From positions 62,001-126,000 of the forward strand of contig JAFWZR010000013.1 of assembly GCA_017522225.1 (NCBI GenBank): 64,000 nucleotides of DNA. The letters are read 5' to 3'. This document shows, piece by piece, positions 1 to 64,000 of this stretch. Each line of letters begins with the position of its first letter. Within the stretch, counting starts at the first letter, position 1. Below the pieces are notes generated by a model that saw only the letters and a program-made list of their open reading frames with translations, ran no database searches and was not told the DNA's origin. This stretch comes from Clostridia bacterium. GTDB taxonomy: Bacteria > Bacillota > Clostridia > Oscillospirales > Acutalibacteraceae. The position numbers and the translations under genes were made by a program.

Positions 1-1056
1 AGCCTCCTCCTGAGTCGGCTCACCGACCGTAACAGGCTGAAAGCGTCTTTCGAGTGCAGAATCCTTTTCGATGTTCTTTCGGTACTCCTCAAGCGTTGTT
101 GCACCTATTACCTGCATTTCTCCGCGGGCAAGTGCGGGTTTGAGGATGTTTGCCGCATCGACAGCACCCTCAGCTGAGCCTGCACCGATGAGATTGTGCA
201 CCTCATCAATGAAAAGGATCACATTTTCTGACTTCGCCACTTCGTCCATGGCAGCCTTGATGCGTTCCTCAAAATCACCGCGGTACTTTGTGCCTGCAAC
301 CATACCTGTGATATCAAGCGCGACAATTCGTTTATCCCGCAGAAGCTCGGGAACCTCGCCTGAAGAAATTTTGAGCGCAAGCCCCTCTGCTATTGCGGTT
401 TTACCGACTCCCGGTTCACCGACAAGGCAAGGGTTGTTCTTTGTTCATCTGCTGAGAATCTGGATAACACGGTCAATTTCCTTCTGTCTGCCGATAACAG
501 GGTCGATTTTACCCTCTTTCGCAACCGCGGTAAGGTCTCTGCCGAATTTGTCAAGCGTAGGTGTCGATGCTGCAGCTTTTGGCTTTTGTGCTGACTTAGG
601 CGATACAATTGACTTGCTGCTGAAAAAATTACGAGTAAGATCTGTTGCAAAGCCGTTTGCACCGACGCCGAGTTTTTCCAGCACATCAACGGCATAACAG
701 CTGGTATCCTTTACAATCGCAAGCAGAATGTGTTCGGTTCCGACATAATTCTGTTCCATACTTTTTGCCACTGCAACTGCATTTTCAATAATTCTTTTGC
801 TTCTTGGCGTGAAATCGTTCGGTGACAAAACAGTAGGAGAACCCACACCGACATTTTCCTTGATTTCTTTTTCTATTTTTTCAGATGTTATCGACTCAGC
901 CTTGAGTGAGCTTTCCGCAACGCTGCCTTCTGTTACTGCGAGGCCGTAGAGCAGATGCTCGGAACCGATATAAGTATGGCCAAGTCGTTCAGCAAAGCTG
1001 ATAGCTGAGTTAAGCGCAGCGTTTGCCTTCTGTGAAAAACCTGTGAATTTGTACAT
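1..1056 (-). pseudogene. clpC: ClpC AAA+ unfoldase, 3'-truncated by the window edge, in-frame TGA at codon 204
   Basis: Hsp100 ATPase that unfolds substrates for ClpP; in Firmicutes it works with McsB on phospho-arginine-tagged proteins. The start at 1056 has a good ribosome site (GGGAGG). Residues 1-140 form the double Clp N-domain. The reading frame then meets TGA at 445-447, exactly where the family has the second Arg of the SRRTKNN motif (CGA to TGA would explain it). Beyond the stop the same frame stays open to the window edge for 148 codons and encodes a normal NBD1: Walker A GEPGVGKT, Walker B LFIDEVH, and the YRGDFEER and ALERRFQP motifs. Only one base is therefore out of place. Other genes here end in TGA, so a recoded UGA is unlikely. 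It is either a real nonsense mutation leaving a free N-domain, or a sequencing or assembly error. Identity is near certain; the disruption is not. Confidence 0.85.
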
Positions 1057-1082
1057 TTTATTTTCCTCCCTTAATCCGTTTT

Positions 1083-1111
1083 AAAAAGCTCCGTCAGATA
1101 CGGAGCTTTTT
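1083..1111 (-). terminator. Intra-operon terminator between mcsB and clpC
   Basis: A perfect 12-bp stem (1083-1094 with 1100-1111) with a 5-nt loop. On the minus strand it is followed by a T run. It lies between the mcsB stop and the clpC ribosome site, so clpC would be expressed by partial read-through. I see no separate clpC promoter in the 57-nt gap. Confidence 0.75.
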
Positions 1112-1113
1112 GT

Positions 1114-2121
1114 TTATTCAAGAGCTTCTCTTACCCACTTTGCACGAAGAATATCCCTCTGTTGTGAGGTGAACTCCTTACCCTCTGCAGCATTGATTGT
1201 TGCCGGCTGAACCCTGATGGTAAGCTCGTTGAGCTTCGTGATATCGTAATCGATAGCTTTATTTGAGATACCCATTCTTACAAGTGACGAAAGCTCCATA
1301 AATTCGTCACCGCTGAGCACTCTTGCGTTTTGGAGTATACCCCATGCACGGAAGATTCTGTCCTCCTCGACGGGATTCTCAATAAGCTTTTCAGCCGCTG
1401 CTCTTTCCTGTGCAATGAGCTGAAGTGTGATTGACTGAAGGTTGTTGAGCGCAGATTCCTCGGAGATACCGAGAGTTATCTGATTGCTCAGCTGATAGAT
1501 GTCACCGCGCGGACTGCTGCCCTCTCCGTATGCACCGCGGATAACAAGACCGAGCTTTGAAACAGTTGAGGCAAGCTTGCCGATCTGACCGCATCGGGTA
1601 AGTGCGGGCAAGTGAAGCATAACTGATGCTCTCATTGCAGTGCCGAGATTTGTCGGGCACTGTGTAAGATAGCCGATTCTGTCATCGTAAGCATAGTTGA
1701 GCTTTGAAGAAATAATGTTGTCGATTTTATCCGCAACACTGTATGCCTCTTTGAGAGCAAGACCTGACATCATAACCTGAAGACGGATATGATCCTCTTC
1801 GCAAAGCATAATGCTTACTGCTTCATCATCAGTCAGAAGCAACGCTCTGCCTGCACGGTCGGATGCAAACTCGGGGCTTATGAGATGTCTTTCTGCAAGA
1901 GAGACCGCCTGTGCTCGGGTAAAGTCCTTCATCTGAGTGTAGCCAAAGCCCCAGCTGTCATCTGAAAGAATGGCATTCTTGATTTCTTCGCAGACCTTCT
2001 CCTTACCCTTTACAGTAAGACGGCACGGGAAAGGATAGTCCTCGAGATTTCTTGCAAGACGGACACGGGTGCTGATGACGATATCGCCCTCGGTGCCGTT
2101 TTCAACATACCACTTATTCAT
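1114..2121 (-). CDS. mcsB: Protein-arginine kinase McsB
   Basis: Phosphorylates arginines on proteins, marking them for ClpCP and inactivating the CtsR repressor. The 335-residue product has the ATP:guanido phosphotransferase fold: nucleotide-binding STRVRLARN near residues 17-25, an acidic EEDHIRLQ segment near 108-115, the active-site Cys155 in TQCPTNLGT, and the RGAYGEGS loop near 195. The length fits the family (about 350). Its start overlaps the end of mcsA by 8 bp, the classical coupled arrangement in ctsR operons. A terminator follows the stop. The high-confidence call rests on motifs and on the gene order ctsR-mcsA-mcsB-clpC. Confidence 0.96.
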   Translation of the reverse strand: MNKWYVENGTEGDIVISTRVRLARNLEDYPFPCRLTVKGKEKVCEEIKNAILSDDSWGFGYTQMKDFTRAQAVSLAERHLISPEFASDRAGRALLLTDDEAVSIMLCEEDHIRLQVMMSGLALKEAYSVADKIDNIISSKLNYAYDDRIGYLTQCPTNLGTAMRASVMLHLPALTRCGQIGKLASTVSKLGLVIRGAYGEGSSPRGDIYQLSNQITLGISEESALNNLQSITLQLIAQERAAAEKLIENPVEEDRIFRAWGILQNARVLSGDEFMELSSLVRMGISNKAIDYDITKLNELTIRVQPATINAAEGKEFTSQQRDILRAKWVREALE

Positions 2122-2623
2122 TCTTGTCCGCCTCCATTTCTTTTATTCTGTCACGAAGCACTGCTGCTTCTTCAAAATTCTGCTCTTCGATTGCTTTTTG
2201 CAAATCTTCCTTAAGCTTTGCAACGGGATTTATCTTCGGCTCGGTGCTTGCCTGTACGGGAACCATAGCCTGCTTACCCGTGTGCTTGATTTTGCCGTGA
2301 ATACGCTGCAAAGACGGAAGAAGCTTGTCATAAAACTTTCGGTAACAGTCTGCACAACCGAGCTTTCCGCTTTTTGCAATGTCCGAGAATGTATATCCGC
2401 ATTTCGGGCATTTCTCTTCACGCTCAGCACCGAGAAGCGGCATACTCTCGCCTAAAAGTCCGCCGAAAAATCCGTCCAGATTAAAACCGAAGCCTGAAAA
2501 CATATCTCCGTAGCCGAGATGCTCTGCACAGGAAACGCACAGATGTGTTTCTGCAGTTTCTCCGTTTACAACTCGTTTAATGTGAGTTGTAGCTTCATTT
2601 TTTCCGCAATTCTGACACAACAT
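2114..2623 (-). CDS. mcsA: McsA, zinc-binding activator of McsB
   Basis: Adaptor that binds and activates the arginine kinase McsB. The 169-residue protein has an N-terminal CxxC pair (Cys3/Cys6), a second CVSC pair near residue 30, further CPKC and CADC pairs in the middle, and a C-terminal UVR/coiled-coil motif (LKEDLQKAIEEQNFEEAAVLRD). This is the standard McsA architecture. It follows ctsR by 6 bp and overlaps mcsB by 8 bp, so the three genes are translationally coupled. The AAAGGA ribosome site sits about 9 nt before the ATG. Confidence 0.94.
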   Translation of the reverse strand: MLCQNCGKNEATTHIKRVVNGETAETHLCVSCAEHLGYGDMFSGFGFNLDGFFGGLLGESMPLLGAEREEKCPKCGYTFSDIAKSGKLGCADCYRKFYDKLLPSLQRIHGKIKHTGKQAMVPVQASTEPKINPVAKLKEDLQKAIEEQNFEEAAVLRDRIKEMEADKNE

Positions 2624-2629
2624 ATATAA

Positions 2630-3079
2630 TCATCCTTTCACGTTTAATAGCATTTGTTTAAATATTGTTGCACGGACTCTGTCTCGTATCTGCGGCGGCA
2701 GCTCACGGTAGCATTTGTCGCTTGTGGCTGTGAGTATAAGCCGTGCCGAATCAGTTGTAATAATGTCCTGATAATTAAGATTGTGAATATGTGCTCTGCA
2801 GGTTGCCTCATCAATTGCCGTACCGACATTGTTTATAACATGCATAAGCATCGCACTCTTATCATATTTTATGCGTGCGATACGGATATAACCTCCGCCT
2901 CCGCGTCTGCTTTCAACAAGATAGCCCTGCTCAGGAGTAAATCGTGAAGAAATAACATAGTTTATCTGACTCGGTACACAGCCGAGAGTCTGCGCAAGCT
3001 CGTTACGCTGAATTTCCGCCTCACCTGCATCCTGCATCATTTCGAGTATCATCTGAGCGATGACATTACTCATACTCAT
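2630..3079 (-). CDS. ctsR: CtsR, repressor of class III heat-shock genes
   Basis: Winged-helix repressor that binds tandem GGTCAAA heptads and is released on heat shock through McsB. The 149-residue product has the N-terminal helix-turn-helix and the diagnostic glycine-rich wing RGGGGYIRI near residues 59-67, followed by the C-terminal dimerisation/McsB-binding domain. It is the first gene of the operon. The promoter upstream is overlaid with CtsR-type boxes, so autoregulation is expected. Two ATGs 6 bp apart (3079 and 3073) are possible; neither has a strong Shine-Dalgarno sequence. Confidence 0.96.
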   Translation of the reverse strand: MSMSNVIAQMILEMMQDAGEAEIQRNELAQTLGCVPSQINYVISSRFTPEQGYLVESRRGGGGYIRIARIKYDKSAMLMHVINNVGTAIDEATCRAHIHNLNYQDIITTDSARLILTATSDKCYRELPPQIRDRVRATIFKQMLLNVKG

Positions 3080-3098
3080 ATCATCATCTTCTTTCGTT

Positions 3099-3174
3099 TT
3101 TGACTTTCCTTGACCTTTCTGTGATAAATTATAGACCTTCTTTGACCTTTCGTCAAAGGTCAGAAAAGGTCAGA
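3099..3174 (-). promoter_or_regulatory. Three CtsR operator boxes upstream of ctsR
   Basis: Three tandem heptad pairs with the 3-nt spacing known for CtsR. Minus-strand boxes lie at 3099-3115 (GGTCAAG-GAA-AGTCAAA) and 3131-3147 (GGTCAAA-GAA-GGTCTAT). A plus-orientation box lies at 3158-3174 (GGTCAGA-AAA-GGTCAGA). The middle box sits in the spacer of the predicted promoter and touches its -10 element. Confidence 0.85.
3128..3156 (-). promoter_or_regulatory. Sigma-A promoter of the ctsR operon
   Basis: On the minus strand: -35 TTGACG (3151-3156), 17-nt spacer, -10 TATAAT (3128-3133). The spacer contains a CtsR box, so repressor binding would block RNA polymerase directly. Confidence 0.8.
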
Positions 3175-3272
3175 ATAGGTTTTTGACGGTTTGATTTTCA
3201 AATATTTTAACCGATTTGCTTCGTTTTTCTTTATTTTTTAAGTTTTTTCTCACGATTGCTCAATTTTAACAT

Positions 3273-3306
3273 AAAAAAATCTGCAAAACCGAAGTCTTGC
3301 AGATTT
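3273..3306 (-). terminator. Terminator after the GH5 gene
   Basis: A 10-bp stem (3277-3286 with 3297-3306) followed on the minus strand by a run of T. It lies just after the GH5 stop codon and isolates that gene from the ctsR promoter region. Confidence 0.75.
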
Positions 3307-3314
3307 GACCTTTA

Positions 3315-4778
3315 TTATTTAACCTTTACCGTTACGCTGTGCTTTCCTGCAGTTGTGCTGATGAAAAGTTCGTAATTTTTGCAATCAATCGGGTAATCGG
3401 TACCGTCAACGGTTACGCTCAACACATCAAACGGTGTGCCGATGATTGTTTCTGAGCAGGAATCCGATTCCTGTGTAAAATTCAGGGTAAATGTTTTTGT
3501 TACGAGGTCGTAGTGATAGTTATCAATACTGCCTGCAACAGCCTTCGGATAAGGACGGCGGAAAACCTTCATAAGACGGTTTTCAAAGAATCCCGGAATA
3601 TATGCCCAATATGTATGGCTCCATTTATAGCCTTCGAAAACTTCAAAAAGATGCTGAATGTGCGGAAGCCAGTCATCGGTTTCATCTCCGAAGCTACCCC
3701 ATTCACCGACAATTACAGGAACACCGAGTCTTTCCTGACTGCGCTTGTGCTCGGCAAAGATACCTCCTACCCTGCCGTTGTGAGCTAATTTGTACGATGC
3801 CGTATCAACCATAAGATCATACGCGTGAGGTGCAAAAATCTGATTGTCATCACGCTTTCCGTTAACAGTAATCGGCGGTGCGGAGAACGGAATGCCGAGG
3901 TTTGAGTAGTAGCAGTTTTCCATAAAAATAAGCTTGTCGCTGTCCTCACGGATTTTTGTTGCCACTTTTGAAACGAACGGGCCGTAAACCTGTGTATCAA
4001 AATTTCTTATAAGCTCGTCGGCAGATTTTGTAATTCTGCGGAACGGAGGATACTCAATGTGCGTAAGCACCTTGCCGATCGGATCTTCCTTGTCAAAAAG
4101 CTCTTTGATAAGATCAGTTTTCTTTACATCCTTGTCAAAAAGAACTGTCTTGATCGCACCTACAACAATCTTTTTGAACACCTTACCGCCCGGAGTACCG
4201 GGGAACGGCTCATTCATAACATCAAAGCCGATAACAGCAGGCTTGTTACCAAGCTTTTTAACAACATAAGACCAACAGTCTGCGTAGTAATCCTGAAGGC
4301 CCTTGCCGTTCACCTTACGGTTTGCCCAGAAATTATCAAATGCGGTGTGACAAGCCTTGCCCCAGAAATAACCCTCTGCCCAGACAAAGCGTGTCGGCTT
4401 TACCTTGACACCGTCAAGCAACACCGCCCACTCAGGTGCACCGTCGGAATTCGTAACGGAAGAATACAAATCCTGATGCATATCAAGAAAAGCGTAGATG
4501 TTATATTTTTCAAAAAGGTCGAGCACCTTTTCAAGTGCATCAATGTAAGCGTTGTTATACTCATTGGGCTTCGGCTCAAGCTTTGCCCAGGTAAATCCGA
4601 GGCGGATGAGATTGACACCGTTTGCAGCAATCTTCTGAATCATAGCCTCATCAAGATCGGGAACAATCTGCTCACCCGGTGTATAATCGCTTTTGTCGCA
4701 GAAATTCACACCGTGAAAAATTCGTTCTCTTCCCTTGTCATCAACAAGAATCTGTCGGAATGCTCTGATTTTATCCAT
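3315..4778 (-). CDS. Glycoside hydrolase family 5, endoglycoceramidase-like
   Basis: Retaining glycosidase, probably acting on a glycosphingolipid-like or related glycoside. The 487-residue protein has a TIM barrel with the acid/base Glu190 in FDVMNEP, His318 in APHAY, and the nucleophile Glu359 in VIVGEWGSFG. These are the two catalytic glutamates of clan GH-A. A beta-sandwich-like tail (about residues 400-487) matches the layout of bacterial endoglycoceramidases. There is no signal peptide, which is unusual because characterised members are mostly secreted, so an intracellular beta-glucosidase acting on imported glycosides is also possible. It is transcribed alone, divergently from the SGNH hydrolase gene. 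The family call is firm; the substrate is inferred. Confidence 0.8.
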   Translation of the reverse strand: MDKIRAFRQILVDDKGRERIFHGVNFCDKSDYTPGEQIVPDLDEAMIQKIAANGVNLIRLGFTWAKLEPKPNEYNNAYIDALEKVLDLFEKYNIYAFLDMHQDLYSSVTNSDGAPEWAVLLDGVKVKPTRFVWAEGYFWGKACHTAFDNFWANRKVNGKGLQDYYADCWSYVVKKLGNKPAVIGFDVMNEPFPGTPGGKVFKKIVVGAIKTVLFDKDVKKTDLIKELFDKEDPIGKVLTHIEYPPFRRITKSADELIRNFDTQVYGPFVSKVATKIREDSDKLIFMENCYYSNLGIPFSAPPITVNGKRDDNQIFAPHAYDLMVDTASYKLAHNGRVGGIFAEHKRSQERLGVPVIVGEWGSFGDETDDWLPHIQHLFEVFEGYKWSHTYWAYIPGFFENRLMKVFRRPYPKAVAGSIDNYHYDLVTKTFTLNFTQESDSCSETIIGTPFDVLSVTVDGTDYPIDCKNYELFISTTAGKHSVTVKVK

Positions 4779-4862
4779 AACTAAACCTCACTGTTTATTA
4801 TTATTTTGATTGTAACATTTTTTTGTAACGAATGCAACCATACATCGCTTGCGGATTATCTA

Positions 4863-4891
4863 TTGCAATAAAACATAAAAAATGGTATATT
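4863..4891 (+). promoter_or_regulatory. Promoter of the SGNH hydrolase gene
   Basis: TTGCAA (4863-4868), 17-nt spacer, TATATT (4886-4891), about 30 bp before the ATG. Confidence 0.55.
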
Positions 4892-4921
4892 TCAAAAAAA
4901 AAGTATAAAGGGGTTAAGAGT

Positions 4922-5770
4922 ATGAAAAAGTTCATTTCCGTTATTCTTACTATAGCTTTATGTGTCGGAGCACTCAGCGTTTGTGTTTTTGCCGCAGACA
5001 AAACAGTTTATCTTGTTCTCGGCGATTCTATCGCATACGGCTCAGGTCTTGCCAATCCGACTCAGGCTTGTTACGGCAGGATTGTTGCTGATACCAACGA
5101 CTACGAGTACATTAACTATGCCGTACCCGGTCACACAACCACAAATCTTATCGGGCGTCTTGCTGAGCCTGAGGTTGTCGAAGCGGTTAAAAAGGCAGAC
5201 ATCATCAGCATTTCTATCGGCGGAAACGATTTTCTGCTCGGAAACCTGATTGAGCTTATCTTTAATGCGATGGTGCTTAACGATTACTCGAATTTTGATG
5301 CCATTGCAAACGGATTCTATAACAATTTAGACATCATTATTGATACAATCAACGCAAACAACGAGGACGCTGTTATTCTTATGCAGACTCTTTACAATCC
5401 GCAGTCAGGTTATCTGCGCGACCCGTATCAGAAGGCTGCTGACAGACTGAATGCTGAAATTGAGCGCTATGCCAAGGAAAATCCCGATGAAATTGTAATT
5501 GTTGATGTGGGCACAGCTCTCGGTGACGACCTTGACAACTATGCCGCAGACGATATACATCCGAGTGCAAAGGGTAACGAAATCATTGCATCCGAGACAC
5601 TTGCAGTTCTTGCAGTGCTCGGTCTTGGCAGCGACGCACCTGCAGTTATCACAACTCCCGGTGAGGATATAGATATTCCGATTTTCTTCACTGCTTTTCT
5701 TGATGTATACGCTACTGTTTTCCATTACTTAGGTCTTATTTACAGCCTGATTTCGGGTATCTTGGTTTAA
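4922..5770 (+). CDS. Secreted, membrane-anchored SGNH/GDSL hydrolase
   Basis: Esterase or deacetylase of the SGNH superfamily, predicted to act outside the cell on acyl or acetyl esters of glycans or lipids. The ATG at 4922 is preferred over an upstream in-frame ATG at 4832: it follows an AAAGGGG ribosome site and opens a clean signal peptide (KKFISVILTIALCVGALSV, cleavage after VFA near residue 24). Block I GDSIAYG carries nucleophile Ser36, block III GGND lies at 100-103, and the C-terminal DDIHPS supplies the Asp-His pair. A hydrophobic C-terminus (about 255-282) probably anchors the 282-residue protein to the membrane. The substrate cannot be read from sequence. Confidence 0.82.
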   Translation: MKKFISVILTIALCVGALSVCVFAADKTVYLVLGDSIAYGSGLANPTQACYGRIVADTNDYEYINYAVPGHTTTNLIGRLAEPEVVEAVKKADIISISIGGNDFLLGNLIELIFNAMVLNDYSNFDAIANGFYNNLDIIIDTINANNEDAVILMQTLYNPQSGYLRDPYQKAADRLNAEIERYAKENPDEIVIVDVGTALGDDLDNYAADDIHPSAKGNEIIASETLAVLAVLGLGSDAPAVITTPGEDIDIPIFFTAFLDVYATVFHYLGLIYSLISGILV

Positions 5771-5848
5771 AAAGTTCTGTTGCAGCATTTTGGCTTGTTG
5801 ACAAAAAACTTTGCAAATGCTAAAATGGATTGTAATGAGATTGATTTT

Positions 5849-5890
5849 ATCGGCATCAGTCCTTTACGGGCTGATGCCGATATTTTGTTT
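5849..5890 (+). terminator. Terminator between the SGNH gene and the FAD dehydrogenase
   Basis: An 11-bp stem (5849-5859 with 5871-5881) followed by a T-rich stretch. It ends only about 15 bp before the next start codon, and the downstream ribosome site (GGAGG) directly follows the T run. Confidence 0.7.
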
Positions 5891-5904
5891 TTGGAGGTTT
5901 CTTT

Positions 5905-7296
5905 ATGAAAACAGATGTTGTTATCATCGGTGCGGGTCCTGCCGGTATTTTTACGGCACTTGAAATGATCCGTAACGGGACTAAAAAGCACATCATTATT
6001 GTCGAAAAGGGTCAGTCTGTCGAAAACAGACACTGCCCGAAATCAAAAACAAAAAAATGTGTAACCTGCAAGCCGTATTGCCACATCACAACAGGCTTTT
6101 CGGGTGCGGGTGCATTCTCTGACGGTAAGCTTTCCTTAAGCTACGAGGTAGGCGGCGACCTTCCGTCTCTCATCGGTGAGGTGCTTGCACAGGAAACCAT
6201 TGATTATACCGATAAAATCTACCTCGAATTTGGCGCAGATACCAAAATTGAAGGTGTAAGCAACCCTGATGCCGTAAAGAAAATCCGTTCACGCGCAATT
6301 CAGGCAGGTCTTAAGCTTGTTGACTGTCCCATCCGTCACCTCGGTACGGAAAAGGCACAGGACATCTACCTTGCAATTGAAAAATATCTTATCGCAAACG
6401 GTGTTGAGATTATGTTCGGCTGCGAATGCTCGGACATTATCCTTGACGGCAAGAAATGTAACGGTGCAATCATCCGTGACAATCACGGCAAGGAATTTGA
6501 GATTTTTGCCGGCAAGACGATTGTTGCAACAGGCAGAAGAGGTGCAGAATGGCTTGAAAAAATCTGCGGTGAGCACGACATCGCACACCTGCCCGGTACG
6601 GTTGACATCGGTGTACGCGTTGAGGTGCGTAACGAGGTTATGGAAGAGGTTAACGAGGTGCTTTATGAGTCAAAGCTTATCGGCTATCCCCGTCCCTTCA
6701 AAAACAAGGTTCGTACCTTCTGTCAGAATCCCGGCGGCTTTGTAAGTCAGGAAAACTACGACAATAACCTTGCAGTTGTTAACGGTCATTCCTACAAGGA
6801 GCTAAAGTCCGACAACACCAACCTTGCAATTCTTTGCTCACATAATTTCTCGCATCCGTTCAATCAGCCGATTTCCTACGCACAGAAGGTCGGCGAGCTG
6901 ACAAATATGCTTGGTACGGGACACATTCTTGTTCAGCGCTTCGGTGATATTCTTGACGGTAAGCGTACATGGGAAAAAGAGCTTTATTTCTCCAACCTCA
7001 AGCCGACACTTCCCGATGCGGTTGCAGGTGATATAACCGCCGCAATGCCGTACAGAGCGATGACAAACATCATCAGCTTCATTCAGGCAGTTGACCACGT
7101 TGCTCCCGGTTTTGCATCGTATGAAACCCTTCTTTACTCCCCTGAACTTAAATTCTACAGCAACAGAGTCAAGATGGACAGCAGCTTCAACACCAATGTC
7201 GAAAATCTTCACTGTCTCGGTGATTCAAGCGGTTGGACAAGAGGTCTTATGATGGCATCCGTTATGGGTGTGCTGATGGGCAGACAGATTTATTAA
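5905..7296 (+). CDS. FAD-dependent dehydrogenase (COG2509-like)
   Basis: Cytosolic flavoprotein of unknown substrate. The 463-residue protein starts with a Rossmann FAD-binding motif VVIIGAGPAGIFTALEM (residues 5-21). A Cys-rich CVTCKPYC segment and GFSGAGAFSDGKLS follow, both hallmarks of this uncharacterised family. The C-terminal HCLGDSSGWTRGLMMAS is the second FAD-contact region. It is a single gene bounded by terminators on both sides. Members are annotated as NAD(FAD)-utilising dehydrogenases; the true reaction is not established, so no symbol is given. Confidence 0.85.
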   Translation: MKTDVVIIGAGPAGIFTALEMIRNGTKKHIIIVEKGQSVENRHCPKSKTKKCVTCKPYCHITTGFSGAGAFSDGKLSLSYEVGGDLPSLIGEVLAQETIDYTDKIYLEFGADTKIEGVSNPDAVKKIRSRAIQAGLKLVDCPIRHLGTEKAQDIYLAIEKYLIANGVEIMFGCECSDIILDGKKCNGAIIRDNHGKEFEIFAGKTIVATGRRGAEWLEKICGEHDIAHLPGTVDIGVRVEVRNEVMEEVNEVLYESKLIGYPRPFKNKVRTFCQNPGGFVSQENYDNNLAVVNGHSYKELKSDNTNLAILCSHNFSHPFNQPISYAQKVGELTNMLGTGHILVQRFGDILDGKRTWEKELYFSNLKPTLPDAVAGDITAAMPYRAMTNIISFIQAVDHVAPGFASYETLLYSPELKFYSNRVKMDSSFNTNVENLHCLGDSSGWTRGLMMASVMGVLMGRQIY

Positions 7297-7311
7297 AAGA
7301 TATTCCAAAAG

Positions 7312-7354
7312 AAAAATACCAACGGTTCAGAGCAGCCGTTGGTATTTTTGTTTT
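7312..7354. terminator. Bidirectional terminator
   Basis: A perfect 14-bp stem (7312-7325 with 7336-7349) with A-rich and T-rich flanks. It serves both the FAD dehydrogenase (plus) and the phosphatase-like gene (minus), which converge here. Confidence 0.85.
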
Positions 7355-7371
7355 TAAGCCCGAATTTTATG

Positions 7372-8160
7372 TCAGATAACTTTATAGAAGTGGACTATAT
7401 TCATATCCTCAGGCATCATAAGTCCGTGACTGCCTGCTTCGCCGTCAATCTCATGACAGCCGTGGTCAGGTGCAAATCCGAGAAGAGTTTTATGCTCTGA
7501 CCAATTCTCACGGATCGCCTCGGCAAAAGCTTCGTAAGCACTTGCATTGTGTCTGAGCGCCTCAATTGCTTCCTCACCCTCGGGGCCTACACGGTGCATT
7601 CTGCCGTCGTAATTGCCGTTATACACACAGATAAGGTCATATTTATCCTCCTTGATAAGTTCAAGCGCCTTTGCATTCGCTTCATCGGGAGTTTCTACAA
7701 TAAAATAGTCCATTTCACGCTCGAGGAAAATCTTTGACATACTGTCGTTTCCCGTTGAAACGATGCACGGCTTTTTGCCCGCACGGATAAGCACGTCAAA
7801 CACGCTGTCAGTTTTCACAACAGGCTTGGTATATGACTGAATGCCGTGAATATCGGGTGTTGCGCCTGTATACATTGTTGCAAAGCAGACAGGTGTGACG
7901 GACGGCATCACGGTCTGTAACGGCAGAGTGACATCTGCATTCAGCATAACAGGTGTGAAAAGGTCTGTATATTTTTCAAAAATCCAGAGTGCAACAGCAT
8001 CAGGATTGTACATAAAAACACGGTCTATGCTTTTGCCGTGAGTAAGCTTTTTTAAAACATCAATGGGGTTATCTGCACTTTCGGGTGCGTCAACGCCGAG
8101 TGCATTACAGACTGACGCTGCAACACCTGTCAGCTTCAAAGGACAGAATAAATCTAACAT
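7372..8160 (-). CDS. Alkaline-phosphatase-superfamily (nucleotide pyrophosphatase-like) hydrolase
   Basis: Metal-dependent phosphodiesterase or phosphatase-like protein of 262 residues. The PSVTPVCFATMYTGATPDIHG segment matches the nucleophile and HG region of the NPP/phosphoglycerate-mutase-like fold. YDGRMHRVG gives an Asp/His metal ligand pair and APDHGCHE the second metal site. It is shorter than typical NPPs (about 400) and has no signal peptide, so it is probably cytosolic. Substrate unknown. It is transcribed alone and converges on the FAD dehydrogenase gene. Confidence 0.72.
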   Translation of the reverse strand: MLDLFCPLKLTGVAASVCNALGVDAPESADNPIDVLKKLTHGKSIDRVFMYNPDAVALWIFEKYTDLFTPVMLNADVTLPLQTVMPSVTPVCFATMYTGATPDIHGIQSYTKPVVKTDSVFDVLIRAGKKPCIVSTGNDSMSKIFLEREMDYFIVETPDEANAKALELIKEDKYDLICVYNGNYDGRMHRVGPEGEEAIEALRHNASAYEAFAEAIRENWSEHKTLLGFAPDHGCHEIDGEAGSHGLMMPEDMNIVHFYKVI

Positions 8161-8294
8161 TATAAATCACCTCAGAAAAATTATATTACATTTTAATTTT
8201 GTGTCAACAAATTATTTACAAATATTTCACTTGATTTTATTGTGCAAATAATGTAATCTATATCTGTAAGATTAAACAAATCCACGGAGGTAAA

Positions 8295-9197
8295 ATGATG
8301 AAAAAAGGATTATGTGCAGTTCTTTCTCTTGTGATGATTATCGCATCCTTTGCCGCTTGCAAGAAGATTGACAACGAAAGACCGACAAATATCAATTCTG
8401 ACGGTGATGCTTACATAAATGTGACCGATAAAGACGGTAACGATGTTACTGATGCTGCGGGTGAGGTTGTCACTTCAGTGATTAACAGCGACGATCAAAA
8501 CAAAACTGACAAGACAAATAAGACAAACAAAAACGATAAAACTTCTGCAACAAACGGTAACAACCCCACTCTCCCGAGTGAGCTTGACCAGATTATCAAT
8601 GCTGAGGACTTTAATCCCATCGCTAAGCCCGATGACCTACTTGAAGAAGGCACAACCGTCGCAAAGAAGACAACTCTTCGTGAGGACGTTATCGGTAACG
8701 CTTTCGAAAAGAAAAAGTATACACTTTCAATGAACATCGTCGGTGAGGACGGTGAAATGCCCGCAATGGTTGTAATGAACGGTGACGATTTTGCACTCAG
8801 TGTTGACTACCAGGGTATGCCGATTAAGATGATTATCAAGGACGGCAAGACATATATTGCATTCAGCCTTGCTACAAGCCGTTTCTATATGGAAACAGAT
8901 GAAATCATCGATGCAGGCGAAATGACTCCGAATACGGAAAAACACACTTATGTCGGCACATCAAATGTTAAAGACGGTGACAAGACATACGTATGTGAAG
9001 AGTACAAAACAGACTCAGGACTTACTGTTAAATACTATTTCCTCGGTAAGAAGTGGGTTCGTTATGAAGCTGTTAACGGTGACGAGGTTGCAATCTTCAA
9101 GGTTAACGAATTCAAGGACAAGGCTGACAAATCAATCTTTGACCTTAAGGGTTATACAAAGTTTGATATGAACGCCTTTGCAAACATGGGTGTGTAA
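8295..9197 (+). CDS. Predicted lipoprotein of unknown function
   Basis: A 300-residue extracytoplasmic protein. It has a lipoprotein signal (MMKKGLCAVLSLVMIIASFAAC, lipobox SFAAC with the lipidated Cys near residue 22). A low-complexity linker rich in Asn, Lys, Asp and Thr follows (about residues 65-95). The globular C-terminal domain (about 120-300) contains several beta strands. The linker suggests a domain held away from the membrane. GGAGG precedes the ATG pair. I do not recognise the domain; it loosely recalls lipid- or surface-binding lipoprotein domains. The next gene starts 3 bp after its stop. Confidence 0.75.
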   Translation: MMKKGLCAVLSLVMIIASFAACKKIDNERPTNINSDGDAYINVTDKDGNDVTDAAGEVVTSVINSDDQNKTDKTNKTNKNDKTSATNGNNPTLPSELDQIINAEDFNPIAKPDDLLEEGTTVAKKTTLREDVIGNAFEKKKYTLSMNIVGEDGEMPAMVVMNGDDFALSVDYQGMPIKMIIKDGKTYIAFSLATSRFYMETDEIIDAGEMTPNTEKHTYVGTSNVKDGDKTYVCEEYKTDSGLTVKYYFLGKKWVRYEAVNGDEVAIFKVNEFKDKADKSIFDLKGYTKFDMNAFANMGV

Positions 9198-9200
9198 GAT

Positions 9201-9929
9201 ATGAAAACGGCTCTTATTACAGGGTCAGCAAGAGGTATAGGCGCAGCCACGGCTGCGCTTTTTGCTGATATGGGATATAACGTTGTAATCAACTACAACA
9301 CAAGTGAATCGGATGCAACGGCTCTTTGTGAAAAAATCAAAACCTGTGGCGGTAACGCAATCGCCATTCAGGCCGATGTTTCAAAAATAAACGATGCACG
9401 CAGACTTTTTGATGAAGCAAAAAAGGCTTTCGGCCAGGTTGATGTGCTTGTGAACAATGCAGGTATTGCACAGCAGAAGCTTTTTACCGACATTACGCAG
9501 GAGGATTACGACCGTATGTTTGACTGCAATGTCAAAAGCGTTTTTAACTGCTGTCAGTGTGCGTTGCCCGATATGATACATAACAAGTGCGGAAGAATTA
9601 TAAATATTTCTTCCATGTGGGGTGTTGCGGGTGCTTCGTGTGAGGTGCATTACTCGGCATCCAAGGCTGCGGTCATCGGTATGACAAAGGCTCTTGCCCG
9701 TGAGGTAGCTCCGTCCGGCATTACGGTTAACTGCATCGCTCCCGGTGTAATTGACACGCCGATGAACAAATGCTTTGACGAAGAGACGGTCGGTGCACTT
9801 AAGGATGAAACTCCCGTCGGCAGACTGGGTACACCCGATGATATTGCAAGGGCAGTTGTTTTCCTTGCAGACGAAAAAAACAGCTTTATAACAGGTCAGA
9901 CCCTCGGAGTTGACGGCGGTTTTATATAA
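9201..9929 (+). CDS. fabG: 3-oxoacyl-ACP reductase-like short-chain dehydrogenase
   Basis: NAD(P)H-dependent reductase of the classical SDR family, 242 residues. Cofactor motif TGSARGIG (7-14), NNAG (85-88), Asn110, catalytic Ser137/Ser138, and YSASK with Tyr151 and Lys155 are all present, and it ends in the FabG-type GQTLGVDGG. FabG is the best name, but it stands apart from any fatty acid synthesis cluster and many such SDRs act on other ketones, so the symbol is tentative. It starts 3 bp after the lipoprotein gene, so the two are co-transcribed. Confidence 0.8.
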   Translation: MKTALITGSARGIGAATAALFADMGYNVVINYNTSESDATALCEKIKTCGGNAIAIQADVSKINDARRLFDEAKKAFGQVDVLVNNAGIAQQKLFTDITQEDYDRMFDCNVKSVFNCCQCALPDMIHNKCGRIINISSMWGVAGASCEVHYSASKAAVIGMTKALAREVAPSGITVNCIAPGVIDTPMNKCFDEETVGALKDETPVGRLGTPDDIARAVVFLADEKNSFITGQTLGVDGGFI

Positions 9930-9966
9930 AATTTAGTTATAATAAGCAAAATGCTTAAAATGTTGC

Positions 9967-9995
9967 TTGATTTATATAAAATTATGTGTTAAAAT
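9967..9995 (+). promoter_or_regulatory. Promoter of the zinc-ribbon membrane protein gene
   Basis: TTGATT (9967-9972), 17-nt spacer, TAAAAT (9990-9995), followed by an AGGAGGAG ribosome site just before the ATG at 10026. Confidence 0.6.
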
Positions 9996-10025
9996 GTGTG
10001 TATTAAGTAATAGGAGGAGTCCCCT

Positions 10026-10871
10026 ATGGCAGTATGTCCTAAATGTGGAAAGGAACTCGGTCTTTTTGATATGAAGCCCGAATGTCCGAAATGCGGAGTA
10101 AATCTTTTGTATTATAAAATTGAAGAAAGACTTGAGGTTGACGCAATCAACGCTGAACTTGAGCATGCAAAGACTCAGCAGAGAATCGACAGAGTCAAGA
10201 ATGCTATCTGGGGTTCACCGCTTTCAATCGTACGTATTGTTCTTATTCTTCTTATCGTCGGAACATTTTTCCTTCCGCTTGCAACATTACATACGGTTGG
10301 CCCGTACTTTGAAGAGAATGTAACCTTTAATGCTCTTGAAATTTACAACAAGGTTTCAGCGATGGATTTCGACGGTCTTTTCGGAATGTTCGGTTCTCCG
10401 CTTCTCGGTAAGGCTTTCATCTTCCTTGCAGTTTCAATGGTAACAATCGTTCTTGCAGTTCTTTGTGCTCTTCTCAGCCTTATCCTGAGCATCCTTTCAA
10501 GCTCACCTAAGGGATTTGCAAGAAACCTTTCATTTGCAATCATCGGCATTATCTCAACTGTTGCTTCAATTGTTTGCTATAACCTTTTCATCAGCAACAT
10601 AACACCTGTTCTTCCCGGTCTTGTTGAGGGTGCTGTAGGTTTTGGTGCTTACTGTATTATTGCTGCTTTTACTCTTGTTATCGTAATCAATGTTATAATC
10701 AAGGTAAAAGGCATCAATGTTAAGTACAAGCAGAGCTACATTGACTCAATCCCCTATGAGGTATTCGTTGAGAAGTTTGGCATTAAGAAGTATGACCTTC
10801 AGGCAGTTGAAGCTATCAAGCCTGAGTTCGACAAGCTTAACGATGAATACAAAGCAGAGAAGACTGCATAA
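10026..10871 (+). CDS. Zinc-ribbon membrane protein of unknown function
   Basis: A 281-residue protein. An N-terminal zinc ribbon (CPKC at residues 4-7 and 20-23) is followed by a short coiled helix. About four transmembrane segments lie near 67-86, 125-155, 160-185 and 205-230, with a charged cytosolic tail rich in Lys and Glu. This layout occurs in uncharacterised Firmicutes proteins and suggests a membrane-bound sensor or scaffold, but no function can be stated. It has its own promoter and terminator. Confidence 0.75.
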   Translation: MAVCPKCGKELGLFDMKPECPKCGVNLLYYKIEERLEVDAINAELEHAKTQQRIDRVKNAIWGSPLSIVRIVLILLIVGTFFLPLATLHTVGPYFEENVTFNALEIYNKVSAMDFDGLFGMFGSPLLGKAFIFLAVSMVTIVLAVLCALLSLILSILSSSPKGFARNLSFAIIGIISTVASIVCYNLFISNITPVLPGLVEGAVGFGAYCIIAAFTLVIVINVIIKVKGINVKYKQSYIDSIPYEVFVEKFGIKKYDLQAVEAIKPEFDKLNDEYKAEKTA

Positions 10872-10886
10872 TCAGAATAAAAATTT

Positions 10887-10912
10887 AAGGAGTGGGAAAC
10901 CACTCCTTTTTA
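10887..10912 (+). terminator. Terminator after the zinc-ribbon protein gene
   Basis: A 9-bp stem (10887-10895 with 10900-10908), a GAAA tetraloop and a T run. Confidence 0.85.
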
Positions 10913-10935
10913 TTTGCCTTAAAACAAACCGTAAA

Positions 10936-10965
10936 AAATCGGCTTACAAATTGTAAGCCGATTTT
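10936..10965 (-). terminator. Terminator after the Gfo/Idh/MocA dehydrogenase gene
   Basis: A perfect 30-bp palindrome (15-bp arms, 10936-10950 with 10951-10965) just after the stop of the minus-strand dehydrogenase gene. The arms carry A/T runs, so it may act in both directions. Confidence 0.8.
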
Positions 10966-10975
10966 GTTATTATAT

Positions 10976-12130
10976 TCAGATTTCGGGGATGACAACTTCA
11001 ACTTCCTTGCCAAGCTCTGCTGACTTAACAATGTGGTCGATGATTGCCTGGTTGTAGAGAATCTGGCTTGTCGGGATAGGTGCCGGATCGCCGTTAGCGA
11101 TTGCTTCAAGGAATGAACGGCACTTCTTGTAGAAGAGACCCTTACCCTTGTTCTCAATGAGAGGAACGATTGTCTCGACCTGCTCTCCGGCAACATCGTG
11201 GTAAATTGTCATCGGGCCTGACATTGAACCGTTCCAACAGTCTGTTGACGGAATTCTCAACGCGCCTTCCTTACCGAAGATGATTGTGTCACCCGGTGTG
11301 TCGGGATGCATAGCCCATGAAATACGGAAGTCAAGAATTATGCCGCCCTCAAGACGAACAAATGCTGCTGCGAAGTCTTCAACATTGAAGCGTGCTGCAT
11401 CTTCAGGGTTGTTGTACTTCGGATTTGCTCCGAAGAAGCCTGATGTATAGCCTGAAACTGTGAGAGGCTTCGGATAATCAATAGCATTAAGAACAACGTC
11501 AAGTGAGTAACAACCGATATCACCCATAGCGCCGATACCTGCTGTTGACTTTTCAATAAATGTGCTGTTGGGCACACCGCGTCTTCTGCCGCCGCCTGTC
11601 TGGATGTAATAAATCTCACCGAGCTCGCCTGACTGAACGATCTTTCTTACCATCTTCATATTCTCGTCGCCACGGGGCTGGAAGCCGATAGAAATAATCT
11701 TTCCGCTTTCTTTTTCAGCCTTCATAATTTCAACTGCTTCTTCAGTTGTAACACACATCGGCTTTTCAAGAAGAACGTTTACACCCTTCTTAAGAGCGTA
11801 GATAGAGCATTCTGCGTGTGTCATATTGTATGTACAAACGCTGACTGCGTCAAGCTCTGTTTCGTTATCAAGAAGCTCCTTATGGCTCGGATAGAAGCGA
11901 ACATTGTCAAGTCTGCCGTCCTTATTAAACTTCTTAGCAAACTTCTGTGCCTTACCGGGGATGATATCTGCCATTGCAACGATATCAACATCGTCCATAT
12001 CAAGGTAGCTCTCGAGGTGAGCCTCTGCAATCCAACCTGTACCGATGATGCCTACCTTAAAGCGTCTGCCTGTGTCAACTACTTCTTCTTCAACTGCCTG
12101 TGTGAATTGGCTTAATACTGCATCTGACAT
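10976..12130 (-). CDS. Gfo/Idh/MocA-family oxidoreductase
   Basis: NAD(P)-dependent sugar or inositol dehydrogenase, 384 residues. The Rossmann motif VGIIGTGWIAEAHLESY begins near residue 27 after a short N-terminal extension. The catalytic LLEKPMC (EKP motif) lies near 135, and the C-terminal alpha/beta substrate domain contains GAMGDIGCYSLDV. It starts 12 bp downstream of a sugar-phosphate isomerase-like gene, a common pairing in inositol or rare-sugar catabolism. The substrate is unknown. A second, shorter family member lies at 59830-60897. Confidence 0.9.
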   Translation of the reverse strand: MSDAVLSQFTQAVEEEVVDTGRRFKVGIIGTGWIAEAHLESYLDMDDVDIVAMADIIPGKAQKFAKKFNKDGRLDNVRFYPSHKELLDNETELDAVSVCTYNMTHAECSIYALKKGVNVLLEKPMCVTTEEAVEIMKAEKESGKIISIGFQPRGDENMKMVRKIVQSGELGEIYYIQTGGGRRRGVPNSTFIEKSTAGIGAMGDIGCYSLDVVLNAIDYPKPLTVSGYTSGFFGANPKYNNPEDAARFNVEDFAAAFVRLEGGIILDFRISWAMHPDTPGDTIIFGKEGALRIPSTDCWNGSMSGPMTIYHDVAGEQVETIVPLIENKGKGLFYKKCRSFLEAIANGDPAPIPTSQILYNQAIIDHIVKSAELGKEVEVVIPEI

Positions 12131-12142
12131 ATAAAAAACTCC

Positions 12143-12976
12143 TTATTTATTAATTGTTTTGATATAATCTATGCTCATCTGAGCACATTCAACGGGTGTT
12201 TTATCAAGTGCGGGATTGTCCTGTTCAACAACTACCCACAATGTACCTGCTTTTTTACAAGCTTCAAGAATTGCGGGGAAATCCTGTACACCGTAACCGC
12301 ACGGACGGAATCCGAATGCCTCTTCTTCCTCCTGTGCCTCCTGAGCACCGTCATCAATACCGATAAGCTGATAAAGCTTTGCCGGTTTGCCCTTACCGCT
12401 CATATAGAAATCCTTGAGGTGAACAACAGGTGCTCTGCCTGAATATTTCTCAATATACTTTGCAGGCTCTTCACCGCCGACATTTACCCAGCAGGTGTCA
12501 AGCTCTGTCTGAAGTTCGTCTGCTGACAGTGTGCTGTAAAGAAGGTCAAGACCGTAAACATCACCAACCTTTTTAAACTCGAAATCGTGATTGTGGTAAA
12601 GCATTGTGATGCCGTACTTCTTTGCGATTTCAGCAAACTTGCGGATACCCTCAACTGTGTCGTCGAAAAGCTCTGCACCGGGGCGTCTTTCCTCCACAGC
12701 GTAAGGAATTGCAATATACTTACAACCGATTTCAGCGTAATCAGCAATCACCTTTTCGGGGTCTGCGATAAGCTCGTCATAAGCAACGTGAGCAGAAATC
12801 GGAGTAAGACCGACCTCCTCGAGAAGTGCCTTGATATCAGCAGGCTTATTGTCATAAAGACCTGCAAACTCGACACCGTCGTAGCCCATTTCTTTTACTT
12901 TTCTGATTGTGCCTGCAAAATCCTCCGCCATAGCGTCACGCACGGAGTAAAGCTGCAATGCAACAGGAAAACTCAT
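12143..12976 (-). CDS. Xylose isomerase-like TIM-barrel sugar isomerase/epimerase
   Basis: The 277-residue protein belongs to the AP-endonuclease-2/sugar-isomerase superfamily: LQLYSVRD near the start, GYDGVEFAGLY, LYHNHDFEF (metal-binding His and Glu), and HLKDF. These are typical of IolE/IolI-like isomerases or 3-keto-sugar-processing enzymes. It is first in a two-gene operon with the downstream dehydrogenase, suggesting oxidation and isomerisation of one sugar or cyclitol. A strong GGGAGG ribosome site precedes the ATG. Confidence 0.87.
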   Translation of the reverse strand: MSFPVALQLYSVRDAMAEDFAGTIRKVKEMGYDGVEFAGLYDNKPADIKALLEEVGLTPISAHVAYDELIADPEKVIADYAEIGCKYIAIPYAVEERRPGAELFDDTVEGIRKFAEIAKKYGITMLYHNHDFEFKKVGDVYGLDLLYSTLSADELQTELDTCWVNVGGEEPAKYIEKYSGRAPVVHLKDFYMSGKGKPAKLYQLIGIDDGAQEAQEEEEAFGFRPCGYGVQDFPAILEACKKAGTLWVVVEQDNPALDKTPVECAQMSIDYIKTINK

Positions 12977-13058
12977 AAAAAAACCTCCCTAGGTAGTTTT
13001 GATTATTCTAACATATCGAATAACAAAAAACAATATAAAAGTAATATATTTGTGTAAA

Positions 13059-14159
13059 TTATCCGTAAATCAGTTTAGAAATTATGGTATTTGACAACAA
13101 AAAACCTTTGCGTGTCAGGTGCAGCGAGCTATCCGTAACCGTAAGAAGTCCGTGCTGTTTCAAAGGCTTTGCTCTTGTTACGATTTCCTGAGGAAAGTCT
13201 TTGCCGAAGCGTTCCCTGAATGCATCAAATTTTATGCCGTCGGCAAGACGCAGGCGAAGCATAATATACTCCTCCTCATCTCCGCCCTCGCCGTCAGGCA
13301 CAACCTCACAGCCGAGACGGAAGGAGTCAATATCGCGGGGATAATAAAAACGTTTGCCGTCGATAAAGGAATGGGCTGAAGGTCCTATACCGAGGTATTC
13401 CTCACAATTCCAGTATTTAAGATTGTGTTTACCCTCATAGCCTTCTTTTGAAAAGTTTGAGATTTCATAATTGCGGTAGCCTGCGGATTCGAGAATATCG
13501 CCGAGCAAGGTATACATTCCGACAGTTTCATCCTCATCGGGCAGATTGAGCTTGTCAGCATTATTATAATAGTATGTTCCCTCCTCAAGCTTGAGCATAT
13601 ATGCACTGATGTGAGGCACATCATTTTTCAGGCAGAAATCTATCGTTTCCGTAAGACTTTCTTTAGTCTGGTCGGGTACTCCGAGCATAACATCAAGCGA
13701 GATGTTTTCTATCCCTGAGAGTCGGATGCTTTTTATACACTCCTCTACCCTCTGTCTGTCTGCCTGTCTGCCGAGCTTTCTGCGTTCCGTGTCCACAGCA
13801 GACTGCATACCGAGTGAAATACGGTTGACGCCCAACCTTGCAACCGTTGTGAAAAAATCATCATCAACTGCGGAAGGGTTGCACTCCACCGTTATTTCTC
13901 CGTCCACTCCGAAAAGCTCCTTTGCCCTGCGTGTGATAAGTGCAATGTTTTCACCACCGAGAACCGACGGTGTACCGCCGCCGAAATACAAGGTATCAGC
14001 TTTTCTGCCGAGCCTTTGTGCCCACTCCTCAAGGTATTCAAGCACACAGGCTGTGTAGTCGTCAGTCTGCCCCTCATATGCACGCATTGAATAAAAGTCG
14101 CAGTACGGGCATTTTGATTTGCAGAACGGTATGTGGATGTAAAGACCAAAATTTTTCAT
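13059..14159 (-). CDS. hemW: Radical SAM heme chaperone HemW
   Basis: The protein is 366 residues long from the preferred ATG at 14159, which has a GGTGA ribosome site; an ATG 36 bp upstream is in frame but unsupported. The N-terminal IHIPFCKSKCPYCDFYS carries the CxxxCxxC 4Fe-4S motif, followed by FGGGTPS and the HemN-like C-terminal domain (GIGPSAHSF). Members of this branch were once called coproporphyrinogen oxidases but act as heme-insertion chaperones. It follows lepA by about 48 bp on the same strand, the usual lepA-hemW order in Firmicutes. Confidence 0.93.
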   Translation of the reverse strand: MKNFGLYIHIPFCKSKCPYCDFYSMRAYEGQTDDYTACVLEYLEEWAQRLGRKADTLYFGGGTPSVLGGENIALITRRAKELFGVDGEITVECNPSAVDDDFFTTVARLGVNRISLGMQSAVDTERRKLGRQADRQRVEECIKSIRLSGIENISLDVMLGVPDQTKESLTETIDFCLKNDVPHISAYMLKLEEGTYYYNNADKLNLPDEDETVGMYTLLGDILESAGYRNYEISNFSKEGYEGKHNLKYWNCEEYLGIGPSAHSFIDGKRFYYPRDIDSFRLGCEVVPDGEGGDEEEYIMLRLRLADGIKFDAFRERFGKDFPQEIVTRAKPLKQHGLLTVTDSSLHLTRKGFLLSNTIISKLIYG

Positions 14160-14177
14160 ATCTTCACCTATAGTAAC

Positions 14178-14203
14178 AACGGCAAGTGTTTCCACCTGCC
14201 GTT
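14178..14203 (-). other. Intercistronic hairpin between lepA and hemW
   Basis: An 11-bp stem with one wobble pair (14178-14188 with 14193-14203) and a 4-nt loop. No T run follows on the minus strand, so it is more likely an mRNA processing or stability hairpin than a full terminator. Confidence 0.5.
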
Positions 14204-14207
14204 TAAG

Positions 14208-16019
14208 TTATTCGTCAAGCTTGAGGACTGCCATAAATGCTTCCTGCGGTACTTCAACCGTACCGAAGTGACGCATACGCTTTTTACCCTCTTTCTGCTT
14301 TTCAAGAAGCTTCTTCTTTCGGGTAATGTCACCGCCGTAGCACTTTGCAAGAACATCCTTACGCATAGCCTTGATTGTTTCTCGTGCAATAACCTTGCCG
14401 CCGATTGCAATCTGAACAGGTATTTCAAACATCTGTCTCGGGATATGCTCCTTAAGTTTTTCGGCAATCTTTCTTGCTCTGCCGTAAGCCTTGTCCGAAT
14501 GTATTATAAATGAAAGGGCGTCTACTCCGTCACCGTTAAGAAGAACATCAAGCTTAACAAGATTTGAACGCTCGTAGCCTTTGATTTCGTAGTCAAACGA
14601 AGCATAGCCTTTTGTTCTTGATTTGAGAACATCAAAGAAGTCGTAGATAATCTCGTTGAGCGGAAGCTCGTAAGCTATATCTACACGGTCAGGTGTTACA
14701 TAAGTCATATTCTTGAACACACCGCGACGCTCCTGACACAAGTCCATAATAGCACCGACATACTCGTTGGGTGCATAGATGTTTGCATTGGTTATCGGCT
14801 CTTCGCTGAAATCGATGTATGCGGGATCGGGATAGTTTGTGGGGTTATCGATTTCAAGAACGGTTCCGTCTGTGAGATGAATTTTATAAACAACGCTCGG
14901 AATTGTGGTTACAAGATCGAGGTCATATTCACGCTCGAGACGCTCCTGAATAATTTCAAGGTGGAGAAGTCCGAGGAAGCCGCAGCGGAAGCCGAAGCCA
15001 AGTGCGCCTGATGTTTCGGGCTCATAAGAAAGAGCGGCATCGTTAAGCTGAAGCTTTTCAAGTGCTTCACGAAGATTTTCATAATCAGCACCGTCTGCAG
15101 GATAAACACCGCAGAAAACCATGGGATTTACCTTTCTGTAGCCCGGAAGAGGCTCTGTTGCGGGATATTCTGCAGTTGTTACGGTATCACCGACACGCGC
15201 ATCGCCCACAGTTTTGATTGAAGCTGTGATGTAACCAACCTCACCGGAGGTAAGCTCCTTTGCTGACTCCATTGAGGTAGCACGCATATATCCGACATCA
15301 ACAACAGTGAACTCTGCACCCGTTGCCATCATCCGCATTGTATCGCCTGCCTTGATTTTGCCGTCAACAACACGAACATAAACGATTACACCCTTGTAAT
15401 TATCGTACACAGAGTCAAAAACCAATGCACGCAAGGGCTTTGAATCGTCAGAGTCAATCGGTGCAGGGATATCCGAAACGATCTTTTCAAGCACCTGCTC
15501 GATGTTTTCGCCTGTTTTCGCCGAAACTCGGGGTGCTGACATACACTCAAGACCGATAACATCCTCAACCTCTGCTGCAACTCTGTCAGGATCTGCTGCA
15601 GGAAGGTCAATTTTGTTGATTACGGGAACAATCTCAAGGTCGTGGTCAAGTGCAAGGTAAGTGTTCGCAAGAGTCTGCGCCTCAATACCCTGTGAAGCAT
15701 CAACTATAAGCACCGCACCCTCACAGGCTGCAAGTGAACGCGACACCTCGTAGTTAAAGTCAACGTGGCCCGGTGTATCGATAAGGTTGAGCTCATATTC
15801 CTCACCGTCCTGAGCCTTGTAGTTAAGCTTAACGGCATGTGCCTTGATTGTAATGCCTCTTTCTCTTTCGAGGTCCATATCGTCAAGTAACTGGTCTGTC
15901 ATATCTCGCACCGCAACGGACTGTGTCTTTTCAAGCAGACGGTCTGCAAGAGTTGATTTGCCGTGGTCAATGTGTGCAATGATAGAAAAGTTTCTTATGT
16001 TTTCCTTTTTCGCTGCCAA
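14208..16019 (-). CDS. lepA: Elongation factor 4 (LepA)
   Basis: Ribosome-associated GTPase that back-translocates or remodels stalled ribosomes. The 603-residue length is exactly typical. G1 is AHIDHGKST (15-23), switch and G2 lie in the ERERGITIK segment, G3 is DTPGHVD, G4 is NKIDLP, and the LepA-specific C-terminal domain contains [17 protein letters not shown] and [11 protein letters not shown]. It is the first gene of the lepA-hemW operon and has a recognisable promoter upstream. Confidence 0.97.
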
Positions 16020-16061
16020 GTTATCACCTCAGTAGTTACTGTAAAAATAAATAATCAATGT

Positions 16062-16090
16062 ATTATATCATAAAGATGATAAATCTTCAA
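16062..16090 (-). promoter_or_regulatory. Promoter of lepA-hemW
   Basis: On the minus strand: TTGAAG (16085-16090), 17-nt spacer, TATAAT (16062-16067), about 43 bp before the lepA ATG. Confidence 0.65.
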
Positions 16091-16295
16091 TCCAAATATC
16101 ATAAAATGTGCAGAAATTGAGTATGATATTACAAAAGTTACATTTTAGTTAACTTTTGTAACCTTTTGTAACTTTTCTATGTTTTGCACAAACAAATTAG
16201 TGTTTTTATTCTGTTTTGGAATATAGTTTGTTTTTATCGGCTGTTTTCTTAACCGAAATTGAAGCAAAATGAACAAAAAAAATCTATTTGCAAAA

Positions 16296-16324
16296 TTGAC
16301 AAAAATTTTTTTCATACCTATAAT
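16296..16324 (+). promoter_or_regulatory. Consensus sigma-A promoter of the G5/3D protein gene
   Basis: Exact TTGACA (16296-16301), 17-nt spacer, exact TATAAT (16319-16324). A transcript starting near 16331 would have a leader of about 95 nt. Confidence 0.85.
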
Positions 16325-16329
16325 GGGCA

Positions 16330-16402
16330 AAGTCAGCATTGTGATTAGTATAGTTTTTTCGTGAAATATTGTTTTGGAGCTGACTTCTGCACGATGTGCA
16401 GA
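16330..16402 (+). promoter_or_regulatory. Structured 5' leader, candidate cis-regulatory RNA
   Basis: An 8-bp closing helix (16330-16337 with 16379-16386) encloses a U-rich loop region. It is followed at once by a 7-bp hairpin (16386-16392 with 16396-16402) just upstream of the ribosome site. It does not match any riboswitch consensus I can recall, including the c-di-AMP ydaO class often found before cell-wall genes. Confidence 0.35.
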
Positions 16403-16426
16403 TATGAAAGAAAAGGAGTTCATTTT

Positions 16427-17689
16427 ATGGATACCATTAAAAAGATTGGCAAGGCTTTGATGAAATCAAAGACCAAGCTTGTGATGATTACTTTTATTGT
16501 CATCTTCTGCGTGGCTACGATTTACGCTGCTGCTGCCAACTCTTACACAATCACACTTGACATTGACGGTGAGGTAACAAGAGTTACAACAATGCGTCAG
16601 ACTGCAGATGAGATTCTCAGTCAGGCAGGTGTTACAATCAACGAGAATGATATCCTCGACCTTTCCGAGTTCAGCGAGGGTACAGACTCAACAATCAAGC
16701 TTTATAAAGGATACAGCATTAAGGTTTCCGATAACGGCGGTGAGGCTGTAAGCTATATCGGTAACGGCTCTGTCGGTCTTGCTCTTCTTGAAAACGGAAT
16801 CAAACTTCAGGACGGTGACGAGCTTAACTGTTCCGTTAACGACAGACTTTTCGAGGGTATGGAAATCACTATCAAGCGTGCCTTCCCCGTACAGATTATG
16901 GCTGACGGTGAAACAGTGACGGTTTACCTTGCAAGCGGTACGGTAAGCGATGCACTTGATAAGGCAGTTATCACGGTTGACGATGACGATATCATCTCAA
17001 AGTCACTTGATACAGCACTTGAGAAGGATCTTCTTATTAAAATCACTCGTATTTCTTTTGTAGAAAGAGTTGATACTGTCGAAATCCCCTACAAGACAAC
17101 AACAAAAAAAGACGCTTCAATGTACACTGACCAGTCAAAGGTTGAGGTTAAGGGCGTCAAGGGTCAGCAGACAATAACTTACAACGAGAAGTTCATTGAC
17201 GGTGAGCTTGTAGAATCAACTGCTGTTAACACTGTTGTTGACAAGGCACCCGTTGACGAGGTAAAGATTGTAGGCACAAAGAAACGTGCTGCTGCAGTTT
17301 CAGGTATTACACTTGCAAACGGAAAAAGAACAGTATCAAGACTTACTCCCCCTGCAAGTCTTGAGCTTGATGCAAATTACGTTCCGGTTTCTTACAAGAA
17401 GAAGATTGTCGGCACAGCTTCCGCATATTCGGGCGGCGGCAGAACTGCAACAGGTAAGGCTGTAATGCCCGGCTACATTGCAGTTAACCCCAGACAGATT
17501 CCTTACCACACAAAGATGTGGATTGTATCAAATGACGGAAAGTATATTTACGGTTACGCTTCAGCAGAGGATACAGGCGGATTTACAAAGTGGACGGGCA
17601 ACCGTGCTACACTCTGTGACCTCTACTTCCCCACTGATGCACAGACAAGAGCATTCGGCAGAAGAAGCGTTACAATTTATATTCTCTGA
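16427..17689 (+). CDS. Cell-wall-active DUF348/G5/3D-domain protein (YabE-like)
   Basis: Extracellular peptidoglycan-remodelling protein of 420 residues. The ATG at 16427 follows AAAGGAG and begins a cytosolic stub with one signal-anchor helix (about 18-37). Three DUF348 repeats follow (about 40-210), then a G5 domain (about 215-295) with the typical TVVDKAPVDEV end. The C-terminal 3D domain (about 325-420) includes GTASAYSGGG, GYIAVNPRQIP, the EDTGG acidic pair and CDLYFPT, the putative lytic-transglycosylase-like site. The architecture matches YabE/resuscitation-promoting factor-like proteins. It is monocistronic with a strong promoter and terminator. Confidence 0.9.
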   Translation: MDTIKKIGKALMKSKTKLVMITFIVIFCVATIYAAAANSYTITLDIDGEVTRVTTMRQTADEILSQAGVTINENDILDLSEFSEGTDSTIKLYKGYSIKVSDNGGEAVSYIGNGSVGLALLENGIKLQDGDELNCSVNDRLFEGMEITIKRAFPVQIMADGETVTVYLASGTVSDALDKAVITVDDDDIISKSLDTALEKDLLIKITRISFVERVDTVEIPYKTTTKKDASMYTDQSKVEVKGVKGQQTITYNEKFIDGELVESTAVNTVVDKAPVDEVKIVGTKKRAAAVSGITLANGKRTVSRLTPPASLELDANYVPVSYKKKIVGTASAYSGGGRTATGKAVMPGYIAVNPRQIPYHTKMWIVSNDGKYIYGYASAEDTGGFTKWTGNRATLCDLYFPTDAQTRAFGRRSVTIYIL

Positions 17690-17695
17690 TTGTAG

Positions 17696-17727
17696 CGGAG
17701 TACGGTTTCGGCTGTACTCCGTTTTTT
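17696..17727 (+). terminator. Terminator after the G5/3D gene
   Basis: An 8-bp GC-containing stem (17696-17703 with 17714-17721) followed by six T. Confidence 0.85.
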
Positions 17728-17730
17728 ATA

Positions 17731-17759
17731 TTTACTTTTCGATGCACTTATAGTATACT
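17731..17759 (+). promoter_or_regulatory. Promoter of the membrane protein pair
   Basis: TTTACT (17731-17736), 17-nt spacer, TATACT (17754-17759), 30 bp before the ATG. Confidence 0.55.
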
Positions 17760-17788
17760 GAACAAAAATCGGAAAGGCAGGTGAGGAA

Positions 17789-18985
17789 ATGAAAATAGCA
17801 GAAAAAATCAAAGAAAACAAAATATTTTTTACAACATTTATTCTTCTGATGGTTACGGGGCTTACTTTTATTCTGCAAAGAGATGTCCGTGGCCTTGTGG
17901 ATAATTATTACTACCCTCTTTATGTAATCAACTACGATTGCGGATACAGCTCGCGTCTGCTTGTAGGTGCGGTTTTCTCACTGTTTTTTAAAGACACGCT
18001 CGATATAAGCATCCTTACCGGTGTTCTGCTGAGTGTATACCTCGCCTTTTGTTTTTGCCTGAGCCTTTTTGTTAATAAACACCTTAAAAAAACTGACTTT
18101 GAGGCCGTCGGTGTTTATGTTGCTTTTATGACTGTCAGCCCTGCGTTTGTCAGCCTGCTGAATTATTTCGGCATTGTTGATATCTTCTGGTTTTTCTGTG
18201 TGATGGGAGCACTTTGTGTTGTCGGCAAAAAGGGGTGGCGTTGGCTTGTTCCCATTTTTTGTGCTGTCGGTCTTGCGATTCATGAGGTATTCCTGACAAC
18301 TTATCTGCCCGTTATTGCCATTGCTGTGCTGTACCAATTCATTAAAAAGCCAAAGGCTTCTTCCTTTGTTTTTGTTGCGGTCTGTGCCGTAATTGTCGGT
18401 GCTGCTTCGGTTTATTTCTTAATCCTCGGTGACGGTACGATGAAAATGAATTCTGCCGAAATGATACAGTTTGCGCGTGACAGACTTGATATAAACGGCA
18501 AGAATTTTGACGAATTCTACCTTAAGTCAGTTTTCTTCTGGGAGACACCCGGCATCAATGGAGATGAAGGATTTTTTGAATATCTCAGATACAACTTCAA
18601 TATTTTAAACAGCGACCATTCACGGATGCAATCTGTTGCTTTCTTCGCACTTTCAAACCTACTTACACTTTCGCCTTTCGTTTACCTTGCCGTCAGGGCA
18701 TTCGGTAAAGAAAAAAATTATGGCAAAAGATTTGTTTATCTCTGTTCACTTATGATATTCCCTCTGTTTATTTTTCAGTTTCTGTTTTCAACAGATACTG
18801 AAAGATTTGCAATGCACTGGCTGTTGTCCGTTCTCTTTTTACTGCTGTTTTTCATCCGTGAAAAAGACGAGGCATTCTGCAAGGTGTTTGAGGAATCAAG
18901 ATCAATAATACTTAAAAATAAAACAATGCTCGCTTTCGGTGCGATTGCCGTTGCAAGAATTGTGCTTTCGGGGGTGAGATTTTGA
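17789..18985 (+). CDS. Polytopic membrane protein of unknown function
   Basis: A 398-residue integral membrane protein with roughly nine to ten hydrophobic helices. One external loop near residues 30-55 (NYYYPLYVINYDCGYSSR) and a larger loop near 210-260 contain many charged and aromatic residues. The layout recalls EpsG/Wzy-like or GT-C glycosyltransferase-type proteins of surface glycan assembly, but I see no diagnostic motif. Its stop overlaps the TTG start of the next membrane protein gene by 4 bp, so the two are coupled and may form one complex. Confidence 0.7.
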   Translation: MKIAEKIKENKIFFTTFILLMVTGLTFILQRDVRGLVDNYYYPLYVINYDCGYSSRLLVGAVFSLFFKDTLDISILTGVLLSVYLAFCFCLSLFVNKHLKKTDFEAVGVYVAFMTVSPAFVSLLNYFGIVDIFWFFCVMGALCVVGKKGWRWLVPIFCAVGLAIHEVFLTTYLPVIAIAVLYQFIKKPKASSFVFVAVCAVIVGAASVYFLILGDGTMKMNSAEMIQFARDRLDINGKNFDEFYLKSVFFWETPGINGDEGFFEYLRYNFNILNSDHSRMQSVAFFALSNLLTLSPFVYLAVRAFGKEKNYGKRFVYLCSLMIFPLFIFQFLFSTDTERFAMHWLLSVLFLLLFFIREKDEAFCKVFEESRSIILKNKTMLAFGAIAVARIVLSGVRF

Positions 18986-19884
18986 CAGACCTCGTTAAGA
19001 AAGAGAAGCTTACCGTAATTTTCGGATATCTTGCTTACTCGGTAATTCTCACCTATCAGAACCGTAATCCGATTTCACTTGTTTACTTTGCCGCAGTTGC
19101 ACTTACAATTGTTTTTGCCGACAGGCTGTTCAGTAATGACTTTCCCGTCAAAAAGACTTTGTCCGCATTTTTCATAACCGCAGTCGGATATCAGTCCCTG
19201 TACGGTATTTTCAATTCCGTACACAATGACGTAAAGCAGATATTCTCTGCTTTGGCGGCAGCGATTTTCTTTGCTTGTATCTTTGCCTTTACTGACAGTA
19301 AAAAACTGTCTTTATGCATTGCGGCGGCACCTGTGCTGTGTATTCTGAATTTCAAGACAGCAATTTGTTACTGCGTTTTCCTTTTATGCATTGCTGTTAT
19401 GAAGCTGTGTTCAGCCGATAAAGCAATACTGCCCGACAGGAAAAACAAGTCAAAGAAAAAGGAATTATCCAAAAAAAGCCTTGCTGTGATTTCGATTGTG
19501 ACAGGCATAATTTGTCTTGGTATAAGCTGCTATCTTTTAGCAACCGCCGATGGTTATGTCAAAGAGAACATTAAGTATCTGCTGACTCAATTCAAAAATC
19601 CGCCCGCACTTATAATTGCTTCCGGTTACCTTGCGGTGAAGCTTTTCGGAAGCAGTACCGTTCATAAGGCTGCACTGAGCATCTGCCTTGTGTTATTCGT
19701 TGCCGCAACCGTTATAACCACCGTCGTTTTCGGTTGGTCCTTGTTGGCAATTTTCTGTCTTAGTCTTCCGTTGTTCCTCGGTATTCTGTGCATTGATGAT
19801 GTAAGCATCGTTGACAGAATCAAAGCGGATTATCAAAAAAACAAGTTCCTGTTCTTTATAATAGCTGTATGCGCTTTACAGTAA
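18982..19884 (+). CDS. Polytopic membrane protein, partner of the preceding gene
   Basis: A 300-residue protein with a TTG start overlapping the previous stop (TTGA) and a GGGGGTGAG ribosome site. It has about eight hydrophobic helices, interrupted near residues 150-165 by a strongly basic cytosolic loop (DRKNKSKKKELSKK). No recognised domain. The translational coupling with the upstream membrane protein suggests joint function, perhaps in surface polysaccharide handling; that is inference only. A terminator follows. Confidence 0.65.
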   Translation: MTDLVKKEKLTVIFGYLAYSVILTYQNRNPISLVYFAAVALTIVFADRLFSNDFPVKKTLSAFFITAVGYQSLYGIFNSVHNDVKQIFSALAAAIFFACIFAFTDSKKLSLCIAAAPVLCILNFKTAICYCVFLLCIAVMKLCSADKAILPDRKNKSKKKELSKKSLAVISIVTGIICLGISCYLLATADGYVKENIKYLLTQFKNPPALIIASGYLAVKLFGSSTVHKAALSICLVLFVAATVITTVVFGWSLLAIFCLSLPLFLGILCIDDVSIVDRIKADYQKNKFLFFIIAVCALQ

Positions 19885-19886
19885 AA

Positions 19887-19914
19887 GCACCTTCCTTCAC
19901 GGAGGGTGTTTTTC
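19887..19914 (+). terminator. Terminator after the membrane protein pair
   Basis: An 8-bp stem with one G-T pair (19888-19895 with 19901-19908) followed by a T run. Confidence 0.8.
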
Positions 19915-19985
19915 ATATGATAATTAAATAACAAATTAACCACATTTTTGCCATCGCAAATACCATCATTCGTATACTTTGTTTA

Positions 19986-20014
19986 TTGACAGATTTTGCA
20001 TATTCTAATATAAT
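19986..20014 (+). promoter_or_regulatory. Consensus promoter of glyQS
   Basis: Exact TTGACA (19986-19991), 17-nt spacer, exact TATAAT (20009-20014). The roughly 45-nt leader is too short for a T-box, so glycine control by tRNA reading is not expected. Confidence 0.85.
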
Positions 20015-20063
20015 TTATGATAGCTTAATATGAAATTTATATAATGAGGGAGAATTGGTTTTT

Positions 20064-21446
20064 ATGCTTTCCAACACAGAAAAAACAATGGAAAAAATCG
20101 TCGCTCTCTGTAAGGGCAGAGGCTTTGTCTACCCCGGCAGTGAGATTTACGGCGGGCTTTCAAACTCCTGGGATTTCGGACCTCTCGGCGTTGAATTCAA
20201 AAACAATGTTAAACGCGCATGGTGGCAGAAATTTGTTCAGGAAAACCCATACAATGTAGGTCTTGATTCTGCAATCATTATGAATCCGCAGATCTGGGTA
20301 GCTTCAGGTCACGTTGGCGGCTTCTCTGACCCCCTTATGGACTGTAAGGACTGTAAGACACGTCACAGAGCAGACAAGCTTATCGAGGATACAGGCGTTA
20401 ACCCCGCAGGCTGGAGCTTTGAGGAAATGAGCAAATACATCGCAGACAACGGTATCGTTTGCCCCGACTGCGGCGGTCAGAACTTTACAGATATCCGTAA
20501 GTTCAACCTTATGTTCAAAACCTTCCAGGGTGTTACCGAGGATGCAAAGAACGAGCTTTATCTTCGTCCCGAAACTGCACAGGGTATCTTCGTAAACTTC
20601 CAGAATGTTCAGCGTACAACTCGCCGTAAGGTTCCCTTCGGTGTTTGTCAGATCGGTAAATCCTTCAGAAACGAAATCACTCCGGGTAACTTTATCTTCC
20701 GTACACGTGAGTTTGAGCAGATGGAGCTTGAATTCTTCTGCAAGCCCGGTACAGAGCTTGAGTGGTTCGCATACTGGAAGGATTACTGCCACAAGTGGCT
20801 TCTTTCACTCGGCATCAAGGACGAAAACCTTCGTCTTCGTGACCACGAGAAGGAAGAGCTTTCACACTACTCAAATGCAACAACAGACTTTGAATTCCTC
20901 TTCCCGTTCGGTTGGGGTGAACTCTGGGGCGTTGCTTCAAGAACAGACTTCGACCTTACACAGCATCAGAACACTTCAGGTAAGGGTCTTGAGTACTTTG
21001 ACCAGACAACTAATGAAAAGTATCTTCCCTATGTTGTTGAACCGTCACTCGGTGCTGACCGTGTAACACTCGCATTCCTTTGCGATGCATACGACGAGGA
21101 AGTTGTTGATGAAGAAAAGGGTGACACAAGAGTTGTTCTTCGTTTCCACCCCGCACTTGCTCCCATCAAGGCAGCAGTTCTTCCCCTTTCCAAAAAGCTC
21201 AACGAGCAGGCTGAAGAGGTTTATGCAATGCTCTCAAAGAAATTTATGGTTGAGTTTGACGATGCAGGTTCAATCGGTAAGCGTTACCGCCGTCAGGATG
21301 AAATCGGTACACCGTTCTGCATCACTTACGACTTTGATTCTGTTGAAGACGGTTGTGTAACAATCCGTGACCGTGACACAATGGCTCAGGAGCGTATCGC
21401 TATCGACAAGCTTTGTGAATATATCCAGGAAAAAATCACATTTTAA
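20064..21446 (+). CDS. glyS: Glycyl-tRNA synthetase, single-chain homodimeric type
   Basis: Class II synthetase charging tRNA-Gly, 460 residues from the ATG at 20064. A TTG nine bases upstream is also in frame, but it lies only 2 nt from the AGGGAG site. N-terminal [14 protein letters not shown] is diagnostic for the alpha2 type. A zinc-like insert carries [12 protein letters not shown] and CPDCGG. Motif 2 reads [19 protein letters not shown], motif 3 is [14 protein letters not shown], and a short anticodon-binding domain completes it. It lies 42 bp ahead of the decarboxylase genes with no terminator between, so read-through is likely. Confidence 0.95.
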
Positions 21447-21488
21447 TTAGTATAAAGAGAATCAGAATTATAAAGAAAGGCAGTCGTT

Positions 21489-22865
21489 ATGAATCAGATT
21501 AAATTTACAGAAACCGTACTTCGTGACGCACAGCAGTCACTTATCGCAACAAGAATGTCCTTTGATGACTTCGAGCCCGTTCTTGCTGAACTCGACAAGG
21601 CAGGCTACTACTCACTTGAGTGCTGGGGCGGTGCAACTTTTGACTCATGTCTGCGTTACCTTAACGAGGATCCGTGGGAGAGATTGCGTAAGATCCGTAA
21701 GGCTTGTCCGAACACAAAGCTTCAGATGCTTCTTCGCGGACAGAACCTTCTCGGTTACAAGCATTATCCCGACGATGTTGTAAGAAAGTTCGTTCAGAAG
21801 AGTGTTGAAAACGGTATCGACATCATCAGAATCTTTGATGCTCTCAACGATATCCGCAACATCGAGGTTGCAGTTAAGGAAACTATCCGCTGCGGCGCAC
21901 ACGCATCAGGTACAATCTGCTTCACATTGAGCCCCGTTCACAACATTGAGTCCTACATCAAGCTTGCAAAGGATATGGAAGCTATGGGTGTTCACTCAAT
22001 TTGTATCAAGGATATGGCAGGTATTATGAGCCCGAAAGAGGCTTATGACCTTGTCAAGGCTCTTAAGGAAAATGTCAAGCTTCCGATTGTCCTTCACACT
22101 CACTCAACAACAGGCCTTGCTTCAATGACACTCCAGAAGGCTGCAGAGGCAGGCGTTGATGTTATTGATACAGCTATTTCCTGCATGTCAGGTGGTACAT
22201 CACAGGCTGCAACCGAGACTATGAACTATGTTCTTACACAGAACGGCTTTGAAACAGGTCTTGACACAAAGGTGCTCAAGAACATCAACGATTTCTTCAA
22301 GCCCGTTCGTGCAAAGACTCTTGAGTCAGGTCTTCTTAATCCCGTTGTTCTTGCAACAGACACAGATGCTCTCAGCTATCAGGTTCCCGGCGGTATGCTT
22401 TCAAACCTTGTAGCTCAGCTTACTGCTCAGAACAAGATGGATAAGTTTGAAGAGGTTCTTCAGGAGGTTCCGAGAGTTCGTAAGGATCTCGGCTATCCCC
22501 CGCTTGTTACTCCGATGAGCCAGATGGTTGGCGTTCAGGCTACACAGAATGTTCTCCTCGGCAAGTATAAGAATGTTTCAAAGGACGTACGCAGTTACCT
22601 TAAGGGGGAATACGGTAAGGCTCCTGCAGAAATCAACCCCGACCTTCTCAAGCAGGTTCTCGGTGACGAAAAGCCGATTGAGGGCAGATTTGCAGACACT
22701 CTTGCTCCCGCATTTGACACAGCTAAGGCAGAAATCGGAGCAAAGGCAAAGAGTGAAGAGGATGTTCTTTCATACATTGCTTTCCCGATGCAGGCTGAAG
22801 CATTCTTCGACAAGCGTGACGAACTTGAGAGAAACACATTCAGATACACCATCAGAGAAGTATAA
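21489..22865 (+). CDS. oadA: Oxaloacetate decarboxylase alpha-type carboxyltransferase subunit
   Basis: Transfers carboxyl from oxaloacetate (or a related 2-oxo acid) to biotin. The 458-residue protein has the 5S/PycB fold: TETVLRDAQQSL at the N-terminus, a barrel with CIKDMAGI (the lysine that is carbamylated in family members), metal-binding HTHSTTG, and the post-barrel PycA/OADA domain with MVGVQATQNVL. It lacks a fused biotinyl domain; separate carriers follow. This is the only alpha subunit for two downstream pump modules. The real substrate could be another 2-oxo acid, but co-encoded membrane beta subunits indicate a Na+-coupled decarboxylase. Confidence 0.9.
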   Translation: MNQIKFTETVLRDAQQSLIATRMSFDDFEPVLAELDKAGYYSLECWGGATFDSCLRYLNEDPWERLRKIRKACPNTKLQMLLRGQNLLGYKHYPDDVVRKFVQKSVENGIDIIRIFDALNDIRNIEVAVKETIRCGAHASGTICFTLSPVHNIESYIKLAKDMEAMGVHSICIKDMAGIMSPKEAYDLVKALKENVKLPIVLHTHSTTGLASMTLQKAAEAGVDVIDTAISCMSGGTSQAATETMNYVLTQNGFETGLDTKVLKNINDFFKPVRAKTLESGLLNPVVLATDTDALSYQVPGGMLSNLVAQLTAQNKMDKFEEVLQEVPRVRKDLGYPPLVTPMSQMVGVQATQNVLLGKYKNVSKDVRSYLKGEYGKAPAEINPDLLKQVLGDEKPIEGRFADTLAPAFDTAKAEIGAKAKSEEDVLSYIAFPMQAEAFFDKRDELERNTFRYTIREV

Positions 22866-22877
22866 GGAGGCAGAAAA

Positions 22878-23201
22878 ATGGATTTTTCAGCATTTATTCA
22901 TCCTCCCGTTCCTGCATTTGTGGTTGCAGGTTTCCTGATTGCTTTTATTCTTTACATTTATATTGTAAAGGCTATCAACAGCAAAAAGACTGTGGAAGAG
23001 CCCAAAATTGCTTCTCCCGTTGTTGAAACAAAGGCTCCCGTTGCTCCGTCAAACGCTCCCGGTACATCTTCAGGTGATCTTGAGCTTGTCGGCGTGGACG
23101 AGAAAACGGCCGCAGTTATTATGGCAATCGTATCAGACAAAAGCGGCATCCCGCTTAACAGACTTCAGTTTAAATCAATCGCTCTGATGGAGGACAAATA
23201 A
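22878..23201 (+). CDS. OadG-family gamma subunit, copy 1
   Basis: A 107-residue subunit that ties the soluble carboxyltransferase and biotin carrier to the membrane pump. One N-terminal helix (about 12-33) is followed by a Pro/Ala linker and a conserved C-terminal piece (LELVGVDEKTAAVIMAIVSD, then NRLQFKSI). This tail recurs nearly unchanged in copy 2 at 24944-25351. It starts 12 bp after oadA and ends 1 bp before the biotin carrier gene. Confidence 0.85.
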   Translation: MDFSAFIHPPVPAFVVAGFLIAFILYIYIVKAINSKKTVEEPKIASPVVETKAPVAPSNAPGTSSGDLELVGVDEKTAAVIMAIVSDKSGIPLNRLQFKSIALMEDK

Positions 23202-23202
23202 A

Positions 23203-23589
23203 ATGAAATATGTAGTTACATTAAACGGAAAAAACTATGAGGTAGAGGTAAACGAGACAGAAGCAGTTGTTACTAACGTTTCTGATGCAGTTTATGCTCC
23301 TGCACCCGTGGCAGCTCCTGCTCCTGCAGCAGCTCCCGCACCTGTCGCTGCACCTGCTCCGCAGGCTGTTTCAGCAAGCGGTACACAGATCGCTGCTCCG
23401 ATGCCCGGATCAATCATCAACATCAATGTTAGTGTCGGTCAGGCTGTTAAAGCAGGCGATGTGCTTATCATCCTCGAGGCTATGAAAATGGAAAACGACA
23501 TCACAGCTCCCTGCGACGGTGTTGTTAAGCAGATTGTTACAACTAAGGGCGCAACAGTTAACACAGACGACGTTCTTCTTGTTATCTGA
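23203..23589 (+). CDS. Biotin carboxyl carrier subunit, copy 1
   Basis: A 128-residue mobile carrier. A short N-terminal beta segment, a 30-residue Ala-Pro hinge (about 31-53) and a biotinyl domain with the biotinylation motif EAMKMEND (Lys95). It shuttles CO2 from the alpha subunit to the membrane beta subunit, like GcdC/MmdC. It is followed 16 bp later by the beta subunit gene. Confidence 0.92.
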   Translation: MKYVVTLNGKNYEVEVNETEAVVTNVSDAVYAPAPVAAPAPAAAPAPVAAPAPQAVSASGTQIAAPMPGSIININVSVGQAVKAGDVLIILEAMKMENDITAPCDGVVKQIVTTKGATVNTDDVLLVI

Positions 23590-23605
23590 GTCGGAGGTAT
23601 AAAAA

Positions 23606-24709
23606 ATGGGTGTTTTACTTGAAAACTTCTCCACAGTTACCTTCTCTCAGGTAGCAATGTGGATTATCGGTGCAGTTCTTATTTTCCTTGCAATTAAAAA
23701 GGAAATGGAACCGTCACTCCTTCTTCCGATGGGATTCGGTGCAATCCTTATTAACCTTCCGAATTCAGGCGCACAGCACATCATTGATGTTATGTTCCGT
23801 GTAGGTATCGACAACGAGTTCGGTGAGCTTATGCCCCTTATCCTATTTATCGGTATCGGTGCGATGATCGACTTCACACCGCTGCTTACAAATCCGAAGC
23901 TTATGCTCTTCGGTGCTGCGGCACAGTTCGGTATTTTCTTCACACTCTGCCTTGCATCACTTCTCGGCTTTGACCTTAAGGATGCTGCTTCAATCGGTAT
24001 TATCGGTGCTGCTGACGGTCCGACAGCTATCGCTGTTTCAATGGAGCTTGGTTCAAAATACATCGGTGCCATCATGGTTGCCGCTTATTCCTATATGGCT
24101 CTTGTTCCCCTTGTTCAGCCGCCTATCATCAAGCTTTGCACAACAAAGAAAGAGCGTCTTATCCGTATGGATAACACTGCAGGTAAGGCACCTTCAAAGC
24201 TTACAAAGATCCTCTTCCCGATTGTTGTTACAATCATTGTAGGTCTTGTTGCTCCCGATGCTGTTGCTCTTATCGGTTTCCTTATGTTCGGTAACCTTAT
24301 CCGTGAGTGCGGTGTTCTTAACTCACTCTCAGAAACAGCACAGAAGGTTCTTGCAAACCTTGTTACAATCTTCCTCGGTATCACAATCGCTGCTCGTATG
24401 CGCGCTGAGGAGTTTCTTACAGTTGATACATTGCTTATCATCGCACTCGGTCTCTTCGCATTTATCTTCGATACATTCGCAGGTGTTATGCTTGCAAAGT
24501 TTATGAACCTCTTCTCAAAGAAGAAGATCAACCCGATGATCGGTGCTGCAGGTATTTCTGCTTTCCCGATGTCCGCACGTGTTGTTCATAAGATGGGACT
24601 TGAGGAAGACAACCAGAACTTCCTTCTTATGCACTCAATCGGTGTTAACGTTTCAGGACAGATTGCGTCAGTTATCGCCGGCGGTCTCATCCTTACATTC
24701 TTCAGATAA
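23606..24709 (+). CDS. oadB: Na+-translocating decarboxylase beta subunit, copy 1
   Basis: Integral membrane pump that decarboxylates carboxybiotin and exports Na+. The 367-residue length fits OadB/GcdB/MmdB. Hallmarks: the IGIIGAADGPTAI segment with the conserved Asp region, AAYSYMALVPLVQPPI, and NLIRECGVLNSLSETAQ in the C-terminal half. About nine to eleven helices. It stands in the order alpha-gamma-carrier-beta-small peptide. Confidence 0.93.
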   Translation: MGVLLENFSTVTFSQVAMWIIGAVLIFLAIKKEMEPSLLLPMGFGAILINLPNSGAQHIIDVMFRVGIDNEFGELMPLILFIGIGAMIDFTPLLTNPKLMLFGAAAQFGIFFTLCLASLLGFDLKDAASIGIIGAADGPTAIAVSMELGSKYIGAIMVAAYSYMALVPLVQPPIIKLCTTKKERLIRMDNTAGKAPSKLTKILFPIVVTIIVGLVAPDAVALIGFLMFGNLIRECGVLNSLSETAQKVLANLVTIFLGITIAARMRAEEFLTVDTLLIIALGLFAFIFDTFAGVMLAKFMNLFSKKKINPMIGAAGISAFPMSARVVHKMGLEEDNQNFLLMHSIGVNVSGQIASVIAGGLILTFFR

Positions 24710-24726
24710 TCGGGAGGTAAAAAGAT

Positions 24727-24879
24727 ATGTTTACAATTGATTTTCAGGCTTTTCTTGATGCTCTCCCCTATATGGGCAAGGGTATGCTCGGTATCTTTGT
24801 TGTAACAGCTGTTATTGTTCTTGTTGTTAGCGCGCTCAACAACATTCCCGAGAAAAAAGACAAAAAGAATAACGACTAA
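24727..24879 (+). CDS. Small single-helix subunit linked to the decarboxylase (OadG-related)
   Basis: A 50-residue protein opening MFTIDFQAFLDALPYMGKGM, behind a strong GGGAGGT ribosome site 17 bp after oadB. One membrane helix spans about residues 18-37, and the tail is Lys/Asp/Asn-rich. The length and helix resemble the N-terminal anchor of OadG or the tiny epsilon subunit (MmdE) of methylmalonyl-CoA decarboxylase, but the conserved OadG C-terminal segment is absent. A terminator follows immediately, so it closes module 1. Module 2 has no counterpart. Confidence 0.75.
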   Translation: MFTIDFQAFLDALPYMGKGMLGIFVVTAVIVLVVSALNNIPEKKDKKNND

Positions 24880-24885
24880 TTCATC

Positions 24886-24925
24886 AGCAGTCTGTTTTTA
24901 TAGTATGGAAACAGACTGCTTTTTT
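24886..24925 (+). terminator. Terminator between the two decarboxylase modules
   Basis: A perfect 12-bp stem (24886-24897 with 24909-24920) and five T. It splits the duplicated locus into two expression units or attenuates the second. Confidence 0.9.
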
Positions 24926-24943
24926 CAAAAGGAGATTTAAGTA

Positions 24944-25351
24944 ATGAATATTACTCCTCAATTACTTGGTATTTTTACCGACATTTACGGCTCTTACGAT
25001 GCTATGAATATTCAGAGAGCTCTTTTGATTGCGCTCGTTGGATTTATTACAGTTATTGTAGTTCTTGCTTGTATCGCTCTTTTCATAAAGTTTATTGCTT
25101 TTATTTTTGCAGTAATTGAAAAGAAAAACGAGAAAAAAGTTTCTACAGTCATCACTCCGATTGAGCATCACTCCTCACCTGCACAGACATCCGATGTCAC
25201 ACTGCCTGAGACTGAGTCACAGGGTGAGCTTGAGCTTATCGGTGTTGACGAACCGACAGCAGCAATACTTATGGCTCTTGTTAGCTACAAGACAAATATT
25301 CCGCTTAACAGACTTGCTTTCAGATCAATTAAACTCGTGGAGGACGAATAA
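24944..25351 (+). CDS. OadG-family gamma subunit, copy 2
   Basis: A 135-residue paralogue of the gamma subunit at 22878-23201. A longer N-terminal region with one membrane helix (about 24-50) and a Lys/Glu-rich linker precedes the same C-terminal signature (ELELIGVDEPTAAILMALVS, then NRLAFRSIKLVEDE). It follows an AAAAGGAG ribosome site directly behind the terminator and ends one base before the ATG of carrier copy 2. I see no clear promoter in the 18-bp gap, so expression probably depends on read-through. Confidence 0.83.
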   Translation: MNITPQLLGIFTDIYGSYDAMNIQRALLIALVGFITVIVVLACIALFIKFIAFIFAVIEKKNEKKVSTVITPIEHHSSPAQTSDVTLPETESQGELELIGVDEPTAAILMALVSYKTNIPLNRLAFRSIKLVEDE

Positions 25352-25729
25352 ATGAAATACGAAGTAATGCTGAACAACAAAAAATATGAAATCGAAGTTG
25401 ACGAGTGTTCAGTCGCTCTTACAGGTGTAAGCGAGGTTTCGATGCCTGTTGCTTCTGCCCCTGCAGCTCCTGTTGCTTCTGCTCCTGCAGCACCCGCTGC
25501 TCCGACAGCTTCTGCATCAGGCACAAGCGTTCTTTCACCTATGCCCGGCTCCATTCTTGCTGTTAACATCACAAACGGCCAGAGCGTACGTGCAGGTGAG
25601 GTTCTTATGATTCTTGAAGCTATGAAAATGGAAAACGACATTGTAGCCCCCTGCGACGGTATCGTAAAGCAGGTATTGGTTACAAAAGGCACAACAGTTG
25701 AGACCGACCAGGTTCTTGCTATAATCTGA
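25352..25729 (+). CDS. Biotin carboxyl carrier subunit, copy 2
   Basis: A 125-residue paralogue of copy 1 with the same beta segment, an Ala/Pro/Ser hinge (about 31-55) and EAMKMEND biotinylation motif (Lys92). The flank around the lysine is almost identical to copy 1, consistent with both carriers accepting carboxyl from the single alpha subunit. It abuts the gamma gene and is 14 bp from the second beta gene. Confidence 0.92.
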   Translation: MKYEVMLNNKKYEIEVDECSVALTGVSEVSMPVASAPAAPVASAPAAPAAPTASASGTSVLSPMPGSILAVNITNGQSVRAGEVLMILEAMKMENDIVAPCDGIVKQVLVTKGTTVETDQVLAII

Positions 25730-25743
25730 CGGAGGACTGAACT

Positions 25744-26931
25744 ATGGAATTGATTACTAACCTGCTTGCAGGTTTATGGGAATCATCAGGTTTTGCTCTT
25801 CTTACGTGGCAGAACCTTGTGATGATCGGTGTTGCAGTCGTTTTCCTTTTCCTCGCGATTGCTAAAAAATTCGAACCGTTGCTGCTTGTACCGATTGCCT
25901 TCGGTATTCTTCTTGCAAATCTTCCCGGCTCAGGTGTTATGGATGATGTTACATTGTCTCAGGCATTCGGCGGTGACGGTTCACTCGCAGGTAACGGACA
26001 TTGGTATGAATCAGGCGTTTTGCGTATTATCTACGCAGGCGTTAAGTCAAGTATCTTCCCCTGCCTTATTTTTCTCGGTGTCGGTGCAATGACTGACTTT
26101 GGTCCGCTTCTTTCCAACCCCATCAGTCTTCTTCTCGGCGCAGCTGCACAGCTTGGTATTTATGTTGCGTTTATTATCGCAATTCTTCTCGGCTTCACAC
26201 CGCAGGAGGCTGCATCAATCTCTATCATCGGCGGTGCTGACGGTCCGACAGCCATCTGGCTTACAGGTAAGCTCGCATCCCATCTTCTTGCTCCGATCGC
26301 TCTTGCAGCCTATTCATATATGGCTCTTATCCCCCTCATTCAGCCGCCTATTATGAAGATTCTTACAACAAAGAAAGAGCGTGAAGTCAAGATGACTCAG
26401 CTCCGTAAAGTTTCAAAGACAGAGAAGATTGTTTTCCCCGTTATTGTACTTGTTCTTATTGCACTTATTCTTCCGTCTGTTGTACCACTTCTCGGTATGC
26501 TTATGCTCGGTAACCTCTTCCGTGAGTGCGGCGTTGTTGAAAGGCTTTCAGACACAGCACAGAATGCGATGAACAACATCGTCGTTATCCTTCTCGGTGT
26601 TACGGTCGGTGCTACAGCTAACGGTGAAAGCTTCCTTAAGGTACAGACACTCGGTATTGTTGCACTCGGACTTACAGCATTCGTATTCTCAACAATCGGC
26701 GGTGTGCTTCTCGGCAAGTTGCTTTACGTTATTACCAAGGGTAAGATCAATCCCCTTATCGGTGCTGCAGGCGTTTCTGCCGTACCTATGGCCGCACGCG
26801 TTGCACAGAACGAAGGAAGAAAGTATAACCCGACAAACTTCCTTCTTATGCACGCTATGGGCCCGAACGTTGCAGGTGTTATCGGCTCGGCTGTTGCCGC
26901 AGGCTTCCTGCTTCTTATGTTCCAGAATTAA
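25744..26931 (+). CDS. Na+-translocating decarboxylase beta subunit, copy 2
   Basis: A 395-residue paralogue of OadB at 23606-24709 with the same landmarks (ISIIGGADGPTAI, AAYSYMALIPLIQPPI, LFRECGVVERLSDTAQN). It carries about 28 extra residues, mainly in an N-terminal external loop near 60-95 (SQAFGGDGSLAGNGHWYES). That loop differs sharply from copy 1 and could change ion or partner specificity. No second alpha subunit accompanies it. It ends at a strong bidirectional terminator. Confidence 0.92.
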   Translation: MELITNLLAGLWESSGFALLTWQNLVMIGVAVVFLFLAIAKKFEPLLLVPIAFGILLANLPGSGVMDDVTLSQAFGGDGSLAGNGHWYESGVLRIIYAGVKSSIFPCLIFLGVGAMTDFGPLLSNPISLLLGAAAQLGIYVAFIIAILLGFTPQEAASISIIGGADGPTAIWLTGKLASHLLAPIALAAYSYMALIPLIQPPIMKILTTKKEREVKMTQLRKVSKTEKIVFPVIVLVLIALILPSVVPLLGMLMLGNLFRECGVVERLSDTAQNAMNNIVVILLGVTVGATANGESFLKVQTLGIVALGLTAFVFSTIGGVLLGKLLYVITKGKINPLIGAAGVSAVPMAARVAQNEGRKYNPTNFLLMHAMGPNVAGVIGSAVAAGFLLLMFQN

Positions 26932-26943
26932 TCTGATACAAAC

Positions 26944-26985
26944 AAAAATCCCTGAAAAGTTTTTATATCTTTTCAGGGATTTTTT
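26944..26985. terminator. Bidirectional terminator
   Basis: A perfect 16-bp stem (26944-26959 with 26969-26984) flanked by A and T runs. It separates the decarboxylase locus from the convergent ZIP transporter gene. Confidence 0.88.
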
Positions 26986-26993
26986 ATGTTTAT

Positions 26994-27749
26994 TTAACCC
27001 AACAGCACATCGGAGACAAGCATTACACAGAAGCCGACAAGGAGTGCGTATGTGGCGCCGCGCTCTGAGCCGTGAGAGTGTGTTTCGGGTATCATTTCAT
27101 CACTTATAACGTAGAGCATCGTTCCGCCTGCAAACGCGAGCGCAAAGGGCAGGATAGCCGATGCAACGCTGACTGCAAAGTATCCGAGTAAAGTGCCGAC
27201 GACCTCGATAAGTCCCGTTATCATCGCGCACACGAAGGTTTTTCGCGGTGTTATACCCGCTGCAAGCATCGGGCCGATAATAACCATACCCTCAGGAATA
27301 TTCTGCAACGCGATACCGCCTGCGATCAGAAGTGCCTCTGTTGTGTTTCCTGAGCCGAAGCCGACACCCGCTGCTATTCCTTCAGGAAGATTATGGATTG
27401 CAATAGCCATCACAAACAACAGAACCTTACTGAGTTTTTCGTTGTTGCTGTGCTCTTCGTTATCCGCACCGACCATTTTGTGCATATGAGGTACCAGCTT
27501 ATCGATAAAATTAAGACACAAAGCACCGACAAAAATGCCAATAACAGTAATTACTATACCGAATTTTCCTCCATAATCAATCGACGGAAGTATAAGTCCT
27601 ATAACAGCTGCCGCAAGCATAACGCCTGCTGCGAATGAAAGGACAATGTCGCTGAATTTGTGTGAAATATTTTTGAATATAAAACCGATTATCGAGCCGA
27701 TTATTGTTGCACCGCCGACACCGAGTGCCGTTAATAAAACCATCTGCAT
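26994..27749 (-). CDS. ZIP-family divalent metal transporter
   Basis: A 251-residue membrane protein with about eight helices. The signature helix IV HNLPEGIAAGVGFG and helix V NIPEGMVIIG hold the metal-binding His and Glu residues of ZupT/GufA-type ZIPs. A short His-containing cytosolic loop lies near residue 88. It probably takes up Zn2+, Fe2+ or Mn2+. The AGAGGG ribosome site favours the first of two close ATGs. It is transcribed alone. Confidence 0.88.
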   Translation of the reverse strand: MQMVLLTALGVGGATIIGSIIGFIFKNISHKFSDIVLSFAAGVMLAAAVIGLILPSIDYGGKFGIVITVIGIFVGALCLNFIDKLVPHMHKMVGADNEEHSNNEKLSKVLLFVMAIAIHNLPEGIAAGVGFGSGNTTEALLIAGGIALQNIPEGMVIIGPMLAAGITPRKTFVCAMITGLIEVVGTLLGYFAVSVASAILPFALAFAGGTMLYVISDEMIPETHSHGSERGATYALLVGFCVMLVSDVLLG

Positions 27750-27831
27750 AAGATTCCCTCTTTCGGAATTGTACTATAGTCAGTATATGCCAATAATAAC
27801 ATTTGTGAGCAGAATAGTAAAGCTTTTTATT

Positions 27832-27864
27832 AACAAAAAGCTCGTTGACCGAAGCCAACGAGCT
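27832..27864 (-). terminator. Terminator of rplM-rpsI
   Basis: A perfect 9-bp stem (27839-27847 with 27856-27864) followed on the minus strand by TTTTTGTT. Confidence 0.85.
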
Positions 27865-27896
27865 GATTTTGTAAGATAAAACCCATTCGGGACAGA

Positions 27897-28295
27897 TTAT
27901 CTCTTTGAGAACTGAGGTGCACGACGTGCGCCCTTGAGACCGTACTTCTTTCTTTCCTTCATTCTCGGGTCACGAGTGAGGAAGCCTGCCTTCTTGAGTG
28001 CCGGGCGGAGAGCCTCGTCATACTGAAGAAGAGCTCTTGAAAGACCGTGACGGATAGCACCAGCCTGACCTGTTACGCCACCACCGTTTACACGGCATAC
28101 GATGTCGAACTTCTCTGTTGTGCCTGTCAACTCGAGAGGCTGACGAACGATGAGCTTAAGTGTATCAAGACCGAAATAATCGTCGATATCTCTGTCGTTG
28201 ATTGTAACCTTACCTGTACCTGCGTATACACGAACACGTGCTACTGACTTCTTTCTACGGCCTGTGCCATAGAAATACGGAATTGAATCGTACAT
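27897..28295 (-). CDS. rpsI: 30S ribosomal protein S9
   Basis: A 132-residue ribosomal protein with the S9 signature [14 protein letters not shown] at the N-terminus and the basic tail [16 protein letters not shown] that reaches the P-site tRNA. It follows rplM by 18 bp, the near-universal L13-S9 operon. Confidence 0.98.
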
Positions 28296-28313
28296 TATAT
28301 TTGCCTCCCTTCT

Positions 28314-28742
28314 TTAAAATGCCCACTCTTCGGGCTTCTGTGCAGCGTGCTTATGCTCAGCACCTGCATATACGCGAAGTCTTGTGAGAGCTTCACGGCC
28401 GATTGTTGTGTCAGGAATCATACCCTTGATAGCCTTTTCCATTGCGAAAGTCGGCTTTGTACGCATAAGTGTGCTATACTTAACCTCTTTCATATGGCCA
28501 ACATAGCCTGTGTGATGGAAATACTTCTTCTGATCGAGTTTGTTACCTGTAAGAACAACCTTCTCAGCGTTGATAACGATTACATGGTCGCCGCAATCTG
28601 CGTGCGGTGCGAATGTGGGCTTATGCTTACCGCGAAGGAGTGTTGCTGCTTCAGTTGCTACGCGACCGAGCGGCTTGCCTGCTGCGTCAAGCACATACCA
28701 CTTACGAACGATGTCGTTCGCCTTAGGCATATAAGTTGACAT
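28314..28742 (-). CDS. rplM: 50S ribosomal protein L13
   Basis: A 142-residue L13 with [21 protein letters not shown], the central [10 protein letters not shown] and the C-terminal [17 protein letters not shown] segment. It is first in the rplM-rpsI operon, with a recognisable promoter and a GGAGGT ribosome site. Confidence 0.98.
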
Positions 28743-28776
28743 AAACTTACCTCCAAATAATTTTTAATGCTCGCAT

Positions 28777-28805
28777 AGTTTAACATAACCCCCGATGTAT
28801 GTCAA
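28777..28805 (-). promoter_or_regulatory. Promoter of rplM-rpsI
   Basis: On the minus strand: TTGACA (28800-28805), 17-nt spacer, TAAACT (28777-28782). Confidence 0.75.
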
Positions 28806-28950
28806 TACCTTTTTCGGTAATTTTTTAATTTAACTTTTACAAGCTCGTTTTTTCTCCATTTTTCTCGTTTTTTTATATCAAATGCTCTTTTTTAAAATAT
28901 AAAAAATTTTTATATTGTTTTTGTAAATAATAACAAATTTCATTTATCTC

Positions 28951-28989
28951 GGCAGATTATACCCTTTCGTGGGTATAGTCTGCCTGTTT
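28951..28989 (+). terminator. Terminator-like hairpin just upstream of the phage head module
   Basis: A 14-bp stem with one wobble pair (28951-28964 with 28971-28984) followed by TGTTTTT. No plus-strand gene precedes it, so it either shields the module from stray transcription or acts as an attenuator in its leader. The 301-bp gap at 28743-29043 otherwise holds only the rplM promoter and AT-rich sequence. Confidence 0.65.
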
Positions 28990-29043
28990 TTGCCCATAGG
29001 GTGAGAGACTTGTTCTCTTAAAAGCGATGAAAGGAAACATACA

Positions 29044-29526
29044 ATGGCACTTAAAGAAAAGGAAAAACTGTTCTGTTCCTACTATTCGGAGCTGCGTAAC
29101 GCACGCAGTGCCGCCGCAAAGGCAGGATACGGAATTCTCACCCACCGCAGTGCGGTAAAGCTCCTTGCCCGTGAAGACATACGCAAGGAAATCGAGCGCA
29201 TCGACCGTACCAGACTTGTCAGCGTTGAAGAGGTTATCTCGGGATACCGTCAGCTGGCATTCGGTTCGGTTGCCGATGCACTCAAGCTTGTTTACTCTGA
29301 CGACGGCCCCGATAAATTTGAAATGGAAGGACTTGAGCTTTTTAACGTAAGTGAAATCAAGCGTCCGAAGGGCGGCGGAATTGAGATTAAATTCTTTGAC
29401 CGTATCAAGGCTCTTGAGCATCTTGAAGCCTTGTGCGATTCAGGTAAAGATGACGACTCCGCCCTGCCGTTTTATATGGCACTTGAAAAGAGCGCCTCCG
29501 CTTTAAGGAGTTGTGACGATGAGTAA
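29044..29526 (+). CDS. Phage terminase small subunit (TerS)
   Basis: DNA-recognition subunit of a phage packaging motor, 160 residues. The N-terminal KEKLFCSYYSELRNARSAAAKAGYG is the helix-turn-helix typical of Terminase_2-like small subunits, followed by an oligomerisation region. A GAAAGGAA ribosome site precedes the ATG. Its last 8 bp overlap the terminase large-subunit gene. First gene of the head module. Confidence 0.87.
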   Translation: MALKEKEKLFCSYYSELRNARSAAAKAGYGILTHRSAVKLLAREDIRKEIERIDRTRLVSVEEVISGYRQLAFGSVADALKLVYSDDGPDKFEMEGLELFNVSEIKRPKGGGIEIKFFDRIKALEHLEALCDSGKDDDSALPFYMALEKSASALRSCDDE

Positions 29527-30787
29527 TGCACTCGAGAGTTTTTCCGAATTCTCACCCAAGCAGCTTGACGTGCTGACGTGGTGGTGCCGTAATTCAGACA
29601 AGAACCGCTACGACGCCATCATCTGTGACGGTGCCGTGCGTTCGGGAAAAACCGTGTGTATGTCACTTTCGTTTGTCGCGTGGAGCTTCTATGATTTTAA
29701 CGAAACCTCGTTTGCAATCTGCGGTAAAACAATAGCATCACTTAAACGCAACGTAATCACACCGTTGACACCCATTTTAACCTCCCTTGGCTTCGGGTTG
29801 AAAATGAGGGCTTCGCAGAATTTTATGGAAATCACGTATAAAGACAAAACAAATCGCTTTTACCTTTTTGGCGGTAAGGATGAAGGCTCGGCTTCGCTGA
29901 TTCAGGGTATGACTCTGGGCGGAGTTCTTCTTGACGAGGTTGCGCTTATGCCCCGCTCATTTGTTGAACAGGCTATTGCACGTTGTTCACTTGAGCGTTC
30001 AAAAATGTGGTTCAACTGTAACCCCGAGCACCCGATGCACTGGTTTTATCGCGAATGGATAAAAAAGGCTGAAAACAAAAACTGCCTTTATCTGCACTTT
30101 ACCATGCGCGATAATCCTGCATTGACAGACGCAATCATACGACGGTATGAAAGCCTTTATTCGGGTGCTTTTTACAAGCGCTTTGTTGAGGGTAAATGGG
30201 TTGCTGCACAAGGCACAGTATACCCGATGTTTTCGCAGGAAATCCATATCCGCAAGCCTCCGGACATTGCTTTGATTGAGCGTTTTTACATCTCCTGTGA
30301 CTACGGCACGGTCAACCCCTGCTCCTTTGGGCTGTGGGGGCAATATGACGGCAAGTGGTACAGAATCCGTGAATACTATTATAACTCACGCTCGGAGGGT
30401 GAACAGCGCACAGATATGGAGCATTATGCCGAGCTTGAAAATCTTGCGGGAGAAATTGAGCCCGAGGCGGTTATTGTTGACCCGTCTGCTGCAAGCTTTA
30501 TCCAATGTATCCGTCGGAAAGGCCGTTTTACGGTGATACCTGCAAAGAACGATGTTCTTGACGGTATCCGTCAGGTATCCGATGCACTCAAGCAGGAATT
30601 GATTTATTTTTCTCCCGAGTGCGAGGATACTCTTCGTGAATTTTCACTTTATAAGTGGGACGAAAAAGCAGTCCGAGATGCACCGCGCAAGGAAAACGAC
30701 CATGCTATGGACGACCTCAGGTATTTCGTCACTACGGCGCTAAACGCACCTGACAGCGACTTTTTCGTTATGAGTGTATCCCGATGA
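29519..30787 (+). CDS. Phage terminase large subunit (TerL, PBSX-like)
   Basis: ATPase/nuclease that drives DNA into the capsid, 422 residues from the ATG at 29519 (AAGGAG 8 nt upstream; a GTG 6 bp earlier is less likely). The ATPase has a Walker A-like DGAVRSGKT (about 38-46) and Walker B LLDEVALMP. The RNase H-like nuclease contributes SCDYGTVNPCSFGLWG, VIVDPSAASF and HAMDDLRYF, whose acidic residues form the metal site. All key motifs are intact, so the protein looks functional. Confidence 0.93.
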   Translation: MSNALESFSEFSPKQLDVLTWWCRNSDKNRYDAIICDGAVRSGKTVCMSLSFVAWSFYDFNETSFAICGKTIASLKRNVITPLTPILTSLGFGLKMRASQNFMEITYKDKTNRFYLFGGKDEGSASLIQGMTLGGVLLDEVALMPRSFVEQAIARCSLERSKMWFNCNPEHPMHWFYREWIKKAENKNCLYLHFTMRDNPALTDAIIRRYESLYSGAFYKRFVEGKWVAAQGTVYPMFSQEIHIRKPPDIALIERFYISCDYGTVNPCSFGLWGQYDGKWYRIREYYYNSRSEGEQRTDMEHYAELENLAGEIEPEAVIVDPSAASFIQCIRRKGRFTVIPAKNDVLDGIRQVSDALKQELIYFSPECEDTLREFSLYKWDEKAVRDAPRKENDHAMDDLRYFVTTALNAPDSDFFVMSVSR

Positions 30788-30827
30788 CGGATGCATTCTC
30801 CCATGACAACAGGAAAGGAGAGTCTGA

Positions 30828-31970
30828 GTGGGAATTTTCAAAAAATTATCCTCTGCAAAAACTGCTGTAACTGCTCCGCAGACTTACAGACACAATCCTT
30901 TCGACCGACTTGACAGTTATATACCTCTTACCTCACCGCAAAATGCTCTTTACAGAGAATTGCGTGAGGCTGTACCCGTGCTTGATGCTGCAATACACAA
31001 GATTGTCCGTCTGACCGGTGGCTTCAGCATTGAATGCGGTAGCGATATCAACTCACAGAGACTTAATTCTTTTTTTAAGCGCGTTGATGTCGGCGGTAAT
31101 CAGCAAGGTATTGAGTCTTTTATTTCAACTTATCTTGAACAGCTTCTCACCTTCGGCACGGCTGTAGGTGAAATTGTAACAGACACTCACGGCAGGTTTG
31201 CCGCACTCTACAACGCAGATCTTGACGACATTGAGCTCAGACGCTCTCAGGACGGATTCTCGACTGAAATTTTTGTAAAGAACTCTTACGAAACAGTCCG
31301 AGTCTCTTACCCTGACCTCGTGATGCTTTCCGTGCTTAATCCCGATGCGGGCAGTCTTGGCGGAAATTCACTGATGAAGGGTCTGCCGTTTGTAAGCAAC
31401 ATTCTGATGAAAATCTACAACACAATCGGCATCAACTGGGAGCGTGTCGGTAATGTGCGCTTTGCCGTTACATATAAGCCTCAGAACGATGTAGTTGACC
31501 GTGCCTATGCCCGTGACAGGGCACAGCAGGTTGCACGTGAGTGGAGTGAAGCCATGCAATCCGGTAAGCAGGTGCGTGACTTTGTTGCAGTAGGTGATGT
31601 CAGCATCAAGGCAATCGGTGCTGATAATCAGATACTCGACAGTGAGGTGCCTGTGCGTCAGATGCTTGAGCAGATTGTAGCAAAGACGGGCATTCCCCCG
31701 TTTATGCTTGGTCTTAGCTGGTCCACGACAGAAAGAATGTCTGCTCAGCAGGCAGATGTGCTGACAAGTGAGCTTGAGGCATACAGAAGAATTCTTGAGC
31801 CTGTGATTGAAAAAATCTGCTTTTTCTGGCTCAGGTCGAACGGTATTCAGGACAGCGTTCGGGTTATGTGGAACGACATCACTCTTCAGGATGAGGTTGA
31901 ACTTGCAAAAGCTGCTCTTTACAGAGCACAGAGTAAACGGATCGAACAGGAGTTGAATAACAATGAATAA
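30828..31970 (+). CDS. Phage portal protein
   Basis: Dodecameric DNA entry channel, 380 residues. GTG start with AAAGGAGAG ribosome site. The sequence shows portal-family segments: LREAVPVLDAAIHKIVRLTG, the central wing beta region, and the clip/stem helix region with GIPPFMLGLSWSTTERMSAQ. It is slightly short for the family but appears complete. It overlaps the next gene by 8 bp. Confidence 0.88.
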   Translation: MGIFKKLSSAKTAVTAPQTYRHNPFDRLDSYIPLTSPQNALYRELREAVPVLDAAIHKIVRLTGGFSIECGSDINSQRLNSFFKRVDVGGNQQGIESFISTYLEQLLTFGTAVGEIVTDTHGRFAALYNADLDDIELRRSQDGFSTEIFVKNSYETVRVSYPDLVMLSVLNPDAGSLGGNSLMKGLPFVSNILMKIYNTIGINWERVGNVRFAVTYKPQNDVVDRAYARDRAQQVAREWSEAMQSGKQVRDFVAVGDVSIKAIGADNQILDSEVPVRQMLEQIVAKTGIPPFMLGLSWSTTERMSAQQADVLTSELEAYRRILEPVIEKICFFWLRSNGIQDSVRVMWNDITLQDEVELAKAALYRAQSKRIEQELNNNE

Positions 31971-32928
31971 AGAATTTAAAGCAAATGTTTCCCCCTGTAC
32001 GGTCACTGAAGAGGAACTGCTTCTTATCAACAAGCTGACCGTCAAGGAATTGAAAGCAGAGGAAGTTTTCACTTTTAAAGTTATCCTTTGCGATAACGAG
32101 GTTGACCGCGACTGTGAGCGCTTCGATATTGCGGCGCTTGAAAAGCTGGCAGAGCTGTTTGTGGGCGTAACAGGTATTTTTGACCACAACCCCTGCGGCG
32201 GCAACCAGACTGCAAGAATATTTGACACTGAATGTGAAACATCAAAGGACAAGGTCACATCCTGCGGTGACAGTTATGTCTGTGTCAAAGCGAAGGCATA
32301 TATGCCGATAACGGGCAAAAATGCCGACCTTATTGCAGAAATTGAAGCAGGAATAAAAAAGGAAGTAAGTGTCAGCTGTGCAGTCAGCAGCTTCACCTGT
32401 TCGGTCTGCGGCGGTGATATGCGCCACGGCAGCTGCGGACATATCCGAGGCGAGGTTTACGGCAACAGAAAATGCCACTGCATCCTCTCAGATGTTACCG
32501 ATGCTTACGAATGGTCCTTCGTCGCTATTCCTGCACAGATAAACGCAGGTGTTACAAAGGGCTTTGAAAAAGAATATGAAAGCACAGATAATCTGATTAA
32601 AACCGTCAGAGACGGCAGATGTGTCAAGTTCACGAGCGAACAGGCAAAGGAGCTTTGCAGTTACATCACAAGACTGGAAAAAGAAGCTGAAGACGGCAGA
32701 CTTTTCCGTAAGAGTCTTACTGATGACACCGTCAGATACGCACTTCTTGCCGTGCCTGAACTTGATGCGGACACAATCAGAAACCTGTGCTATTCTGCCG
32801 AAACAGCAGAATTAATCAATATCAAAAATGCCTTCAGAAGTAAAGCAAGTGAGTTTATTCCGCTTACACCTCAGCTCAAGGCAAAGAAAGAAAAAACACA
32901 GACAGATAATAATGAATTTAAATTTTAA
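31963..32928 (+). CDS. Putative prohead protease/scaffold with a Cys-rich insert
   Basis: A 321-residue protein in the slot between portal and capsid where phages encode the maturation protease. Candidate catalytic His in GIFDHNPCGGNQTARI (about 67-82) and Ser in KEVSVSCAVSSF (about 138-149), the His/Ser spacing of herpes-like prohead proteases. Right after the Ser lies a cluster CSVCGGDMRHGSCGH followed by NRKCHC, which could bind zinc. The C-terminal 120 residues are helical, charged and scaffold-like. The family call is inference from position and motifs; no exact profile was checked. Confidence 0.65.
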   Translation: MNKEFKANVSPCTVTEEELLLINKLTVKELKAEEVFTFKVILCDNEVDRDCERFDIAALEKLAELFVGVTGIFDHNPCGGNQTARIFDTECETSKDKVTSCGDSYVCVKAKAYMPITGKNADLIAEIEAGIKKEVSVSCAVSSFTCSVCGGDMRHGSCGHIRGEVYGNRKCHCILSDVTDAYEWSFVAIPAQINAGVTKGFEKEYESTDNLIKTVRDGRCVKFTSEQAKELCSYITRLEKEAEDGRLFRKSLTDDTVRYALLAVPELDADTIRNLCYSAETAELINIKNAFRSKASEFIPLTPQLKAKKEKTQTDNNEFKF

Positions 32929-32940
32929 GGAGGACTTAAA

Positions 32941-33993
32941 ATGAGTTTTGATAATATCAGACTTGAAAAGGGTATGTACGGCACAGGCCGTTCATTTACA
33001 CAGACACTTGAGTCTCTTGACCCTTCAGACAATTATAAGGGTACTGAGCTTGAAGGTCTTGATGCTTACGAAAGAAAGCTTAAGCGCTTCAACATCAAGC
33101 CGACAGGTGCAGACAGCTCCGTTCTCGGCAAGTTTTTCCAGACAAGCAATGCCGCTGTTCTTTTCCCCGAATATGTTTCCCGTGCTGTCCGTTACGGTAT
33201 GGATGAAGCAAGTTTCCTGCCTGACATTGTGGCTACAGTCACAAATATCGATTCAATGGACTACCGCGTGATGGACCTTAATATGACAAAGGACAACGCC
33301 ACAATGAACGTTATTTCTGAGGGTGAGGTTCTTGCAAATGCAGACTTCACTGTCAGTGACAGAACAATTCGCCTTAAGAAGCGCGGCAGAATGATTACAA
33401 CATCCTACGATGTACTTCGTTTCCAGCGTCTTGATGTTGTTTCAATCGCCCTTAAGCGTATCGGTGCTTATCTCGCACAGAGTCTTATGGCAGATGCAAT
33501 TGATGTGCTTATCAACGGTGACGGCGGTAACAACGCTGCAAAATCAATTGCTCTTTCCACATCTGCTTATACTTACGCTGAACTTATCGATTTCTGGACA
33601 GCATTTGCCCCGTATGAGCTTAACACCATCCTTGCTTCACCGACTGTAACAAGCTATCTCTTAAAGATGGAAGAATTCAGAGATGCGGCAGCAGGTCTTA
33701 ATTTCCACGGTACAGGCAAGCTTATCACACCGTTCGGTGCAAACCTCATCAGAACAAGCCATATTACTAACCCTGAAACCATGATCGGTCTTGATAAGAA
33801 CTGTGCACTTGAAATGGTCAAGGTCGGCGACATTGAAACAGACTACGGCAAGCTGGTTGACAGACAGCTCGATCAGATTGCCATCACGGCAATTACAGGT
33901 TTTGCAAAGATTCTCCCTGACAGCGTCAAGATAACTCATACAGACGGCTTCAACACAGGAGACGGCGGCAGCGGAGACTATCCGACTGAATAA
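32941..33993 (+). CDS. Major capsid protein (HK97-fold)
   Basis: A 350-residue shell protein. The N-terminal region (about 1-60) may be a processed delta domain. The body shows the E-loop/P-domain pattern FPEYVSRAVRYGMDE, then RTIRLKKRGRMITTSYDVLR, a helix of the spine, and the A-domain near ELNTILASPTVTSYLL. A GGAGGAC ribosome site gives the strongest initiation signal in the module, as expected for the most abundant protein. It is followed by connector genes. Confidence 0.85.
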   Translation: MSFDNIRLEKGMYGTGRSFTQTLESLDPSDNYKGTELEGLDAYERKLKRFNIKPTGADSSVLGKFFQTSNAAVLFPEYVSRAVRYGMDEASFLPDIVATVTNIDSMDYRVMDLNMTKDNATMNVISEGEVLANADFTVSDRTIRLKKRGRMITTSYDVLRFQRLDVVSIALKRIGAYLAQSLMADAIDVLINGDGGNNAAKSIALSTSAYTYAELIDFWTAFAPYELNTILASPTVTSYLLKMEEFRDAAAGLNFHGTGKLITPFGANLIRTSHITNPETMIGLDKNCALEMVKVGDIETDYGKLVDRQLDQIAITAITGFAKILPDSVKITHTDGFNTGDGGSGDYPTE

Positions 33994-33996
33994 TAT

Positions 33997-34389
33997 ATGA
34001 CAGCCTGGGAAGTTAAAGACAGTCTTTCTCAACTGACCGGTTGGGAAAAATCCGAGGAGGACAGCATCCTCACCCTTTGCAAAACCTGTCTTAAAGAAAT
34101 TGAAGCTATGCTGAAACCCGATGCTGATCCTACTGACATACGTATCGCTGCCGTTGCAGCGGCACTTGCTTACTATAAGCTTTCGCTCAAAAGAAGCTTT
34201 TGTGAGAACGAGGAAGAGATTACAAGCTTCAAAGCAGGTGATGTGAGCATCACTCAGACAAGGGCGGACATATCACGCCTCGCTGATAAGGCGGAGGCAC
34301 ATTACCGCAAATCTCTTGAAGCTATCCTTCCCCTTTGCAGAGATAACGGCTTTGCATTTGAAAATATACTTATCAAGGTGAAAATATGA
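33997..34389 (+). CDS. Head-tail connector (gp6-like adaptor)
   Basis: A 130-residue, mostly helical protein starting 3 bp after the capsid stop. Its pattern (AWEVKDSLSQLTGW, then LTLCKTCLKEIEAML, and VAAALAYYKLSLKR) matches gp6/gp15-like adaptor proteins that dock under the portal. It overlaps the next gene through ATGA. Confidence 0.7.
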   Translation: MTAWEVKDSLSQLTGWEKSEEDSILTLCKTCLKEIEAMLKPDADPTDIRIAAVAAALAYYKLSLKRSFCENEEEITSFKAGDVSITQTRADISRLADKAEAHYRKSLEAILPLCRDNGFAFENILIKVKI

Positions 34390-34721
34390 CTCTGACATCT
34401 ATGTTTGACAAATTCGGTCAGGAAGTAACCTTTAAGGGTAATGACGGATGGAGCACACCGATTTTCGGTGGCTTCATCCAGCCGCTGAGATACAAAAACA
34501 AAATGTACCTCAACGGTGTTAATACCGTTATCGGCTTTAACAGTCAGGGACATTACCTTTATATAGGCCCTCCTGACCACGATATAAGTAAGCTTAACAA
34601 CAATCAGTGGATTGAGTCCAACGGGCAGAAGTTCACCGTGGACAGAAGCGAGAAGGTTTACTTTAAAAACGATGTAATTTACATCTGGGCAATCATACGC
34701 GAGATTGTGGAGGTGGATTGA
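34386..34721 (+). CDS. Head-closure/stopper-like phage protein
   Basis: A 111-residue, beta-rich protein coupled by ATGA to the adaptor gene. Position and size correspond to the head-closure protein (SPP1 gp16-like), and GQEVTFKGNDG with later GQKFTVDRSEKVY fits a small beta barrel. It could also be a minor structural protein. Its stop overlaps the next ATG by one base. Confidence 0.55.
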   Translation: MTLTSMFDKFGQEVTFKGNDGWSTPIFGGFIQPLRYKNKMYLNGVNTVIGFNSQGHYLYIGPPDHDISKLNNNQWIESNGQKFTVDRSEKVYFKNDVIYIWAIIREIVEVD

Positions 34722-35551
34722 TGGACAGTATTGTTTCTTTGCCACAAAAGATTGTTGACTGGCTGAGCGAACAGGAGGATATGAACGACATTAAATTCTT
34801 CGTGGAATATCCTCCCGTCAATAAAGCCGTCCCTCTTCGCAGAAGTATCGTGGCCGTAGGAATAGAAAACATTGAAATTGTTGACAAATTCGTTGCAAAC
34901 GATGACGGTGTTCTGGAAAGACAGGAATACTGCCGTCTTGCAAAAATCAAGGCTAATCTCAGCATCTGTGTCCCCTTCTCTATGGGCGGACAGACCTGTC
35001 ACGATATTTTTACGCGAATTACCAATGCGCTTACCTTCCGTACAAACCTGAATATCGCAGAGTCAGGCTGTGTAGAGATTAAATCCGACAGAGACACCGA
35101 CGCGCTTGTAATGACAGGCTGGTTTCTTATGGAGGCGGATTTCTGCCCTGCACAGAGTACCGACGAGAATTTCGCATCCTTTCTTGACAAGGAGCTTCTT
35201 TGCGGAAGTCACATAAGAAACAGTGACATTCACGTCACACTCGACGATAAATCAAAATGGAACGAATCCTTTGTAACGGGAATATATATGGGTACGGGTA
35301 GCGGTTCAAGAAGCATTAATCTCGGCTTTATACCGAGTCTTGTGCTTGCCTGTGCTGCAGGTTATCCTCCGGTTGTAGTTAATTTTACCGATTCGGTTAC
35401 CAAGAATTATTTTTGTATGGCAACGATTGACACCTCAACCGGTATAACGATTAAATCCAACGGCTTCAGCGCATCGTCAAAAACGGTGGCAGGAGCCGAA
35501 TGTACAATGAACGAAGCAGGTGTAACTTACACTTATATTGCTTTTAAGTAA
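34721..35551 (+). CDS. Tail-terminator-like domain fused to a fibre-like C-terminal domain
   Basis: 276 residues from the ATG at 34721, which follows GGAGGTGG. The N-terminal half (about 1-145) resembles tail-terminator/tail-completion proteins by position and pattern. The C-terminal half (about 180-276) reads like the beta-rich end of phage tail fibres: FVTGIYMGTGSGSRSINLGF and a terminal NEAGVTYTYIAFK. This joins the last connector to a surface-binding-type domain with no tail genes in between. Either an internal deletion fused two phage genes, or the fusion was kept for a purpose. It is the last gene of the module. Confidence 0.6.
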   Translation: MDSIVSLPQKIVDWLSEQEDMNDIKFFVEYPPVNKAVPLRRSIVAVGIENIEIVDKFVANDDGVLERQEYCRLAKIKANLSICVPFSMGGQTCHDIFTRITNALTFRTNLNIAESGCVEIKSDRDTDALVMTGWFLMEADFCPAQSTDENFASFLDKELLCGSHIRNSDIHVTLDDKSKWNESFVTGIYMGTGSGSRSINLGFIPSLVLACAAGYPPVVVNFTDSVTKNYFCMATIDTSTGITIKSNGFSASSKTVAGAECTMNEAGVTYTYIAFK

Positions 35552-35586
35552 TAATAAAGCATTTAAATCGCCATAAAACAATTATG

Positions 35587-35619
35587 AAAGCGGTCGGGAA
35601 ATCCCGACCGCTTTTTTTC
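35587..35619 (+). terminator. Strong terminator closing the phage head module
   Basis: A GC-rich stem (35589-35598 with 35603-35612), AAAT loop and seven T. Confidence 0.92.
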
Positions 35620-35620
35620 G

Positions 35621-35649
35621 TTGACATAACTGAAAAAATCACCTATAAT
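35621..35649 (+). promoter_or_regulatory. Consensus promoter of the dockerin/LRR protein gene
   Basis: Exact TTGACA (35621-35626), 17-nt spacer, exact TATAAT (35644-35649), directly behind the terminator. Confidence 0.87.
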
Positions 35650-35690
35650 TATGTTGGTTTAAAACACAAAAAATTAAAGGAGACTTGAAA

Positions 35691-38312
35691 ATGAAAAGAT
35701 TTCTTTCAGTGTTCCTTTGCGTATGTCTTGTTATGACTACTCTTGCTTCAGGTGTTGTAACAGTATTCGCTGAGGGAAACAAAATTGAATCAACAGAGAT
35801 TACCTGGAATTTCAATGCTGAAACAGGTGAGCTCCATTTTGAAGGCGAGGGTCCCATTCCTGACTTCAATAACTACTCCGAAGCAGGTGCTATTCCGTGG
35901 GCAAACACTGCTTTTACAAGCATTGTTTTCAGTGAGGGCATCACAGCTATCGGTAACTACGCTTTCTACTCTTGCGAAAGCCTTAAAGAAGTTGTAATCC
36001 CCGACACTGTGACAGTACTCGGTAATGGTATTTTCAACAGATGTACTGCTCTTGAGAGTGTTAAGCTTCCGTCAGAGGTTACTGCAATCGGTGACAATAT
36101 GTTTTCACTCTGTCTTGCACTTAAGGATGTTACCTTCGGTGCAAAAATTCAGAGCATCGGCACAAAGGCCTTCTACAGATGTGCAGCACTTGAGAGCATA
36201 ACTCTTCCTGAAACCTTTAAGAGCATCGGCACCTCTGCTTTTGAAATGTGTACTGAGCTTAAGGAGGTTATCCTTCCCGAGGGACTTGTTTCAATCGGTG
36301 ACCGTGCATTCTTCAACTGTGAAAATTTGCTGTCGATCACTCTCCCCTCAACTCTTGAGACACTCGGTGCAAGTGCATTCAACGAATGTAACAAACTCGC
36401 AGAAATCACAATTCCCGAAAAAATCACAACTATTCCTGCAGAGGCTTTCTACAACTGTACCTCACTTGCAAGTGTAACACTTCCGACAGGTCTTGTTGCT
36501 ATTGAGGACAAGGCATTCTATCTCTGCCCGTCACTCCTAAATGTTGCTGTTCCCGTAGGTGTAAATACTTTCGGTGAAATGGCACTCGGCTACGGAAGCA
36601 AGAGCGAACCCATCAAAGGCTTTAAAATCACAAGCTTCTACAACACCAACGCCCGCCTCTATGCCGAAAAGAACGGGTTTGAATTTGAGTCAATCGGTTA
36701 TGTCATTACAGGCGAATGTGGTGAAACCGCAACCTGGGAATATAATGCAGATGAAAAAACACTCTACATCAAGGGCTCAGGTGCAATAAAAGATTATACA
36801 AAAGACAACATAGCAATCTACAACCTTATTGATTTTGAAAAGGTTGTAATCAGCGAAGAGATTACAAAAATCGGTGCTTATGCATTCTACGGCGCACCTG
36901 CTGTGGAGTTTGAGCTTTCAACTGCAATTACTGAAATCGGTGAGAAGGCTATCGGCTATTACGCTGACAAGGACAACAAGGACACTGTACGCGAGGAAAC
37001 ACTCATCACAGCTTACGAAAGAACCGCAGCACACTCTTATGCAAAAGAAAACAACATCGCATTCAATTCTCTCGGTAAGCTTCTCGCAAACGAGGGCTCC
37101 TGCGGTGAAAACGCTACCTGGACCTACAACGAGGAAACAAAGACACTTACAATCAACGGTACAGGCGCAATTGCTGACTACACACCGGAAACTGTTCCTG
37201 ATTATGTTTACCACGATGTAACATCAATCGTGATCGGCAAGGGAATCACAAAAATCGGTGCTTACGCTTTCTACGGTGCACCTGCTCTTAAGTTTACACT
37301 TTCACGAAACATCACAGAAATCGGTGAAAAGGCTATTGGCTACTATGCTGACGAAAACGGTGCTGAAGCACGCCGTGAGGGTACCGTAATTTCTGCTTAC
37401 GAGCAGACTGCAGCACACACTTATGCAACAGCAAATGAAATCACTTTTGATTCAAAGGGCGTCTACATTGCAACTGAAGGCAAATGCGGTGAAAACGCAA
37501 CATGGTCTTATAACAAAGATACAAAGGTGCTTACAATCAGCGGTACAGGTGCAATCGACAACTTCAAAGCAGATGCACTCCCCGAATTTGCAGATTACGA
37601 AATCAGCTCTGTTGTTGTAACAGACGGCATCACAGCAATCGGTGACTACGCACTCGCAACCACAAAGGATTATGCTGAAATTACAATCGGCAAGGATGTA
37701 ATGAGCATCGGTCAGAATGCTTTCGGTGTGAAGAAGACATTCATCCCCGACGAGAACGGCAATCCGACTGACGAGGTTGCATTTATTCCGAATAACGAGC
37801 TTGTTGTAAAGGGTTACCTTGTTACCCCTGCAGACGAGTATTCAAGAGAATATGAGTTCATCTTTGAGGCTCTCGACGGCGACACATATATTGAATTTTC
37901 AAGCAACATTTCCTCAGTTACTGACCACATCAACAAGTTCCTCTTTGTATATCCTGCAAGAGATAATACAGCTGAAATCAATATAACCGCAAAGGACGAA
38001 AGCATTACCGTAACAAAACCCGAAAAGTTCAAGACAAAGGCTCTTCTTACTTTCACAAAGGGTGACAAAACAGAAGAGTATACAGTTGTTGTTGTCGGCG
38101 ATGCAAACTGCGACGGTGTCGTTAACTCAACAGACGCACTCCGTGTTCTTATGCACACTGTAGAAAAAAATGTCATTGATGATGCTGCCGTAACGCAGGC
38201 GGGCGATATTGACAACAACGGTGCGATTAACTCAACAGACGCTCTTGCAATACTTCAGATTTCTGTTGATAAGAAAAAAGTGACAGATTTCTACAACCCC
38301 GGAAAAATCTGA
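35691..38312 (+). CDS. Secreted BspA-type LRR protein with repeated modules and C-terminal dockerin
   Basis: An 873-residue extracellular protein. ATG at 35691 follows AAAGGAG; a TTG 6 bp upstream is less likely. Signal peptide about 1-26 (KRFLSVFLCVCLVMTTLASG). Residues about 27-325 contain 23-residue BspA/LRR_5 repeats (pattern LPSTLETLGASAFNEC). Three 128-residue modules follow, each with CGE(T/N)ATW, a KTL-type strand and an ITKIGAYAFYG-like LRR unit. The end is a dockerin type I domain with two Ca2+ loops, GDANCDGVVNSTDALRVL and GDIDNNGAINSTDALAIL. The dockerin should plug the protein into a cohesin-bearing scaffold at the cell surface. No catalytic domain is visible, so a binding or adhesion role is likely. 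Confidence 0.9.
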   Translation: MKRFLSVFLCVCLVMTTLASGVVTVFAEGNKIESTEITWNFNAETGELHFEGEGPIPDFNNYSEAGAIPWANTAFTSIVFSEGITAIGNYAFYSCESLKEVVIPDTVTVLGNGIFNRCTALESVKLPSEVTAIGDNMFSLCLALKDVTFGAKIQSIGTKAFYRCAALESITLPETFKSIGTSAFEMCTELKEVILPEGLVSIGDRAFFNCENLLSITLPSTLETLGASAFNECNKLAEITIPEKITTIPAEAFYNCTSLASVTLPTGLVAIEDKAFYLCPSLLNVAVPVGVNTFGEMALGYGSKSEPIKGFKITSFYNTNARLYAEKNGFEFESIGYVITGECGETATWEYNADEKTLYIKGSGAIKDYTKDNIAIYNLIDFEKVVISEEITKIGAYAFYGAPAVEFELSTAITEIGEKAIGYYADKDNKDTVREETLITAYERTAAHSYAKENNIAFNSLGKLLANEGSCGENATWTYNEETKTLTINGTGAIADYTPETVPDYVYHDVTSIVIGKGITKIGAYAFYGAPALKFTLSRNITEIGEKAIGYYADENGAEARREGTVISAYEQTAAHTYATANEITFDSKGVYIATEGKCGENATWSYNKDTKVLTISGTGAIDNFKADALPEFADYEISSVVVTDGITAIGDYALATTKDYAEITIGKDVMSIGQNAFGVKKTFIPDENGNPTDEVAFIPNNELVVKGYLVTPADEYSREYEFIFEALDGDTYIEFSSNISSVTDHINKFLFVYPARDNTAEINITAKDESITVTKPEKFKTKALLTFTKGDKTEEYTVVVVGDANCDGVVNSTDALRVLMHTVEKNVIDDAAVTQAGDIDNNGAINSTDALAILQISVDKKKVTDFYNPGKI
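36700..37851 (+). repeat. Three in-frame 384-bp tandem modules inside the LRR/dockerin gene
   Basis: The same codons recur at an exact 384-bp period. The conserved Cys codon is at 36717, 37101 and 37485, and the ACAaAAATCGGTG-like start of the LRR unit is at 36864, 37248 and 37632. The first two copies are more alike than the third. Confidence 0.85.
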
Positions 38313-38367
38313 TAAGCGGTAAAATCACAGCACTTTATACAAATTGTATAGTATAATTTTTACACTC

Positions 38368-38411
38368 TATGGCTTTGGGCTTCATTACGAGGCTCAAAGT
38401 CATAATTTTTT
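38368..38411 (+). terminator. Terminator after the LRR/dockerin gene
   Basis: A stem with wobble pairs around 38368-38382 and 38390-38404, followed by a T run. Confidence 0.65.
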
Positions 38412-38453
38412 GTGTATTTTTTTAGTAATATTCACATATTTTTTCAATTTCTA

Positions 38454-38482
38454 TTGTTTTTTCTGTTAATATGTGATATAGT
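38454..38482 (+). promoter_or_regulatory. Promoter of the EF-G-like gene
   Basis: TTGTTT (38454-38459), 17-nt spacer, TATAGT (38477-38482). The leader of about 90 nt contains a small AAGCA/TGCTT hairpin followed by six T. Confidence 0.45.
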
Positions 38483-38578
38483 AACCGTATGATGCGTTGG
38501 TAAGCAAGATGCTTTTTTACAAATAAAAAACACCGGCAAATACAATCTGACGCTCAATAAACAAAGGAGGAATTTGTT

Positions 38579-40618
38579 TTGAAATACTATAACGCGAAGG
38601 ATATCCGAAATATTACACTCGCAGGTCATGCAGGCAGAGGTAAAACCACTCTTGCAGAGGCTATGCTTTATATCGCAGGTCTTACAGACAGACTCGGTCG
38701 TGTTGACGAAGGTAACGCAACTCTGGACTTCGATCCGGAAGAGAAGCGCCGTCACGTTTCCGTTTCTGCTGCACTTGCTCCTATTGAATGGAAAGATTGT
38801 AAACTTAACATAATCGACACTCCGGGTCTCTTCGACTTTGAGGGTGAAATGGCAGAAGGTATTACCGCTTCTGAGTGTGTACTTATAGTTCTTGGTGCAG
38901 GTCATAAGTATGACGTTGGTGCTGAAAAGGCATTCAAGGCTGCAAGAAAAAGAGGTAAGATGTTCGCTATCACACGCTGTGATAAGGAGAACGCTGACTT
39001 CTATAAGACATTTGAAGAAATCAAGGCTGTTCACGGCGGTGCTGTATGTCCCGTTATCGTTCCTTATGTAGTTGACGGTCAGGTTAAGGCTTATGTTAAC
39101 CTTGCTTCACGTAAGGGCTTCGAGTACAAGGACGGCAAGGCAACTGAAATCCCGATGCCCAATGATCCGAAGATTATGGAAATGCTCGACATCCTTACAG
39201 AGGCTGTTGCTACTGCAAGTGATGACCTTATGGAAAAATTCTTCGCAGGCGAAGAGTTCACACGTAAAGAAATTATCACAGCTCTCAACGAGGGTGTTAA
39301 CGCTTCTTCAGTTTATCCCGTATATGCATGTTCAGGTTACACAATGGACGGCGTTGAGCTTCTTATGGACGAACTTGCATACTCTGCTCCCGACGCTGCT
39401 TCCTATGCAGGCGGTAAGGATGTAGACTGTGACGAAAACGGACCTCTTGCTGCACTTTGCTTCAAGACAGTTGCTGACCCGTTCGTTGGTAAGATGTCAT
39501 ACTTCAAGGTAAGCAGCGGTAAGATCACACCCGAAACTCCCGTTTACAACGCACGTACAGGCGAAACAGAGAGAATGGGTAAGATTATCACAGTCCGCGG
39601 TAATAAATCTGAGGATTGCAAGTGCATCCCCGCAGGTGACATCGGTGTTGTTACAAAGCTTAACTGCGTAAAGACAGGCGACACAATCTGTGCTGCTAAC
39701 AATGTTGTTGAGCTGAGCGGTGTTAAGTTCCCGACACCTTGCCTTTCAATGGCTGTTAAGGCTTGTAAGAAGGGTGAGGAAGAGAAGATTGTTTCTGCTA
39801 TCAACCGTCTTCTTGAAGAGGATCCCACAATCAAGTTTGAAATTAATAAAGAAACAAAAGAGCAAGTTATCTCAGGTCTCGGCGAACAGCATCTTGATAT
39901 CATCGTTTCAAAGATCAAGAGTAAGTTCGGTCTTGACATTGAGCTTACAGTTCCCCGTGTTGCTTACAGAGAGGCTATCCGCAAGTCTGTTAAGGTACAG
40001 GGAAGACACAAGAAGCAGTCAGGCGGTCACGGCCAGTTCGGTGACGTGTGGATCCGCTTTGAGCCCACGGAAGAAGAAGGCCTTATCTTCGAGTCAGAGG
40101 TTGTCGGCGGTTCCGTTCCGAAGAACTTCTTCCCCGCAGTTGAAAAGGGACTTCTTGAGTGCATGAAGAAGGGCGTTATGGCCGGTTACCCGATGGTTGG
40201 TCTTAAGGCTGTTCTTTACGACGGTTCTTATCATCCCGTTGACTCATCCGAAATGGCATTTAAGATGGCTGCAAGCCTTGCTTTCAAGGCAGGTATCCCG
40301 CAGGCAAGCCCGTCAATCCTTGAGCCCGTCGGCACATTGAAGGCTGTTATGCCTGAGGCATTCCTCGGAGATATCATGGGTGACGTTACAAAGCGTCGCG
40401 GCCGTGTGCTTGGTATGGGTGCATCAGAGGAAGAGCCGAAGTATCAGGAGCTTGTTGCTGAGGTTCCGATGGCTGAGATGAACAACTTCTCAACAGTTCT
40501 TCGTTCAGTAACAGCAGGCAGAGGCTACTACACATTCGAGTTCACTCGTTATGAAGACGCTCCTGCTGCAGTTGCAGAAAAGGTTATAGCTGAGGCTAAG
40601 GTTGAAGAGGACGAATAA
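38579..40618 (+). CDS. EF-G-like translational GTPase (FusA2-type)
   Basis: A 679-residue paralogue of elongation factor G. The TTG start is 8 nt after a perfect AAAGGAGG. Domains I-V are complete. The P-loop is GHAGRGKTT (about 16-24) and G3 is DTPGLFDFEGE. The usual NKMD G4 motif is replaced by TRCD in the ITRCDKENADF segment. Domain IV contains the RHKKQSGGHGQFGDVW segment near the tip. EF-G-like proteins of this branch are conserved in Clostridia, but their role is not settled (possibly recycling or an alternative translocase). Canonical fusA would be encoded in the str operon elsewhere. It is monocistronic. Confidence 0.85.
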   Translation: MKYYNAKDIRNITLAGHAGRGKTTLAEAMLYIAGLTDRLGRVDEGNATLDFDPEEKRRHVSVSAALAPIEWKDCKLNIIDTPGLFDFEGEMAEGITASECVLIVLGAGHKYDVGAEKAFKAARKRGKMFAITRCDKENADFYKTFEEIKAVHGGAVCPVIVPYVVDGQVKAYVNLASRKGFEYKDGKATEIPMPNDPKIMEMLDILTEAVATASDDLMEKFFAGEEFTRKEIITALNEGVNASSVYPVYACSGYTMDGVELLMDELAYSAPDAASYAGGKDVDCDENGPLAALCFKTVADPFVGKMSYFKVSSGKITPETPVYNARTGETERMGKIITVRGNKSEDCKCIPAGDIGVVTKLNCVKTGDTICAANNVVELSGVKFPTPCLSMAVKACKKGEEEKIVSAINRLLEEDPTIKFEINKETKEQVISGLGEQHLDIIVSKIKSKFGLDIELTVPRVAYREAIRKSVKVQGRHKKQSGGHGQFGDVWIRFEPTEEEGLIFESEVVGGSVPKNFFPAVEKGLLECMKKGVMAGYPMVGLKAVLYDGSYHPVDSSEMAFKMAASLAFKAGIPQASPSILEPVGTLKAVMPEAFLGDIMGDVTKRRGRVLGMGASEEEPKYQELVAEVPMAEMNNFSTVLRSVTAGRGYYTFEFTRYEDAPAAVAEKVIAEAKVEEDE

Positions 40619-40634
40619 CAACTGAATAAACAAG

Positions 40635-40669
40635 AGGCTTGCATAGATCTATGCAAGCCTTTCCTTTTT
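40635..40669 (+). terminator. Terminator after the EF-G-like gene
   Basis: A perfect 12-bp stem (40635-40646 with 40649-40660) followed by TTCCTTTTTG. Confidence 0.85.
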
Positions 40670-40743
40670 GCATAATTATTTCTATTGCTTTATGCAACAG
40701 GTTATGATAGAATGATGTCAAAATTGCGATATGAAGTGATAAA

Positions 40744-42045
40744 ATGAACGAAAATACAGAAATAAAAGACTATATAGATTATCCGCCCGACGTCAAAAAA
40801 TACGACACATCAAAGCTGCCGATAAGACAAAAATTTTTCTTCACGGTTCTTCTGAACCTTGCATCAAGACTTGCTCTGTTGTCGGTCAAAGGCGGATACC
40901 AAATTGAAAAAATCAATATGGAAGGTCTTGAGCCGCCGTACCTGCTTCTGAGCAATCATATGCAGTTTACGGATTTCCTGTTAAAATACAAGGCAACCTT
41001 CCCCCACCGTGTGCACACAATTGCTACGCTTGAGGGCTACTATCACAAGCCGTGGGTTATGGAACAGATCGGCTCTATCTGTAAGCGAAAATTTACAACA
41101 GATATCAGCCTTATCCGTTCGTGCGCAAAGGTTCTGCGTGAATTCAAGGATGTGCTTTGCATATATCCCGAGGCCCGTTATACACCTATCGGCACCTGTT
41201 CGATTATCCCTGAGGTTATAGGTAAGCTCGCAAAGAAAAACAAGGTACCCGTTGTTGTTATTCTGCACCACGGCAATTATCTGCGTGCACCCTTCTGGGA
41301 TTTCCGACGCAAGAAAAAGGTTCCGCTTTACACAACTGTAAAGCAGATTCTGACTGCCGAAGAGGTTGAACGGATGAGCGTTGAAGAAATTAACGCAACT
41401 ATCCGTAAGGAAATGCAGTACAACGAGTACAAATGGCAGAAAGATAACAACATCCGCATTACGGAGGATTACCGTGCAGAGGGATTGCACAAGGTACTTT
41501 ACCAGTGTCCGCACTGTATGACGGAATCGAAGATGAATTCCAAGGGTATTCACCTTTTCTGTGAGCATTGCGGCAAGAAATGGGAGCTGACCGAGCTCGG
41601 TGAGCTCAAGGCACTTGAGGGTGAAACCGAATTTCCTCATATTCCCGACTGGTTTGAGTGGGAAAGAGCGAATGTCCGTAAGGAGATTGAAAGCGGTAAC
41701 TACTCGTTTGAGGACGATGTACGCGTCTATACCCTCCCCGGTGCACTTAAGTATTATTATATGGGCGATGCAAAGGTGCGTCACAATCCCGAAGAAGGTT
41801 TTGTGCTAGAGGGCAGCTATAACGGTCAGCCATACCGTGTTCAGCGTACCGTAAAGAGTCTTTACAGCCTTCACGTTGAATACGATTACTGCCACATTGA
41901 GCCGATTGACTGCTTCGATATTTCCACACAGCGCGATTCATTCTTCTGCTATCCGTCAAAGCAGAATGTTATAACAAAGCTTACGTTTGCAACCGAAGAG
42001 ATGTTCAAGCTTGCAAACGAAAAGAAAGAAAACACAAAGGTATAA
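40744..42045 (+). CDS. PlsC-like acyltransferase with a C-terminal zinc ribbon
   Basis: A 433-residue membrane-associated enzyme. The acyltransferase domain has SNHMQFTD (HX4D) near residue 71 and YPEARYTP (variant of the PEG motif) near 140, as in 1-acylglycerol-3-phosphate acyltransferases. Unlike plain PlsC (about 200-250 residues), it continues with a zinc ribbon, CPHC and CEHCGKKW near 257-280, and about 150 further residues of unknown fold. The acyl acceptor may therefore be something other than lysophosphatidate. It is transcribed alone and shares a terminator with trxA. Confidence 0.78.
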   Translation: MNENTEIKDYIDYPPDVKKYDTSKLPIRQKFFFTVLLNLASRLALLSVKGGYQIEKINMEGLEPPYLLLSNHMQFTDFLLKYKATFPHRVHTIATLEGYYHKPWVMEQIGSICKRKFTTDISLIRSCAKVLREFKDVLCIYPEARYTPIGTCSIIPEVIGKLAKKNKVPVVVILHHGNYLRAPFWDFRRKKKVPLYTTVKQILTAEEVERMSVEEINATIRKEMQYNEYKWQKDNNIRITEDYRAEGLHKVLYQCPHCMTESKMNSKGIHLFCEHCGKKWELTELGELKALEGETEFPHIPDWFEWERANVRKEIESGNYSFEDDVRVYTLPGALKYYYMGDAKVRHNPEEGFVLEGSYNGQPYRVQRTVKSLYSLHVEYDYCHIEPIDCFDISTQRDSFFCYPSKQNVITKLTFATEEMFKLANEKKENTKV

Positions 42046-42048
42046 GCT

Positions 42049-42076
42049 AAGGGGTGTTGCTTCTGCAACACCCCTT
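42049..42076. terminator. Bidirectional terminator between the acyltransferase gene and trxA
   Basis: A perfect 12-bp stem (42049-42060 with 42065-42076) with a TTCT loop between convergent genes. Confidence 0.82.
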
Positions 42077-42080
42077 GTTG

Positions 42081-42389
42081 TTATCTTCCCAGTGCATCGA
42101 GGATGTCTTCCTTCGGTCTGTAACCGACAATCCTCTCTGTCTCTTCTCCGTTTTCAAAAACTATCAGTGTCGGAATACTTGCTACTCCGTATTTGTAAGC
42201 AAGGTCGTTGCATTCATCAACATTAACCTTACCGACTATGATGTCCTCGTTCTCCGCAGCAATCTCCTCAACTATCGGGGCAACCATCTTGCACGGGCCG
42301 CACCAATCAGCATAAAAATCAACCAATGCCGTTGCGTTTTTGTTGAGAATCTCTTCTGCAAAATTCTGTGAATTCAATTTAACTGACAT
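42081..42389 (-). CDS. trxA: Thioredoxin
   Basis: A 102-residue thioredoxin with the redox motif WCGPCK (about 30-35), the cis-proline region VASIPTLIVF and the expected length. It lies 12 bp downstream of an FTR-like gene, which suggests that this thioredoxin is reduced by that protein. Strong AGGAGG ribosome site. Confidence 0.96.
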   Translation of the reverse strand: MSVKLNSQNFAEEILNKNATALVDFYADWCGPCKMVAPIVEEIAAENEDIIVGKVNVDECNDLAYKYGVASIPTLIVFENGEETERIVGYRPKEDILDALGR

Positions 42390-42401
42390 AATAAATCCTC
42401 C

Positions 42402-42602
42402 TTAATCCTTTGATTTATAGTAGAGCATACAGTGGCAATAGCCTTCAAAATCGGGGTCTGCAATCTGTGCCTTGAACTCGTCACACATACATTTGTATTC
42501 GGGACGTTTTTCAAGCCTGCAGGGACAATATCCGTCCTTTTCCTTAAGACCTTTCTTTATATGTTCTACAATTTCCTTGTTTTCATTCAGTCGTACAGCC
42601 AT
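42402..42602 (-). CDS. Ferredoxin-thioredoxin reductase catalytic-chain-like protein
   Basis: A tiny 66-residue protein with the three Cys-x-Cys pairs of FTR catalytic subunits: GYCPCR (about 24-29), KCMCDEF (about 37-43) and GYCHCML (about 54-60). In FTR these residues hold a 4Fe-4S cluster and the adjacent redox disulphide. Plant and cyanobacterial catalytic chains are about 110 residues with CPC in the middle pair, so this is a short core with CMC. No variable subunit is nearby. It sits directly upstream of trxA, supporting ferredoxin-driven thioredoxin reduction. Confidence 0.82.
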   Translation of the reverse strand: MAVRLNENKEIVEHIKKGLKEKDGYCPCRLEKRPEYKCMCDEFKAQIADPDFEGYCHCMLYYKSKD

Positions 42603-42626
42603 ATTCTGCTCCTTTAATCCGTTGCG

Positions 42627-43553
42627 TCAGTCTTCAAAGAAAATCGGGTTAGTCCAGGCGCGTCTGCCCTCTTTGTCGATGATGCAGGCACGGATATATT
42701 TGTAATTTTCAGGATCAATATCTGTTTCAGCGTGTGAAATCTGTCCGCCCTTGTTATAATAAATCTCTGTCGGGTGGCAGTCGCTGTAGAAATAAATCTT
42801 CTCGCACGGCTCACAGTCAAGGTAAATGTTTCCGTCCTCAAAATAGAAATCATTGATTACCGGACCGCAGGAGGAATAGAACTTACCGTCCCTGACTGCT
42901 TCGAGAATGGACTTTACATCATTCTGAGCATTTACCATTACCCAGCCCTTGCAATGGTGATGCATCTGATGCCCGTCATCGGTTGCAACACCCCAGAGTC
43001 TGATACCCTGACCGAGAAGATCGTCCCAGTAAAGAGCATTTGTGTCCATATAATTCTCGTCTGCTCCGCCTGAATTCCAGATTTCCATTGCAACGTTGCC
43101 CTTAAGCTTGTCAAAATATCTCGGTGGAGTCGAGCTCCACTCAGGGTGGCAGTAGAATGTGAGGTTATTCTTTGAATGAATCTCGTCAAGGTACGGCTGA
43201 TATTCAAACTGATCCTTCGCTGCTCCGTTCGGGAGTCTTTCATCCTGCTTGTATCCGTTTGTTTCATCATCGGGACCGAGGCACACGTGATGGAAGGTGC
43301 GGAAGCCCTTGATGCGTTCAAACGTATTGTCAACCTCCATACCGGGAATGATTGTTATTTCAACATCCGGTGCGTAGTTCTTGTAGTTATATATATTATG
43401 GTCGGTTATCGCCATAAAATCGTAGTTATTTGCCTTGTGAAGTCGGATAATTTCCTCAGGAGAGCCCTTACCGTCCGAACGTGTTGTATGGCAATGGAGA
43501 GCTCCTTTCAGCATTTTGTTTTCGCCTGTAAAAGCCTGTTGTCTGATAAGCAT
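42627..43553 (-). CDS. PHP-domain metal-dependent phosphoesterase
   Basis: 308 residues from the ATG at 43553, placed 8 nt after AAGGAGG; upstream in-frame Met codons lack such spacing. The PHP fold is shown by LHCHTTRSDGKGSPEEI with the HxH metal motif, FMAITDHNIYN, and the late CHPEW and ATDDGHQ motifs. Members hydrolyse phosphoesters such as nucleoside 3',5'-bisphosphates or histidinol phosphate. It heads the operon PHP-FTR-trxA (24- and 12-bp gaps). Substrate unknown. Confidence 0.85.
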   Translation of the reverse strand: MLIRQQAFTGENKMLKGALHCHTTRSDGKGSPEEIIRLHKANNYDFMAITDHNIYNYKNYAPDVEITIIPGMEVDNTFERIKGFRTFHHVCLGPDDETNGYKQDERLPNGAAKDQFEYQPYLDEIHSKNNLTFYCHPEWSSTPPRYFDKLKGNVAMEIWNSGGADENYMDTNALYWDDLLGQGIRLWGVATDDGHQMHHHCKGWVMVNAQNDVKSILEAVRDGKFYSSCGPVINDFYFEDGNIYLDCEPCEKIYFYSDCHPTEIYYNKGGQISHAETDIDPENYKYIRACIIDKEGRRAWTNPIFFED

Positions 43554-43623
43554 AAACATCTCCTCCTTACGGTAAAGTATAGCAAAGCGAAGCATTTTTT
43601 TCAATTGTTTTTTTGACATTCAC

Positions 43624-43652
43624 TTGCCAATCAGCATTTTTTTGTGTATACT
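43624..43652 (+). promoter_or_regulatory. Promoter of the metallophosphoesterase gene
   Basis: TTGCCA (43624-43629), 17-nt spacer, TATACT (43647-43652). Confidence 0.55.
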
Positions 43653-43686
43653 ATTTCCAAATTAACAAAAAGGTAGGGTGTTTATT

Positions 43687-44622
43687 ATGACACAGGTTAT
43701 TGCTTTTATTATGGCTTTGATTTACACACTTCTTCCGTTTGTAAACTACGGCCCGAAGAATGACGATATTCTTCTTAATGTTTCAATCATTTCTGACACA
43801 CATCTTGATGCTCGTTTCCCGGGCGGTAAGCTCAACCTCGAAAGAGGCTTGCGCGATATGAACCGATTCGACAACGATGCAGTTGTTGTTGTAGGTGACC
43901 TTACAAACTACGGCGACGAGGCTTCCGTCAAGTATTTCTACGACATTATGCAGGGCACCTGCAAGGCTGAGGATTGGGTTGTTGCAACAGGTAACCACGA
44001 AATCGGACACCCCGAGGAGTTCACAAACGAAGAGGCCAGACAGAACTTTATAAAGTACCACAACGAGTACACAGGTCAGGGTATTGAAAACGCTTATTAC
44101 AGCATTGATGTTGACGGTTATACATTCGTTGTACTCTGCGACCAGAGTGAAGACAACTGGGACAGCTGCGACATCTACGATGATCAGCTCGAGTTCCTTG
44201 ACAAGGAGCTTGCAAGAGCTACTGCAGAAGGCAAGCCCGCTTTTGTTGTTTGCCACGTTCCCGTTGAGGGTGTAAACGGTCAGGATGTTATCTATGAAGA
44301 CGGCGGTCTTGACGAGTATTCCGATGCTGTAAGAACCATACTTGAAAAGTATGAGAACATCTTCTTCATCAGCGGTCACGTACATACAGGCATCAACGGT
44401 TACATTTCCGAGGAGCTTTTCGGTATTTCCTGCGTTGAAGAGCAGAACGGTGTAACTTATGTTAACCTTCCGACCTACGGTATTGTTAACCGCTACGGTA
44501 TCCCCTGGAACGGTATGGGCTTCCAGATGGAGGTTTATGAGAATGAGGTTGTCTTCCGCGCAAGAAAGTTCAACACCTCAAGATGGTACGGCTTCTACGA
44601 GTTTGAGATTCCTCTTGTTTAA
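43687..44622 (+). CDS. Membrane-anchored calcineurin-like metallophosphoesterase
   Basis: 311 residues. The ATG at 43687 is favoured over a GTG 9 bp upstream because of spacing from AAGGTAGGG. An N-terminal helix (about 3-20) anchors or exports the protein. Metal-binding motifs appear in order: SDTHLDARF, VGDLTNYGDE, TGNHEIG, CHVPVEG and SGHVHTG, the full set of the family. The enzyme probably works outside the membrane on phosphoesters. The gene is monocistronic with its own terminator. Confidence 0.87.
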   Translation: MTQVIAFIMALIYTLLPFVNYGPKNDDILLNVSIISDTHLDARFPGGKLNLERGLRDMNRFDNDAVVVVGDLTNYGDEASVKYFYDIMQGTCKAEDWVVATGNHEIGHPEEFTNEEARQNFIKYHNEYTGQGIENAYYSIDVDGYTFVVLCDQSEDNWDSCDIYDDQLEFLDKELARATAEGKPAFVVCHVPVEGVNGQDVIYEDGGLDEYSDAVRTILEKYENIFFISGHVHTGINGYISEELFGISCVEEQNGVTYVNLPTYGIVNRYGIPWNGMGFQMEVYENEVVFRARKFNTSRWYGFYEFEIPLV

Positions 44623-44637
44623 ATTTTATAAAGATTT

Positions 44638-44672
44638 CAGGCTTACGGCTTGTTCCGTAAGCCTGTTTTTTT
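44638..44672 (+). terminator. Terminator after the metallophosphoesterase gene
   Basis: A perfect 11-bp stem (44638-44648 with 44655-44665) and seven T. Confidence 0.9.
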
Positions 44673-44741
44673 ACTTGAGTTTATCTTGTTTTTGTTAATG
44701 CGGCGTGGTAATATACTGTTAAGAAAAGAGGGATGCACTCT

Positions 44742-46448
44742 ATGGATATATTGAATCAGAAATTTGAAAAGCTCGGACTCAGACACGCTCGTGTATATCC
44801 GTCAGCCCGTCAGGTTGAGTGGATGAGACGCGAAAAAATGATATTTTTTCATTTCGGTGTGAACACCTTTACCAATATGGAATGGGGTGACGGAACGGAA
44901 AGTCCGTCAATATTCAATCCCGAAAAGCTTGACTGCAGACAGTGGATAAAAGCAATACACGACGCAGGCTTTACCACCGCGATACTGACGGCAAAGCATC
45001 ACGACGGCTTCTGCCTCTGGCCGAGCAAATACACAGAACACAGCATAAAAAACTCACCGTATAAGGACAGTAATGGTGACATTGTGCGTGAATTTACCGA
45101 TGCTTGTGCCGAGTTCGGCATAAAGGCCGGTATTTATCTTTCACCTTGGGACAGGCACGAAAAGACCTGGAACACACCTGACTACGACGACTTTTATGTC
45201 GGTCAGTTAACCGAACTGCTGACAAACTACGGCAAAATCTGGGAAGTGTGGTGGGACGGTTCACAGAGCAAAAATGTAAAATACGACTGGGCAAGATATA
45301 CAGATACCATCCGTACCCTTCAGCCCGACGCGGTTATATTTGGCACCTTGGAAGCAGAGCCTTTTGTTGAGGCGCGTTGGGTAGGCAACGAAGAAGGCTT
45401 TGCAGGTGACCCGTGCTGGTCAACGATTGATTCCCAGACAATAATTAATGAAAATACCATCAAGCTTAACTGCGGCAAGCTTGACGGCAACCGATTTTTA
45501 CCCGCAGAGGCTGATGTTTCCATCCGTCCCGGTTGGTTTTACCACGCAGACCAGGATGATAAGGTGCGTAATGCCTCAAATCTTCTGAAGCTCTGGTTTC
45601 TTTCCTGCGGACGAAACACAAGCTTACTGCTGAATCTTCCGCCCGACAGACGCGGTCTTGTGCACGAAAACGATGTAAAAAGCCTGTCAGAGTTCAACGA
45701 AATCCTCACCTGTGTTCTCAGCAATAATCTTGTCGGAGATGCAACCGTAACAGCAGACAGCACAAGAGACACTATCTGCACAGCAGAAAAACTTCTGACA
45801 GATGACATCAACGAGTTCTATGCTTCTGCCGATGGGGACAATACGCCTGAAATAACAGTTACACTTGCAGAAGAAAAGGAATTCAACGCCTTTATTCTGC
45901 AGGAGGTTATTGAGCTCGGTCACAGGGTTACAGGCTTTGAAATAAGCGCACTTGTTAACGGCGAATGGAAAGAAATCTATAACGGTGAGTGCATAGGCTA
46001 CCGCAATGCACAGTATTTCGGCACAATTAAAACAGACAGGGTGAAAATTAAAATCACATCTTCACTCGACTCACCTGTTCTCCGTTTCTTCGGTCTTTAT
46101 AGGTTTGACGAAAGGATGCTCCTTGATGAAGACTATGCACAGCGTGACGTAAACATACTTGACGGCAGCTCGGCAGTTGTAAAGCGTGAGGGCAATATCT
46201 TTGACCTGCACCTTGGCGGTATAATACCGTTCAATCTTATCACGCTAAACTCCCCTGCCGACAAAAAATTCGATGTATTTTTATTCAACGGTTTCGATTT
46301 TGAGCCGTGCACGGTCAAGGCTGAGCGTATAGGCGACCGCAGTGAAATTGCTTTTAATAAGCCTGTCAGCGGATGTTACAGAATTAAAATAGTATTTGAT
46401 AATGACAACGGACTTGATGATATAAAGCCCGAAGTTTATATGAAATAG
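44742..46448 (+). CDS. GH29 alpha-L-fucosidase
   Basis: Retaining exo-fucosidase, 568 residues. ATG at 44742 has good spacing from AAGAGGG; an ATG 9 bp upstream abuts that site. Typical GH29 segments: FHFGVNTFTNMEWGDG, LTAKHHDGFCLWPS, GIYLSPWDRHE, and VWWDGSQS carrying the catalytic Asp. A C-terminal F5/8-type (CBM32-like) beta domain spans about 330-470. There is no signal peptide, so it probably cleaves imported fucosylated oligosaccharides. The gene stands alone; two secreted glycan-binding or glycan-cleaving proteins are encoded convergently next to it. Confidence 0.88.
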   Translation: MDILNQKFEKLGLRHARVYPSARQVEWMRREKMIFFHFGVNTFTNMEWGDGTESPSIFNPEKLDCRQWIKAIHDAGFTTAILTAKHHDGFCLWPSKYTEHSIKNSPYKDSNGDIVREFTDACAEFGIKAGIYLSPWDRHEKTWNTPDYDDFYVGQLTELLTNYGKIWEVWWDGSQSKNVKYDWARYTDTIRTLQPDAVIFGTLEAEPFVEARWVGNEEGFAGDPCWSTIDSQTIINENTIKLNCGKLDGNRFLPAEADVSIRPGWFYHADQDDKVRNASNLLKLWFLSCGRNTSLLLNLPPDRRGLVHENDVKSLSEFNEILTCVLSNNLVGDATVTADSTRDTICTAEKLLTDDINEFYASADGDNTPEITVTLAEEKEFNAFILQEVIELGHRVTGFEISALVNGEWKEIYNGECIGYRNAQYFGTIKTDRVKIKITSSLDSPVLRFFGLYRFDERMLLDEDYAQRDVNILDGSSAVVKREGNIFDLHLGGIIPFNLITLNSPADKKFDVFLFNGFDFEPCTVKAERIGDRSEIAFNKPVSGCYRIKIVFDNDNGLDDIKPEVYMK

Positions 46449-46455
46449 CAAAAAC

Positions 46456-46482
46456 AAAGCACCGTGCAAGCACGGTGCTTTT
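46456..46482. terminator. Bidirectional terminator
   Basis: A perfect 11-bp stem (46456-46466 with 46471-46481) between the convergent fucosidase and DUF4838 genes. Confidence 0.85.
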
Positions 46483-46491
46483 AGTTTTCAG

Positions 46492-48411
46492 TTATTTAGT
46501 ATTGTTGCACAAAAAATGAAGCTTACCAAGGAATTTGTAGAATGCCATAAAGTACGGATCGAGTGCATCCCAGTACGGCTCATCATAGAGTGTTGACCAT
46601 TTGAACGGTACTCTGAAATGATGTGTCATTTCGCAGGTGCTGAGATCCCTTTGTCTTGTACCTTCACCGATAACCTTGATACCGTATGCAACAAGATCAT
46701 CGTAAAGGTCATCCTGCGCCTTCATATAATGATACATAAATCTGAAGCGTGAAAATTCAGCTCTTTGGTTAGCGCATTTCCAATATCTCCACGAAAGCTC
46801 TGAGCGTCCGATTTCAGATCTCTGTTTTTCTGTTTCGGCTGCCTCCAGGGCTTTTGCCCACAGCTCATCACAACGCTTCACATCAGAATAGCTCATACCG
46901 TAAAGCGTATCTTTTGCAGACTGATATATTCCGAGATGTCTGTTTTTTGTAACAGCATGTTCTGTCATAATGTCGATAAACTCACGGATGTACTTTCCTC
47001 CCGGACCGTAGACAGCGTCAAGATAGCCGTTCATCTCTGCATCAAAATCCATATACGGATCTTTGAGAAGCTGTGAAAGAAGGTATGTTCTCATCTCAGC
47101 AAATTCAGCGTCACAATTTTCAATGTAGTAGTTACCCTCTTCGTAAACACCTTTGACATTGTTCTCGGCAAAAATCTGAACATTTCTCTGCATAACGCCG
47201 AAATTCGGGAAGATCATACAGGTTTCACTATAATTGTTTACATAGTCCCAGATATAAATTCTGTCGCAGATTTTACCCCACGCCTTAAGGTCTTTCATAA
47301 ACTCGGCATTCACCTTGCAATCGGGATTATCAAGCGTATGGCCGAAGCAGCATTCGATTGAACACAGTCTTACAATAACATCGTCACGGGGAATAACCTT
47401 TGTCGGAGTTGCGCGTGTGTACTGATACGCAAATGTATCAAAAACAATATTGTCGTACTTGCCTGTTGCTTTTACTCTCTCGGCAATAGTGTTGACGAAG
47501 GTTATCATTGTGCCCGCGTGTGAGCCGTTTTCCTTGTCGATTGCGGCACAGCTTTTACATTCGCAATACTCCTGATTGTCGTGCTGAGTGAGTGAGAGAA
47601 TCTGCATACTCTCTTCCGGATTGTGATTGCGCTCGAGAAGATCAAGCACTTCGCTATAAACCACATCAATTGTATCGGGGTTTGTAAGACAAAGCTGATT
47701 TCTGCTTCTGACACCCTTATGAAGAGCATAATATTCGGGATGCTCGTCAAAATAAATTTCCGGCTTGCAGTAATATGTTACAAGAGTGTGTGCGAATGAG
47801 CCGATGTAACCGACATTTCCGCCCTGCTCGGCAGTAAGCCAACGGTAAACGCCACCGCTCTGCGCGTTTGCAAGTGAAAACTCAGTATCACGCGAAGATG
47901 CTGTGTCGGTTTCCGTGTATTCAAAATATGTTTCATATTCTGTATCGATATCCGCAGGTACTGTGAGAGCCTTGTTTTCGGGGATGCTGATAACCTCGGT
48001 CTCGTACCATCTGCAGCCGCAGAAATCCTCAAGAAAAGCATAAACGCCGTAGATTGTACCGCGTGTGCCTACACCTGCAATAATCAACTGCTCTTCTGTT
48101 GAACGGATGATGTAGCTTCCGTTTTCGTCGGTTGAAAACTTAATATCAGCTCTGTTTGTGTCACCGACAACAATTTCTGCCGGTTGCTTTTGGGTTGCAT
48201 CAGTTTTTGTCTGAATATCCTTGCCTGTAATTTTTTCAAGGTAATATTCAAGCTTCTGTGCGGCAAAAAGGTCAGTCTGAGATGCATTTTCGCCAACGAT
48301 TATAACTGCATCACAAACAGGAAATGCCGCCTCGCGGTCTGCAGCGAACGCAGGGATACAAAGTGACAGCACAAAGCAAAGTGCCAACAGAATTGATACT
48401 GACTTTTTCAT
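46492..48411 (-). CDS. Secreted DUF4838 protein
   Basis: A 639-residue extracellular protein with a clear signal peptide (KKSVSILLALCFVLSLC, cleavage after AFA near residue 23). An N-terminal domain (about 30-140) resembles the GH20/GH67 accessory N-domain (AAQKLEYYLEKITG). The large DUF4838 region contains YGVYAFLEDFCGCRWY, LTQHDNQEYCECKSC and IYIWDYVNNYSE. DUF4838 proteins have a TIM-barrel-like fold and occur in glycan-use loci; no reaction is proven for this one. It is 17 bp downstream of the GH43 gene, so both are secreted together. Confidence 0.82.
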   Translation of the reverse strand: MKKSVSILLALCFVLSLCIPAFAADREAAFPVCDAVIIVGENASQTDLFAAQKLEYYLEKITGKDIQTKTDATQKQPAEIVVGDTNRADIKFSTDENGSYIIRSTEEQLIIAGVGTRGTIYGVYAFLEDFCGCRWYETEVISIPENKALTVPADIDTEYETYFEYTETDTASSRDTEFSLANAQSGGVYRWLTAEQGGNVGYIGSFAHTLVTYYCKPEIYFDEHPEYYALHKGVRSRNQLCLTNPDTIDVVYSEVLDLLERNHNPEESMQILSLTQHDNQEYCECKSCAAIDKENGSHAGTMITFVNTIAERVKATGKYDNIVFDTFAYQYTRATPTKVIPRDDVIVRLCSIECCFGHTLDNPDCKVNAEFMKDLKAWGKICDRIYIWDYVNNYSETCMIFPNFGVMQRNVQIFAENNVKGVYEEGNYYIENCDAEFAEMRTYLLSQLLKDPYMDFDAEMNGYLDAVYGPGGKYIREFIDIMTEHAVTKNRHLGIYQSAKDTLYGMSYSDVKRCDELWAKALEAAETEKQRSEIGRSELSWRYWKCANQRAEFSRFRFMYHYMKAQDDLYDDLVAYGIKVIGEGTRQRDLSTCEMTHHFRVPFKWSTLYDEPYWDALDPYFMAFYKFLGKLHFLCNNTK

Positions 48412-48428
48412 AAAATCACCTCATTTTA

Positions 48429-49463
48429 TTATATAACAATGCCCAAGACAAAGAAATAAATATTATAAATCACCTTGTTCAAAAGGTCTTTTATACAGCC
48501 GAGAAACTCTTTTTCCTCGACACGGATGAGTCTGCCTGTGTCTTCCATTTCAAAGAATTCAACGTGTTCAAAAGTTTCACCGTCCGACCCGTTCGGAGTA
48601 TGAAGCGCCATTGTCAGCTTGCCGTCGAAAGTTTCAAAAAGCATCGCGTGGCCGCCTTCCGCCTGCGTTTTTGTGCGTTTGTACAAAGCCTGAGGATGCT
48701 GAATCCAATTGCCGTCAACCTCACCGTTATCCGAGACGGCATAACCGACAGCGTAACCGCCCGAACGTGCGTGGTTTGACCAGAGCATCACGAGTCTTCC
48801 TTTTGATGTTTTGTAAAGAAACGGGCCGTCAGTAATGCCGCCGTTTGTCCAGATATGCTTATTCGCCCTGAATATCATTTTAGGCTCAGATACAAAATGT
48901 GTAAGGTCATCACTGAGCTTCGCAACCGCCATTTCACCGTAGTTGTCATAAGTGGATGTCCACTCGTTGACGTAAGCCATCCAGGGCTGACCGTTGTCAT
49001 CAACATAAAGTGTACCGTCGATGCAGTCGATGTCTTTAGGAGTAATGTGACCATCAGAAATGAGTGTAAACGGTCCTGTAGGAGAATCTGATTTAAAAAC
49101 TGCAGTACCGCGTTTTTCTGTCAGTCTTGAACGGTAGGTTGCAAAAAGGTAGAAGCTGCCGTTATAGTAATGACACTCGGGCGCCCAATAATCAGCATAG
49201 CCGTCAAAACCTTCGAACGGGGAAAAAATCTGAATATTTTCTGACCAGTTTTCGAGGTCCTCGCTGACAACACAACCGTAACCCTCACCCTGACTCAGGC
49301 AGGTACCGTACATATAATACTTGCCGTCATAAGCCAACACAAATGGGTCACGGATCCGCAAATCCTCGCGTTTGACAGGGTATGATTCCTCTGCCGATGA
49401 ATGCAAAACGCAACCGCAGACCAGCATCACCACAATCAGAAGAAGCGAAATTACCTTTTTCAT
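48429..49463 (-). CDS. GH43-family (arabinanase/xylosidase-like) lipoprotein
   Basis: A 344-residue five-bladed beta-propeller glycosidase. The N-terminus has a lipoprotein-type signal (lipobox near LVCGC, Cys about 16-18). RDPFVLAYDGKYYMYGT holds the catalytic Asp, IDCIDGTLYVDD the middle Asp, and GGITDGPFL the general-acid region, matching GH43. The C-terminal 20 residues are strongly hydrophobic, suggesting a second membrane contact. Expected substrates are arabinan- or xylan-type side chains. First gene of a two-gene unit with the DUF4838 protein. Confidence 0.85.
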   Translation of the reverse strand: MKKVISLLLIVVMLVCGCVLHSSAEESYPVKREDLRIRDPFVLAYDGKYYMYGTCLSQGEGYGCVVSEDLENWSENIQIFSPFEGFDGYADYWAPECHYYNGSFYLFATYRSRLTEKRGTAVFKSDSPTGPFTLISDGHITPKDIDCIDGTLYVDDNGQPWMAYVNEWTSTYDNYGEMAVAKLSDDLTHFVSEPKMIFRANKHIWTNGGITDGPFLYKTSKGRLVMLWSNHARSGGYAVGYAVSDNGEVDGNWIQHPQALYKRTKTQAEGGHAMLFETFDGKLTMALHTPNGSDGETFEHVEFFEMEDTGRLIRVEEKEFLGCIKDLLNKVIYNIYFFVLGIVI

Positions 49464-49576
49464 AAAATCAACTCCCGTATCATTTATATTTTTATTTTAG
49501 CACAATGCGTTCAGAAATTCAATATCGTTATACTTCGTATTATTGAACCCGGCTGTAAATAAATTTTAAAATGCAC

Positions 49577-49605
49577 TTGATTTTTCCTTAAGAGTTGGTT
49601 ATAAT
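49577..49605 (+). promoter_or_regulatory. Promoter of tRNA-Ser
   Basis: TTGATT (49577-49582), 17-nt spacer, TATAAT (49600-49605), about 22 bp before the tRNA. Confidence 0.75.
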
Positions 49606-49627
49606 AGATAGGCTATCAGGTAGATAC

Positions 49628-49719
49628 GGAGAGTTGTCCGAGCTGGCCGAAGGAGCACGATTGGAAATCGTGTAACAGCCATAAACTGTTCGAGGGTTCG
49701 AATCCCTTGCTCTCCGCCA
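49628..49719 (+). tRNA. tRNA-Ser (anticodon GGA)
   Basis: A 92-nt class II tRNA with encoded CCA. Acceptor GGAGAGT pairs with GCTCTCC. The anticodon loop TTGGAAA gives GGA at 49663-49665, reading UCC and UCU. A long variable arm and the GGTTCGAATCC T-arm are present. Confidence 0.96.
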
Positions 49720-49720
49720 A

Positions 49721-49762
49721 AAAATAAAAGGTAATTCCACAAGGAATTACCTTTTATTTTTT
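49721..49762 (+). terminator. Terminator of tRNA-Ser
   Basis: A perfect 18-bp stem (49721-49738 with 49743-49760) with an ACAA loop and T-rich 3' arm. Confidence 0.85.
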
Positions 49763-49778
49763 CGATAAAATCAGAAGG

Positions 49779-49951
49779 AAGGGATTCGAACAAGGAGGGA
49801 GCGAAGCGGAAGAAAACAGTCCGGTGGACTGTTTTCACCGACGGGGCAACGAGCGAAGCGAGGCGATAGCGCGGCAGCGCGGGACAAAATCCCTTGCTCT
49901 CCGCCATAAATTAACTGTATCCATTCGGGTGCAGTTTATTTTTTGCAAGGG
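49779..49951. repeat. tRNA-Ser-derived, palindrome-rich element
   Basis: This stretch contains an inverted piece of the tRNA T-arm near 49779-49791 and a perfect 11-bp hairpin (49812-49822 with 49826-49836). A 10-bp direct repeat GAGCGAAGCG lies at 49799 and 49851. A direct 19-bp copy of the tRNA 3' end including CCA is at 49888-49906, identical to 49701-49719. Another inverted T-arm palindrome is centred near 49944. The arms AAGGGATT (49779) and AATCCCTT (49888) can close the whole element into one fold. Confidence 0.75.
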
Positions 49952-50000
49952 ATTCGAATCCCGTGGGGGTGAGTTGCTGAAGCAATGTTGCTTGCCACAA

Positions 50001-50029
50001 AAAAAGAGCCGCGTATTGCGACTCTTTTT
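50001..50029. terminator. Terminator after the DUF4091 gene
   Basis: A 12-bp stem with one mismatch (50001-50012 with 50018-50029) flanked by A and T runs. Confidence 0.75.
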
Positions 50030-50048
50030 GTTTTATTATCAGTTGTTT

Positions 50049-51677
50049 TTACATATTCTTCTCAATCTGCTTAACAATGTATTCTCTTAATGCAATCATT
50101 TTTTCCGTTCCGCGGGGATAGGTACTGAATCGGATTTTGCCGAAGCGTCTTGTGAGCTTTGAATGAATCTTATCCTTGCCGATAAGAGTTTCAAGAAGCT
50201 GTAATGCTCTCATCTCCTGCAACGCTTCAAAGAAAACCTCACCGCGTATGGACATAATTGCTCCGTTTTCGTAAGGATAAACAATGAACGAATCGCCTGA
50301 AGGGAATGCACAGTCAGCATCGGTTACCTCGTATGGGTTGATGTGGCGAAGCGATTTACTTGAATTATAGAAGTTAAAGCCCCACTGCAGGAAGCCCTTG
50401 ATTTCGTGAAGGTAAAGCTGTGTGCCGATAATCCTTGTTGCGGAAAGAGGCATACTGAAAAATCTGTTGCTCATTTCTCCGCCCTGTCCGCAGCAATAGT
50501 ATGTCCAACGGTTTTCGAAGCCTTTCTCAATAAACTCTTCTACACTGGAGGTAGAGGGAATCGGCTGTTTGATAAGTCCGTTTTCGTAAAAATCATACTC
50601 GGAAAGTGCGTCGATAATCGGGAAATCTTTCAGAATATCAGCGACAACATCCTTTGCCTTGCTGTATGACTCGACCTGGTCGTGACTCGGCTCGTCCGAA
50701 ATGTGGAAATAAGTTACCTTTTCAATCTTCATTTCCTTTATAACAGCGATAAGCTCAGACAAAAACGCACGAAGGAATCGGGAATACTCCTCCCCTGCCG
50801 CTTCGGTTTCCCAACCGAAAACACGCTTGATCTCACCGTCAACCTCTGCCATAACCTTCGGTGCGGCAAATGCGCCCCACTGTGAGAAAAGGTGTGAGAT
50901 TTCAAAATATTTTATTCCGCAATCAAGTGCAAGCTGAACCCAACGGCGGAATTTGTCAAAGTTGAAGGTGTAACTGTCACCGTCTTTTTTAACATCGACA
51001 AGCTGTACCGTCGTACGCTCACCGCCGATGTTTGTATCAAGCGGAGGAGTGAATACAGGAGTAAGAATCATATTGTTACCGCACTTTGTAAATGCTTCCA
51101 TAAAGCTGCGGATAAGTGTCCAATGCTCCTCGGAGAAAACAGGCACCTTGTAATAATCTGCGATACAGTCCGTGTGGAACCATTCCGTATTGATAAGAGT
51201 CTGCTCGGGCAGAACTGCATCAAGCACGGTAAGAGTGAAGGTTTCTGAAGCAACTTCGCCTTCCTCATCACTCAGGATTTTAACGGTAATGCTGTAGTCT
51301 CCTGCCTTGATGTCTGTCGGAACATCTGTTGTTACCCACAGGGAGAACCATCTGTACGGCTTGATAAAATGTGTGTCACCCACAGGGAAGAGTACGTCAG
51401 GGAACAAGCCTGCTGTTGCACGCTCGCAGTATTCCGTCTTATCGGGATAGCACGGAAGCTCTGACGGAACATTGCCGACCGCTCTGACACATACTGCATC
51501 ACCAAGCTCACTTTCAACCGTGATTTTTGACATAAATCTTTCTTCGGATTTATATGCAAGCTGATAAGAATATCGTTCGCCCTTGAGCACCTTTGCTCTC
51601 TTTACAGGTGTAAATTCGCAGTTACCGTCAAGAAAAATTCTGTTTAGATTTGAAACCTGTTTAACCTGAAAATCCAT
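50049..51677 (-). CDS. DUF4091 glycoside-hydrolase-like protein
   Basis: A 542-residue protein without a signal peptide. An N-terminal beta-sandwich (about 1-150) is followed by a TIM-barrel-like region with LALDCGIKYFEISHLFSQWG, YFHISDEPSHDQVESY (an acidic pair like a clan GH-A acid/base site) and the DUF4091 end FLQWGFNFYNS. Members of this family are found with hexosaminidase and other glycan-use genes and are considered glycosidases, though the substrate here is unknown. GGAGG lies upstream of the ATG. It is transcribed alone. Confidence 0.82.
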   Translation of the reverse strand: MDFQVKQVSNLNRIFLDGNCEFTPVKRAKVLKGERYSYQLAYKSEERFMSKITVESELGDAVCVRAVGNVPSELPCYPDKTEYCERATAGLFPDVLFPVGDTHFIKPYRWFSLWVTTDVPTDIKAGDYSITVKILSDEEGEVASETFTLTVLDAVLPEQTLINTEWFHTDCIADYYKVPVFSEEHWTLIRSFMEAFTKCGNNMILTPVFTPPLDTNIGGERTTVQLVDVKKDGDSYTFNFDKFRRWVQLALDCGIKYFEISHLFSQWGAFAAPKVMAEVDGEIKRVFGWETEAAGEEYSRFLRAFLSELIAVIKEMKIEKVTYFHISDEPSHDQVESYSKAKDVVADILKDFPIIDALSEYDFYENGLIKQPIPSTSSVEEFIEKGFENRWTYYCCGQGGEMSNRFFSMPLSATRIIGTQLYLHEIKGFLQWGFNFYNSSKSLRHINPYEVTDADCAFPSGDSFIVYPYENGAIMSIRGEVFFEALQEMRALQLLETLIGKDKIHSKLTRRFGKIRFSTYPRGTEKMIALREYIVKQIEKNM

Positions 51678-51736
51678 TTTGTCCGCCTCCGCTGTGTTTT
51701 TGTTTATTCTAACACACGAACAGCAGAGTTTTCAAC

Positions 51737-52141
51737 CTATTTACGCTTATTGACGGCAATTATTCCTCCGATTGCTGAAAACACAACCTGAACTGCGAGA
51801 AGAATCCAACCAAACAAGCCTACACCGCTTTTGGATACAAGAATCGACACAAGAATCGTTACAAGATAGGCGGGTAAAACACTCAGCGCACCGACGGCAA
51901 TACCGTTTTTACGCACGGGGCGTACTGCAACAAAGCCGCAGACGAGAGCAGATACCGCGCCGATGGCAAGTAAAATGTATTGATACATTCCGCTATTTGA
52001 ATCGGTCTTCCACAAAGCAAACGCAGCAACAGCCGACATCACAAAAAACAGTACAACACCCGTCAATGCACCCACAAGCGCTTTTATAATCACATTTCTT
52101 ATATCGTTCATCTGCGGTTTTATCTGTCTTTTTTCAGACAT
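51737..52141 (-). CDS. Small four-helix membrane protein (TIGR04086-like)
   Basis: 134 residues from the ATG at 52141, which follows GAGGAGGG; an upstream in-frame ATG (52162) lies inside the preceding hairpin. Four hydrophobic helices at roughly 20-45, 54-75, 82-103 and 108-130, with glycine-rich packing, match the TIGR04086 family of Firmicutes membrane proteins of unknown role. The ribosome site is part of the terminator hairpin upstream, so translation of read-through transcripts could be restrained. Confidence 0.75.
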   Translation of the reverse strand: MSEKRQIKPQMNDIRNVIIKALVGALTGVVLFFVMSAVAAFALWKTDSNSGMYQYILLAIGAVSALVCGFVAVRPVRKNGIAVGALSVLPAYLVTILVSILVSKSGVGLFGWILLAVQVVFSAIGGIIAVNKRK

Positions 52142-52144
52142 AAA

Positions 52145-52180
52145 AAATCCCTCCTCATTCAATCTTATGAGGAGGGGTTT
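52145..52180 (-). terminator. Terminator overlapping the ribosome site of the next gene
   Basis: A 14-bp stem (52145-52158 with 52167-52180) and a T run on the minus strand. It follows the acyl-CoA ligase stop, and its 3' arm contains the GAGGAGGG used to start the small membrane protein. Confidence 0.8.
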
Positions 52181-52187
52181 TATACTA

Positions 52188-53888
52188 TTACTGATTGCGT
52201 TTTATTTTTGCGGTAGTGGTTTTTTCAAACTCTTTTTCCATAATCTCGATTGACTTGATTGCCTTGTAGCTGACAACCTGGTCATTCACTCTGTGTACCG
52301 CCTGAGTAACAAAATCGCTTATCTCTTTTTCTGTAAGAATACGGTTACCGTTTTGCTGAGAAAGAGCCTGGACGTCGGGGAAAATTCTGGCTTTTACAAC
52401 CACATTGTCCTTTTCATCCTTCGACTCAACCACCATACATTCCTTAACCGCAGTCTCTTTCATAAGAAGTGACTCAAGCTCTTCGGGATAAACGTTCTTG
52501 CCGTTATTTGTGACGATTACATTCTTACTGCGTCCGCAGATGTAATAAAAGCCGTCCTTATCCGCACGCGCAAGGTCACCTGTATGGAACCAGCCGTCAT
52601 AATCGAACACGGCATTTGTTGCCTCTTGGTTTTTATAGTAGCCAAGCATAACCATCGGTCCCTTTATGCAGAGCTCACCGATACCGTTTTCGTCACAGTT
52701 AACAAGCTTTGCCTCAACTGACGGAATCGGTCTGCCGATTGATGCCGCCTTACTGTCCTTGTCGGAGTTGCAGATGACAATCGGCGAGCATTCGGTAAGT
52801 CCGTAGCCCTGGAAGGTCTGTATGCCGTACTTGTTCATATCCTCGATAATCTGCGGGTCAATTGCTGCCGCACCCGAAATAATCAGACGTATGCTTCCGC
52901 CGAAGGCTTCCTTGATTTTAGCAAAGAAAACATCACTTGTATCAATACCGATCTTCTTGGTTACTTTTGCAATTTTACTTGCGACCGCTATCTTGAGCTT
53001 AGCACCCTTATCTTTTTCAAGCGCCTTCTGAATTCTTGCATAGAAAAGCTCGATGACTCTCGGAACAACGATGATGATATGCGGCTTGTATTCCTGCAGA
53101 TTCTTTGTTATATAACGCAGTCCTTCGCAGAAGCAGATCGATACTCCGCCGTAAATACAGCAAAGGAAGGTTACCGTACACTCGTAGGTGTGGTGGATGG
53201 GCAAAAGAGAAAAAATGCGTTCGCCCTTATTGATTTTAACAACACCCATAATGGACATAATATCCGAGCAGATATTGCGTGCGCTGAGCATTACTGCCTT
53301 TGACATACCTGTTGTACCTGATGTAAAAAGAAGTACCGCAAGCTTATCTGCATCGGGTGTGATATTTATATATGACTCGTCTCCGTCATCAATACGCCTC
53401 TTGCCGTCTTCAACAAGTCGGTCAAGTGACAGGATGTCACCGTTATCCTCTGCGTCATCCATTGAAATGAAAATCATTCCCTCGGGAAGCTCATCACGGT
53501 GCTCGAGAATTTTTTTGCCGAACTTTTTGTCAAAGATTATAGCCTTTGCTTCGGAAACCTCAAGAATGCTCCTGATATCTGCAAACGGAAGTTCCTTATC
53601 GGTCGGAACAACAACACCTGCACCGCAAGTAACTGCCATATAGCTCATACACCATTTATAGCTGTTTGCACCTGCAACTGCAATGCGTGTATCCTTAAGA
53701 CCGAGAGAAAGAAGTGCCGTGCCGAGAGAAAAAACATCCTCGTGAAATTTATCGTAGCTTATGTCGACAATCTGACCGACGGCATTCTTTACCTTGAACG
53801 CAGGACTGTTACCGTAAAGCGCCATACTCTGCGTTAACAACTCTCTGAAAGTATTAAATTCTCTGACTTTGTATAACGGACGAGTCAT
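52188..53888 (-). CDS. AMP-forming acyl-CoA synthetase (long-chain type), copy 1
   Basis: A 566-residue ANL enzyme that activates a carboxylate, probably a fatty acid, with ATP and CoA. P-loop LLFTSGTTGMSKAVML (about 189-204), the A5 motif YGLTECSPIV, A7 WFHTGDLARAD, A8 GR near the hinge, and the adenylation Lys in KTTTAKIKR at the C-terminus are all intact. It starts 15 bp after the aminotransferase gene in one operon. A paralogue lies at 61820-63460. The substrate chain length cannot be read. Confidence 0.9.
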   Translation of the reverse strand: MTRPLYKVREFNTFRELLTQSMALYGNSPAFKVKNAVGQIVDISYDKFHEDVFSLGTALLSLGLKDTRIAVAGANSYKWCMSYMAVTCGAGVVVPTDKELPFADIRSILEVSEAKAIIFDKKFGKKILEHRDELPEGMIFISMDDAEDNGDILSLDRLVEDGKRRIDDGDESYINITPDADKLAVLLFTSGTTGMSKAVMLSARNICSDIMSIMGVVKINKGERIFSLLPIHHTYECTVTFLCCIYGGVSICFCEGLRYITKNLQEYKPHIIIVVPRVIELFYARIQKALEKDKGAKLKIAVASKIAKVTKKIGIDTSDVFFAKIKEAFGGSIRLIISGAAAIDPQIIEDMNKYGIQTFQGYGLTECSPIVICNSDKDSKAASIGRPIPSVEAKLVNCDENGIGELCIKGPMVMLGYYKNQEATNAVFDYDGWFHTGDLARADKDGFYYICGRSKNVIVTNNGKNVYPEELESLLMKETAVKECMVVESKDEKDNVVVKARIFPDVQALSQQNGNRILTEKEISDFVTQAVHRVNDQVVSYKAIKSIEIMEKEFEKTTTAKIKRNQ

Positions 53889-53903
53889 TGTTTTTACCTC
53901 TTA

Positions 53904-55175
53904 TTATCCGAGAAGTTTTTCGACAGCGGCAAGCTTTACGCATACTGCGAGAAGCTCAACTGCCTTTTTAAGCTCTTCGACATCGGGGAAGGACGGAGCA
54001 ATACGGATATTGCTGTCGTCCGGGTCGATACCGTAGGGATAGGTTGCACCGACTGTTGTGAGCGTGAGACCTGCATCCTTGCAAAGCTCACCGACTCTCT
54101 TTGCACAGCCGTTCATTACATAAAGGCTGACAAAGTATCCGCCGTTAGGATTTTTCCAACGAGCGATGCCCGTTCCGTCAAATTCTCTGTGGAAGCCCTC
54201 TGTTACTGCATCAAACTTAGGCTTGAGAATTGCCGCGTGCTTTTTCATATGAGCCTTGATACCGTCAAGGTTCTTGAAATATCTTGCGTGGCGAAGCTGA
54301 TTCATCTTATCGTGTGAAATAACCTGAATTGTAAGTCTGCTGCTGATAGACTTGATATTTGCATCTGAAGCAGCAAGAGCAGAAACGCCTGCACCTGCAA
54401 AGCTGATTTTTGATGTTGAGCAAACCTCAATGAACATATCCTCGCTGCCGTATTCCTTTGCAACCTCAAAAATATTGAGAAGCACATCGGGGGTATCGTT
54501 GATATCGTGAACAAGGTATGCGTTATCCCAGATGATTCTGAAATCCTTTGCAGCGGGCTTAAGAGCAGCAAAGCGTCTTACAACCTCGTCGGAGTATGTG
54601 ATTCCGTCGGGGTTTGAATACTTTGGTACACAGAAAGCACCCTTTACCGTGCTGTCCTTGACAAGCTCTTCAATAGTGTCCATATCGGGGCCGTCTTCGT
54701 TCATTTTAACGGGAATCATCTCAATACCGAAATGCTCAAGAATTGAGAAGTGTCTGTCATAACCCGGTGCAGGGCAAAGGAATCTGATCTTACCCTGTTT
54801 TACCCACGGCTCGTCGCCGCAGCCGAACATCATACACTGTGCGATGTAGTCATACATAATTGTAAGACTTGCCGTACCGAAGATAATAGTATTCTGCACG
54901 GGCACATCCATAAGTTCCGCAAAAAGCTTTCTTGCCTCTTCAATACCGAGAAGAAGTCCGTAGTTTCTGGTATCAGTACCGTCAACGGACTTGACATCGC
55001 TTGTTGAATTGAAAACATCAAGCACCTCGTTTGAAAGGTCAAGCTGAGCCTTATTCGGCTTACCTCTTGACATATCAAGCTTGAGTCCGAGAGACTTGAA
55101 GTCCTCGTACTTTTTTTCAAGATCTGCCTTGAGTGAAAATAACTCTTCTTTTGATAAATTCTTAAATTCTGCCAT
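53904..55175 (-). CDS. PLP-dependent aspartate-type aminotransferase (type Ic-like)
   Basis: 423 residues from the ATG at 55175 (GGAG 8 nt upstream; an earlier Met 27 bp upstream lacks a site). N-terminal LKLDMSRGKPNKAQLDLS is the hallmark of the Rv3722c-like class Ic aspartate aminotransferases. The PLP lysine lies in CSTSKISFAGAG, and WDNAYLVHD supplies the Asp/Tyr cofactor contacts. It would interconvert aspartate/oxaloacetate and glutamate/2-oxoglutarate. First gene of a two-gene operon with the acyl-CoA ligase. Confidence 0.88.
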   Translation of the reverse strand: MAEFKNLSKEELFSLKADLEKKYEDFKSLGLKLDMSRGKPNKAQLDLSNEVLDVFNSTSDVKSVDGTDTRNYGLLLGIEEARKLFAELMDVPVQNTIIFGTASLTIMYDYIAQCMMFGCGDEPWVKQGKIRFLCPAPGYDRHFSILEHFGIEMIPVKMNEDGPDMDTIEELVKDSTVKGAFCVPKYSNPDGITYSDEVVRRFAALKPAAKDFRIIWDNAYLVHDINDTPDVLLNIFEVAKEYGSEDMFIEVCSTSKISFAGAGVSALAASDANIKSISSRLTIQVISHDKMNQLRHARYFKNLDGIKAHMKKHAAILKPKFDAVTEGFHREFDGTGIARWKNPNGGYFVSLYVMNGCAKRVGELCKDAGLTLTTVGATYPYGIDPDDSNIRIAPSFPDVEELKKAVELLAVCVKLAAVEKLLG

Positions 55176-55191
55176 ATATATCTCCAAATTT

Positions 55192-55214
55192 AAGGGGCAC
55201 ATTGTGTGCCCCTT
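55192..55214 (-). terminator. Hairpin after the alpha/beta hydrolase gene
   Basis: A perfect 10-bp GC-rich stem (55192-55201 with 55205-55214) with a 3-nt loop. No strong T run follows on the minus strand, so termination may be partial. Confidence 0.55.
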
Positions 55215-55238
55215 TTATAGTTTATCAGTTAATTAAAA

Positions 55239-56204
55239 TTATGCCTCAACAGCATCTTTTTTGTCCATATGCTTTGCAATGAATTCCTTAATTTTGTTTT
55301 CATACTCTTCCTTGGCATTGTAATAGCTGAATGCGTGAACAGTATTCGGAACCCAGAGGCAATCTTTTTCTACCTTACAGGCTTCATAAAGCTTCTTACC
55401 GTGCTCGAACGGAACAAAAGCATCATCCATACCGTGAACAAAGAGAATCGGATTCTTTGCCTTGTACATATTCTTGAGAGGATCGCTCTCCTCAAAGAAG
55501 TAGCCCGCCTTAAGCTTTGCAAACACGCTGCCTACATGAACGATGGGCTCAAAACGGAATCCGATCATTCCCTTGAGAGTGTTGTTCATAATTTCAACTG
55601 CGGATGTAAAGCCACAGTCCTCGATAATAATTTTAACCTGGTCGGGCGGTGACATCTCGTTACAGTTCATAACCGTTGCAGCACCCATAGAAATGCCGTG
55701 AAGGATAATTTCAATATCCTCACCGAAGCGGTTTATAAGATAGTCTACCCAAAGAAGGATGTTTTTTGCATCGGGAGCACCGAAGCCGATATAATCACCT
55801 TCACTTCTGCCGTGACCTGTAAGGTCGGGAAGAAGGTAGTTATAACCAAGGTCATTATGATAAAACGGTGCAAAATGGCTGAACTCGTCGGGTCCGTTGC
55901 ACTTGTAGCCGTGAACACAGATTACAAATCTCTTCGTCGGCTTCTTTGCCGGAAGGAACCACGCTCTCATATTGTCACCGCTAACGCTTGTGAGTGAAAG
56001 ATCTTCGGGATCACAATTGTAGAAATTACGGTTATTTCTCTGTCTGACCTCTGCACGCTTTATGTAAACCTCGCGTGTTTCGGGATCTTTTTCTGCAAGA
56101 GGATCAGGACGCTTTATGGCGTAATTACAAGCAAGATTGCCTGCAACTGCAGTAACGGCAGCGACACCGAGGGCAACCGCTGCGGCTGTACCTTTCTTCT
56201 TCAT
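55239..56204 (-). CDS. Membrane-anchored alpha/beta hydrolase
   Basis: A 321-residue serine hydrolase. The N-terminal helix (about 5-25) anchors or exports it. Oxyanion HGYKCNG lies near 97, the nucleophile elbow HGISMGAA holds Ser near 169, Asp is in FVHGMDDAFVP and His in NTVHAFSYY, so the triad is complete. This pattern fits bacterial BEM46/YqkD-type hydrolases. It lies 18 bp downstream of nrdR on the same strand and may be read from the same transcript. Substrate unknown. Confidence 0.85.
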   Translation of the reverse strand: MKKKGTAAAVALGVAAVTAVAGNLACNYAIKRPDPLAEKDPETREVYIKRAEVRQRNNRNFYNCDPEDLSLTSVSGDNMRAWFLPAKKPTKRFVICVHGYKCNGPDEFSHFAPFYHNDLGYNYLLPDLTGHGRSEGDYIGFGAPDAKNILLWVDYLINRFGEDIEIILHGISMGAATVMNCNEMSPPDQVKIIIEDCGFTSAVEIMNNTLKGMIGFRFEPIVHVGSVFAKLKAGYFFEESDPLKNMYKAKNPILFVHGMDDAFVPFEHGKKLYEACKVEKDCLWVPNTVHAFSYYNAKEEYENKIKEFIAKHMDKKDAVEA

Positions 56205-56222
56205 AATATCATCTCACTTAAA

Positions 56223-56681
56223 TTATTTTTTCTCACCAAGGAGCTTTGCAAGTTCATCCATAAAAGTATTGATATCCTTGAACTGGCGGTAAACAGATGC
56301 AAAACGGACATAAGCTACCTCGTCTGTATCCTTGAGCTTATCCATTGCAAGCTCACCGATACGTGTTGCAGTAACCTCTCTGTCAAGTGAGTTCTGGAGT
56401 GTCAGCTCGATTTCATCAACAATCTTTTCGATTGTATCAATCGAAACAGGACGCTTTTCACACGCTCTGAGAAGACCGTTGAACAGCTTTGCACGGTCAA
56501 AAGATTCTCTCGACTTATCCTTTTTCACAACGATAATCGGCACACTTTCGATAACCTCATAGGTTGTGAATCTTTTTGCACAGCTTGTGCACTCACGACG
56601 ACGGCGGATACGTTCACCTTCATCTGTAGGACGCGAGTCGATAACCTTGCTTTCGGAAAATCCGCAGAACGGACACTTCAT
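56223..56681 (-). CDS. nrdR: Transcriptional repressor NrdR
   Basis: A 152-residue repressor of ribonucleotide reductase genes. An N-terminal zinc ribbon (CPFC at 3-6, CTSC near 31-34) is followed by [16 protein letters not shown] and an ATP-cone (about 49-139) that senses ATP/dATP. The length is typical. No nrd gene lies in this window. It probably shares a transcript with the downstream hydrolase. Confidence 0.97.
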
Positions 56682-56757
56682 AGTAAGTCACTTCCTTACA
56701 CTTATTGCATTATTAGATGTATTATAACATACATCTATACACGATTTCAACATTTTA

Positions 56758-57531
56758 TTACAGATTTTCTAAATATGCCTTTGCGGCTGCCAATTCCTCT
56801 GTTTTGCCGAAGTTTTTACGGTAAAGCTCTATTATTGCGCTGTCGTTATACCCTGCATTATTGAGGGCCTCAAACAGCTTAACAAAATCATATTCTCCCT
56901 CTCCCGGAGCAAGACACTTTTCCTGACCGAGGCAGTCGCTTATATGCACCTGCATAATCCTGTCGCCAAGCAGTTTTATAAAATCAAATTCGCTCACTTC
57001 ACATCTGCGGCACTGCTTGATATCGAGCACCATACGGAAGTCTTCACCCACAAGCCCGGCAACAGCCTTCATAAACGCGGGATTACCGCAATGATGGTTG
57101 TGAACATTTTCCTGCGCGATATATACCCCCGCTTCACGGGCGGCATTACTGAGAAGAATAAAGCTTTCGGCATACTCTTCGGGCGTTGTTGCAACTGAAA
57201 CAAACTTGCCGTGAAGAACAACAATCTTTGCACCAAGTACATTTGCCGTTTCAAAATAATTTTTGTAAAACTCAATTCCGTCCGATGTTCTGCGCTTATA
57301 GTCACTGAACAGAAGATACGTCTCGTATGCCGATGTGAACGGATGAATTGAGCGTACATCCGTGCCGTAAAAATCCTTTATGGCATTAAGCTCGTCAAGG
57401 AACGGTTTTTTGAGCTCTGACGGAGAGTTGAAGAAAATCTCTGCCGTCCTTGCTCCAAGCTCACACACCGTACGCAGTGCATCTTCGGTCTGCATCGGAT
57501 AAAGGCAGGATGAGGAAATACCAATCTGCAT
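56758..57531 (-). CDS. TIM-barrel sugar-phosphate isomerase/epimerase-like protein
   Basis: 257 residues from the ATG at 57531 (MQIGISSSC), preferred over an ATG 12 bp upstream because the barrel strand starts here. Superfamily signs: LGARTAEIFFNSP, VLHGKFV, AQENVHNHH (metal ligands), LDIKQCRRC and MQVHISDC. It belongs with endonuclease IV/xylose-isomerase-like enzymes. It is transcribed alone, divergently from groESL. Substrate unknown. Confidence 0.8.
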   Translation of the reverse strand: MQIGISSSCLYPMQTEDALRTVCELGARTAEIFFNSPSELKKPFLDELNAIKDFYGTDVRSIHPFTSAYETYLLFSDYKRRTSDGIEFYKNYFETANVLGAKIVVLHGKFVSVATTPEEYAESFILLSNAAREAGVYIAQENVHNHHCGNPAFMKAVAGLVGEDFRMVLDIKQCRRCEVSEFDFIKLLGDRIMQVHISDCLGQEKCLAPGEGEYDFVKLFEALNNAGYNDSAIIELYRKNFGKTEELAAAKAYLENL

Positions 57532-57628
57532 AATAATCACCATAGCTATAATATCATTTTTCTGCTATGTAGTAAAGAGACTGAAAGGGGCATAAATATT
57601 ATTAAATTGTTAATTTTTTCAAAAGGGG

Positions 57629-57657
57629 TTGATTTTTTCCTGAAAGGGGGCTAAAAT
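57629..57657 (+). promoter_or_regulatory. Promoter of groESL
   Basis: TTGATT (57629-57634), 17-nt spacer, TAAAAT (57652-57657). The predicted transcription start falls at the left edge of CIRCE. Confidence 0.7.
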
Positions 57658-57661
57658 AGAT

Positions 57662-57688
57662 TTAGCACTCCGAAGCAGAGAGTGCCAA
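57662..57688 (+). promoter_or_regulatory. CIRCE operator (HrcA binding site)
   Basis: TTAGCACTC-N9-GAGTGCCAA, differing from the consensus inverted repeat by one base. HrcA should repress groESL here until heat shock; hrcA itself is not in this window. Confidence 0.95.
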
Positions 57689-57714
57689 AACTAATTTATA
57701 ATATATTTTTATAG

Positions 57715-59667
<1,953 letters not shown>

Positions 59668-59703
59668 TAAGCTTCTGCTCTACAAAAACAAAACCGTATT
59701 CTT

Positions 59704-59736
59704 GCAGGCTTGCTTTTTTTCGCAAGCCTGCTTTTA
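59704..59736 (+). terminator. Terminator of groESL
   Basis: A perfect 10-bp stem (59704-59713 with 59722-59731) with a T-rich loop and T tail. Confidence 0.9.
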
Positions 59737-59829
59737 TTTTTAATTATTTTACAAATTTTGCCGTATCTCTGTTTACTTTTCGTCAAAAAGTTGATACAAT
59801 AATTTCATCATTGTTCTGAGGTGATTTTT

Positions 59830-60897
59830 ATGAGTAAAAAATTAGGCGTCGCAATCATCGGTTGCGGTAACATTTCAGGATCACACATCCCGAATTATCT
59901 TAAGCTTGATAATGTCGAAGTAAGATATTTCTGTGACATTATCCCCGAAAGAGCAGACAGAGCTGTTGAAAAATACGGATGCGGTACTGCGGTATATAAC
60001 TACAAGGAGCTTCTCGGCAAGGACGATATCGACATCGTTTCCGTTTGCACACACAACGACTTCCACGCTCCGATTTCCATCGACTTTATGCGTGACGGCA
60101 AGGATGTTCTTTGTGAAAAACCTGCTGCAAGAACTCTTGAAGAGGCTATTGAGATGCAGAAGGTTGCTCACGAAACAGGCAGAATGCTTCAGATCGGTGT
60201 TGTTAACCGTTTCTGTGACAACGTCAATCACGTAAAGAATCTTATCGCATCAGGCGAGCTCGGTGAGGTTTATCAGGTTTATGTAAGCTTCCGTGCTCAC
60301 CGTTCAATCCCCGGTCTCGGCGGTGACTTCACACAGAAGGCTAAGTCCGGCGGCGGAGTTCTTATCGACTGGGGTGTTCACTACCTTGACCTTACACTCT
60401 ACTGTCTCGGTGACCCGACTCCCCTCACCTGCTCAGGTGAAGCTTACTGCAAGCTCGGTAAGGATATGAAGAATTACACTTACACAGGTATGTGGGCAGA
60501 AGATTCTTCAAATATGGAAAACGGCACTTATGATGTTGACGATTTCGTAACAGGCTTTATCCGTACAACAGGCGCTAATATCACATTCAACGGTGCATGG
60601 GCACAGAACATCGGTGAAAGTGAGACATTTGTTGACTTTATCGGTACAAAAGCGGGCGTGCGTCTTTACTACGGCGGTAAGTTCACAATGTATTCAACAA
60701 TGAACGGTATGCTCACAGAAATCAAAACAGATTTCAAGACAACAGGCTTCGACTACGGCGCAGAAATCAAGGCTTTTGTTGATTCAGTTGCAACAAGAGA
60801 ACCCAACCAGGCACACATCGACAAGGCTGTTATTACATCAAAGCTTATTGATGCAATTTACAGATCATCTGATGAGCAGAAAGAAATCACTTTATAA
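59830..60897 (+). CDS. Gfo/Idh/MocA-family oxidoreductase, second member
   Basis: 355 residues from the ATG at 59830 (GAGGTG upstream; a GTG 9 bp earlier is less likely). Rossmann motif VAIIGCGNISGSHIPNY, EKPAARTLEEA catalytic segment, and GVHYLDLTLYCLG in the substrate domain. It is followed 15 bp later by nagB, so the sugar it oxidises may be an amino sugar or a derivative, but that is inferred from position only. Confidence 0.88.
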   Translation: MSKKLGVAIIGCGNISGSHIPNYLKLDNVEVRYFCDIIPERADRAVEKYGCGTAVYNYKELLGKDDIDIVSVCTHNDFHAPISIDFMRDGKDVLCEKPAARTLEEAIEMQKVAHETGRMLQIGVVNRFCDNVNHVKNLIASGELGEVYQVYVSFRAHRSIPGLGGDFTQKAKSGGGVLIDWGVHYLDLTLYCLGDPTPLTCSGEAYCKLGKDMKNYTYTGMWAEDSSNMENGTYDVDDFVTGFIRTTGANITFNGAWAQNIGESETFVDFIGTKAGVRLYYGGKFTMYSTMNGMLTEIKTDFKTTGFDYGAEIKAFVDSVATREPNQAHIDKAVITSKLIDAIYRSSDEQKEITL

Positions 60898-60912
60898 TCG
60901 GAGGACGTAAAA

Positions 60913-61635
60913 ATGGAAACCAGAATTTTTGAAAACGCTGAAGAAATCGCAGTTGCTGCTGCGGAGCTTTACAAGGAGCTTATCAACTCTAAGCCTGATG
61001 CAGTTCTCGGACTTGCTACAGGTGCAACTCCCGTTCCTACATATCAGAACCTTATCAAGATGTATGAAAACGGTGAAATCAGCTTCAAGGATATCACCAC
61101 CTTTAATCTTGACGAATACTGCGATCTTGACAAGTTTGACAAGAACAGCTACTACACATTTATGCACGAAAACCTTTTCTCAAAGGTTGATATCAACGAG
61201 GATAATGTAAACTTCCTTGATGGTAATGCTCCCGACTGTGACGCTGAAAGCAAGCGTTACGCTGAAGCTATCAAGGCTGCAGGCGGCATTGACCTTCAGC
61301 TCCTCGGTATCGGCACAAACGGTCACATTGCATTCAACGAGCCTGCTGACGAATTCACAGACGAGGCTTTCAAGGTTACTCTTACACAGAGCACAATTGA
61401 CTCCAATCAGAAGTACTTCGGCGACACTCCGATGCCGAGATACGCTATGACAATGGGTATCGGCTCAATTATGCGTTCAAAGAAGATTCTTCTTATCGCA
61501 ACAGGCGAAGCAAAGGCTGAGGCTGTCAAGGCTTTGCACTCAGGTGAAATCACACCGAGAATCCCCTGCTCAATCCTTAATCAGCACGACGATGTTATCA
61601 TTATGCTCGACAAGGCTGCAGCAAAGCTTCTTTAA
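60913..61635 (+). CDS. nagB: Glucosamine-6-phosphate deaminase
   Basis: Converts glucosamine-6-phosphate to fructose-6-phosphate and ammonia. The 240-residue length matches Firmicutes NagB. LGLATGATPVPTYQNLI binds the phosphate, NLDEY contains the catalytic Asp, and GIGTNGHIAFNEP holds the ring-opening His region. It lies in an operon with the Gfo/Idh/MocA dehydrogenase and ahead of a strong terminator. No nagA is nearby. Confidence 0.95.
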   Translation: METRIFENAEEIAVAAAELYKELINSKPDAVLGLATGATPVPTYQNLIKMYENGEISFKDITTFNLDEYCDLDKFDKNSYYTFMHENLFSKVDINEDNVNFLDGNAPDCDAESKRYAEAIKAAGGIDLQLLGIGTNGHIAFNEPADEFTDEAFKVTLTQSTIDSNQKYFGDTPMPRYAMTMGIGSIMRSKKILLIATGEAKAEAVKALHSGEITPRIPCSILNQHDDVIIMLDKAAAKLL

Positions 61636-61659
61636 TATCAATTATTTCCCACAAAATTC

Positions 61660-61697
61660 AAACCGCCTTATCCGACAGATAAGGCGGTTTTGTTTTT
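61660..61697 (+). terminator. Terminator after nagB
   Basis: A perfect 12-bp stem (61660-61671 with 61679-61690) followed by TGTTTTT. Confidence 0.9.
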
Positions 61698-61756
61698 AAA
61701 GCATCACTTTTCTTAAAAAAAGCCTTTTACAATTTACCATTTTCGTTACACAATTG

Positions 61757-61785
61757 TTGCCTTTTAATCAATTGTGTGCTATAAT
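61757..61785 (+). promoter_or_regulatory. Promoter of the second acyl-CoA ligase gene
   Basis: TTGCCT (61757-61762), 17-nt spacer, TATAAT (61780-61785). Confidence 0.65.
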
Positions 61786-61819
61786 TTTTCTAATCTTATT
61801 AAATGGAGAGGTATAAAAT

Positions 61820-63460
61820 ATGAAACCTATGAAGGCTAATGTTGCGGGCAGAAAATGCCCCGAACTCCCCGATTACAAAACAGCAAAAGAAATTGTCCTT
61901 AATGCGGCTAAAGCAGGCGGCGATAAGTTGCAGTATAAATACTACAACTTTGCAGGCGAGGTTGAGGACAAGACATTCAACCAAGTTAACTATGAATTCC
62001 GCGGTATCGGTGAATATCTTTACAAAAGAGGTCTCGGCGGTAAGAAGGTTGCTATCCTGAGTGAAAACAGCTATTACTGGATTGCTTGTTACTTTGCAAT
62101 CATCACAGGTAATATGATTGTTATCCCGATGGATCCGAAGCTTCCCGATGAAGACCTTACGGATGTTATCGTCAGAAGTGACTGCGACGCTATCATTTAT
62201 TCGAAAGATTTTGTTTCTGCAATTGATATGATGAAGAACACTGAGGGTGTTGTTCTTACAGATTACATCAAAATCGAAGAGTATTACGATATTATCGAAG
62301 AAGGCCACGCATATGCAAAAGAAACAGGCAAGTCCTACACCGATGAGCCTGTAAACGAGGATGACGTTGCTTTCATCGTTTATACATCAGGTACAACAGG
62401 CAAGAGCAAGGGCGTTATGCTCACACAGGGCAGTGTTGCTGCTGATGCAATCGCAGGTGTTAAATCTGCACCCAGCGGTCACGCAATCGGCTTCCTTCCC
62501 CTTCACCACACATATTCATGGGTAAGTGCATTGTTCACAGGATGTCTTCTTTCCGAGTGGGGCTTCGTTTGCCGAAGCATCAAGGACATTCAGAAGGACC
62601 TTGCAGAATATCATCCCCACAACTTTGCAGGTGTTCCCCTTGCAGTTGAAACAATTTACAAAAAAATCTGGTTCACAGCAAAGAAGACCGGCAGAGACGA
62701 GGTTCTTAAGAAGGGACTTAAAATCAGCAACTTCCTTATGAAGCTCGGTATTGACAAGAGAAGAAAAATCTTCAGCACAATCATCGATAATCTCGGTGGT
62801 GAGCTTGCTCTCATCATCTGCGGCGGTGCTTATCTTGACGAGAAGTACGAGCGCGGTATGTATGAAATGGGTATCCACATCGTAAACGGCTACGGTATTA
62901 CAGAGTGTTCACCCGCTATCACGGCAAACAACCCCGACCACTTCAAGTTCGGCAGCGTAGGTACTCCTCTTGAGTGTAACGAAATCAAGATTCACGATCC
63001 CGATGAAGACGGCGTTGGTGAAATCTATGTACGCGGTAAGAACGTTATGAAGGGTTACTACAAGGATCCCGAAGCAACTGCAGAGGCATTTGACGGCGAG
63101 TGGTTCAAGACAGGTGACTACGGTTACATTGATGAAGACGGTTTCCTCTTCTTCCGCGGAAGAAAGAAGAATCTTATCGTTCTCAGCAACGGCAAAAACG
63201 TTTCTCCCGAAGAGATTGAAGATAAGCTTTCAACAATCGAGTATGTTAAGGAAGTTGTTGTTTACGACGAGGACGGCTTTATCACAGCTGAGTTCTTCCT
63301 TGATACAATCGAAGTTCCCGACGCAAAAGAAAGAATCAAGGGCGATGTTAACGAGATTAACAAGAAGCTTCCCGGCTACAAGCAGGTTACAAAGGTTAAG
63401 ACCCGTGACACTGAATTCCCGAAGACCACAACTCTTAAGATTCTGCGTAACAAAAAATAA
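61820..63460 (+). CDS. AMP-forming acyl-CoA synthetase (long-chain type), copy 2
   Basis: A 546-residue ANL ligase related to the enzyme at 52188-53888. P-loop IVYTSGTTGKSKGVMLT, YGITECSPAITANN (A5), WFKTGDYGYIDEDGF (A7), GRKKNLIVLSNGKN at the hinge, and the C-terminal KTTTLKILRNK with the adenylation lysine. GAGAGG precedes the ATG. It is monocistronic with a consensus-like promoter. Two such ligases within 10 kb suggest separate substrates or conditions. Confidence 0.9.
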   Translation: MKPMKANVAGRKCPELPDYKTAKEIVLNAAKAGGDKLQYKYYNFAGEVEDKTFNQVNYEFRGIGEYLYKRGLGGKKVAILSENSYYWIACYFAIITGNMIVIPMDPKLPDEDLTDVIVRSDCDAIIYSKDFVSAIDMMKNTEGVVLTDYIKIEEYYDIIEEGHAYAKETGKSYTDEPVNEDDVAFIVYTSGTTGKSKGVMLTQGSVAADAIAGVKSAPSGHAIGFLPLHHTYSWVSALFTGCLLSEWGFVCRSIKDIQKDLAEYHPHNFAGVPLAVETIYKKIWFTAKKTGRDEVLKKGLKISNFLMKLGIDKRRKIFSTIIDNLGGELALIICGGAYLDEKYERGMYEMGIHIVNGYGITECSPAITANNPDHFKFGSVGTPLECNEIKIHDPDEDGVGEIYVRGKNVMKGYYKDPEATAEAFDGEWFKTGDYGYIDEDGFLFFRGRKKNLIVLSNGKNVSPEEIEDKLSTIEYVKEVVVYDEDGFITAEFFLDTIEVPDAKERIKGDVNEINKKLPGYKQVTKVKTRDTEFPKTTTLKILRNKK

Positions 63461-63470
63461 TTTAAAGTCA

Positions 63471-63504
63471 AATCACCCGAAGATTTCTCTTCGGGTGATT
63501 TTTT
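63471..63504. terminator. Bidirectional terminator
   Basis: A perfect 13-bp stem (63471-63483 with 63488-63500) followed by T on the plus strand. It lies between the ligase gene and the convergent small peptide gene. Confidence 0.88.
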
Positions 63505-63505
63505 G

Positions 63506-63676
63506 TTACATAAAGGTATCCATCAGGTTGTTGGCTGTTTTTATGGCTTTGTTTGCCATTTTTTTGTAATTAATTTTCTTTGAGCCCTTCATCGAACCAC
63601 CGATAAGAGCCGTTGCACCACCGACAAGCATTCCGACACCGACGCCTTTCATAATTGATGACGTTGTGTTTTTCAT
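63506..63676 (-). CDS. 56-residue glycine-zipper membrane peptide
   Basis: A short open frame beginning MKNTTSSIMKGVGVGMLVGG, behind an AGGGGTGA ribosome site. The hydrophobic segment (about 9-28) has a glycine every few residues (GVGVGMLVGGATALIGG), a glycine-zipper helix, and the second half is basic (KGSKKINYKK). This resembles small YtxH- or holin-like membrane peptides. Function unknown. The strong ribosome site and the terminator at its end support a real gene. Confidence 0.65.
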   Translation of the reverse strand: MKNTTSSIMKGVGVGMLVGGATALIGGSMKGSKKINYKKMANKAIKTANNLMDTFM

Positions 63677-63778
63677 AAAAATCACCCCTTGATTATATTG
63701 TTTGTAAGTGTGGGTACAATATTCTTAGTTGCTTTTTTCCAAAGGAATTGATATAATTTAGTTTTGGAGATGATAATT

Positions 63779-64000
63779 TTGGAAAAACAGAAAAAAATTG
63801 CTTTGATTAACGATATGTCCTGTATAGGAAGGTGTTCACTTACTGCTGCCCTTCCTATTATATCCGCCTGCGGGTTTCACTGCGTGCCTCTTCCGACAGG
63901 AATTTTTTCCGCACAGTCTGAATTTGATAATTTTGTCTGCGCTGACCTTACGGATAAAATACAGAGCTTTGCTGACCATTGGAAAAACATCGGCATCCGT
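63779..64000 (+). CDS. Pyridoxal/pyridoxamine kinase, 3'-truncated by the window
   Basis: Phosphorylates B6 vitamers for salvage of pyridoxal phosphate. The first 74 residues are visible: KIALINDMSCIGRCSLTAAL, then a CVPLPTGIFSAQSEF segment and DLTDKIQSFADHWKNIGI. These match the N-terminus of PdxK/PdxY-type ribokinase-fold enzymes in Clostridia. The likely start is TTG at 63779, about 9 nt after GGAG; an in-frame ATG at 63770 abuts that site. The ATP-binding part lies beyond the window. Confidence 0.82.
   Translation, partial: MEKQKKIALINDMSCIGRCSLTAALPIISACGFHCVPLPTGIFSAQSEFDNFVCADLTDKIQSFADHWKNIGIR

Follow-up and report, generated by a model that had tools for sequence, protein, structure and literature searches.

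Does a block of eight phage head and packaging genes in a clostridial chromosome represent a recent deletion remnant, a capsid-forming satellite that lost its mobility genes, or a domesticated, gene-transfer-like particle? These options were raised in a preliminary description of the window, as the whole 64,000-nucleotide stretch of DNA analyzed here is called. The analysis favors the last of them: the block is probably the head-and-packaging module of a GTA-like viriform, domesticated and passed on vertically, of PBSX-type phage descent and stripped of its tail. All eight open reading frames were confirmed as open, on the forward strand and overlapping or abutting (Table 1). The block lies between the divergent rplM/rpsI genes on one side and a BspA-LRR and dockerin gene on the other; these flanks and the terminator-like hairpins proposed as boundaries were also verified. 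An Rfam scan of positions 26000–38500 showed no family reaching its gathering score.

Table 1. Positions in the window of the genes and boundary elements of the block, with supporting matches and dN/dS.
Feature	Position	Strand	Evidence and remarks
Leader hairpin with T-run	28951–28984	+	about 57 bp upstream of TerS; possible attenuator or antitermination site
TerS, small terminase (Terminase_2)	29044–29526	+	PF03592, 2e-15; dN/dS 0.093
TerL, large terminase, PBSX family	29513–30787	+	motor and nuclease motifs intact; dN/dS 0.055
Portal	30828–31970	+	phrog_30703, 4e-137; dN/dS 0.096
Prohead-protease-like protein	31963–32928	+	phrog_16951, 2e-103 (unnamed family); conserved His/Ser/Glu and Cys/His cluster; dN/dS 0.141
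Major capsid protein	32941–33993	+	PF25209, 3e-12; phrog_3922, 1e-83; dN/dS 0.117
Connector 1 (Ad1-like position)	33997–34389	+	weak phrog_541, 0.048; position; dN/dS 0.148, 9 pairs
Connector 2 (head-closure position)	34386–34721	+	weak phrog_82 (Hc1-like), 0.3; position; dN/dS 0.088
Neck/tail-terminator domain (~1–160), Cys/His-rich linker and fibre-type head domain (~161–277)	34718–35551	+	
Strong intrinsic terminator closing the module	35586–35615	+	

The profile search matched TerL to PF03237 (9e-16) and phrog_2 (3e-52). Its score against NCBIfam TIGR01547, "PBSX family phage terminase large subunit", was 207.6 bits at a cut-off of 105, a likeness to PBSX of Bacillus subtilis, and the solved terminase 5oe8 was matched by the TerL profile at 5.5e-173. 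The residues that we take to be those of Walker A, Walker B and the nuclease stood in alignment columns invariant across 22 relatives, which bears out the earlier statement that the ATPase and nuclease motifs are intact. The protease is termed protease-like from its residue pattern and gene order, with no profile naming it; H75, S136 and E183 were invariant in 25/25 sequences, and comparison with solved-structure sequences gave chance-level matches only. The portal had no match at 0.01 among the same structures. The capsid family PF25209 had no match in the B. subtilis control genome and had matches in Caulobacter vibrioides and Synechococcus elongatus. A distant portal (29.5%) was present in a real phage, Microcystis phage MACPNOA1, and was counted against the domesticated reading.

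No profile matched the last gene. The block had been described as tail-less and this gene as a terminal fusion. Sheath, tube and baseplate are absent from the block and the neck part of the protein was supported, but the C-terminal part matches the small tail fibres of longer relatives, so that it is not a connector only and one tail part persists, fused to the neck. The dN/dS values of the N and C parts were 0.059 and 0.255, respectively (11 pairs each). The linker motif CP-x(12–22)-C-x2-H-x(5–7)-H was found in all 56 distinct fused proteins, with 15/15 for those left out of motif discovery; C..H..H occurred in 1/25 separate fibres, and the CP end in 0/34 distinct separate neck proteins. Comparison of the fused protein with solved structures gave a 32-residue match in the linker (6r5w, 0.0029). 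Fused forms occupy two separated places on core-gene trees, and the common Cys/His linker suggests a single origin or an exchange of the last gene.

TerL and capsid were present in 18/18 sampled genomes of the genus, and all eight genes were matched without stops in 15 of the 17 other genus genomes. One of the 18 genus copies (G009) is broken, with the portal cut to 24% and the protease to 76%; the protease frame of G005 is open but lacks a common start codon where one is expected. Across the family, the portal was matched in 176/300 sampled Acutalibacteraceae genomes (150/229 high-quality genomes; 80/135 genera), more than once in only six of the 176. Its absence from the other 124 indicates that the block is dispensable. 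One in-frame stop was carried by 12 of the 150 portal matches among those listed. TerL identity followed rplM identity closely over 23 module-bearing genomes (Spearman rho 0.96); for G003 the rplM value came from a partial copy beside the module (96%), and with the complete copy, located on a different contig (82%), rho was 0.959. A complete prophage at the rplM locus, named beforehand as contrary evidence, was found in none of the seven close species having the block beside rplM.

Median dN/dS of the eight module genes ranged from 0.055 to 0.148, compared with 0.022–0.072 for five conserved neighbours and 0.196 for the LRR-dockerin neighbour (NG86; 11–12 sequences and 8–57 pairs per module gene, 6–9 sequences per control; pairs with dS outside 0.1–2.0 excluded). 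Relaxed selection on TerL or capsid was looked for, and neither was relaxed. The earlier argument that open frames speak against decay is strengthened by the family-wide distribution and by dN/dS far below 1. The block is a virus-derived structural cluster showing the vertical inheritance expected of a GTA and purifying selection as for a host function.

Integrase, repressor, replication and lysis genes did not recur beside the block, and none was found within it, the window's reading frames and the flanking families both agreeing with the preliminary description. The 28 most widespread flanking families, judged by sequence starts in the best 80 of at least 586 loci, included none that was phage-like. 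Linked replication, integration and immunity genes were absent, as in GTAs, with two exceptions: an integrase 0.7 kb from a module in L137 and, found by reading, a serine-recombinase-like frame upstream in L199. Neither a lysis gene nor a shared regulator was seen adjoining the block. The LexA-type box GAACN4GTTC was found in 0/104 stretches upstream of TerS, leaving SOS control of that type unsupported. The leader hairpin was kept in ten genus members, with 90.4% of cells paired versus at most 44.4% when slid. Eight cells were changed on both sides, a value as high in 2/500 shuffles; pairs with two-sided changes numbered three, a count reached by 325/500 shuffles. A terminator-like hairpin upstream of TerS was present in 37/100 loci versus 2.95 in shuffles (32/91 without doubled contigs), and with a divergent upstream gene in 14/53 versus 2/60 control starts (13/49 without doubles).

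The missing tail can be followed in relatives. Sheath, tube and baseplate genes accompany the module in 7/8 loci of f14 and 3/9 loci of f26, both other families of the order (eight of the ten f14 hits were fetched; 21 of the 23 hits outside f1, the window's family, were read, G366 and G503 being left out), and a sheath was also found in f7 and f2 relatives. The order of these sheathed loci, TerS-TerL-portal-protease-capsid-neck-sheath-tube-LysM-hub-gp25-gpJ-gpI, matches what we take to be the xtm/xkd order of PBSX. Unlike PBSX, the sheathed relatives have little room for a tape measure, and the window's family has a reduced tail or none; the window block itself lacks the sheath, tube and tape measure of the contractile tail that marks the PBSX type. 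No sheath was found in 31 f1 loci or in the best 80 of at least 586 portal relatives (L055–L134), a set that is biased to the window's own kind by this choice. Within the family, some lineages retain the baseplate and others have lost it, the most reduced blocks comprising head and neck only. The 30-locus set held 21 SHORT, 4 LONG and 2 MIN forms and 3 cut loci; the 80-locus set held 45 SHORT, 14 LONG and 8 MIN forms, 9 cut loci and 4 without capsid or portal. Ten contigs are present in both sets and are doubled in counts over both unless stated. The cultured Caproicibacter fermentans EA1 (L133) carries the LONG form. Reduced forms sit partly at one common site beside mgtE, which was the divergent neighbour in 16 of 76 loci among the best 80 (10 SHORT, 3 LONG, 3 contig-cut) and in three loci of the 30-locus set. 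On the module tree, seven sheathed f14 rows formed one group (99*), nine f26 rows another (90) and 44 rows a third (95*), the last comprising all 11 f1 rows and 33 loci without a family label; L226 (f14) and the f7 and f2 loci were not grouped by family. Tail parts were lost at several places on the tree, and the occurrence of the sheathed module elsewhere in the order points to an ancestor of PBSX type with a contractile tail.

Domestication is thus supported by the presence in 18/18 genus genomes, the family-wide spread, purifying selection, the concordance with host divergence and the lack of recurrent mobility genes. There is no need to invoke a satellite that lost its mobility genes, since the same module occurs together with sheath, tube and baseplate genes in other families of the order. 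Upkeep and descent like those of ordinary genes suggest that the bacteria use the block themselves, perhaps for passing on their own DNA. In the proposed scheme, a PBSX-type phage with a contractile tail would have entered an ancestor of the order, and the tail would later have been trimmed. On some trigger, the cell would assemble small heads of HK97 type, which the protease would mature. TerS and TerL would load them with pieces of the host chromosome via the portal, and the connectors would close the portal together with the fused last protein, arranged as a ring that displays fibre-type binding domains at the former tail position. Release would require unlinked lysis genes. The likely role, and the least certain step, would be the transfer of host DNA among kin, a role also proposed for FpGTA. 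The predicted product is probably DNA-filled heads ringed by neck-fibre adhesins. We tentatively consider it possible that this is a family-wide, tailless gene-transfer particle in which HK97-type heads deliver host DNA and the fibre is held on the neck via a metal-binding hinge, the stepwise reduction from a contractile-tailed ancestor being readable in relatives.

The nearest described case, likened here by its description, is the Faecalibacterium element FpGTA (Borodovich et al. 2026). FpGTA heads are described as ~40 nm, without identifiable tails, and with ~9 kb (8.4–8.9 kb) of DNA from seemingly random host fragments (PMC12946183). In five of the strains, FpGTA is described as having a further operon that encodes baseplate, fibre, receptor-binding and lysis functions (PMC12946183); in the window's genus, a gpJ-type baseplate gene was found in 0/18 genomes, and the last gene is a neck-fibre fusion. 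FP_Mushu phage DNA, used to seek Faecalibacterium, had long matches in just three genomes (85%, 80% and 67%), and a 16S probe matched 0/395 genomes, where 16S may be absent or masked. In the guessed Faecalibacterium genus (g182), distant TerL-profile matches were found in 6/12 genomes (E 5e-95 to 1e-38). RcGTA has a full tail and a different host class. Like RcGTA (Rhodogtaviriformidae), described as virus-derived, vertically inherited and packaging host DNA (PMC9953437), the window block is virus-derived and vertically inherited; host-DNA packaging is the RcGTA feature.

The heads might instead serve the producing cell or population without entering another cell: they could store DNA out of reach of nucleases, act in killing or lysis, or protect against phages. 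This is unlikely, since the binding domain was kept, with its Cys/His linker and faster-changing C part, and looks more adhesin-like than dead weight; what speaks for such a use is the repeated loss of tail parts alongside continued selection on the heads and the packaging motor, and the description of PBSX, of the same TerL family, as not injecting its packaged DNA (PMC12946183). Borrowing of tails, by which conserved heads would turn infectious on joining the tails of resident phages, the neck genes being kept for docking, is quite improbable. Capsid-forming PICIs, mobile islands with integrase and regulators, have their own head and packaging genes, no tail, and hijack tails from phages; unlike them, the window block has no integrase, satellite regulators or satellite-type replication gene. 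These islands are a named satellite class (PMC11389934), several loci hold head-and-neck-only forms ending at neck genes, and the source genome (69% complete) holds a contractile-prophage fragment (L219), in principle a tail lender. Nevertheless, a search for sheath and gpJ found them in 0/17 other genus genomes and 0/18 genus genomes, respectively, and the fibre domain fused in SHORT forms argues for an adhesin of the module's own. A recent prophage remnant in neutral decay, to which the broken G009 copy and the absence from part of the family would conform, is extremely improbable and was rejected because reduced forms are shared across many genomes and clustered on the tree, the block is in every genus genome and dN/dS is low.

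If the gene-transfer particle reading is true, DNA-packaging heads would be a stable household trait of a large gut and rumen family and a candidate source of host-DNA packaging in faecal particle fractions lacking known genes. The series from contractile tail through neck-fibre fusion to bare head would make the minimal needs of a GTA testable, partly in the cultured C. fermentans. A strong candidate operon is described in 1/4 packaged MAGs searched (PMC12946183). The findings also suggest that virus databases list as "phage" some short contigs that may be chromosomal household loci. The IMG/VR loci were the best 80 of 220, and a 46.7-kb "bacteriophage" record from human faeces consists of chromosome around a head-only module, possibly through cell contamination.

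All eight reading frames of the module are open, ordered and on a single strand, and its borders are a hairpin with a T-run before it and a strong terminator at its end, as the preliminary description had it. The G+C content of the module (46%) is nearly equal to that of the window (44%). TerS, TerL, portal and capsid were confidently identified with Pfam, PHROGs and NCBIfam profiles, TerL matching the NCBIfam PBSX-family model at 207.6 bits (cut-off 105). The fourth product was placed by profile search in an unnamed family, and its His, Ser and Glu residues and a Cys/His cluster, invariant in 25 of 25 relatives, would by inference fit a prohead protease. The assignment of the two connectors rests mainly on their place in the gene order.

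Locations of the module and of other features in the analyzed DNA
Feature	Location	Description
Head-and-packaging module	window:29044-35551	eight genes, TerS to neck-fibre fusion
Neighbour gene	window:35685-38312	BspA-type LRR protein with dockerin
Tyrosine integrase	L137:7395-8468	0.7 kb downstream of a short-form module, opposite direction
Prophage fragment	L219 (G000:C16:1-8375)	contractile tail; sheath, tube and 1237-aa tape measure (by reading)

The module is conserved and not decaying. TerL and capsid are present in all 18 genus genomes, the window's own included, and all eight genes were matched without stops in 15 of the 17 others, which bears out the earlier argument from open frames against simple decay. 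The 15 include G001, with the module divided between two contigs, and G005, with no common start codon at the expected protease-gene start; the two exceptions are a copy truncated by a contig end (G006) and one with the portal mostly lost (G009). Two rplM and two capsid genes were observed in G003 (contigs C116, C126 and C152), and this genome bin is probably mixed. The dN/dS analysis proposed earlier gave no sign of relaxed selection, with medians of 0.055 for TerL and 0.117 for capsid; the values were 0.093 for TerS, 0.096 for portal, 0.141 for the protease-like gene, 0.148 and 0.088 for the connectors and 0.126 for the last gene. Conserved neighbours gave 0.072 (rplM), 0.022 (rpsI) and 0.044-0.053 (three more), and the LRR-dockerin gene 0.196. 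The portal profile matched 176 of 300 family genomes and 43 of 295 order genomes in six families (every E <1e-90), 20 of the 43 being in the window's family; Caproicibacter fermentans (Acutalibacteraceae by NCBI lineage) is among the carriers of a portal relative. Its locus begins at the contig coordinate also seen in family genome G251; the two are probably one genome, which identifies the window's family as Acutalibacteraceae.

In 7 of 8 loci of f14 and 3 of 9 loci of f26, two other families of the order, the head genes are succeeded by those for sheath, tube and baseplate, and a sheath is also present in f7 and f2 loci. The 128-aa gene 3' of the sheath is the predicted tube on account of its position and of weak matches to solved proteins, the three best being 8q01 (0.0019), 31es (0.015) and 9g8s (0.022). 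In L220-L225, L227, L232, L235 and L236, the sheath is short (about 350 aa) and the tube-to-LysM gap of about 0.6-1.35 kb leaves space for a very short tape measure at most. Six f26 loci (L228-L231, L233, L234) consist of the head genes, a single connector, a neck gene, one small gene and a baseplate hub, and nothing more. They are an independently reduced form; the baseplate gene gpJ was not found in 9 of 10 genomes searched of genera with this form, four of them unread at the module.

No sheath was found in 31 loci of the window's family or in the 80 named loci (the best 80 of at least 586 portal relatives, biased to the window's own kind), some of them cut by contig ends. Some of these modules are long, keeping the baseplate, some are minimal, stopping at the neck genes, and many are short, with the neck-fibre fusion. 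Counts were 21 short, 4 long, 2 minimal and 3 cut among 30 sampled-genome loci, and 45 short, 14 long, 8 minimal, 9 cut and 4 unscored among the best 80 of at least 586, with ten contigs in both sets and so doubled. Household genes lie directly 3' of minimal blocks, e.g. a rimP-nusA-infB row or a gene resembling dCMP deaminase (named by reading the sequence). Within the genus, a search of all 18 genomes yielded no gpJ-type baseplate gene, and the 17 other than the window's own gave no sheath; the window's own genome separately carries the prophage fragment L219. Modules sort mostly by host family on the core tree, where 44 rows, 33 of them named loci without a family code, lie on the window's side and L226, L237, L238 and L239 stand apart. 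Because sheathed forms fall outside the window's group on this unrooted tree, tail loss would be the simpler direction.

The term tail-less, applied to the module earlier, holds for the sheath and gpJ, both missing from the window's block, but not for the last gene, whose final part matches the head domain of the small fibre of long relatives. Its first part matches their separate neck protein. The motif CP-x(12-22)-C-x2-H-x(5-7)-H marks the join in 56 of 56 distinct fused proteins, 15 of them outside the alignment used to read it, and seldom occurs where the partners are separate (in 1 of 25 fibres and 0 of 34 neck proteins). The dN/dS was 0.059 for the N part vs 0.255 for the C part (11 pairs each), a pattern as would be expected of a structural ring bearing a binding head.

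The module is inherited, not mobile. TerL identity tracks rplM identity (rho 0.964, n = 23 genomes), and no phage-like genes were found in the 28 most widespread flanking families of the named loci (best 80 of at least 586; judged by sequence starts). The rplM locus proposed for comparison is shared in part: in the window and in the seven species nearest to it the module adjoins rplM, but the upstream neighbour differs in other sampled genus members, and G007 retains the downstream neighbours beside a different upstream one. Capsid and portal were both found in 76 of the named loci (of the best 80 of at least 586); a divergent mgtE adjoins the module upstream in 16 of these, comprising 10 short, 3 long and 3 cut forms, and in three sampled-genome loci, one of them in the genus member G001. 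The mgtE site is thus likely an older one, common to long and short forms. A relative of the LRR-dockerin gene was observed near modules in 8 named loci, 4 of the window's genus (best 80 of at least 586 relatives). The integrase of L137 probably belongs to a different element, one that lies at a tRNA gene.

The leader hairpin is kept in ten genus members, 90.4% paired and with some compensating changes; both sides have changed in 8 cells, a number that 2 of 500 shuffles reach, and the count of pairs with both-side changes was not unusual (325 of 500 shuffles). Terminator-like hairpins precede TerS at 37 of 100 loci vs about 3 in shuffles (32 of 91 without doubled contigs) and, at loci with a divergent upstream gene, in 14 of 53 vs 2 of 60 control starts (13 of 49 without doubled contigs), counts still inflated by close relatives. 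None of the 104 upstream stretches searched contained a LexA-type box. Anti-termination control is reported for a Caulobacter GTA (PMC11150451), and such control via the leader hairpin is a lead, not a result.

No description of the module was found among the open-licence papers listed on GTAs, domesticated prophages or tailless and head-only capsids of Clostridia, Clostridiales, Oscillospirales or Acutalibacteraceae. That a head module should be conserved while its tail is lost by degrees and a fibre domain fused to the neck is unexpected, and can be tested. In function FpGTA is a close precedent, with heads of about 40 nm, no identifiable tails, DNA in a sharp band near 9 kb and structural proteins detected by mass spectrometry (PMC12946183). 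By analogy, the module would make small heads packed with host DNA. The same study reports GTA-like packaging in Oscillospiraceae (Onthomonas), Christensenellaceae and Ruminococcus callidus, and one strong candidate from an operon search in four MAGs, Onthomonas included. The present module, which occurs in six families of the order, is a candidate for such cases.

Six phage records match the portal, five from Mexican faeces and a Microcystis phage at 29.5%. Two of the five were annotated here. MT835508 (L241), a 46.7-kb record from human faeces deposited as a bacteriophage, consists of chromosomal DNA (with ribosomal-protein, rnf and nrd genes, by reading) that surrounds a head-only module, and MT835769 (L242), also deposited as a bacteriophage, is likewise bacterial chromosome with the module. 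MT835508 probably came from a DNase-treated particle preparation described in PMC8361208, the paper to which the record is likely to belong; this origin would fit packaging, and contamination as well. Some short IMG/VR contigs (L135-L214, best 80 of 220) may also be bacterial chromosome with the module.
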